Positions 1-35,466 are shown, numbered from the stretch's first letter. The stretch is 35,466 bases of DNA from Acidobacteriota bacterium (GCA_024641545.1 JAHECW010000038.1:1-35466), one strand, 5' to 3'. Numbers and translations: made by a program. Notes: generated by a model from the letters alone, not told the origin.

Positions 1-88
1 AGATACCCGCCACATCGAGTTCGACAGTTGCGGGTCCGGAGCAGCCGATCACCGTCATCAAAACCACGAGGGTCAATCCTGTGCGCAC
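1..88 (-). CDS. lipoprotein, N-terminal fragment (runs off window edge)
   Basis: A GTG start with a strong purine-rich Shine-Dalgarno (GGGGGAGGG, about 5 bases upstream) opens a frame reading MRTGLTLVVLMTVIGC followed by SGPATVELDV. This is a short basic N-region, a hydrophobic core and a lipobox V-I-G-C, so the product is probably lipidated at Cys16 and exported. Only about 29 residues are inside the window, so function cannot be read. It lies 14 bases downstream of the GH27 stop codon on the same strand and is probably the sixth gene of the leftward glycan operon. A surface or periplasmic sugar-binding or glycoside-hydrolase lipoprotein would fit the context, but that is inference. Confidence 0.6.
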   Translation of the reverse strand, partial: MRTGLTLVVLMTVIGCSGPATVELDVAGI

Positions 89-102
89 GGTGCCCTCCCC
101 CT

Positions 103-1326
103 TCAATCCTGAGCGTCCAGAAGCCGAATCAGCCTCACCATCAGCACGTTGTGGCCGGGAACCTCGGCGCTCAGTTTCCGGCGTGTGGTGCCGAGAATCT
201 CGCCGGTCCACAGGTCTCGGACCCGGTAGAGCCGGGCCTTGAACAGCGCCTCCCGGTCGGCAAGATCGTCAGCCACCAACTCGGCCTGCCAGTCGAGCAC
301 GACCTGCCGCGGCGCCTCGCCCCGGTTGAGGACGCACATCGCCCAGTCCTCACCCGCGAGCGGCTTGAACCAGATCTCGAGGTCGCCGTCGCTGCGGTAT
401 TTGAAGCCCTGGATGCCCAGGGGGTCCTGGTCGACGGCGATGACCTCGTCGTTGATGAGGATCGCCCGCGTCGATTCGGACATGGTCCGGAGGTCGTTGC
501 CGGCGATGAGCGGCGCGGCGAGCATCGCCCACATCGAGAAGTGGGCCCGGTCCTCGCTCGCGCTCATCCCGTTGCCGATCTCCATCATGTCGGGGTCGTT
601 CCAGTGGTCCGGGCCGGCGTGGATCCGGAGCCCGTCCTGCATGTCGAGGATGCGCAGCACGCCCCACGACGACCAGTCTCCGTGGTCGACCTCGCAGTCC
701 CAGCAGGGGGCGATGTCGCCGGTGGTCCGCCACAGATGACCGATCGCCGGGCCCCACTCCCAAGGCCGGTTGTCGCCCCACTCGCAGAGACTGAAGACCA
801 CCGGTCGGCCGGCCGCAGCGAGCGCGCGGCCCATGGTCTGGTACGCGCCCTCGGCGTTGAGACCCTCGGTCGCGCACCAGTCGTACTTGAGGTAGTCGAT
901 GCCCCAGGCGGCGTAGGTGAGGGCGTCCTGGTACTCGTGGCCCCGGCTGCCCGGACGGCCGCCGCAGGTCTCCCAGCCGGCATCGGAGTAGATCCCGAGC
1001 TTGAGTCCTTTGGCGTGGACATAATCGGCGAGCGCCTTCATCCCCGACGGGAAGCGCTCCGGGTCTGGTTGGATCTTGCCGTCGGCGCCGCGTTCACCGT
1101 GCCAGCAGTCGTCGATGACGACATAGACATAGCCGGCGTCGCGCATCCCTGTCGCCACCATCGCGTCGGCGGTTTCCCTGATCACCGCTTCCGTGACATC
1201 GCAGCCGACGTGATTCCAGCTGTTCCAACCCATCGGCGGCGTCGCGGCCAACCCGTCGAACTTCTGCGCGTGGGCGCCGGAGGCGGCGGCAACGGCCACG
1301 ATCAGGACCAGCCCCGCGGGTCTCAT
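103..1326 (-). CDS. GH27 alpha-galactosidase, exported
   Basis: A 407-residue protein with a signal peptide (residues 1-20, ending GAHA before QKFDG) and the GH27 melibiase fold. It should release terminal alpha-galactose, for example from galactomannan side chains, in the periplasm or outside the cell. Family marks seen are the N-terminal PPMGWNSWN, IDDCW near residue 71, the nucleophile motif YLKYDWC (Asp149), the acid/base in WRTTGD (Asp203, four residues after Arg199 as in characterised GH27 enzymes) and WNDPDMMEIG near 241. The C-terminal beta-sandwich is present, so the protein looks complete. The ATG overlaps the GH130 stop by four bases (ATGA), which implies translational coupling. 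An alpha-N-acetylgalactosaminidase is the main alternative within the family. Confidence 0.9.
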   Translation of the reverse strand: MRPAGLVLIVAVAAASGAHAQKFDGLAATPPMGWNSWNHVGCDVTEAVIRETADAMVATGMRDAGYVYVVIDDCWHGERGADGKIQPDPERFPSGMKALADYVHAKGLKLGIYSDAGWETCGGRPGSRGHEYQDALTYAAWGIDYLKYDWCATEGLNAEGAYQTMGRALAAAGRPVVFSLCEWGDNRPWEWGPAIGHLWRTTGDIAPCWDCEVDHGDWSSWGVLRILDMQDGLRIHAGPDHWNDPDMMEIGNGMSASEDRAHFSMWAMLAAPLIAGNDLRTMSESTRAILINDEVIAVDQDPLGIQGFKYRSDGDLEIWFKPLAGEDWAMCVLNRGEAPRQVVLDWQAELVADDLADREALFKARLYRVRDLWTGEILGTTRRKLSAEVPGHNVLMVRLIRLLDAQD

Positions 1327-2513
1327 CGGTCGTCCCCCATCAGCTTCAGATTGCGATCGATGAGCTCGATCCGCTGGCGGACGCACGCGGCCGAGGTCAG
1401 CGGATCGGGCGGCGTGTTGACGCAGTAGTCGACCAGCCGCTCCACCGTGGTCGTCGCGACGTGGCAGCGGGTGTCGGACGAGGCGTAGTAGATGAACAAC
1501 GCGCCGTCGCCCCGGGCGATCCAACCACAGGAGAACGCGACGTTCATGACATCGCCGACCGACTCCTCGCCCGCGGGCGCCACGAGATAGCCGCCGGGCT
1601 GGCGGATCACCCGCCAGGGCTCTTCGAGATCGGTCATGAAGGCGTAGAGCACATAGCGCAGGCCCGACGCCGTGCCGCGCACCCCGTGCGCGAGCTGGAG
1701 CCAGCCCTCGGCGGTCCTGAGCGGCGCCGGACCGAGCCCGTTCTTGACCTCGGTGATGGTGTGGTAGGCGCGGTCGTGGACGATGATCTCCTCATCGATC
1801 ACCGCCTCCTCGATACTCTCCGACAGCCCCCATCCGATGCCGCCACCCGAGCCGGCGTCGATGAACCCGTCCTGCGGCCGGGTGTAGAAGGCGTACCTGC
1901 CGTCGACGAACTCGGGGTGGAGCACCACGTTGCGCTGCTGGGGGGACGGCGTCTTCAGGTCGGCCAGGCGCTCCCAGGTGACGAGGTCGGAGGTCCGCGC
2001 GATACCGCACTGCGCCACCGCCGACGAGAGATCGCCGCGGCGCGCCATCGGGTCCCTGCGTTCGGTGCAGAACAGGCCGTAGATGTGGCCGTCCTCGTGC
2101 CGGACGAGGCGCATGTCGTAGACGTTGACATCCGGGTCGGCGGTCTCGGGGAGCACCACCGGCCGATCGCGAAAACGAAAGTGGTCGATGCCACTGTCGC
2201 TCTCGGCGACCGCAAAGAAGCTCTTGCGGTCCGCACCCTCCACTCTGGCCATGAGGACGAACGCGCCGTCGAGCTCCATGGCGCCGGGGTTGAAAACGGC
2301 GTTGACCCCGATCCGCTCGAGGAACCTCGGATTGCTCCTCGGATCGAAGTCGTAGCGCCAGAAGGGCGGCGCGTGGGCGGCGGTCAGCACCGGATACCGC
2401 CACCGTTGGATGACCCCGTTGGTGCGACGTTCGCGCTCGTTCGGCCGCGCCACCAGCCGCTCGTAATCGTCGATGACCTCGCGCCGGCGTTCGTCGAACT
2501 CCTGGATCCTCAT
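1323..2513 (-). CDS. GH130 4-O-beta-mannosyl-glucose phosphorylase
   Basis: A 396-residue cytoplasmic protein without a signal peptide. It resembles GH130 subfamily 1, which uses phosphate to split 4-O-beta-D-mannosyl-D-glucose into mannose-1-phosphate and glucose. Supporting motifs are FNPGA (residues 74-78), RVEGADRKSFF (90-100), AVAESDSGID and DVNVYDMRLV, where Asp133 matches the general acid of the Bacteroides fragilis enzyme, followed by HEDGHIYGLFCTER. The start is the ATG at 2513, because it forms an ATGA overlap with the stop of the upstream epimerase. Its neighbour makes exactly the disaccharide this subfamily consumes, which supports the subfamily call over the mannosyl-GlcNAc phosphorylases (GH130_2). 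Exact substrate remains inferred. Confidence 0.88.
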   Translation of the reverse strand: MRIQEFDERRREVIDDYERLVARPNERERRTNGVIQRWRYPVLTAAHAPPFWRYDFDPRSNPRFLERIGVNAVFNPGAMELDGAFVLMARVEGADRKSFFAVAESDSGIDHFRFRDRPVVLPETADPDVNVYDMRLVRHEDGHIYGLFCTERRDPMARRGDLSSAVAQCGIARTSDLVTWERLADLKTPSPQQRNVVLHPEFVDGRYAFYTRPQDGFIDAGSGGGIGWGLSESIEEAVIDEEIIVHDRAYHTITEVKNGLGPAPLRTAEGWLQLAHGVRGTASGLRYVLYAFMTDLEEPWRVIRQPGGYLVAPAGEESVGDVMNVAFSCGWIARGDGALFIYYASSDTRCHVATTTVERLVDYCVNTPPDPLTSAACVRQRIELIDRNLKLMGDDR

Positions 2514-3724
2514 GGTGTGGCTCCGCCGGCGCCACCGAGACGCCGGATCATCTCCAGACACATCCGTACGCTGTGGTAGGGGCCCTTCCACTCCGAGACC
2601 TTGGGCTCACGGGTGTCCACCGCGCCGTCCGCACGCACCCGCCAGAACCACTCACCGTGGGTCCGGTCGACGATGTTGCGGTCGATGAAACCCCAGCTCG
2701 CGGCGGCCGCGTCGGCAAATCCGCTCGCCCCGGTCAGCCCGAAGACGTGCCAGAACCCGACCACCGCTTCGGCCTGACACCACCAGTCGTGGTCGCCGTT
2801 GACCACCGCACCGTCGCGGCCCTCGTAGGCGATCCCGCCGGCGCCGTCCATCCCCCGGGCCAGCACCGATCCGGCAAGCTCGACCGCCCACCCTTCGACC
2901 ACCGCCCGCACCCGGGAATCCGCGAGCACCTCGGCCGCCTCGCCGAGCAGCCACGCGGCCTCGATGTCATGACCGAAGGTGCGGCTGTCGGAGCAGCGAT
3001 GCCACTTTTCGTCGAAGAAGTGGTGCAGGTGCCGGTCGGCGGGGTCTCGGCTGAGGATGTGCCGACCAAAAATCGCGATGAGCTCGCCGAGCCGCGATGC
3101 GACGCCGGGGTCCGGCGTCGCGCGGGCGAGATTGGTGAAGCCCTCGACCAGGTGGAGGTGGGTGTTCATCGACTTGGCCGCGTTCATGTCCTTGTCCGAC
3201 AGCCGGAGGTCGCCGATCTCGGACCAGTCTTCGGCGCGGGCCTCGATGTAGCCGCCGAATCGATCGTCGTGGGCGTGGGCGTCGATCAGCACGAATGTCT
3301 GCCGCGCCAGCTCGAGCGCCGTCGGGTCGCCGGTGGCGCGGTGAAACTCACTCAGGGCATAGATGCAGAAGGCCTGGCCGTAGATCTTCTTCGACCGGTC
3401 GAGGGGGCGTCCGTCGGCATCGACCCGCCAGAAGTACCCGCCGCGCTCGCGGTCCCGAAACGCCGATTCCAGGACGTCGAACGCGCGTCGCGCCAGGGCG
3501 AGGTCGCGAACGTCGCCGAGCTCCCGATACAGCGCCGAGAAGGTCCACAGGAGGCGGGAGTTGAGGATCAGCCCGCGCGCCGCGTCCGCGCGCACGACGC
3601 CGTCCGAGGACATCTCACCGATAAAACCGCCGCGTTCGTGGTCGGGGCTCCGATCACGCCAGAACGGCAGCAGATTGTCTTCGAGCTCGCTCGCGATGGC
3701 CCGACGAAGCGCCTTCGGGTCCAT
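2510..3724 (-). CDS. AGE-family cellobiose/mannobiose 2-epimerase
   Basis: A 404-residue (alpha/alpha)6-barrel protein. It is closer to cellobiose 2-epimerases than to N-acylglucosamine 2-epimerases: it has GLILNSRLLWTFSALYR (residues 51-67), RLSDKDMNAAKSMNTHLH (174-191), FGHDIEAAWLL (250-260) and WWCQAEAVVGF (314-324). The three catalytic-type histidines are His189 or His191, His252 and His384, with spacing like that of the characterised Rhodothermus enzyme. The expected reaction is beta-1,4-mannobiose to 4-O-beta-mannosyl-glucose in the cytoplasm, feeding the adjacent GH130 gene. The gene starts four bases after the symporter stop, so the two are co-transcribed. Length is normal for the family. 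Confidence 0.88.
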   Translation of the reverse strand: MDPKALRRAIASELEDNLLPFWRDRSPDHERGGFIGEMSSDGVVRADAARGLILNSRLLWTFSALYRELGDVRDLALARRAFDVLESAFRDRERGGYFWRVDADGRPLDRSKKIYGQAFCIYALSEFHRATGDPTALELARQTFVLIDAHAHDDRFGGYIEARAEDWSEIGDLRLSDKDMNAAKSMNTHLHLVEGFTNLARATPDPGVASRLGELIAIFGRHILSRDPADRHLHHFFDEKWHRCSDSRTFGHDIEAAWLLGEAAEVLADSRVRAVVEGWAVELAGSVLARGMDGAGGIAYEGRDGAVVNGDHDWWCQAEAVVGFWHVFGLTGASGFADAAAASWGFIDRNIVDRTHGEWFWRVRADGAVDTREPKVSEWKGPYHSVRMCLEMIRRLGGAGGATP

Positions 3725-3728
3725 GACC

Positions 3729-5564
3729 TCAGTCGGCCTCGAGCCTGTCGTACCAGTTTTTCTTGAGGAAGATCATCGTCACGACCACGATGGCGGCGGC
3801 CACGGCCGCCGGCACCCACCGCATGAGCACGAAGTAGATCGGCAGCACCACCAGCGCGGTCTGCCAGACGACGCCGACGACGATGTTGACCATGTCCCGC
3901 TTGAAGTTGGTGTTGCGCCGAAAACCGGGATTCTCCGCCTCGACCAGGCGCCGGATGGGTCCCCAGAAACCCCACGGCCGCACCGTGCGGTAGAACGACT
4001 TCAAGGTCGCCTCGTTGGTGGGTTCGGTGAGGAAGGTGCCGACGATGCAGCCGACCAGCGAGATCGCCATGAGGTGCGGGAAGTAATAGAGCGGCAGCAC
4101 GGTCGGCCACACGATCGGGGCCGCGAGGGCCGGGACGATGCCCGCCACCATCCCCCAGAAGTAGCCGTAGCCGTTGAACCGCCACCAGTACCACTTGAGC
4201 ACGTTCGACGACAGGTAGGCGCCCCACAGCGCCGACACGATCCACTGCAGCATGTTGTTGACGTTCTTGGCGTAGAACCCGAGGACGATGCTGACCACGA
4301 CGATGAGCAGACCGCTGGCGTAGTTGACGACGACGGTGCGGCGCTGCGACGCGTGCGGATCGATGTACTTGTGGTAGAGGTCGTTGACGACATAGGCCTG
4401 GGCGGCGTTGAGGGTCCCCGAGAAGGTCGACACGAAGGCCGCGGCGAGACCCGCGAGCAGCAATCCGGTGAAACCGGCCGGAACGAACTCGTTGATCGCC
4501 GACGGCAGGATCTGCTCGAAGTCGATCTGGCCGCCGACGACGAGATCGAGCCGGTGGTAGAACAGCAGCCCGAGCACCACGAACCCGGTGATCATCAGAT
4601 AGCGCGACGGGCTCAGCACCAGGCTGACGAAACCGCTCATGAGCGCGCCTTCGCGCGGGGTCCGGGTGGCGAGAATCTTCTGCATGTCGTAGTTGGGCGC
4701 CGGACCCGCCGCGCTCACCAGGATTCCCTTGAAGACCATCATCATGAAGAAGACGGTGAAGAGCGAGAACTGGTCCGCGGCGATCTTCTGGTTGACCTCG
4801 GTGATGATCCCCGTCCAGTCGAGATCGAGCCGCCAGCCGAACCAGGGGCTCATCCAGCCGTCGGGCACCACCAACGGGTTGGCCGCCAGCGCGGTCATGG
4901 CGATCACCGCCACCACCACCGCCGAGATCGTCATGATGGTGTACTGCAGGACATCGGCGAGGACGATGGACCGCATCCCGCCGAGGATCGTGTAGGCCAC
5001 CGCCGCGAGGGTGAAGACGATGCCGTAGATGTGCGGCACGAACTCGGGCGCGACGTGGATCCCGAGGTACGGCTGGATCGCTTCCCAGGGGAGAAAGATC
5101 TCGACGAACTTGCCGAGCCCGACAAAACCGTAGGCGAGAAAGCCGAGCCCGCCGATGAGGGCGAAAACGACCACGACGGTGTGCGACAGCCGGGCGCCGA
5201 CGCCGGTGCCGAAGCGGGTCTCGATCCACTGCGCGCCGGTGGTGACGTTCGATCGCCGCAGCCAGGCCGAGAGGTAGACCATGAGGAAGACCTGGTTGAA
5301 GGTGGGCCACAGCCAGGGCAGCCAGATCGCCTTCAGCCCGTAGACGAAACCGATGGTGACCAGCCACATGGTGCCCGAGATGTCGAACATCCCCGAGGCG
5401 TTGGACAAACCGAGCATGTACCACGGAATGTCCTTGCCGCCGAGCAGATACGACTCGACGCTCGCGGCCGCGCGTTTGCGCATCGCAAAACCGATGGCGG
5501 TGACCGCGACCAGGTAGACAGCGATGATGGTCAGATCGAGAGCCGTCAGTTGCAGTGATGCCAT
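3729..5564 (-). CDS. sodium/solute symporter (SSS family), probable oligosaccharide importer
   Basis: A 611-residue polytopic membrane protein of the SSS (SLC5-like) family with many hydrophobic helices from residue 10 to the C-terminus. It should import a sugar or short oligosaccharide with sodium across the inner membrane. The start ATG follows an AAGGCGA ribosome-binding site. The C-terminal third holds FYRTVRPWGFWGP, a motif shared in part with the second symporter of this locus, so the two are related. Because the epimerase follows after only four bases, beta-mannobiose or a related manno-oligosaccharide is the likeliest cargo. This assignment rests on context, as SSS sequence alone does not give substrate. 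Confidence 0.85.
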   Translation of the reverse strand: MASLQLTALDLTIIAVYLVAVTAIGFAMRKRAAASVESYLLGGKDIPWYMLGLSNASGMFDISGTMWLVTIGFVYGLKAIWLPWLWPTFNQVFLMVYLSAWLRRSNVTTGAQWIETRFGTGVGARLSHTVVVVFALIGGLGFLAYGFVGLGKFVEIFLPWEAIQPYLGIHVAPEFVPHIYGIVFTLAAVAYTILGGMRSIVLADVLQYTIMTISAVVVAVIAMTALAANPLVVPDGWMSPWFGWRLDLDWTGIITEVNQKIAADQFSLFTVFFMMMVFKGILVSAAGPAPNYDMQKILATRTPREGALMSGFVSLVLSPSRYLMITGFVVLGLLFYHRLDLVVGGQIDFEQILPSAINEFVPAGFTGLLLAGLAAAFVSTFSGTLNAAQAYVVNDLYHKYIDPHASQRRTVVVNYASGLLIVVVSIVLGFYAKNVNNMLQWIVSALWGAYLSSNVLKWYWWRFNGYGYFWGMVAGIVPALAAPIVWPTVLPLYYFPHLMAISLVGCIVGTFLTEPTNEATLKSFYRTVRPWGFWGPIRRLVEAENPGFRRNTNFKRDMVNIVVGVVWQTALVVLPIYFVLMRWVPAAVAAAIVVVTMIFLKKNWYDRLEAD

Positions 5565-5723
5565 TCGCCTTGTCTCCGTCTTCGTCCCGGTCTGGCGGTG
5601 TCGTCGAGCCGGGTGCGGTGGGTTGCCATGAACAGGCTACACGACGGGCGGGCGGCCGCGAGATCAACTTGTGTCGGCGAGCCGGGGCCGGAAGGGTCGA
5701 CCACTCGTGCTCCCATCCGTCGA

Positions 5724-7829
5724 TCAGTGGCCCGCAGCCGTCGGCGCATCGTCGGCCGGGCGGCACTCTTCGGCCCTGGCGGCCAGACGGCCGGCGGCGA
5801 CGCAGACCAGCGACACCACGGGGTCGACCACCACCAACTCGGTCTGACCGTGGCTCTCCCTCGCCGCCTCGAGCCGCGCGAGCCGGTCCTCGAACCAGTC
5901 CCGGGTGATGTCCTTGCCGGTTTCGGCGACGGAGAGCGCCTCGAGCCCGATGACCGAGACCTCGGCGAGCGCGGCCGACATGGGCAGGATCTCGGTCAAC
6001 CCCGGTGATCCGGTGAGGGTGGCCGCGACCGCCGCGTGGTTGTCGCGCCAGATCTCGAGGGATCGGCGGACGGCGGTGCGATCCTCGACGTCGGTCACAC
6101 CCGCTTCGCGCAACCGCTCGACCGCCCGCCCGAACTCGCGGGCGGGTTCGGCGTCGGGCCAGGCGGCGTCGACCATCCGGGTCAGCGGCGAGAACTGGGT
6201 GTGGGCGCGCAGCCGGCCGCGGTTGTAGACCTTGACCGGTTCGATCGCGCCGAGCAGCACCTCGAGCGCGGCCGTGTCGCGGCAGCCGCAGAGCCGGCGC
6301 AGCATCACGGGACGGTTGCGCTCGTGCAGCAGCCCGAGCTCCTCGAGCCTCAGACTCACCCGGTCCAACCGCCGGTACATGTCCTCGAGGTCGCGCACCG
6401 CGCCCGGCGACCAGAGACGCTCGGCGATGGCGGCGGTGCGCGGCCAGATCCGCGAATCGACGGTTTCCGGCGACACGAACTCGGCCCACATGGTGGCCTC
6501 GCCGCCGAGGATGCGCGCCGACTCGTCGGCCGAGAGCGGGGCGTCGGCGGGCAGCGGGTCGTTGAGGTAGTGGTCGGAGGTGGGGTGGATCAGATCGATG
6601 TAGTAGCCGTTGGAGAGGATCCCCGAGTAGCCGAGCCGCGCCGACTCGTAGAGCGACTCGCGGCCGCGCCAGCTCTGGATCACGATGTCCTTGGGGAGTC
6701 CGTTCTGGAAGATCTCGTCCCAGCCGATCATCCGCTTGCCATTACGGGTCAGGATCGCCAGCACCCGCTCGTTGAAATAGCGCTGAAGCGCCAACGGCTC
6801 GTGGTATCCGTTGGCCTCCATGAAGGCGACGATCTCGGGGTTGGCAAGCCAGTCCTTGCCGTTGTTCTCGTCGCCGCCGATGTGGATGAACGCGTCGTCG
6901 AAGAGCTCGGCCATTTCGGCGAGAAAGACCTCGAGAAAGGTGTAGGTGGCCTCAATGGTCGGGTCGACCGTGGGGTCGAAGATCCCCCAGCTGCGCTCGA
7001 TCTCGTACGGCCCGGGCGCGCTGGCCAGCTCGGGATAGGCGGTCAGCCAGGCGGTGCCGTGGCCCGGCAGGTCGAACTCGGGCACGACCCGGATGCCGCG
7101 GTCGGCGGCGTAGTCGATGATCTCGCGGATCTGCGCCCGGGTGTAGTAGAGGCCGTCGGAGCCGAGTTCGTGGAGCTTCGGCAGCGCCGGCGACTCGACC
7201 CTGAAGCCCTGGTCGTCGACCAGGTGCCAGTGGAGGACGTTGAGCTTGACCGCCGCCATGCCGTCGAGGTTGCGCCTGAGCACCTCCATCGGCATGAAGT
7301 GACGGCTCGAGTCGATCATCAGGCCGCGCCAGGGGAAGCGCGGCCGATCGACGATCGAGACCTCGGGCAGCGACACGCCGCGCTCGTCGAGAACCACCAG
7401 CTGGAGCAGGGTTTCGAGACCCCTCAGCGCGCCGATGTCGGTAACGGCTTCGAGTCGGATGCCACCCTCGGTCACGGCGAGTCGATAGCTCTCGTCTTCG
7501 CCGAGCTCGACCCTGCCGATGCGGTCGGCTCGCACCACCAGCACCGGATCTGCGTGATTCGCGAGATCGAGAAAGGTGGCGTTGGCGAAAAACAGCGTCG
7601 TCCGGTCCGACAACCGCCGCAGCATCCGCCGGACACCCCGATCGAGCCTCGGCCCGGCGCCTTGACCCTCGGTCACCACGGTGAAGGCGTCGTTGACGAC
7701 CAACGCCGACGCCCCGAGCTCGAGCTGCGCCGGAACCGGCATGAGGTCCAGGGCTCCGGTTGCGGACTCCACCGTCCCGGCGATGGTCATCGCCGCGATC
7801 GCCACCGCCGTCATTCGCACGACTCTCAT
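5724..7829 (-). CDS. GH20 beta-N-acetylhexosaminidase, exported
   Basis: A 701-residue protein starting at the ATG with a GGAGGGG site just upstream; an in-frame ATG 40 codons earlier lacks this. A signal peptide spans about residues 1-26. The GH20b-like N-terminal domain is followed by the catalytic barrel: LMIDSSRHFMP, LHWHLVDDQGFR, VVPEFDLPGHG and HIGGDENNGKDW, with the Asp320-Glu321 pair of the substrate-assisted mechanism. About 200 residues follow the barrel, a longer tail than in minimal GH20 enzymes. It should remove terminal GlcNAc or GalNAc from chitin oligosaccharides or glycoproteins in the periplasm. It is the first gene of the leftward operon, 159 bases before the symporter, and is divergent from the operon at 7952. 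Confidence 0.92.
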   Translation of the reverse strand: MRVVRMTAVAIAAMTIAGTVESATGALDLMPVPAQLELGASALVVNDAFTVVTEGQGAGPRLDRGVRRMLRRLSDRTTLFFANATFLDLANHADPVLVVRADRIGRVELGEDESYRLAVTEGGIRLEAVTDIGALRGLETLLQLVVLDERGVSLPEVSIVDRPRFPWRGLMIDSSRHFMPMEVLRRNLDGMAAVKLNVLHWHLVDDQGFRVESPALPKLHELGSDGLYYTRAQIREIIDYAADRGIRVVPEFDLPGHGTAWLTAYPELASAPGPYEIERSWGIFDPTVDPTIEATYTFLEVFLAEMAELFDDAFIHIGGDENNGKDWLANPEIVAFMEANGYHEPLALQRYFNERVLAILTRNGKRMIGWDEIFQNGLPKDIVIQSWRGRESLYESARLGYSGILSNGYYIDLIHPTSDHYLNDPLPADAPLSADESARILGGEATMWAEFVSPETVDSRIWPRTAAIAERLWSPGAVRDLEDMYRRLDRVSLRLEELGLLHERNRPVMLRRLCGCRDTAALEVLLGAIEPVKVYNRGRLRAHTQFSPLTRMVDAAWPDAEPAREFGRAVERLREAGVTDVEDRTAVRRSLEIWRDNHAAVAATLTGSPGLTEILPMSAALAEVSVIGLEALSVAETGKDITRDWFEDRLARLEAARESHGQTELVVVDPVVSLVCVAAGRLAARAEECRPADDAPTAAGH

Positions 7830-7951
7830 GGCCCCTCCCTGCGTCGGGTTTCCGATCTCGAGTGACCCTGCCATTCTCCCCGACCCGCGGCGTCCGCGCC
7901 ACTCGGATTCCGTGATGGGATAAGATTTCACCACCAAGGGAGGCCTCACCC
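7830..7951. promoter_or_regulatory. divergent promoter region between the two glycan operons
   Basis: The 122-base gap between the GH20 start (leftward) and the second symporter start (rightward) must hold both promoters. A rightward -10-like TAAGAT lies at 7921-7926, 25 bases before the symporter ATG, followed by a strong AGGGAGG ribosome-binding site. No good -35 box is visible at the usual spacing. No convincing operator dyad was found and no dedicated regulator gene lies beside the locus. The control mechanism is unknown. Confidence 0.35.
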
Positions 7952-9733
7952 ATGCAGCTCGCGACCATCGACTGGATCGTCATCGCCGTCTGTCTGGCAG
8001 CCGCCTTCGCCCCGGCGCTCTACTACGCCCGGCGGGCGGGCCAGGGCACCACCGAGTTCTTCGCCTCGGGCCGGTCGGCGCCGTGGTGGCTCATCGGCAC
8101 CTCCATGGTGGCCACGACCTTTTCCACCGACACCCCCAATCTGGTGACCGACTTCGTTCGCACCAGGGGGGTGGCGGCCAACTGGGAGTGGTGGGCCTTC
8201 CTGCTCACCGGCATGCTGACGGTCTTCTTCTACGCCCGGATGTGGCGGCGCTCGGGGGTGCTCACCGATCTCGAGTTCTACGAGCTGCGTTACTCGGGCA
8301 AGCCGGCGGCCTTTGTTCGAGGTTTCCGCGCGGTCTACCTGGGGCTCCTGTTCAACTGCACCATCATGGCCTCGGTGACCCTCGCCGCGGTCAAGATCGC
8401 CAACGTCATGCTCGGCTGGAGCCGGCTCCAGACGGTCATCGTCTGCGGTCTCATCTGTATTGTCTTTTCGGCCCTCGCCGGGCTCTGGGGAGTGCTCGCG
8501 TCCGACCTCATCCAGTTCACCATCGCCATGATCGGGGTCTTCGCGGCGGCCTACGTCGCCCTGTCGCAACCCCAGGTCGGCGGCCTTGCCGGGCTGGTCG
8601 CCCAGGTCGATCCCGCCACCCTGCGGCTGCTGCCGGACTTCTCCGACTGGGGGCTCACCCTGTCGGTGCTGGTCATCCCGCTCACCATTCAGTGGTGGGC
8701 GGTGTGGTATCCCGGCGCCGAGCCCGGCGGCGGCTCCTACATCGCACAGCGGATGCTCGCGGCCAAGGACGAGAAGCACGCGATGGCCGCCACCCTCTGG
8801 TTCAACATCGCCCACTACGCCCTCCGGCCGTGGCCGTGGATCATCGTCGCGCTGTGCTCGATCCTGGTCTTCCCCACCCTCGGCGACATCAAGACCGCGC
8901 TGCCGCACGTGTCCGAGAATCTCATCGGCAACGACCTCGCCTACCCCGCCATGCTCACCCTGCTCCCGGCGGGTCTCCTCGGGTTGCTGGTGGCGTCGCT
9001 GCTCTCGGCCTACGTCTCCACCATGTCGACGCACCTCAATTGGGGGTGCTCGTACCTGGTCCACGACCTGTACCGCAGGTTTCTCAGACCCGACGCCTCG
9101 GAACGGCACCTGGTGTGGCTGTCTCGGGTCGTGACCGCCCTGCTCATGGTGGTTTCGGGCGCCACCGTCTTCCTGCTCTCCACCGCCGGTGAGGCCTTCC
9201 ACCTGCTGCTCTCCATCGGCGCCGGCACCGGCCTCATCTATCTCCTGCGCTGGTTCTGGTGGCGGATCAACGCGTGGTCGGAGATCGCCGCCATGGCCGC
9301 GTCGTTCACCATCGCCTTCGGGCTCTTCATCGCCCGCAAAGGAGGCCTCGAACTCTCGTCCCACGCCGCGCTGGTGTGGTCGGTGGCCCTGACCACCGTC
9401 GTCTGGGTGGTCGTGACCTTTGCCACGCCGCCGGCCGACCGCGAGACCCTGCGCCGGTTCTACCGCACCGTCCGCCCCGCCGGCCGCGGCTGGGCCGAGG
9501 TCATAGGGCCCGACGAGATCGCCCCGAACCGCGACAACCTGTCGTTGGCCGCGCTCGGGTGGGTGCTCGGGTGCACGTTTGTCTACGCCCTGCTCTTCGG
9601 CACCGGCGCCATGCTCTACGGCGAGACCATGCAGGGCCTTCTCTGCCTCGCCGTGGCCGGCGCCTCCGGCATCGGGCTGGCGATGCTCGTGCCGCGGATC
9701 TGGGGCACCGGGAATCGAGCCGCCAGGGAGTGA
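7952..9733 (+). CDS. sodium/solute symporter (SSS family), probable amino-sugar importer
   Basis: A 593-residue multi-spanning SSS-family transporter. The N-terminus has the typical FFASGRSAPWWLIGTSM pattern near residues 31-50. A long loop with PGAEPGGGSYIAQRML lies mid-protein and a C-terminal FYRTVRP motif is shared with the symporter at 3729-5564. An AGGGAGG ribosome-binding site precedes the start. It leads a three-gene rightward operon with an ROK kinase (three bases downstream) and a PIG-L deacetylase. Import of free GlcNAc or a related amino sugar released by the divergent GH20 enzyme is a reasonable inference; cargo is not provable from sequence. Confidence 0.85.
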   Translation: MQLATIDWIVIAVCLAAAFAPALYYARRAGQGTTEFFASGRSAPWWLIGTSMVATTFSTDTPNLVTDFVRTRGVAANWEWWAFLLTGMLTVFFYARMWRRSGVLTDLEFYELRYSGKPAAFVRGFRAVYLGLLFNCTIMASVTLAAVKIANVMLGWSRLQTVIVCGLICIVFSALAGLWGVLASDLIQFTIAMIGVFAAAYVALSQPQVGGLAGLVAQVDPATLRLLPDFSDWGLTLSVLVIPLTIQWWAVWYPGAEPGGGSYIAQRMLAAKDEKHAMAATLWFNIAHYALRPWPWIIVALCSILVFPTLGDIKTALPHVSENLIGNDLAYPAMLTLLPAGLLGLLVASLLSAYVSTMSTHLNWGCSYLVHDLYRRFLRPDASERHLVWLSRVVTALLMVVSGATVFLLSTAGEAFHLLLSIGAGTGLIYLLRWFWWRINAWSEIAAMAASFTIAFGLFIARKGGLELSSHAALVWSVALTTVVWVVVTFATPPADRETLRRFYRTVRPAGRGWAEVIGPDEIAPNRDNLSLAALGWVLGCTFVYALLFGTGAMLYGETMQGLLCLAVAGASGIGLAMLVPRIWGTGNRAARE

Positions 9734-9736
9734 CCC

Positions 9737-11122
9737 ATGCGTCTGCACACTCCGCCCGTTCTCGATCCGGATTTCTGTCCGGCCGAGCTCTGGAACCGGA
9801 GCTACGAGGCGCGGGTCGATCGCGATCGCGGCCGCATCCCCATCGCCATCGCCGTCACCCGGCCTGACGGTTCGGCCCAGCGCTGCGACACCCGGATCCT
9901 GCCGCACCGGGGCGATGCGATCGACCTCAACACGCGCCACGTCGAACGCCTGGTCAAAACCATGCTCTGGACCCGCGGCGGATCGACGGTCGTCATCGGC
10001 GGTCACAACGATCTGGCTCGGATCATCGCGGAGCGCTACGCGCCCGACGGCGTTCGGTCCTTTGACGGCGAGGTGGTGGCCCGGCGCGCCTTCCTCGACG
10101 AGATGGAGGTCGTCGCCTGCGACATCGACGAGGTCCCGCCATCGAGGGTCGCCGCCATCTCCCTCGGCGGCCACCTCGACGGCTGCCGGATCGGTTTCGA
10201 CCTCGGCGGCAGCGACCGCAAGTGCGCGGCGCTGATCGAGGGCCGGGTGGTCCACTCCGAGGAGGTCGGGTGGAACCCCTACTTCGAGTCGGACCCGCGC
10301 TACCACTTCGACGGCATCATGGACTCGTTGCGGCGCGCCGCGGCCCACCTGCCGCGGGTCGATGCCATCGGCGGCAGCGCCGCCGGCGTCTACGTCGACA
10401 ACGAACCCCGGGTCGGGTCGCTCTTCCGGGGCATCTCGGGCGCCGACTTCGACGCCGAGATCCGACCGATCTTCAAACGCCTGCAATCGGCCTGGAATCA
10501 CGTCCCCTTCGAGGTCGTCAACGACGGCGAGGTCACCGCCCTCGCGGCATCCATGGTCCTGGGCGCGAAGGCGCCGCTGGGGATCGCCATGGGAACCAGT
10601 CTGGCCTCGGGTTTCGCCGACGGCGACGGCCACATCACCGATTCGCTCAACGAGCTCGCCTTCGTACCGGTCGACTACCACGACGACGCGCCGGCGGACG
10701 AGTGGTCGGGCGACCGCGGCTGCGGCGCCCAGTACTTTTCGCAACAGGCGGTGGCGCGGCTGGCGCCGGCGGCAGGGATCGAGCTCGCCGACGACATGGC
10801 CCCGGCCGACCGGCTCATCGAGGTCCAACGGCTGATGCGGGCGGGCGACGAAAGGGCCGACAGGATCTACCGGACCATCGGCGTCTACCTCGGCGCCTCG
10901 ATCCCCTGGTTTGCCCGCTGGTACCCCTTCGAAAGCCTGTTGATCCTCGGCCGGGTGATGTCGGGCGCGGGTGGGGAGATCATCCTCGACCAGGCGTCGC
11001 TCGTCCTCGACGAGGAGTTTCCCGAGCTCGCCGACCGGATCCGGGTGGTCACTCCCGACGAAACCTTCAAGCGACACGGCCAGGCCATCGCAGCGGCCAG
11101 CCTGCCGAGGATCGAACCATGA
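9737..11122 (+). CDS. ROK-family sugar kinase with a 150-residue N-terminal extension
   Basis: A 461-residue protein, longer than the 300-400 residues usual for ROK proteins. The ROK core begins near residue 150 with the phosphate-binding GFDLGGSDRKCAAL (Asp155). It continues with a VVNDGEVTALAAS segment equivalent to the catalytic ND region, and MGTSLASGF. The GCGAQYFSQQA stretch resembles the ROK zinc motif but lacks its Glu. The first 150 residues match no domain I can name and have no helix-turn-helix look, so this is probably a kinase and not a NagC/XylR-type repressor. Expected activity is ATP-dependent phosphorylation of GlcNAc, glucosamine, mannose or glucose. It sits three bases after the symporter and shares an ATGA overlap with the PIG-L gene. 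Confidence 0.75.
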   Translation: MRLHTPPVLDPDFCPAELWNRSYEARVDRDRGRIPIAIAVTRPDGSAQRCDTRILPHRGDAIDLNTRHVERLVKTMLWTRGGSTVVIGGHNDLARIIAERYAPDGVRSFDGEVVARRAFLDEMEVVACDIDEVPPSRVAAISLGGHLDGCRIGFDLGGSDRKCAALIEGRVVHSEEVGWNPYFESDPRYHFDGIMDSLRRAAAHLPRVDAIGGSAAGVYVDNEPRVGSLFRGISGADFDAEIRPIFKRLQSAWNHVPFEVVNDGEVTALAASMVLGAKAPLGIAMGTSLASGFADGDGHITDSLNELAFVPVDYHDDAPADEWSGDRGCGAQYFSQQAVARLAPAAGIELADDMAPADRLIEVQRLMRAGDERADRIYRTIGVYLGASIPWFARWYPFESLLILGRVMSGAGGEIILDQASLVLDEEFPELADRIRVVTPDETFKRHGQAIAAASLPRIEP

Positions 11123-11967
11123 AGCTGACACGAACCGACGCCGACATCTTTGTCCCCGACGGCCGGCCCGCGGTCGAAGCCCTCGCCCGCACCACCCACC
11201 TGGCGGTGGGGGCGCACCAGGACGACCTCGAGTTCATGGCCCTGCACGGCATTCTCGAGTGCATCGACCGGCCCGACCGCGGGTTCACCGGGATCACGGT
11301 CACGAACGGCTCGGGCAGCCCGCGAAGCGGTCCCTACGCCGACCACACCGACCGGGAGATGCAGGGCGTCCGCATCGAGGAACAGCGCGCCGCCGCCCGG
11401 CTCGGCCGCTACGGCTGCCAGATCCAGCTCATGCATCCGAGCTCGGAGGTCAAGGACCCGGGCAACACCGCCCCGATCGAGGACCTGCGGCAGATTCTCG
11501 AGCTCGCCCGGCCCGACATCGTCTACCTGCACAACCCGGCCGACAAGCACGACACCCACGTCGCATGCTGTCTGCGGTCCATCGCGGCGCTGCGCCGGCT
11601 CCCGGCCGAGGCGCGCCCGTCGGCGGTCTACGGCTGCGAAGTCTGGCGCGACCTCGATTGGCTGGCAGACGCCGACAAACGGGTCCTGCCCCTGGACGAC
11701 CCCGACAACCTCGGGCTCGCCCTCGCCGCGGTCTTCGCTTCACAGATCGTCGGCGGCAAGCGCTACGACCTCGCGGTCCACGGACGCCGGTCGGCGAACG
11801 CGACCTTTTTCGAGTCGCACGCGGTGGACCGGCACCAACTCGTGAGCTTCGCCATGGACCTCACGCCCCTGATCGTCGAACCCTCGCGTGACGTCGCGGC
11901 CTTCACCTGCGCTCTGGTCGACCGGCTGCGGGACGATATCGGCGATCGGATCGCCAGGATGTGCTGA
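11119..11967 (+). CDS. PIG-L (LmbE-like) N-deacetylase, cytoplasmic
   Basis: A 282-residue zinc-dependent deacetylase of the PIG-L/LmbE family with no signal peptide. The hallmark AHPDDE motif appears as AHQDDLE (residues 32-38), and the later metal-ligand site appears as NPADKHDTHV. The family removes acetyl groups from GlcNAc moieties in small molecules or glycolipids. Overlap by ATGA with the ROK kinase and co-transcription with a symporter suggest a cytoplasmic GlcNAc or GlcNAc-phosphate substrate, which would make it a stand-in for NagA. That role is inference, since PIG-L enzymes also act in thiol and antibiotic pathways. Confidence 0.85.
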   Translation: MKLTRTDADIFVPDGRPAVEALARTTHLAVGAHQDDLEFMALHGILECIDRPDRGFTGITVTNGSGSPRSGPYADHTDREMQGVRIEEQRAAARLGRYGCQIQLMHPSSEVKDPGNTAPIEDLRQILELARPDIVYLHNPADKHDTHVACCLRSIAALRRLPAEARPSAVYGCEVWRDLDWLADADKRVLPLDDPDNLGLALAAVFASQIVGGKRYDLAVHGRRSANATFFESHAVDRHQLVSFAMDLTPLIVEPSRDVAAFTCALVDRLRDDIGDRIARMC

Positions 11968-11983
11968 AGCGATACGGCGCCGA

Positions 11984-12001
11984 GGGGGGCGGGCGCCCCC
12001 C
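11984..12001. terminator. GC hairpin between convergent genes
   Basis: A perfect 7-base-pair stem, GGGGGGC (11984-11990) with GCCCCCC (11995-12001), closes a GGGC loop. It lies 16 bases after the PIG-L stop and 21 bases beyond the stop of the converging membrane-protein gene. There is no U-tract on either strand, so it may be a weak or factor-assisted bidirectional terminator. Confidence 0.4.
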
Positions 12002-12022
12002 GGTGGTCGTCGTCGCGCCGTC

Positions 12023-12910
12023 TCAGTCGGCAAAAGCCGGAACCGGCTCGCGTTCGCCGGCGCGGTCCTTGGGAACGAAGAGGGCGACGAGCACCCAGGC
12101 GTAGACCAGCGCATCACCGAGAATCTCGATGCTGTGGACGATCCGCAGGACCGGCGGGAAGAACGTCGCCGTGACCAGGCCGACGAGACCCATCATGGCG
12201 AAGAACGCGATCCCCAGCGTCACCGTGAGGCCGCGCCGCGAGCGCGACCACATCAGCAGAATCGGTATGGTCACCGCCAAATAGAGCGCGCTCCTGAGGA
12301 GGGCCACCGGGATGAGGGTGCCCCATCCCGGGAGGGTCAGACCGAAGTCCTGCTGCTGGTACATCGGAACGACAAAGGGCGCGGCCAGCATCCCGAAGAA
12401 GGTGTAGATCACCGGAAAGGCGAGCCAGGCGACCGGGACACGCCACCACCAGAACGAGATCCCGCTGTTGAGGAGACCCGCCGTCCGCCTCGCATCGGGC
12501 TCGCCTGGCGGCAGCAGCACGACCGCCGCCGCCGCCCCCGCGAGGCACGGCAAGACGAAGAACACGAGCATCGCCGAGGTGCCGCCGAAGGTGGTGAAGA
12601 TCGCCGCCTCGATCTGGTTGTTGAGACCGAAGGTGACATAGCAGAACGCCGCGAGAACGAGCCAACGGGTCGCGGTCGCGCCCCGGAGTCCGACGGCGAG
12701 CAGGGCCATGCACGCCGCCATCAGCACCGATCCGACGAGACTCATAACGAGATTTTCGGTCTCGCCCACCGGCACCGGGATCGTCGGCCACTCCATTCCG
12801 AGCGCGTTGATGACGCCGCCGCTGATGGCGATGCCCACGAAGTAGGACAGGGCGATGGCGGGAATCTTCCAACCCAGGGAAATTCGACGGTGTGATGCAG
12901 AGCCGTTCAT
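12023..12910 (-). CDS. polytopic membrane protein of unknown function, PadR-linked
   Basis: A 295-residue protein with about eight predicted transmembrane segments; clear hydrophobic runs begin near residues 17, 48, 80, 110, 165, 200, 235 and 265. No transport or enzyme motif is recognised. The N-terminus (MNGSASHRRISLGWK) is basic and cytoplasmic. It starts 11 bases after the stop of the padR-like gene on the same strand, so it is almost certainly the regulated partner. PadR proteins often control a membrane protein encoded next to them, such as an efflux or stress factor. Function stays unassigned. Confidence 0.75.
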   Translation of the reverse strand: MNGSASHRRISLGWKIPAIALSYFVGIAISGGVINALGMEWPTIPVPVGETENLVMSLVGSVLMAACMALLAVGLRGATATRWLVLAAFCYVTFGLNNQIEAAIFTTFGGTSAMLVFFVLPCLAGAAAAVVLLPPGEPDARRTAGLLNSGISFWWWRVPVAWLAFPVIYTFFGMLAAPFVVPMYQQQDFGLTLPGWGTLIPVALLRSALYLAVTIPILLMWSRSRRGLTVTLGIAFFAMMGLVGLVTATFFPPVLRIVHSIEILGDALVYAWVLVALFVPKDRAGEREPVPAFAD

Positions 12911-12921
12911 TTTCGAAGTCC

Positions 12922-13479
12922 TCACTTTCCTAGCAGCATTCGCAACTCGTTGATCGCGTACTCGGCCCAGCGGACATTGCCGGCCGAGCCCTGAATGCCG
13001 TGCTCGAGGGCGAGCCGGCCGCACGGCGTCAGGTGCTCACGCATGGAATCGCGCAGCCCTTCCAGGTACTCGACGTAGGCCGCCGCCTCGATCCGGAACT
13101 CGTCGAGGAAACGCAGGGCCTGGGCGTGTCCGAGGCGCTCGATGAAGGCGAAGCGGAGCATGACCAGATCGAAGTGCCAGATCATGTCCTCGTGCGTGAC
13201 CGGCCGCTCGAGCTCGGTCGTGAGGATCCGTTCACCCTCGTCGGTGATCGAGTAGACGAGCCGGGGACGGAGGGTCTCCAGATGCTCCGGCTGTCCGTAA
13301 ATCCACCCTCGCTCCCCGAGGCCCTTGAGCGCCGGGTAGATGGCGCCGGGAGAGCTGCTGAAGTTCCCCATCGGAGTTGTCTCGAAGACCTTCTTCAGGT
13401 CGTAGCCCGACTGGGGGTGCATGCCGATCAGGCCCAGGATCGCGAGCCGGAGCGGGGTGAGGGCGTCATGATCATTCAT
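12922..13479 (-). CDS. PadR-family transcriptional regulator
   Basis: A 185-residue protein. The N-terminal winged helix covers residues 8-85, with the PadR signatures LAILGLIGMHPQSGYDLKK, SPGAIYPALKGLGERGWI and VYSITDEGERIL. A C-terminal helical dimerisation region (about 95-180) marks the larger PadR subfamily with the Vir_act_alpha_C-type tail. It should repress its own operon and release DNA on ligand binding. No Shine-Dalgarno precedes the ATG, and the promoter lies so close that the mRNA is probably leaderless. The downstream membrane protein is its likely target. No evidence fixes the ligand. Confidence 0.88.
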   Translation of the reverse strand: MNDHDALTPLRLAILGLIGMHPQSGYDLKKVFETTPMGNFSSSPGAIYPALKGLGERGWIYGQPEHLETLRPRLVYSITDEGERILTTELERPVTHEDMIWHFDLVMLRFAFIERLGHAQALRFLDEFRIEAAAYVEYLEGLRDSMREHLTPCGRLALEHGIQGSAGNVRWAEYAINELRMLLGK

Positions 13480-13512
13480 ATTACGAATAGTAATAAATCG
13501 TGTCGTACTATT
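13480..13512. promoter_or_regulatory. overlapping dyads, probable PadR operator
   Basis: Two inverted repeats overlap the padR promoter. ATTAC-N5-GTAAT spans 13480-13494 and covers the -10. AATAGTA (13486-13492) pairs with TACTATT (13506-13512) across 13 bases and covers the spacer. Binding here would block the promoter, which fits PadR autorepression. The sites also lie 52-84 bases upstream of the divergent GH3 gene and could affect it. The link to this PadR is inference from position. Confidence 0.5.
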
Positions 13513-13518
13513 TGTCAA
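13490..13518 (-). promoter_or_regulatory. sigma-70 type promoter of the padR operon
   Basis: On the minus strand a perfect -35 TTGACA (13518-13513) is followed after 17 bases by a -10-like TATTAC (13495-13490). Transcription would begin near 13483, only a few bases before the ATG at 13479, and no ribosome-binding site exists there. The region is an AT-rich island in a GC-rich genome. An alternative -10, TACTAT, three bases further on gives a 20-base spacer and is less likely. Confidence 0.65.
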
Positions 13519-13563
13519 CCCCCAAGGTAAAATTGTTTCTCTTCTCGTCTGCCGGAGGCATCG

Positions 13564-16107
13564 ATGGAACGTCTCTTGTTGGTCGCATTGGGAGCACTCG
13601 TGGCCGCGACCGTCGTGGCCGGGTGCGGATCGCCGGATGACCCCTCCCAGGACGATCTGCAGGCGGGTTCGCAATCCGTCCACCCCGAGGTCTGGCCCGA
13701 GATCTCGAGCCCGATCGGTCTCGACCCGGAGATCGAGCGCCGCATCGACGCCCTGCTCGAGGTGATGACCGTCGAGGACAAGGTCGGCCAGGTCATCCAG
13801 GGCGAGATCCGCAATCTCACACCCGAGGATGTCCGCCGATACCGTCTCGGCTCGGTCCTCAACGGCGGCGGTGTCCAACCGCACGGCAAGCGGTGGGCGA
13901 CGGTGGGCGACTGGTTGGCGCTCGCCGACGAGTTCTGGGAGGCCTCCATGGACACCTCGGACGGTGGTCTGGCGATCCCGGCGATCTGGGGCACCGATGC
14001 GGTCCACGGACACGCCAATGTCCGGGGCGCCACGGTCTTCCCCCAGAACATCGGCCTCGGCGCCGCCCGCGACCCCGAGCTGATCCGCGAGATCGGCCGC
14101 ATCACCGCGGTCGAGATCGCGGTCACCGGACTCGACTGGGACTTCAGCCCGACCGTCGCGGTGGTTCGCGACGACCGCTGGGGCCGGAGCTACGAAAGCT
14201 GGTCCGAAGACCCCGAAATCGCCCGCGCCTACGCCGGTGAAATGGTCCGCGGCCTCCAGGGTGTCGCCGGGACCGGTGACTTTCTCGGCGACGCTCATGT
14301 GGCGGCCTGCACAAAGCACTTTCTCGGCGACGGCGGCACCACCGGCGGCATCGACCGGGGCGACAACCTCGCCACCGAGGCCGAGCTTCGAGACATCCAC
14401 GGCGCCGGTTACGTCTCCGCCCTCGATGCCGGAGTCCAGACCGTGATGGCGTCGTTCTCCTCGTGGCAGGGGCGCAAGATGCACGGCCACCGGGGCCTGC
14501 TCACCGATGTCCTCAAGGACCGGATGGGTTTCGACGGTTTCGTGGTCGGTGACTGGAACGGCCACGCCGACGTGCCGGGATGCAGCAGCTCGAGCTGCCC
14601 GACGGCGTTCAACGCCGGCATCGACATGTTCATGGCGCCCGAGGACTGGCGGCCGCTGCTGAAAAACACCATCAAACAGGCGACCACGGGCGTGATCCCC
14701 ATGGACCGGCTCGACGATGCGGTGCGCCGCATCCTCAGGGTCAAGATGCGGACCGGACTGTTTGACAAGGGCACGCCGTCGAGCCGGCCGCTCGCCGGCC
14801 GCACCGACCTTCTGGGATCGGCCGACCACCGGGCGGTGGCGCGCCGGGCGGTCCGCGAGTCCTTGGTCCTGCTCAAGAACAACGGCGGCATCCTGCCCCT
14901 CGATCCGTCGCGGACGGTCCTGGTGGCCGGCGACGGCGCCGATAACATCGGCAAACAGTGCGGCGGGTGGACCCTCACCTGGCAGGGCACCGACACGACC
15001 AATGACGACTTCCCCGGCGCGTCGTCGATCTGGGACGGAATCCGAAGCGTGGTCGAGGGCGCCGGCGGCACCGCCGTCCTGTCCGAGGAAGGCGGTTTCG
15101 ACGGCACGCCCGACGTTGCCGTGGTCGTCTACGGAGAAAACCCCTACGCCGAGTTCCAGGGCGACCGCGAGACCCTCGACTACGGTTTCACCCGACCGGA
15201 TGATGCGAAGCTGCTCGACACCCTGCATCGGGCCGGGATACCGGTGGTCTCCATCTTCCTCTCCGGTCGCCCCCTGTGGGTCAATCCGGAGCTCAACGCA
15301 TCGGACGCCTTCGTCGCGGCGTGGCTGCCGGGTTCGGAGGGCGACGGGGTGGCCGAGGTGATCTTCCGTTCGCCGGACGGCGCCGTCCAGCACGATTTCA
15401 CGGGCCGGCTCGCCCACTCGTGGCCGGGAACAGCGGCCCGGACCCGGCTCAACCGCGGCGACGCCGGAGACGACCCGCTCTTCCCCTTCGGCTTCGGCCT
15501 CAGCGCCGCGGACCGCGTCGATTTCGACCGCCTCCCCGAGAATCCCGGAGAAATCATGACCGAAACCGGCCGTACGATCTTTTTCAGCGCCGGACCGGTG
15601 GCGCCGTGGCGGCTCTTTGTCGGTGATGCACGCAACCGCGCCGTCAAGACGGTGGGCGGCGCCGCCACGACCTGGGACCGCGACAACCTGGTGGTGACGC
15701 CGGTCGACCGCGACAGGCAGGAGGACGCCCGCGCCGCGCGCTGGGCGGGCTACGAGCTCGCCTACCTCTACCTCGGCGCCACCCGTGCGGTCGATCTCAG
15801 CGCGGAGGCGGCGGCGGGCCTCGCGCTCGTCTTCGACGTCCTGGTGGAGGAGGCTCCGAGCGCGCCGGTCTTTCTCGCGATGCGCTGCGGCGAGGGCTGC
15901 GACGGTCGGGTGGACATCACCGAGGTTCTGGCCGCGAACCCCGGCGAGGGGTGGTTCACGGTGCGGGTCCCGTTGCGCCGACTCGCGGATTCGGGCGCCG
16001 ACCTTGCCCACGTCACTGCACCGTTCGTGCTCGAAACCGAGGGCGCCGTCGCCCTGCGCTTCGCCGAGGTCAGGTTGGAACCGGCGGTCGGCGACGTCGT
16101 CGAGTGA
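13564..16107 (+). CDS. GH3 exo-beta-glucosidase/glucanase lipoprotein
   Basis: An 847-residue protein preceded by a GGAGG site. The lipobox VVAGC puts a lipidated Cys at 21, so it is periplasmic or surface-anchored. The GH3 barrel has KVGQVIQG (73-80), SPTVAVVRDDRWGRSYES (195-212), the KH pair at 251-252 in TKHFLGDGGT, and the nucleophile Asp330 in FVVGDWNG. The second alpha/beta domain starts with ESLVLLKNNGGILPL. A further beta-rich C-terminal region of about 180 residues resembles ExoP-type exo-1,3/1,4-beta-glucanases. It should release glucose from the ends of beta-glucans or cello-oligosaccharides. It stands alone, divergent from padR and convergent with the reductase gene six bases away. 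Confidence 0.88.
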   Translation: MERLLLVALGALVAATVVAGCGSPDDPSQDDLQAGSQSVHPEVWPEISSPIGLDPEIERRIDALLEVMTVEDKVGQVIQGEIRNLTPEDVRRYRLGSVLNGGGVQPHGKRWATVGDWLALADEFWEASMDTSDGGLAIPAIWGTDAVHGHANVRGATVFPQNIGLGAARDPELIREIGRITAVEIAVTGLDWDFSPTVAVVRDDRWGRSYESWSEDPEIARAYAGEMVRGLQGVAGTGDFLGDAHVAACTKHFLGDGGTTGGIDRGDNLATEAELRDIHGAGYVSALDAGVQTVMASFSSWQGRKMHGHRGLLTDVLKDRMGFDGFVVGDWNGHADVPGCSSSSCPTAFNAGIDMFMAPEDWRPLLKNTIKQATTGVIPMDRLDDAVRRILRVKMRTGLFDKGTPSSRPLAGRTDLLGSADHRAVARRAVRESLVLLKNNGGILPLDPSRTVLVAGDGADNIGKQCGGWTLTWQGTDTTNDDFPGASSIWDGIRSVVEGAGGTAVLSEEGGFDGTPDVAVVVYGENPYAEFQGDRETLDYGFTRPDDAKLLDTLHRAGIPVVSIFLSGRPLWVNPELNASDAFVAAWLPGSEGDGVAEVIFRSPDGAVQHDFTGRLAHSWPGTAARTRLNRGDAGDDPLFPFGFGLSAADRVDFDRLPENPGEIMTETGRTIFFSAGPVAPWRLFVGDARNRAVKTVGGAATTWDRDNLVVTPVDRDRQEDARAARWAGYELAYLYLGATRAVDLSAEAAAGLALVFDVLVEEAPSAPVFLAMRCGEGCDGRVDITEVLAANPGEGWFTVRVPLRRLADSGADLAHVTAPFVLETEGAVALRFAEVRLEPAVGDVVE

Positions 16108-16113
16108 CGCTCG

Positions 16114-17118
16114 TCAGCCGGCGAGGATCTCGTCGATGGCCGCGAGTTCTTCGCCGCTGAAGGCCGGCGTCCGGAGGGCGCCGATGGCGGCGTCGACCTG
16201 TTCCGGCCGGCTCGCTCCGATGAGCGCCGAGGTCACGCCCGGTTGCCTCAGGACCCAGGCGATGGCGAGCTGGGCCATGCTCTGGCCGCGGACCCTGGCG
16301 ATCTCGTCGAGCCGTCTCACCTTCGAGACCACCCCTTCCGACACCTGCGACCTCGAAAGATAGCTGTCGTCCCGGGCGGCCCTCGAGTCGCCCGGGATTC
16401 CGTCGAGATAACGACCGGTGAGCAGCCCCTGGGCGAGGGGGGAAAAGACGATGCACCCGATCCCCTTCTCGTCGAGAACGTCGAGCAGGCCGTCCTCGAT
16501 CCACCGGTCGAACATGTGGTAGCGCGGCTGGTGGATCAGGCACGGCGTCCCCAGCGCGGCGAGGATCTCGGCGGCCTTCCGGGTGAGATCGGGCGGGTAC
16601 TGCGAGATCCCGGCGTAGAGAGCGCGTCCCGAACGGACGATGAAGTCGAGCGCTCCCATGGTCTCTTCGAGCGGTGTCTCGGGGTCGGGGCGGTGGTGGT
16701 AGAAGATGTCGACATAGTCGAGCTCCATCCTCCCGAGACTCTGGTCGAGCGACGCCACCAGGTACTTCCGTGAACCCCAATTCCCATACGGCCCGGGCCA
16801 CATGTCCCAGCCCGCCTTCGACGAGACCACCAGCTCGTCCCGAAACGGCGCCAGGTCCTGCCTGAGGATCCGCCCGAAGGTCTCCTCGGCCGAGCCGTAG
16901 GGCGGGCCGTAGTTATTGGCGAGGTCGAAGTGGGTGATGCCGAGGTCGAAGGCGCGGCGAAGCATGGCGCGGGCGTTCTCGAGCGGGTCCGCGCCGCCGA
17001 AGTTGTGCCACAGTCCGAGCGACACCGCCGGCAGTCGGAGGCCGCTTCGGCCGCAGCGGTTGAAGGTCATCGTGTCGTATCGGGTGTCGGACGGCATGTA
17101 GCGATCGCGAGCTGGCAT
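16114..17118 (-). CDS. YghZ-like aldo/keto reductase
   Basis: A 334-residue NADPH-dependent aldo/keto reductase. The N-terminal RCGRSGLRLPAVSLGLWHNFG is typical of the YghZ (L-glyceraldehyde-3-phosphate reductase) group. The catalytic tetrad is visible as Asp in THFDLANNYG with its Tyr, Lys in VSSKAGWD and His in FYHHRPD. Near the C-terminus LIGASRPEQ contacts the cofactor. The ATG at 17118 is preferred over a second ATG seven codons later because GGGAG lies upstream of it. Likely roles are detoxification of reactive aldehydes or reduction of sugar-derived carbonyls. It converges on GH3 with six bases between stops and has its own promoter, divergent from GH105. Confidence 0.85.
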   Translation of the reverse strand: MPARDRYMPSDTRYDTMTFNRCGRSGLRLPAVSLGLWHNFGGADPLENARAMLRRAFDLGITHFDLANNYGPPYGSAEETFGRILRQDLAPFRDELVVSSKAGWDMWPGPYGNWGSRKYLVASLDQSLGRMELDYVDIFYHHRPDPETPLEETMGALDFIVRSGRALYAGISQYPPDLTRKAAEILAALGTPCLIHQPRYHMFDRWIEDGLLDVLDEKGIGCIVFSPLAQGLLTGRYLDGIPGDSRAARDDSYLSRSQVSEGVVSKVRRLDEIARVRGQSMAQLAIAWVLRQPGVTSALIGASRPEQVDAAIGALRTPAFSGEELAAIDEILAG

Positions 17119-17201
17119 GGCGGCTCCCGTCTCTCCGGCCCGGCCGGGGTGGTGTCATTTCGATGATCGCACGGCGGCGGCGATCTACGAAGGCGCGCGG
17201 C

Positions 17202-17210
17202 TGCTACTCT
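17202..17210 (+). promoter_or_regulatory. possible extended -10 promoter for the GH105 gene
   Basis: TGCTACTCT matches an extended -10 (TGn plus TACTCT) and lies 25 bases before the GH105 ATG, which has its own CGGAGGG ribosome-binding site. No good -35 is visible, as is common for extended -10 promoters. Prediction only. Confidence 0.3.
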
Positions 17211-17235
17211 GGGAGCGGCCGAATCGGAGGGACCC

Positions 17236-18432
17236 ATGATCGTCCGACCGAACCCGCGTCGTCTCGCCCTGGCTGCCTGCGCCGCCCTCGCCGCTGCCTG
17301 CGGCGGCCCTGCCACGGAGGAACCAGTGCCCTCTCCCGACCCGTTCGCCCGCGTTCACGTCATCGACGTCATGGAGCGGGCCTTCGACTGGCAGATCGAC
17401 AACATCGTCACCTCGGCGCCCCTGCCCGACGGTGGATTCCAGGACGTCAGCGACACCGAGTGGGTCCGCGGCGCCTTCTTCGCCGGGGTCATGGCCGCCT
17501 TCGAGGCGACCGGGAGCCCGAAGTACCTCGAGGCCGCGCGAGAGATCTCAGAGCGCAACGGCTGGCAGCCCGGGCCGCGCCCGCGCCACGCCGACGACCA
17601 GTGCATCGCTCAGACCTACGCAAAGATCTACCTCGTCGGGCGCGATCCGGCGATGATCGAAGCCACCGTCGATCGCTTCGAGGCGATGATCGCCGAGCCC
17701 CGACCGGGCCCGGTCGTGGGCTGGTCCGAAGACGACAACTGGTCGTGGTGCGACGCCCTGTTCATGGCGCCGCCGACCATGGCGCTCATCGCGGAAGCGA
17801 CCGGCGATCGCCGCTACCTCGACCTGATGAACGCCATGTGGTGGGAAACCTACGGCTATCTCTACGATCCGGTGGAGCACCTGTGGTACCGCGACGGCCG
17901 CTACGTCATCGCCGACGACGGGTCCGGCCCGCGCACCTCCTCGGGCGCCAAGATCTTCTGGTCGCGCGGCAACGGCTGGGTCTTCGCCGGGCTCGCGCTG
18001 GTCCTCGACGCGATGCCGGAGGACTACCCGGAACGGCCGCGATTCGAGCAGCTCTTCCGCGACATGGCTGCCGCACTGATCGCGGTTCAGGGCGATGACG
18101 GGCTGTGGCGGTCGAGCCTGCTCGACCCCGACGAGTACCCGATCCCCGAGTCCAGCGGCAGCGGGTTCTTCACCTACGGTCTGGCCTGGGGCGTCAACCA
18201 CGGGCTGCTCGACCCCGAGACCGCCCTGCCCGCGATGCGCCGGGGGTGGGAGGGCCTCAACTGGGCGCTGCAACCCTCCGGCAAGCTCGGCTGGGTGCAG
18301 CAGATCGGCTACGACCCGCGGACGGTGACCGCCGACGACAGCATGGAGTACGGCACCGGCGCTTTTCTCCTCGCCGGGAGCGAGATCCTGGGCTGGGTCG
18401 ATCAGTCGGCGTCGGCAAAGTCCGAAGAGTAG
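17236..18432 (+). CDS. GH105/GH88-like unsaturated glucuronyl/rhamnogalacturonyl hydrolase, exported
   Basis: A 398-residue (alpha/alpha)6-barrel glycoside hydrolase. It begins with an export signal ending LAAAC, a weak lipobox with Cys21 or Cys22 as the possible lipid site, followed by a Pro-rich linker. Family marks are the AQTYAKIYLVG helix, a mid-protein WCDALFMAPP, FWSRGNGWVFAGLALVL (about 237-253), SSGSGFFTYGLAWGVNHG and YGTGAFLLAGSEILGW near the end. GH105 and GH88 enzymes hydrate the unsaturated uronic acid at the end of lyase products, such as pectin or uronan fragments. Some relatives act on saturated substrates, so the exact target is open. Its stop lies inside the converging ChbG-like gene (31-base overlap). 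Confidence 0.82.
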   Translation: MIVRPNPRRLALAACAALAAACGGPATEEPVPSPDPFARVHVIDVMERAFDWQIDNIVTSAPLPDGGFQDVSDTEWVRGAFFAGVMAAFEATGSPKYLEAAREISERNGWQPGPRPRHADDQCIAQTYAKIYLVGRDPAMIEATVDRFEAMIAEPRPGPVVGWSEDDNWSWCDALFMAPPTMALIAEATGDRRYLDLMNAMWWETYGYLYDPVEHLWYRDGRYVIADDGSGPRTSSGAKIFWSRGNGWVFAGLALVLDAMPEDYPERPRFEQLFRDMAAALIAVQGDDGLWRSSLLDPDEYPIPESSGSGFFTYGLAWGVNHGLLDPETALPAMRRGWEGLNWALQPSGKLGWVQQIGYDPRTVTADDSMEYGTGAFLLAGSEILGWVDQSASAKSEE

Positions 18433-19370
18433 CTCGTGAGATCCGCAGGCGCGGTCATGGCGTCGAGACCCCTCGAGGCGATCACATCGCGATAGGTGAC
18501 GAGCTCGATTCCGCCCTCGGCGAGCGCCCGGCGAAACGCCGGCGAGGTCACCGCATCGAGCTCGGCCTGGCGGTGGACGGCAACCCGGTAGGGGTCGTCG
18601 GCGTTGTTCAGGTCGACCATGGCGGTCATCTCGGGGGTCTCCATCCCGAGGTGGATCACGAGCAGGCTCAGACCGGGTTTGATCGCCCGGGTGTGCGTAA
18701 GCAGGCTCGTCAGCTTGCGCTCGGGCGGGTCGGCCCAGAGCGACACCGAGGTCTCGCCGAAGTAGCGCGACAGCCCGAAGCCGTACTTCTCGGCCAGCTC
18801 CTCGACGATGGACCGAAGCTCGGGCGTCGAGACCGCGGTGAGCATGTGGTAGTCGAGGTAGTCGACCCGAAGACCGGCCGCCAGGGCGCGGCGGATCTGA
18901 GCCTCGAGCTCGATCCGGACCTCGTTCAACTTCGGCTCGGCGCCGGCAAACCCGGTCTCGGACGCGAAAAAGAACCCGGTTTCATCGACCAGCGACGGCA
19001 CCGTCCGGGCGCCGGCCACCGGCCCCCACTTGTAGACCGACCACTCCGAGTTGAGCGTGAGGTGGAGACCGACCCCGATCTGGGGGTTGGCGCTGAGGAT
19101 CTCCACCGCCTCGAGGAACCACGGGCACGGCGCCATCACCGAAACCGAAAAGGGAAGCCCGGTCTCGAGGAGCTCGCGAACCGCGAGATTGACGGAGTGG
19201 GACATGCCGACGTCGTCGCAGCGGATGAGGAGCTCGCGGCTCGGTTCGACGCCGGCCGATCGGGCGCCCGCCGCGAGGAACACGGCCGCGACGACCGCCG
19301 CCACGACAGCCGTGACGGGCTTGAATCTCGACACACAGCGATCGCGCGTGGAAAATCCTGTTGCAGTCAT
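18402..19370 (-). CDS. ChbG/YdjC-family carbohydrate deacetylase, exported
   Basis: A 322-residue protein. The start at 19370 has GGGAGGT nine bases upstream. A long signal peptide (about 1-39, MTATGFSTRDRC to LAAGARSAG) suggests export, unlike cytoplasmic E. coli ChbG. Metal and substrate motifs are IRCDDVGMSHSVN (Asp-Asp), GVGLHLTLN (His), VDYLDYHMLT (Asp and His) and VIHLGMET. The family removes an acetyl group from chito-oligosaccharides. Some exported relatives hydrolyse other esters or amides. Its 3' end overlaps the end of GH105 on the opposite strand. Confidence 0.82.
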   Translation of the reverse strand: MTATGFSTRDRCVSRFKPVTAVVAAVVAAVFLAAGARSAGVEPSRELLIRCDDVGMSHSVNLAVRELLETGLPFSVSVMAPCPWFLEAVEILSANPQIGVGLHLTLNSEWSVYKWGPVAGARTVPSLVDETGFFFASETGFAGAEPKLNEVRIELEAQIRRALAAGLRVDYLDYHMLTAVSTPELRSIVEELAEKYGFGLSRYFGETSVSLWADPPERKLTSLLTHTRAIKPGLSLLVIHLGMETPEMTAMVDLNNADDPYRVAVHRQAELDAVTSPAFRRALAEGGIELVTYRDVIASRGLDAMTAPADLTSYSSDFADAD

Positions 19371-19487
19371 GATCGGTACCTCCCGTCGGCGCGCCATAGC
19401 CGGGACGCCGGACCAATGATATCGGTCTGCGGCGGCTCTGTCCCGAAATCGGTTATCCTTCACGCTTGCGGAAGGACTCGTGACCCC

Positions 19488-20786
19488 ATGACGACCACCT
19501 CGCGCGATCTTCTCCTGGTTTTCGGCTCGGTCCAGCGCGTCATGCGCGCCGAGCGCGCGGCGCGTGACCGCGGCCTCGATGTCGATGCCGCACCGGCGCC
19601 GCGATCGGTGAGCTCCGAGTGTGGTGTCGTGCTCGAGGCCAGATCCGACGACTCGGCAGCACTGATCGACATCCTCGACACCTTGAAGCTCGCACCCAAG
19701 GCGGTCTACCGCAACCAGGGCGGGACCTGGACGCCGAGCACGCTGCGCTCGACGGTCGCCGTCGACGTGGTCAGGCTCACCGAAGGCTCGGCCTACGGCG
19801 GCTGCGGCGCCAAACTCTCCAAGGGGTTGCTCCACACCGTTCTCTGCGGTCTCCCGCGGCTGGTGTCGGACGACCTCATCGTCGGCATCGAGTCCGCCGA
19901 CGACGCCGGAGTCGTGCGGATCACCGATGACATCGCCATCATCCACACCACCGACTTCTTTCCGCCCATGGTGGACGACCCCTACACCTTCGGCCGAATC
20001 GCCGCCACCAACGCGCTGTCGGATGTCTGGGCCATGGGCGGCACGCCGCTCGCCGCCATGAACCTTGTCAGCTACCCGCTCAAGCAACTCGGCCGCGACG
20101 CCCTCAAGGAGATCCTCCGCGGCGGCCTCGAGGCCATGGCCGAATCGGGCGCCGTGCTCGCCGGCGGCCACACCGTCGAAGGACAGGAGCTCCTCTACGG
20201 ACTCGCGGTGACCGGGACCGTCCACCCGGAGAAGATCTGGCGCAACGGCGGCGCCGTTCCCGGCGATGTCCTGGTGCTCACCAAACCCCTCGGCACCGGA
20301 CTCGTCACCACCGCCGCCAAGGGCGGGATGGCCAAGCCCGACCACGTCGCCACCGCAATGCGCTGGATGACGACCCTCAACCGCGACGCCGCCGAAATGC
20401 TGAAGGACCTCGAACCTCACGCGGTCACCGACATCACCGGTTTCGGGCTCGCGGGCCACGCCGCCGAGATGGCCGAGGCCTCGGGCTGCGCCGTCGAGCT
20501 CGACCTCGCTTCGCTGCCGGCGATGCCGGGCGCCCTCGACGCCGCCGCAGTCGGTCTCGTCCCGGTGGGCGCGGGCAAGAACCGCACCAGCATCGCCGCG
20601 ATCCTCGAGATTGCCGACGGCGCCGATGAACTGCTCATCGATCTCGCCCTCGACCCCCAGACCTCGGGCGGCCTCCTCGCCGCCATCCCGGCTGACAAGG
20701 CCGAGGCCCTCGTGCGCCGGCTCCCCGGCGCCGCCGTCGTCGGCCGCGTCACCGACGGCCCAACGGGTGCTGTGGTGCTGCGGTAG
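19488..20786 (+). CDS. selD: DUF3343-SelD fusion: selenophosphate synthetase with Se/S carrier-like domain
   Basis: A 432-residue protein. Residues 7-77 match DUF3343 (Pfam name: putative Se/S carrier protein-like): LLLVFGSVQRVMRAE, RGLDVDAAPAPRSVSSECG with Cys45, and KAVYRN. Residues 95-432 are SelD: LTEGSAYGGCGAKLS keeps the essential Cys106 and Lys109 (the second Cys of E. coli SelD is Ala108), then SADDAGVVRI, TTDFFPP and FGRIAATNALSDVWAMGG with ATP and metal ligands. The enzyme makes selenophosphate from selenide and ATP. Fusion suggests that the carrier domain hands reduced selenium directly to the active site. No in-frame UGA is used and no other selenium gene is in the window. Confidence 0.92.
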   Translation: MTTTSRDLLLVFGSVQRVMRAERAARDRGLDVDAAPAPRSVSSECGVVLEARSDDSAALIDILDTLKLAPKAVYRNQGGTWTPSTLRSTVAVDVVRLTEGSAYGGCGAKLSKGLLHTVLCGLPRLVSDDLIVGIESADDAGVVRITDDIAIIHTTDFFPPMVDDPYTFGRIAATNALSDVWAMGGTPLAAMNLVSYPLKQLGRDALKEILRGGLEAMAESGAVLAGGHTVEGQELLYGLAVTGTVHPEKIWRNGGAVPGDVLVLTKPLGTGLVTTAAKGGMAKPDHVATAMRWMTTLNRDAAEMLKDLEPHAVTDITGFGLAGHAAEMAEASGCAVELDLASLPAMPGALDAAAVGLVPVGAGKNRTSIAAILEIADGADELLIDLALDPQTSGGLLAAIPADKAEALVRRLPGAAVVGRVTDGPTGAVVLR

Positions 20787-20801
20787 AGGACAATCCGTCA
20801 A

Positions 20802-20911
20802 AACCACCAAAACACGAAGACACAACGAAATCACAAAGACCTTCATCCATCGGCCAACCGCCGATCTCTCCACTCCTTCGTGTCACTTTCATGTCTTTGA
20901 GTCTTCGTGGT
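20802..20911. repeat. inverted intergenic repeat of degenerate octamers (CACGAAG type)
   Basis: Left arm 20802-20840 and right arm 20873-20911 are roughly inverted copies built from degenerate 7-8 base units around CACGAAG and CACAAAG. The centre has a perfect hairpin, ATCGGC (20849-20854) with GCCGAT (20860-20865). It fills the gap between the converging selD and methyltransferase genes. It could act as a bidirectional terminator or be a small mobile or REP-like element. Confidence 0.55.
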
Positions 20912-20919
20912 CGTGACGT

Positions 20920-21666
20920 TCAAACCGTTCGTAGGCGCTCGAGGAGAATCCCCGCGGCGACGGCGACGTTGAGGCTCTCGATCTCGCGATCGAGGGGGAT
21001 CGTAACCTCGCCGCCGGCGACCGCCTGCGCTTCGGGCGAAAGCCCGGCGCCCTCGGCGCCGAGGAGGATCACCACCGGCCGCGACGGCGCCCAGCGGTCG
21101 AGCGGGATTCCGCCGGGGCCGGCGGCCCAGACCTCGCCGCTCGCTTCGCTCATCCGCTCGGCGACGCGAGCGACCGGAACATCGCGGGTCACCGGCAGCC
21201 GGAAGACCGCGCCCGCCGAGCCGCGCACCGCCGCGTGGTGGAAGGGGTCGGCGCAGCCCGGCGAGAGCAGCACTGCTCTCGCCCCGAGGGCGGCGGCGGA
21301 ACGGACGATGGCGCCGAGATTGCCGGGATCCTGGACCGTGTCGAGCCACAGGGCGGCGCCTTCTCTCGCCGGCCACGGCGGCCGTTTGGGATCGGCGACC
21401 ACGGCGAGCACACCTTGCGGGTGTTTGGTGGGCGCGAGCTCGTCGAGCACCGCTTGATCGACGGTGAAGACCTCGCCCGCCGCCGCGACGATCTCGGGGT
21501 CGGGCTCGACGCCTTCGGCGAGGTAGAGCTCGAAGACCGGCACCCCCCAGCGTACGACGTCGGCGACGAGCCTCCGGCCGTCGACAATCACCTGTCCATC
21601 CGGCCGCCGTTTGACCCTGCGCCGGAGATCCTTGAGACGCGCACCGTGCTTGCCGAGTTTTTCCAT
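20920..21666 (-). CDS. SpoU/TrmH-family RNA 2'-O-methyltransferase
   Basis: A 248-residue protein. The N-terminal RNA-binding substrate domain (about 1-90) is followed by the SPOUT knot with its three motifs: LDTVQDPGNLGAIVRSA (about 108-124), VILLGAEGAGLS (about 197-208) and TIPLDREIESLNVAVAA (about 222-238). The protein should transfer a methyl group from S-adenosylmethionine to a ribose in rRNA or tRNA, as RlmB does. Target nucleotide cannot be told. No Shine-Dalgarno precedes the ATG. A -10-like TACCAT ends six bases upstream, so the transcript may be leaderless. Confidence 0.88.
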   Translation of the reverse strand: MEKLGKHGARLKDLRRRVKRRPDGQVIVDGRRLVADVVRWGVPVFELYLAEGVEPDPEIVAAAGEVFTVDQAVLDELAPTKHPQGVLAVVADPKRPPWPAREGAALWLDTVQDPGNLGAIVRSAAALGARAVLLSPGCADPFHHAAVRGSAGAVFRLPVTRDVPVARVAERMSEASGEVWAAGPGGIPLDRWAPSRPVVILLGAEGAGLSPEAQAVAGGEVTIPLDREIESLNVAVAAGILLERLRTV

Positions 21667-21672
21667 GGGGGC

Positions 21673-21678
21673 ATGGTA
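21673..21678 (-). promoter_or_regulatory. possible -10 of a leaderless methyltransferase transcript
   Basis: On the minus strand TACCAT is followed by GCCCCC and then the start ATG. The same layout (TAGAAT, GCCGCC, ATG) stands before the Nudix gene at 34349. Transcription would start at or next to the ATG. No -35 is recognisable. Confidence 0.35.
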
Positions 21679-21697
21679 CAGGGTCAGGAGAGAGGGA

Positions 21698-21770
21698 GTG
21701 AGGAAGTGAGAAGGTGAGGCAGTCAGCGCTCCCTCCGGTCGCTGTCGGCGCTCGCTTCGCTCGCTGTGAG
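21698..21770. repeat. dispersed intergenic repeat, copy A, with octamer tract
   Basis: An octamer tract (GTGAGGAA, GTGAGAAG, GTGAGGCA; 21698-21721) leads into a 49-base element at 21722-21770. That element matches 33778-33826 at 46 of 49 positions. It lies between the methyltransferase start and the aminotransferase promoter. The element contains internal palindromic CGCTCGC/GCGAGCG-type units. Confidence 0.7.
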
Positions 21771-21831
21771 AAGGTGAGCGCGACGAGCGCTGACCTCCTC
21801 ATCACAAACCACTGGATTTCCAAGGTCTTTA

Positions 21832-21840
21832 TGAGATAAT
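21832..21840 (+). promoter_or_regulatory. extended -10 promoter for the aminotransferase-pckA operon
   Basis: TGAGATAAT reads as an extended -10 (TGn plus GATAAT). A weak TGGATT lies at about -35. Transcription would begin near 21847, giving a leader of about 42 bases with a GGAAGGATC ribosome-binding site before the ATG at 21889. Confidence 0.45.
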
Positions 21841-21888
21841 GCCGATCCGCTTTGGCCGGGACGAACCGGCGGAAGGATCGGAACCAAA

Positions 21889-23102
21889 ATGAGCCTTTCT
21901 CTGATTGCGAAAAACATCGGCGAGTCGGCCACCCTCAAGCTCAATGAAGTGGCCGCCATTCTCCGCGCCAAGGGCGACCCAGTCATCCACCTCGGTGGCG
22001 GCGAACCCAAGGGCAAGCCGCCGCTCGACGCGCTGCTCGCGGCAACCTCGATGCTCAACTCGGGCGAGATCCGCTACACCCCGCCGGACGGCACGCCGGC
22101 GCTCAAGAAGGCCATCATCCGCTACACCGAGGAGTTCTACGGCTGGCGGCCGGCGCCCGAGAACGTCATGGCCTCGGGGGGCGCCAAACAGGCCATCATG
22201 TCGGCGCTCCACGCCGTGCTCGACCCCCAGAGCGAGGTCATCTACCCGGCGCCCTACTGGGTGAGCTACCCCGAGATGGTGCGGCTCGTGGGTGGGGTTC
22301 CGGTCGCGGTCACTCCCGAGGACGGCTCCTTCATCCCGCGCATCGAGGACATCGAACAGGTGGTCGGTTCCTACACCAAGATGGTGATCGTCAACAGCCC
22401 CAACAACCCATCGGGCGCGGTCTACCCCGAGTCCTTCATCGCCGATGTCGTCGAGTTCTGCGAGAAGCGCGGGCTGTGGCTGCTCATGGACGACATCTAC
22501 CACCGCCTCATTTTCGACGGCCGCAAACCGCTCAACCCCTACGACTACGCCAAGGACCGGAGCGAGAACTCCAAGCTGATCATCGTCAACGGCGTCTCCA
22601 AGCAGTACGCCATGACCGGCTTCCGGATCGGCTGGGCGGTGGGCAACCGCCAGCTCATCGAGGCCATGACCAACATCCAGAGCCACGAGACCTCGGGTCC
22701 GTCGGCGCTGCTGCAGCACGCGGCGGTGGGCGCCATCAACGGCATCCAGTCGTCGGTGGAGGGGTTGCGGGCGACCCTCGAGAACAACCGCAACGTGCTC
22801 GTCAACGAGCTCAGGGCCTTTGACGGCGTGATCATCGAGGAACCGGGCGGCACCTTCTACTCCTTCCCGGATTTCAGCCACTACGGCACGAGCTCGGTCA
22901 AGCTCTCCAAGTTCATCCTCGACAAGGTTCAGGTGGTGACGGTTCCCGGCGTCGAGTTCGGGATGGAGGGCCACCTCCGGCTGAGCTACTGCGGCTCGAT
23001 CAAGGACATCACCGATGGCATCGAACGGATCAAGTGGGCCCTCGACCCCAACTCGCCCAACGAGCTCTACATCGGCGAGCGCAAACTGGTGAGGGACTGG
23101 AC

Positions 23103-23106
<4 letters not shown>
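21889..23106 (+). CDS. class I aminotransferase (aspartate-type), PLP-dependent
   Basis: A 405-residue fold-type I aminotransferase. It shows SGGAKQAIMSAL for cofactor phosphate binding, IVNSPNNPSGAVYP, LLMDDIYHRL with the Asp that contacts the pyridine nitrogen, the Schiff-base Lys238 in NGVSKQYAMTGFRIGW, and a C-terminal HLRLSYCGS with the carboxylate-binding Arg. Aspartate plus 2-oxoglutarate to oxaloacetate plus glutamate is the likely reaction. The ATGA overlap with the ATP-dependent PEP carboxykinase supports it, because oxaloacetate is that enzyme's substrate. Alanine or aromatic specificity cannot be excluded from sequence. Confidence 0.88.
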
Positions 23107-24752
<1,646 letters not shown>

Positions 24753-24770
24753 CGGCGATGGGAGTGGTGC

Positions 24771-24873
24771 CGGGTTGAAGCCGGGCGCCGTGCGAGTGTG
24801 TTCAGTTACGGCGGGAAAGGTTCAGGGCGAGTCCGCATCACGGACCGCGACCCGCCGTTACGCAGCCAACCCG
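24771..24873 (+). ncRNA. nested hairpin element, possible structured leader RNA (family unknown)
   Basis: Three perfect stems nest inside each other. The outer stem is CGGGTTG (24771-24777) with CAACCCG (24867-24873). The middle is ACGGCGGG (24808-24815) with CCCGCCGT (24851-24858). The inner is GTCCG (24831-24835) with CGGAC (24841-24845) around loop CATCA. It lies 82 bases before the ATG of a small secreted protein and after pckA. Parts recall the GGGAA and CCCGCC boxes of cobalamin riboswitches, but no B12 box is present. It could be a riboswitch-like leader, a terminator complex or chance structure in GC-rich DNA. The strand is assigned by the direction of the flanking genes. Confidence 0.4.
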
Positions 24874-24954
24874 TGCGCTGAGGGAGAAGGGGGCAGGAGC
24901 CGGCGGCGTCCCGGTCGAACCGACCCTCATCGATCTCACGGAATGGGGTCAGGC

Positions 24955-25176
24955 ATGCGTTTTTCATCGACTCTGCAGATCCTTGTCGTTGCGTTGCTGG
25001 CGATGACGGCACCCGGGGCGGGGGACCTCGATCCCGTCGCCACGATCCAAGGGGCCGCGACCCAACTCTTCACCCCGTGGGGCCTTGACGGCCCGAAATC
25101 CGACGCGCTGATATTCGCCGAAGGATTCGAGTCCGGCAGCACCGCGGAGTGGTCCGAGGCTTCCATCGCACGCTGA
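24955..25176 (+). CDS. small exported protein with FESG motif
   Basis: A 73-residue frame with a clear signal peptide (MRFSSTLQILVVALLAMTAPGAG) followed by a short mature part that ends LIFAEGFESGSTAEWSEA plus four residues. The D/E-GFESG-T-x-W-S pattern recurs in secreted proteins of environmental Acidobacteriota and Proteobacteria, usually next to a longer domain. Here the frame stops right after the motif, so it may be a real small protein or the truncated start of a larger one. No strong ribosome-binding site is seen. No function is assigned. Confidence 0.45.
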   Translation: MRFSSTLQILVVALLAMTAPGAGDLDPVATIQGAATQLFTPWGLDGPKSDALIFAEGFESGSTAEWSEASIAR

Positions 25177-25549
25177 TCGGGAGCCGTCGAGGTCGGCGAT
25201 TCCAACGGGCCCGCTCGGTTCCACGTCTGCGCCGGACCCCCTCCGGGCACGCGAGCGGGGATGCGGGGCCGTGGCTCTCACTTGATCATGCGTGGTATCC
25301 TAAAGTGTGTAATCTCTGGTCGGGATTACGAGCACTCCTTTGCCGACCGATCTACCTTCGAACGCCCGCCGATGCTGAATCACGCTTCACGACCCGCGCG
25401 TGCCCTTGCTCCCTGGGGTGCAGCCCCGCTGCACGGCCTCCAGAGAGTGATAACCCCCACATTCCGACAACCCTCGCCAGCGACCGCTGTCCGGTCCGCC
25501 CTCCGCTCCGGCAGACGGCTGGGAGACGACCGCTGAAGGGAGATCCGCC
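25177..25549. other. 373-base intergenic stretch upstream of the TonB receptor
   Basis: No convincing gene is present in this stretch. A weak extended -10 (TGGTATCCT, 25293-25301, no -35) could start transcription of the receptor operon about 240 bases before its ATG. The stretch ends with the AGGGAG ribosome-binding site of the receptor. Short frames here have no recognisable features. Confidence 0.4.
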
Positions 25550-27541
25550 ATGATGTCCGGTATCCGGAAACCTGCGACTGTGATGTTCGTGTGGATCATC
25601 GCGCTCTCGTTGACCTCGTTCGGCGCCGAGACCCCTGAGACCGAATCGTTCGCCGGTCTCTCGATCGAGGACCTGATGCAGATCAACATCAGCGTGGCCT
25701 CGCTCAGCGAGGAGAGCATCCTCGACACGCCCTCGATGGTCACCATCATCGACCGGCAGATGATCCAGGAGTACAACTTCCAATCGGTGGCCGAGGCCCT
25801 CAATCTGGTGACCGGGATGTCGGTTCTCCGCACCTATCTCAAACGGGATCTCCCGACCGCCCGCGGGGTGCTCCAGGACCACTACGCCAACAAGGTGCTG
25901 ATCCTGATCAACGGCGTCCCGACCTGGATGGCGGTCACCGGCGAGGGAGCGCTGCAGAGGGTCGACATCCACGATGTCGAACGAATCGAAGTTCTCAAAG
26001 GCCCGGCCTCGGTGCTGTACGGCACCAACGCCTATGCCGGCGCCGTCAACATCGTGCTCAGGGACTCGCTTGAAACCCGCCCGGCGGTGCAGATGGGGAT
26101 CGCCGAAAACCTCGGATTCCGCGCCGGCGGCCACTACGTCGGCGATCTCGGCGTCAAACTTTTTCTCGCCGCGAATGCGGTGGAAGACAACGGCCAGGAC
26201 TTCACCTTCGTTGACGAAGGTGGTCATGCGGGTATCGTCGATCAGTACGTCAACACCAGGAACTTCACCGGCCAGGTCACCTCGAAGCACCACTCCGCTA
26301 TGGTCAACGCCTACGCGGTGGACGAGAGCTATCTCGGCGTGACGCCGAACTTCTCCGCCGGCGCCGGCAAGAACCACCTGCTCGAAGGAGTTCTCGCCAA
26401 CTACACCTTCTCTTCGGCGGTCGGGAAATCCATCAATCTCGACGCCGGCCTCACCTACGATTGGAACACGCGCGACCTCTCCCGGTCGGCCGACGACGTC
26501 GTCCGCGCGAGCATCGAAGGCGCCCGCCTCCAGCTCTTCGGCAAGGCGATCTTCACGCTGTCCGAGCGCTGGAACCTCGAAGCCGGAGTCGATCTCGAAC
26601 GACGCGAGAGCATCGAGTACCGCAACTACGACGCCCTCACCGGCGAGACCCTGGAAGACAACAACATGAAAAACCGCCGGGTCGACGAGTACTCGGGGTT
26701 CGCCCAGCTCGGCTACCACGCCCCCCGATTCCGCATCGTCCTGGGCACACGCTACACCGACAACGAGCTGTTCGGCGGTGATCTCTCGTCGCGCGCGACC
26801 TTCATGTTCAAGCTGAGTCAGAAGAGCTCGATCAAGCTCAACGCAGGCCAGTCGTACCGCGTGCCGTCGCTCTTCGAGCTCTACTTCCAGACGCCGACCA
26901 ACACGGTCTGGGGGAACACCGCACTCACCCCCGAGCGAAACGACACCATCGAGCTCGCCTGCCTCGGGTCCTTCGGCAACCTGTTCCTCGAAGCCCTCGC
27001 CTACCACGCCGACTACACCGACAGGATCTTCCGCACCCGCCGATACCCGAACTTCGTCAGCGATCCGACCGACACCTCGACGATCTACGTCAACGGCGAC
27101 ACCTTTTCGGCGGACGGTTTCGAGCTCACCCTCCGTTACCAGCAAGCGCAGGGGGTCAGCGCGTTCGTCAACTACGCCTACACCGACGGCGACGCCGGTG
27201 ACCGGATCGAAGGCACCGATCACTACAATTTCAAGTACATCCCGGCGCACAGCATTGCGGGTGGGCTCGCCTTCAAGGTCAAACGATTCCTGGTGTCGGG
27301 GGTCGTCACATACCTGTCAAGCGTCGAGGGACCCATCGAGCCCATCGGCAGTCAGGTCACCTTCGACCTGAACCTCGGCTTCCGCCATCGCCTCGAATCC
27401 GTCGGACTCCGGCACTACCTGTCGATCAAGAACGTGGCCGACGACGAGGTCGAGATCCCCGAGTACGTGCGGCGGAGGATCAACGACGTCCCGTCGGGCT
27501 ACGGCCGGCGAATCTCGTACAACATTCAGCTCGAGTTCTAA
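25550..27541 (+). CDS. TonB-dependent outer-membrane receptor
   Basis: A 663-residue receptor; ATG codons at 25550 and 25553 both follow AGGGAG. The signal peptide ends near residue 26 (SLTSFGA). It is followed by [16 protein letters not shown] and [15 protein letters not shown], then the plug domain (about 55-165) with [34 protein letters not shown]. The remainder is a 22-strand-type barrel ending in Phe. There is no carboxypeptidase-like N-terminal domain, so it is not SusC-like. It belongs to the group whose mature N-terminus has an LSIEDLM element, often found near YfiR-like proteins and signalling genes. The chemoreceptor gene follows ten bases downstream. Ligand is unknown. Confidence 0.9.
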
Positions 27542-27551
27542 AGGTGACCAC

Positions 27552-29468
27552 ATGATCGACGCCACATCCACCGGGCTGAATCCCGGTGGCCTCCGCAGCC
27601 GGTTCGGGGCGCAGACGATTCGACAGAAGCTGTTTATCGGGGCCCTCGGGGTCATGGTGTTCTGCACCGCGGCGAGTTCGATTCTGCTCTGGTTCACGCT
27701 CAGATCAGTATCGAACGCCAACCTGCAGGCGGTCACCCGCAACGCGACGTCCACCGCTGCGTCCGCCATCGAGGATGTGCAGCGGAGGATCTCCGGCTAT
27801 GCCGACTCGCTGGCCAGGCGATCGGAAATCGCAATCGCGGTTTCCGGAGGCAATAGCGAGGCCCTTCGGGAGGTCCTCGTCCCGGAGTACGAATCGCTCA
27901 AACGCCTGGATCAGTCGGTGACCTCCCTCGAGGCGACGTCGCGGTCAGGTGCGATGTTGATGCGCGGGCAGGCGCCCGATCAGCGGGGGGGTGACCCGCT
28001 CTCGATCGCCGCGGTCCGAGGGGCCCTTGACGGGCGACCGACGATCAATCTCGCCACCCCCAAGAACGGCGAGCAGTTGGCGTTTTCGGCCGTTGCTCCT
28101 CTGATGTTCGCCGATATGGTCGTCGGCACGATCGGGGCCGGCAGCGCCCTCGGAGAGGAGACCGCGGGTTACATCCGGGAAAAGACGGGTGCTGAAATCG
28201 CCTTCATCGTCGGCGGGACGGTGCGGGCATCGACGATGGCCGGCGCCGACGGCGCTCGGTTGCAAAATGGCGATGCCGTGCTGAACGACCTCAGCCGAAA
28301 AGACGGGTTTCAGCGGTTGGAGTCCGTCGACGGCCACCGATATCAAGTGGGTTTCGTCCCCCTTCGATCGGATGACAATCGGATCGTTGCGGTGATGGCC
28401 GTCTATGTGTCGCGCAAAGAGGTGGAACACACCACCCGGATGGCCGTGATGAGGTATCTCGGACTCCTCACGGCCTCGCTGCTGGTCATCGCGTGGGTCG
28501 TTGTGAGGTTGTCGAATCGTTTCGCGGAACCGGTTGCGACGCTGTCGAACATGGGTCTTCGGGTGGCCGAGCGCGATCTCCGACCGATCGCCGTCGGATC
28601 CGTCGGCCGTGACGAGATCGGACGTTCGGTGATCGGAATGTCGACCGCGATCGACGGTCTCCGCAATGCGATCAAGACCATCGCACAGCACTCGCTGGAA
28701 CTCGGGTCGGCTTCACGAGACCAGGCCTCCGTGAGCCGGAGAATGCTCGAAGACGCCGAAGCCACGGCGAACGAAGTGACCCAGGTTTCCTCCGCCGCTG
28801 AAGAGGTGAGCGCGAACATGAACTCTGCGGCGACGGCCGTCGATGAGATGCATGCCAGCGTGGCGGAGATCGCGCGAAACTCGACCGATGCGGCGATCGT
28901 CGCCCAGTCGGCGGTCAGGGTCGCGTCCGAGACCACCGAGATCATCAACTCGCTGGGGAGAAACAGCCAGAAGATCGACAAGATCGTTCAGATCATCACC
29001 TCCATCGCCGAGCAGACCAATCTCCTCGCGCTCAACGCCACCATCGAGTCGGCGCGGGCGGGGGAGGCCGGGAGAGGTTTTTCGGTGGTCGCCGACGAGG
29101 TCAAGAAACTCGCCCGCCAAACGGCGGACGCAACCGGAGAGATCGAGCAGCAGATTCAAGCGATCCAGTCCGATTCAAAGAACGCGGTCGAGGCGATTGC
29201 GGGTATCAGCTCGACGATCGACCGGATCAGCGAGGTCCTCCAGACCATCGCGACCGCGGTCGAGCAGCAGACCGCGACCACGGCCGAGATCGGCAGCAGC
29301 GTTGCGGAAGCCGCGCGCGGAAGCAGCGAGATCGCCCAGTCCATCGCCAACCTCTCGCTCCGCGCGACGGAGACCGAGGCGACCGCCGAGCGCACGCGCA
29401 GTAACGCCGCCGGACTCGATGATCTCGCCAGGGGGCTGCAGGAACTGGTCGACGGCTTCAGAACCTGA
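27552..29468 (+). CDS. methyl-accepting chemotaxis protein with periplasmic Cache-type sensor
   Basis: A 638-residue transmembrane chemoreceptor. TM1 is at about 27-50, a periplasmic sensor of about 250 residues looks like a Cache domain, TM2 is at about 301-320 and a HAMP domain at 321-373. A long coiled coil follows, whose tip (485-510) carries the conserved [21 protein letters not shown] and [15 protein letters not shown]. It should signal to a CheA/CheW complex. No che, flagellar or pilus gene is in the window and no C-terminal CheR-docking pentapeptide is seen. An AAGGTGA ribosome-binding site sits in the ten-base gap after the TonB receptor, so the two are one transcript. Confidence 0.92.
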
Positions 29469-29495
29469 TTGCCATCCCGAGCCGTCGTCGCGCCG

Positions 29496-29541
29496 CAGCC
29501 CCGCGGCTGGCGTTTTCGAAAACCGGGCGCTCAGCGCGCCC
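29496..29541. terminator. hairpin cluster between convergent MCP and YfiR-like genes
   Basis: Three symmetrical units follow one another: CAGCC/GGCTG around CCGC (29496-29509), the 12-base palindrome GTTTTCGAAAAC (29512-29523), and GGGCGC/GCGCCC around TCAGC (29525-29541). The cluster lies between two converging stops. It is probably a bidirectional terminator, though U-tracts are short. Confidence 0.45.
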
Positions 29542-29556
29542 GATCGAGGCGAGCCG

Positions 29557-30096
29557 TCAGTTCACCACCTCGCCGAGCGCGAGAAGCTCCGGTGCGAATC
29601 GGAGCCCGCTGGCCTCTGCCGCGCTCGGGTTGACTTCGAACCGCACGAACTCGCCATCGGTGACGAAGTTGATCATCGAACCCCGTTTCGCGTAGCCGCG
29701 CGAATCCGAGACGACGAGCACCGGTTTCCGAGCAACGGTATCCACGATGGCGCGGAACGCGTCCGGGCTTCCGGGACCGACAAAGACCACGTTGCACGCC
29801 GGCGCCTGATCGGGTGTGTCGATCCTGCGAACCTCCAGCCGCTTGCCCTTGACCTTCGATTTCGCGGCGATCCGGCCGAGCGCGTCGAACACCGCTTCGC
29901 GATCCCTGACGCAGATGACGAAGGGAGTCGAGGCGTCACTGACCGAAGACCCGGAAGGCCACTCGATGAACCTCGTAAATCGTTCGAGGAACTCGGACTC
30001 CAGGGTCGCGACGAGATCCTGAGCGGACGCCGGCGGCGCGACCGCAGCCACCACCACAACCACCAAGATGCAAGGGAGGAGTCGATGTGTGTTCAA
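29557..30096 (-). CDS. YfiR-like (DUF4154) periplasmic protein
   Basis: A 179-residue protein with a signal peptide (1-25, ending PASAQ) and the DUF4154 pattern: ESEFLERFTRFIEWP, FVICVRDREAVFDAL, GKRLEVRRI, CNVVFVG, VLVVSDSRGYAKRGSMINFV, VRFEVNPSAAEASGLRF. YfiR of Pseudomonas is a periplasmic repressor of a diguanylate cyclase. Relatives are often encoded near TonB receptors and sensor proteins. The start is TTG, with GAGGT five bases upstream and no usable ATG nearby. It converges on the TonB receptor-MCP operon and may modulate its signal. No GGDEF partner is present in the window. Confidence 0.85.
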   Translation of the reverse strand: MNTHRLLPCILVVVVVAAVAPPASAQDLVATLESEFLERFTRFIEWPSGSSVSDASTPFVICVRDREAVFDALGRIAAKSKVKGKRLEVRRIDTPDQAPACNVVFVGPGSPDAFRAIVDTVARKPVLVVSDSRGYAKRGSMINFVTDGEFVRFEVNPSAAEASGLRFAPELLALGEVVN

Positions 30097-30158
30097 GCTG
30101 ACCTCACAGACGGACTCAAGCTTAGCAGACTGGCCGACCGGACCGTAGTACCCGGGGG

Positions 30159-30188
30159 CCGGTATCGACCGGTATCCACCGGTCCCGG
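30159..30188. repeat. three 10-base direct repeats (CCGGTATC type)
   Basis: CCGGTATCGA, CCGGTATCCA and CCGGTCCCGG stand head to tail with one helical turn between them, 62-91 bases upstream of the YfiR-like start. The spacing suits cooperative protein binding on one face of the DNA. It may be an operator, or a chance repeat. Confidence 0.35.
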
Positions 30189-30288
30189 CAAAGGACTCCG
30201 CCCCACGCCGGCCGGCAGCCGGTAGGCGCAGGACCCTCCCCCCAGGACAGCACGGTTGATGACACCCCCTTCATCGGCAGCGCCGCGG

Positions 30289-31152
30289 TCACTCCACCCG
30301 GTTTTCGGCCGCCCGTCCCGTCACCGGTGCGAACGACAGGAAGAGACCGACGAGGCAGAAGGCGGCGAACAGTCCGGCGGCGGCATCGATGACCGCGCTC
30401 GGCAGGGGGCTTCTCAGCACCTCGAAGTGCCACCCGACAAGCAACGGAACCGCGGTTGCCGCGAGAGCGGGGACGGACCACAGGGCCAGCGTGACCAGCG
30501 ATGAAACGGGGTGGCGCAGGCTTCCCCACAGACCGTCGACCCATGCCAGGACCGCCGACCGGCGGTTGCCGACCCCCAGGAGCCACGCGCCCTGCAGGGT
30601 TGCAAGCCAGACCAGGACCACCATGGCGAGCGAGAGCGCCGCCGCCGCCGCAACGAACCCGCCGAGCAGACGATCGTCGACATGTTCGAGCACATGATCG
30701 TCCGCCCAGCCAATCGCCAGCCAAAGAACCGAGGCGCCGAGGACGAGCGCCCCCATCGACGTCAGACCGAGCCGCGCCCAGCGCCACCAGTCGAGCAGCC
30801 CTCGACCCAGGATTTCGGTCAGCCGCACCCCGCTCCGTCCCGACAGGACGAACCACCGCACGACTCCGGCGTGCCACAGCACCGTCCACGCCCACAGGGC
30901 GAGCCAGCCCGACAGCACCGCCATCGCCAACGGCGCCCACACCGGGCGCACGAGCTCGACCGTGATGAGCAGCAACTCGCCATCGGGGAGACTGCCATCC
31001 GGCAGGGCGGCAAAGGCCTCGGCGGCGGCGATGAGGACGACCAACCGGGCGGGGAGAAAGACCGCCGTCGTGACCAGCCAAACCGCGAGGACCACACGCC
31101 ACATCTCATTCAGGTGCCGGAGGCCGAACAACGGGGAAGGCTGAGAGTCCAC
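30289..31152 (-). CDS. polytopic membrane protein of unknown function, coupled to M1 peptidase
   Basis: A 287-residue protein with about six transmembrane segments, beginning near residues 19, 74, 131, 163, 218 and 260. No catalytic motif or family is recognised. The start is GTG, one base after the stop of the M1 peptidase. The GGAG ribosome-binding site lies inside the last codons of that gene, so translation is coupled. Layout recalls small membrane partners of secreted peptidases, but no function is claimed. Its stop lies 192 bases before the start of the YfiR-like gene. Confidence 0.75.
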   Translation of the reverse strand: MDSQPSPLFGLRHLNEMWRVVLAVWLVTTAVFLPARLVVLIAAAEAFAALPDGSLPDGELLLITVELVRPVWAPLAMAVLSGWLALWAWTVLWHAGVVRWFVLSGRSGVRLTEILGRGLLDWWRWARLGLTSMGALVLGASVLWLAIGWADDHVLEHVDDRLLGGFVAAAAALSLAMVVLVWLATLQGAWLLGVGNRRSAVLAWVDGLWGSLRHPVSSLVTLALWSVPALAATAVPLLVGWHFEVLRSPLPSAVIDAAAGLFAAFCLVGLFLSFAPVTGRAAENRVE

Positions 31153-31153
31153 G

Positions 31154-33175
31154 TCAGCTCCAGGGAACGGTCAGCAGACCGACCATACGGAGGGCGCCGC
31201 CGACCCACCAAAGAGGACCGGAACCGGTCGCCTCGTCGCGCCAGTAATTGTCGGCCCGGCGGGTTTCCAGCGCCCACCTGCCGTCGGGGTCGACGGTCAC
31301 CCGTGCGAGCCGCTGGTCCGAGGCCTCGGACCAGCGGACCCATCGTTGGACGCTGTCCCAGACACGCCGCTCGCGGCGGCCGTCGGCCCACTCAAGTTCG
31401 ACTTCGACCGGGCCGATGAGGTCTCCCAAGCGGCCGATTTCGACATCGACCGCCCACGACCCTTGGTCGGTTTCGCCGTTGCCCTCGTCCGTTTCGTCGA
31501 GTTCGAACCACTCCCCGTCCCGCCACTCCAGTCCCTTGGTCGACCCGACCTCCCGTTGTCGTACGGCCAGCACCGCCCAGTCGGCGGTTGCGTCGCCGCG
31601 AATCGCGGCGGCGAAAAACCACTCCAGCTCTTCTCCCGTGGCCTCCTCGAGGGCGCGCTGGAAGTCGTCCCCGGTCGGGTGCCGGTATCGGTGGGTGGAG
31701 AAGTAGGCGCGCATGGCCCGCGCCACGCGCTCCTCACCGAGCAGGCCTTCGAGGGTGCGCACGGCGACCGCGCTCTTGGTGTAGGAGGCGAGAAAGTAGT
31801 CCATCAAACGGCGGAAGTCCCATGCTCGGCGGTCAACGGTGACCGGCGGATCCTCGAAGCTCAACCACAACCGTTCCACGCCCCAGGTCGGAGCGAAGCG
31901 GATCTCCGGCGCCAACCGATCGGCGATGATGTCCCCGATGCAGCGGTTTTCGGCCCACGTCGTCAGTCCTTCGTCGAGCCACGCCCGCTCGGCCTCATCG
32001 GAGGCGAGCAGCCCCTGGAAGTACTGGTGGCCGAACTCGTGCACCGTAACCGCCTCGATGGCGTTGCTCCAGCTCATTGGAGGGAAGGCGCTCAAGCGGC
32101 TCGCCCCGGTGGTGATGAGCGTCGGATACTCCATACCGCCCGCCTCTTCGGCGCCCGGCGGCGGCGAGACCACCGTCAATTGAGGCTGAGGATAGGGGCC
32201 GAGGTGGAGACCGAACCAGGCGATCGCGAGACGAGCCGCCCGCAGCATCCGCGGCGCCAGCGATTCCTGTGACCGCGGCACCAGCAGCCGGATCTTCATC
32301 GGCGGCAGCTCGAGTTCCGCCGCCCCGAGATCGAGGCGCGCGCCCGCCCGTTCGAGCCACTCCGGTGGAAGATCACGCCCGGGCTCGAAATCGGTCTCGA
32401 CAACCGCCATGAGCTCCGGCGGCGCCGTCATCCAGGCGAAGTCGTGGACGTCAACCGCGCGGAACTCGACCCGGTCGTCGGTTCCCACCGGTGCGCGCGA
32501 GACCTGCTCGCCGGTGGCGCCGAGCACCCAACCGCGCGGGATCGTCATCCGCACCCGGTAGCTGCCGAAATCGGCAAAGAACTCGCTGGTGAGGTGGTAC
32601 TGATGGCAGTTCCAACCGCGCTCGCCCTCGAAGACGGCGATCTTGGGAAACCACTGCCCGATCATGTAAAAGTCGCCGGCGAAGCCGGTTCGCGCGACGA
32701 CCCTCGGCAACCGGGCCTCAAAATCGATCTCCAGCGTCACCGATTCGCCGGGCGGGACCTCCCGGGGCAGCTCGACCCGGGCCGCGCTGAAGTCGGCCTC
32801 GTTGCCGTCATCGGGCCGCTCGAAGCGCAGTGACGAGCTCAGATCGGTGCCGTCGGGGAGGCGGAGAGCGGTGATCCGGGTCCACCCCCACTCCCGTTCG
32901 ATGGCCTCCGTACTCCGCAAGGTGCCGGCCTCGAGCTCGCGCATCAGCGTCGTCTCGGAGCCGGCGAAGGCGTTGAGGTAGAGATGGAGCCAGATCTCCG
33001 AGGTTGCCGCTCCGCCGGTGTTGCGCCAACGAACCGACATCGATCCTTCGAGCTCGTGCGTCGCAGGATCGAGGGCGACCTCGATGTCGTAGTCGACCAC
33101 GTCGCGCTCCTGCGCTGCGCTCGGCATCGCCGTCGCCAGAGCGAGGAGGACCATCGTTGCGGCGGTGAATCTCAC
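31154..33175 (-). CDS. M1-family (gluzincin) metallopeptidase, exported
   Basis: A 673-residue protein with a signal peptide (1-21, ending PSAAQ). The beta-sandwich N-terminal domain of M1 aminopeptidases runs to about residue 250. The exopeptidase loop appears as GGMEYPTL, a GAMEN variant. The zinc site is HEFGH (379-383) with the third ligand Glu402 in WLDEGLTTWAENR. A C-terminal region of about 150 residues is acidic and Trp-rich. It should cleave peptides in the periplasm. The GTG at 33175 gives a signal peptide with a basic N-region, whereas the ATG seven codons later would remove the Arg. Neither has a clear ribosome-binding site. Confidence 0.88.
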   Translation of the reverse strand: MRFTAATMVLLALATAMPSAAQERDVVDYDIEVALDPATHELEGSMSVRWRNTGGAATSEIWLHLYLNAFAGSETTLMRELEAGTLRSTEAIEREWGWTRITALRLPDGTDLSSSLRFERPDDGNEADFSAARVELPREVPPGESVTLEIDFEARLPRVVARTGFAGDFYMIGQWFPKIAVFEGERGWNCHQYHLTSEFFADFGSYRVRMTIPRGWVLGATGEQVSRAPVGTDDRVEFRAVDVHDFAWMTAPPELMAVVETDFEPGRDLPPEWLERAGARLDLGAAELELPPMKIRLLVPRSQESLAPRMLRAARLAIAWFGLHLGPYPQPQLTVVSPPPGAEEAGGMEYPTLITTGASRLSAFPPMSWSNAIEAVTVHEFGHQYFQGLLASDEAERAWLDEGLTTWAENRCIGDIIADRLAPEIRFAPTWGVERLWLSFEDPPVTVDRRAWDFRRLMDYFLASYTKSAVAVRTLEGLLGEERVARAMRAYFSTHRYRHPTGDDFQRALEEATGEELEWFFAAAIRGDATADWAVLAVRQREVGSTKGLEWRDGEWFELDETDEGNGETDQGSWAVDVEIGRLGDLIGPVEVELEWADGRRERRVWDSVQRWVRWSEASDQRLARVTVDPDGRWALETRRADNYWRDEATGSGPLWWVGGALRMVGLLTVPWS

Positions 33176-33296
33176 GCGAGAAGTGTAGCGGAACGGATCG
33201 CCTTCGATACGCGATGGGAAATCCAGGCTCGACATCGCCTCGATCATCGGAAACAACTGGCGCCCCATCGCGTTGACCATTACATTGGTGTCGACG

Positions 33297-33743
33297 ATGT
33301 TGATTCGGATCACTCTCGCTCTCGCGGTGCTCGTCGCGGGTTCCGTCGCCGCGGCGGGTGCTGAGGAAAAGAAACAGTTCAACCTCGATCTCGACAAGAT
33401 CTCGCTCAAACCACGGGATCCGCGCACCGAGGCCCGACTCGCGCGGTGGAACGACGACCCCATGGCGCGAGTGGCCATGGCCATGGCCTCGGAAAACGCG
33501 AGAATGCTCGGCGGCCACCAGCCGGGCATGGGCCAGCCACGGGCAATGGTCTTTTCGGTCCGGCTGCAGAAGGGCTTGGCCGCCGCACTCATGGTTTCGT
33601 CGTCCGCGAGCGGAGTGGAATTCTACGAGCGCCGGATGACCACCATCCGCTGGCCGTGGGAGGACGACGACGAGGCCAAACCCGCCATGCCGCTCGACGA
33701 GCAGTTGACGATCATGCTCGGGAAACGGTTGGAGAGCCATTGA
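33297..33743 (+). CDS. small exported protein of unknown function
   Basis: A 148-residue frame with a signal peptide (MLIRITLALAVLVAGSVAAAGA). The mature part is charged and low in complexity: an EEKKQFNLDLDKISLKPRDP start, a Met/Ala-rich middle, and an acidic WPWEDDDEAKP stretch near the end. No family is recognised. A TTG start eight codons upstream is possible but would spoil the signal peptide. It is divergent from the M1 peptidase with about 120 bases between. Codon use matches its neighbours, which supports a real gene. Confidence 0.6.
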   Translation: MLIRITLALAVLVAGSVAAAGAEEKKQFNLDLDKISLKPRDPRTEARLARWNDDPMARVAMAMASENARMLGGHQPGMGQPRAMVFSVRLQKGLAAALMVSSSASGVEFYERRMTTIRWPWEDDDEAKPAMPLDEQLTIMLGKRLESH

Positions 33744-33777
33744 GGAGGTGAGCGCTCGCTGCGCTCGCTGGTGAGGG

Positions 33778-33908
33778 GTCAGCGCTCCCTCCGGTCGCTG
33801 TCAGCGTTCGCTTCGCTCACTGTGAGGGGGGTCATCTCATCCGAATCGGCTCCGCCTATGACCTCTCACTTTCTCACCTTCTAACTTTCTCATCGCCTCA
33901 CGTCTCAC
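33778..33908. repeat. dispersed intergenic repeat, copy B, with octamer tract
   Basis: Positions 33778-33826 match 21722-21770 at 46 of 49 bases. From 33864 an 8-base periodic tract follows (TCTCACTT, TCTCACCT, TCTAACTT, TCTCATCG, CCTCACGT). It is the complement-strand version of the GTGAGAAG tract beside copy A. It fills most of the 233-base gap between the small exported protein and the HU-like gene, which otherwise holds nothing recognisable. Confidence 0.7.
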
Positions 33909-33976
33909 CCACCCGTCGACCAAGAAGCGGGCCGGTAGTGTGAACGAGACGAGTGGAGCGCGGCGGGAACCGCGGC

Positions 33977-34249
33977 CTAGAGGCGATCCTTGAGATTCTT
34001 CGACACCTTGAACCGTACGCTCTTGGAAGCCGAAATGGTGATCGTCCCGCCGGTGGCCGGGTTTCTCCCCTGCCGTTCGGGGCGTTCGGTGATCATGAAG
34101 GTCCCGAAGTTGGGCACCGTGATCTTCTCACCCCCGGCAAGCAGCTCGCCGGTGAGATCGAAAATGTTGTCGTACACCATGGCGATGTGGGTTTTGGGAA
34201 TACCGGTGAGCACTGCGATGCGATCCACGAGTTCCGCCTTGCCTGCCAT
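33977..34249 (-). CDS. HU/IHF-family DNA-binding protein
   Basis: A 90-residue nucleoid protein of normal length: KAELVDRIA helix, FGTFMITERPERQGRNPATGG beta-arm with the conserved GRNP DNA-intercalating tip, and a FKVSKNLKDRL end. The ATG at 34249 has a GGAGG site nine bases upstream; an in-frame ATG 11 codons earlier lacks one. It bends and compacts DNA as a dimer. HU versus IHF subtype is not certain. It is divergent from the Nudix gene. Confidence 0.93.
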   Translation of the reverse strand: MAGKAELVDRIAVLTGIPKTHIAMVYDNIFDLTGELLAGGEKITVPNFGTFMITERPERQGRNPATGGTITISASKSVRFKVSKNLKDRL

Positions 34250-34336
34250 CTTAATCTCGCCTCCCGTCTGATCATCGGACAACCTACCGCGGCCCCGATG
34301 AGCCGGTCAAGCCGCGAGTTCGCCGACACCGCCGGG

Positions 34337-34342
34337 TAGAAT
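34337..34342 (+). promoter_or_regulatory. -10 element of a probable leaderless Nudix transcript
   Basis: TAGAAT, a five-of-six -10 match, is followed by six bases and then the ATG at 34349. There is no Shine-Dalgarno, so transcription probably starts at the A of the ATG. No clear -35 is seen. Confidence 0.45.
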
Positions 34343-34348
34343 GCCGCC

Positions 34349-34936
34349 ATGGACAACCCAACCCCCCGGCCCTGGACGACGCTGGCCACCGAAGTGGTCG
34401 GCACCTATCCCATCTTCGAGCTCTCCCGGAGCCGGCAACGCTCGCCCATCTCGGGCCGCGAACACCACTTTCTTCGCCTCGACTGCCCCGACTGGGTCAA
34501 CGTCGTCGCGTTGACCGGTGACGGTCACATGGTCCTGGTCGAGCAGTACCGTCATGGAACCGATGCGATGACGCTGGAGATCCCCGGCGGCGCCGTCGAC
34601 CCCGGTGAGAGCCCGGAGACCGCGGCGGCTCGGGAGCTCGAGGAAGAGACCGGCTACCGGGCGTTCGAGCTCATCGAGATCGGACGCGTCGACCCCAACC
34701 CGGCGTTTCTCTCCAATCGGTGCTGGACCTTTCTCGCCCTCGGTTGCCGCGGCGACGGCGAGATCAACCTCGATCCGTCGGAAGAGATCGAGGTCTCGCT
34801 TGTTCCGGTCGGGAGCTTCGGCCGTCTCATCGACGAGGGCGCCATCACCCACTCGCTGGTCATCGCCGCCCACGACCACCTGCAGAGGGGCATCAGGCGT
34901 GGAGCCGAGTGGGCGGAGAAGCTGGACCTACCCTGA
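34349..34936 (+). CDS. Nudix hydrolase, ADP-ribose pyrophosphatase-like
   Basis: A 195-residue protein with a complete Nudix box: GAVDPGESPETAAARELEEETGY fits GX5EX7REUXEEXGU, with the metal-binding Glu residues in REL-EEE. Upstream, VEQYRHGTDAMTLEIPGG is typical of ADP-ribose or GDP-mannose pyrophosphatases. It should split a nucleoside diphosphate linked to another group. The mannose-1-phosphate pathway in the window makes a nucleotide-sugar substrate conceivable, but nothing beyond family membership shows it. It stands alone. Confidence 0.88.
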   Translation: MDNPTPRPWTTLATEVVGTYPIFELSRSRQRSPISGREHHFLRLDCPDWVNVVALTGDGHMVLVEQYRHGTDAMTLEIPGGAVDPGESPETAAARELEEETGYRAFELIEIGRVDPNPAFLSNRCWTFLALGCRGDGEINLDPSEEIEVSLVPVGSFGRLIDEGAITHSLVIAAHDHLQRGIRRGAEWAEKLDLP

Positions 34937-34971
34937 GGCGATCTCACCTCGAACGGGGTGCCATCTTTTGT

Positions 34972-35026
34972 CATTGTTCGGGCGGCGATTCGCAATAGTG
35001 GAAAACAACGCTGATCCCGAACAATG
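34972..35026. repeat. perfect 11-base inverted repeat
   Basis: CATTGTTCGGG (34972-34982) pairs perfectly with CCCGAACAATG (35016-35026) across a 33-base loop. It starts 36 bases after the Nudix stop, so it could end that transcript or serve as a protein-binding site. Confidence 0.5.
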
Positions 35027-35130
35027 CTCAAGGTGGCTCCCTCGGCCAATCGCGATGGGAGAATCATGCTCGGACTCGCGTGTCCCGAAGCGCCATCCCG
35101 AACATGGTGCTCTGAATGCCCTTCCCGTGC

Positions 35131-35173
35131 GGTGCCAGGCACCTTTTCGTCGGACGAAAAGAGAGCCAGGCAC
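35131..35173. repeat. REP-like palindromic element (GGTGCC type)
   Basis: GGTGCCAGGCACC (35131-35143) is a 6+1+6 palindrome. It runs into CTTTTCGTC-G-GACGAAAAG (35143-35161), a 9+1+9 palindrome, and a direct copy of GCCAGGCAC follows at 35165-35173. The dense symmetry resembles REP or BIME elements. No REP-associated transposase is in the window. Confidence 0.5.
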
Positions 35174-35266
35174 GCGCCGTTGACCGCGATCAGCTCGCTT
35201 CCGGAAGGGCTGCACTCTTTGAATCGGGGAATGTTGACCTGCCCCTCATCGGTTGATCCTGATGTC

Positions 35267-35466
35267 ATGAAACTCACGAACCGACTTTCAATCGCCCTCG
35301 CGTCGGCGCTCTTGGCCGTCGCCGCCGGAACCGCAACAGGAGACGAAGAAATGCTCCAGCCCGGTCAGCCCTTTCCCGCCTTCGAGCTTCCCGCCCACGA
35401 CGGCACGACCGTTTCGAGCGCCGATCTCGAGGGAACCCCCTATCTGCTCTTCTTCTACCCCAAGGC
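35267..35466 (+). CDS. exported peroxiredoxin (AhpC/TSA-like), N-terminal part
   Basis: A frame opens at ATG 35267 and runs to the window end (66 complete codons). A signal peptide (MKLTNRLSIALASALLAVAAG) is followed by EEMLQPGQPFPAFELPAHDG and then LEGTPYLLFFYPKA, the beta-strand that leads to the peroxidatic Cys of thiol peroxidases. The Cys itself lies beyond the edge. It would reduce peroxides in the periplasm. A thioredoxin-like redoxin is the alternative. The ribosome-binding site is weak. Confidence 0.75.
   Translation, partial: MKLTNRLSIALASALLAVAAGTATGDEEMLQPGQPFPAFELPAHDGTTVSSADLEGTPYLLFFYPK

Follow-up and report, generated by a model that had tools for sequence, protein, structure and literature searches.

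Among the closest described systems is YfiBNR of Pseudomonas aeruginosa, in which YfiR represses YfiN (TpbB/YfiN) through the periplasmic PAS domain of YfiN and the outer-membrane protein YfiB sequesters YfiR (PMC4655355; PMC3375315). Malone et al. 2012 presented Yfi as a modular system from which YfiB is usually missing at greater distance; many Yfi systems have no outer-membrane partner YfiB, and the domains of methyl-accepting chemotaxis proteins (MCPs) are named among the replacements for GGDEF in divergent Yfi systems (PMC3375315). The word TonB does not occur in the text of that paper. OmpS, a TonB receptor of Alcanivorax, is reported to be the alkane sensor that triggers chemotaxis, and TOL_0244 resembles OmpS (PMC6304351, PMC9788540).

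The locus analyzed here lies in a window of 35,466 nucleotides (the whole stretch of DNA that was analyzed, contig C89 of genome G000), which belongs to a 5.38-Mb draft genome of an Acidobacteriota bacterium, 99% complete. The features of the locus, numbered from the first base of the window, are the following.

25550..27541, + strand: TonB-dependent outer-membrane receptor (Pfam Plug 9e-22, beta-barrel 2e-29; 73% identical orthologue in genome G002)
27542..27551, + strand: intergenic gap of 10 bases with the Shine-Dalgarno sequence AGGTGA for the MCP gene, read from the sequence; equal gap in G002
27552..29468, + strand: methyl-accepting chemotaxis protein of 638 aa (MCPsignal PF00015, 4e-35)
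29469..29556, no strand: convergent intergenic region of 88 bases between the MCP and YfiR-like genes, with GC-rich hairpins of ordinary stability
29557..30096, - strand: YfiR-like periplasmic protein of 179 aa, DUF4154 (PF13689; Pfam 3.2e-37)

An earlier note on this DNA had placed the TonB receptor and MCP genes ten bases apart, with a ribosome-binding site between them and a gene for a DUF4154 periplasmic protein facing the pair; both descriptions hold, and Pfam confirms the genes. The spacing suggests that the receptor and the MCP are co-transcribed. The YfiR-like gene converges on the MCP gene, with the stops 88 bases apart, and requires a promoter of its own because it is on the opposite strand; its TTG start has GAGG upstream. 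No T-run terminator was found in the 88-base convergent region, and a convergent terminator or structured RNA at this position was rejected on the ordinary stability of the sequence (z-score -1.6). The window contains no tRNA. A small ORF without a Pfam match, at 24775-25176 on the + strand, terminates in 'IFAEGFESGSTAEWSEASIAR', similar to a short motif at the tail of some secreted proteins. The genome as a whole has one DUF4154 gene, six MCPs and 20 Plug domains above cut-off, so that a TonB-MCP-YfiR triple is improbable by chance.

Genome G002, from a different species of the same genus, has the same three genes in the same order and orientation and with the same 10-base gap, which there contains GGAGG. 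Between the two genomes the proteins are 73% (TonB receptor), 68% (MCP) and 63% (YfiR) identical; by part, the MCP is 58% identical in the sensor and 77% in the signalling half. The dN/dS ratios (NG86, whole genes) of about 0.22-0.28 indicate purifying selection. On the 17 kb of the G002 contig there are no relatives of the other window genes, and G002, like the genome of the window, has a single DUF4154 gene. Since only these three genes are common to the window and that contig, and the flanks differ, TonB-MCP-YfiR behaves as one unit, as the earlier note had proposed, and the neighbourhood recurs beyond the level of strains. The full layout was found in two genomes only among those searched; in the scan of genome contigs for the MCP sensor, which used just two peptide patterns and was therefore narrow and of limited recall, the G002 contig was the sole match. 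The genus also includes G001, where YfiR instead adjoins a CHASE8 histidine kinase and the MCP sensor has no match. The same-family genomes G001, G003 and G008 all have CHASE8 beside their DUF4154 genes. The restriction of the layout to two genomes, together with the position of YfiR on the opposite strand, could be taken to mean that the three genes are merely neighbours with no common function. However, the block has been kept at 63-73% identity between different flanks, and a DUF4154 gene beside a TonB receptor is the rule in the phylum, as described below; we consider mere proximity highly improbable.

The likeness to YfiBNR consists of a DUF4154 regulator joined to an inner-membrane transducer with a periplasmic PAS-like fold, and of matching hydrophobic residues in YfiR. 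The two differ as follows: a TonB receptor is found here where YfiBNR has the OmpA-like lipoprotein YfiB (no gene for such a lipoprotein occurs among the scanned neighbours), an MCP with a dCache_3-like sensor stands in place of a GGDEF cyclase with CHASE8, and yfiR is on the other strand. With the Yfi-MCP systems of Malone et al. 2012 (PMC3375315) the locus shares a YfiR with MCP output. In those systems, however, the MCP replaces GGDEF behind a YfiN-type PAS-HAMP, whereas here the PAS has been replaced too; the YfiN-type (CHASE8) PAS plus HAMP transducer by which a Yfi module is recognised is absent from this locus.

The TonB receptor (663 aa) has a signal peptide, a Plug at about 58-165 and a barrel at about 247-663, and both Plug PF07715 and barrel PF00593 score above the Pfam cut-off. 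Pfam detects no STN N-terminal signalling domain in it, which sets it apart from the FecA-type receptors of sigma/anti-sigma systems. Sigma/anti-sigma signalling through this receptor was ruled out on the lack of an STN extension. What it shares with the FecA/FecR/FecI transducers is a TonB receptor tied to signalling, but neither STN nor a sigma/anti-sigma pair is present. The earlier note had regarded a TonB receptor dedicated to an MCP instead of such a pair as unusual. The receptor is indeed not of the sigma/anti-sigma kind, but a closer comparison had been overlooked: TonB-YfiR-transducer groups, normally with CHASE8 kinases or GGDEF proteins, are widespread in the phylum, and Yfi systems with MCP outputs had been mentioned before (PMC3375315).

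The TOL_0243/TOL_0244 pair of Thalassolituus also combines a YfiR-like protein with a TonB receptor. Against the NCBIfam model TOL_0243 (NF053591, cut-off 125 bits) the G002 YfiR passes with 128.1 bits, whereas that of the window is just under the cut-off with 119.7. The receptors score far below the 645-bit cut-off of the TOL_0244 model (NF053590), at 95 bits in the window and 115.8 bits in G002. A further difference from this pair and from OmpS is that no alkane genes were seen beside the module.

The surroundings of YfiR were compared more widely by searching for DUF4154 in 60 relatives, in the class (149 genomes) and in 396 genomes sampled from the phylum, and by scanning the neighbourhoods with profiles built from the loci; a transducer within 600 bases was counted as adjoining. 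A CHASE8 transducer, either a histidine kinase or GGDEF, adjoins 107 of 124 DUF4154 genes (101 CHASE8 proteins of kinase or other type and 6 CHASE8-GGDEF). No recognised transducer lies within 600 bases of YfiR at 14 of the 124 loci, and an MCP adjoins only 3. For a sample of nine CHASE8 neighbours, Pfam confirms CHASE8-HAMP and kinase or GGDEF-EAL domains. TonB receptors occur within 3.5 kb of YfiR in 99 of 124 loci, some of the others being cut by contig ends; the chance for a random gene is about 3%, as estimated from the 20 Plug domains of the window's own genome only. A TonB receptor with YfiR and a transducer is a common module in this phylum, of which the version with an MCP as output is rare. 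The frequent position beside YfiR suggests the TonB receptor as a candidate for the missing outer-membrane input of Yfi. The present locus resembles the Acidobacteriota clusters of TonB receptor, YfiR and CHASE8 kinase or GGDEF in having receptor, regulator and inner-membrane transducer together; it differs from them in that the transducer is a dCache_3-like MCP, in a genome without CHASE8. A minimal survey of other phyla showed that the module extends beyond the Acidobacteriota: on a Sphingobium plasmid, yfiR stands in one run of genes with those of a TonB receptor and a protein that binds ATP.

Two other arrangements were seen in the phylum. At L090 (G420:C8, 3800-12100) a tandem TonB-YfiR-TonB-YfiR is followed by a single CHASE8 histidine kinase, as if one kinase were fed by two receptors. 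At L072, L118, L078 and L071, YfiR-TonB pairs have no adjoining transducer. The starts of the genes beside these four pairs look similar to threonine dehydrogenase and glycine C-acetyltransferase, which might point to a ligand connected with amino acids.

The MCP begins with TM1 (about 27-51), followed by the periplasmic dCache_3-like sensor (about 52-298), TM2 (about 301-319), a HAMP-like linker and the signalling hairpin; the TM segments were assigned by eye. The match to dCache_3 is below cut-off in the window (7e-5) and above it in the G002 orthologue (8e-7). An AlphaFold model of the sensor, made from two sequences, had a mean pLDDT of 50 and was not used in fold searches. Pfam finds no CHASE8 in the window MCP, none occurs anywhere in the genomes G000 and G002, and hhalign detects no profile similarity between the MCP sensor and CHASE8 (probability 0.5%). 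A CHASE8 domain hidden in the sensor was considered and rejected: hhalign gives merely a 12-column match (E 0.12), with 'ENSVADLAFGDR' on the CHASE8 side. By a correspondence that we guessed, the motif with which YfiN binds YfiR, 'AAVVF' (PMC3375315), may lie in this stretch of CHASE8. The match was taken as chance because its position in the MCP is the 'aPl...vvG' hairpin of the Cache domain. With no CHASE8 in either genome, YfiR is without a recognisable YfiN-type partner in these cells. Since the MCP sensor has no similarity to CHASE8, the known binding mode of YfiR is not simply transferable, and the gating by YfiR that the earlier note had put forward as a possibility is conjectural: the MCP has no YfiN-type domain, the one known to be inhibited by YfiR.

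Sensors of the dCache type are known to bind ligands directly. The MCP might itself bind the ligand imported by the TonB receptor, and YfiR, making no contact with the MCP, might then regulate or assist the receptor or be left over from an ancestral CHASE8 system. The lack of CHASE8 similarity in the sensor points in this direction, as do the tight TonB-MCP operon with YfiR on the other strand and the YfiR-TonB pairs that have no recognised adjoining transducer, because of which YfiR could be acting on the receptor alone. There is a parallel in Xanthomonas, where the ferri-siderophore linked to the receptor XfeA is bound by MCPs (PMC8549721). What speaks against such a role for YfiR is its retention in the block under purifying selection though neither genome has a CHASE8 partner, and the fact that YfiR sits nearly always with a transducer across the phylum. 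We regard direct sensing by the MCP alone as rather unlikely.

The YfiR-like protein has a Sec signal peptide, read from the sequence (...PPASA, cut before Q), and matches solved YfiR structures. Its residues V151, F153 and L174, as well as those of the G002 protein, correspond to the hydrophobic positions 160, 162 and 183 of PAO1 YfiR, which have been proposed to bind YfiN (PMC3375315). The MCP-linked YfiRs of the window and G002 depart at four to five of five positions at which YfiRs linked to CHASE8 are conserved, including K33 to E, whereas 104 of 106 CHASE8-linked YfiRs have two departures at most and the other two have three or more; the five positions were chosen after seeing the data, and the two MCP-linked sequences are sisters that represent one lineage. 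This combination of signature departures with kept hydrophobic residues would be compatible with a change of partner in the MCP-linked YfiRs.

The docking of maltose-binding protein on Tar is a model for indirect chemosensing. By analogy, the YfiR-like protein could be a periplasmic binding protein that picks up the ligand released by the receptor and then docks on the sensor of the MCP. YfiR structures do resemble ABC-type solute-binding domains (PMC4655355), and crystals of P. aeruginosa YfiR bind vitamin B6 or L-Trp, but with affinities in the tens of millimolar (PMC4887326). Moreover, there are no transporter genes beside the module and the known YfiR is an inhibitor, and a binding-protein function thus seems improbable.

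A second YfiR-MCP pair, independent of the first, is found in G099, a genome of another family. At this locus (L066, G099:C84) an MCP gene (2210-4141, +) and a YfiR gene (4168-4896, -) are convergent at 27 bases. The sensor of this MCP is CHASE8-like (3e-7 with our own profile, 0.02 with Pfam), and L066 fits the description of Malone et al. better than the window does. The contig stops 281 bases past the YfiR gene, before a TonB receptor could appear. On the YfiR tree the link to an MCP must have arisen at least twice, although the G099 row sits on a long branch. Two HAMP matches are also present in the G099 MCP. MCP outputs of Yfi had already been mentioned (PMC3375315); what is unusual in the window is the dCache_3-like sensor in a genome that has no CHASE8.

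The signalling half of the window MCP aligns without gaps with the MCPs of C301, a chemosensory cluster of CheA-CheW-MCP-CheY-CheB-CheX, while a second cluster, C75, has an MCP of different length. From this alignment the MCP is predicted to couple to the CheA of C301. FliG (FliG_C) was not found in the 99% complete genome, in contrast to several PilT homologues, so that pili or another non-flagellar output are likelier than a flagellum. The proposal in the earlier note that a signal is sent to chemotaxis machinery is supported by this gap-free match of the hairpin with MCPs that have a CheA cluster beside them, but no flagellar FliG was found. In C75, the MCP at L040 (6678-8327, -) has an unusual domain order, in which the dCache-like sensor lies on the C-terminal side of the signalling domain; next to this MCP are a CheW and a hybrid CheA that includes a receiver domain.

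We give roughly even credence to the reading that the three genes form a TonB receptor-YfiR-transducer module with an MCP as its inner-membrane output, acting on the CheA of C301. The outer-membrane receptor would bind or import a ligand, and receptor occupancy or the periplasmic ligand would alter the free amount or the shape of the YfiR-like protein. This protein would act on the MCP at its dCache_3-like sensor in the periplasm, and the MCP would then control the CheA of the C301 cluster. Motility by type IV pili, or some other function without a flagellum, is the probable output. We infer the contacts of YfiR with the receptor and with the MCP, the direction of signalling and the output. 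Somewhat more tentatively, the locus may represent a Yfi-type system in which the PAS of YfiN and the output have both been replaced, such that a YfiR-like messenger informs a dCache_3 chemoreceptor of the state of a TonB receptor and uptake by a single receptor in the outer membrane steers a non-flagellar chemosensory array. The MCP variant, in a genome without CHASE8, is a natural case for asking whether YfiR works through a sensor unlike that of YfiN, and also whether a chemosensory array can receive information directly from a TonB receptor.
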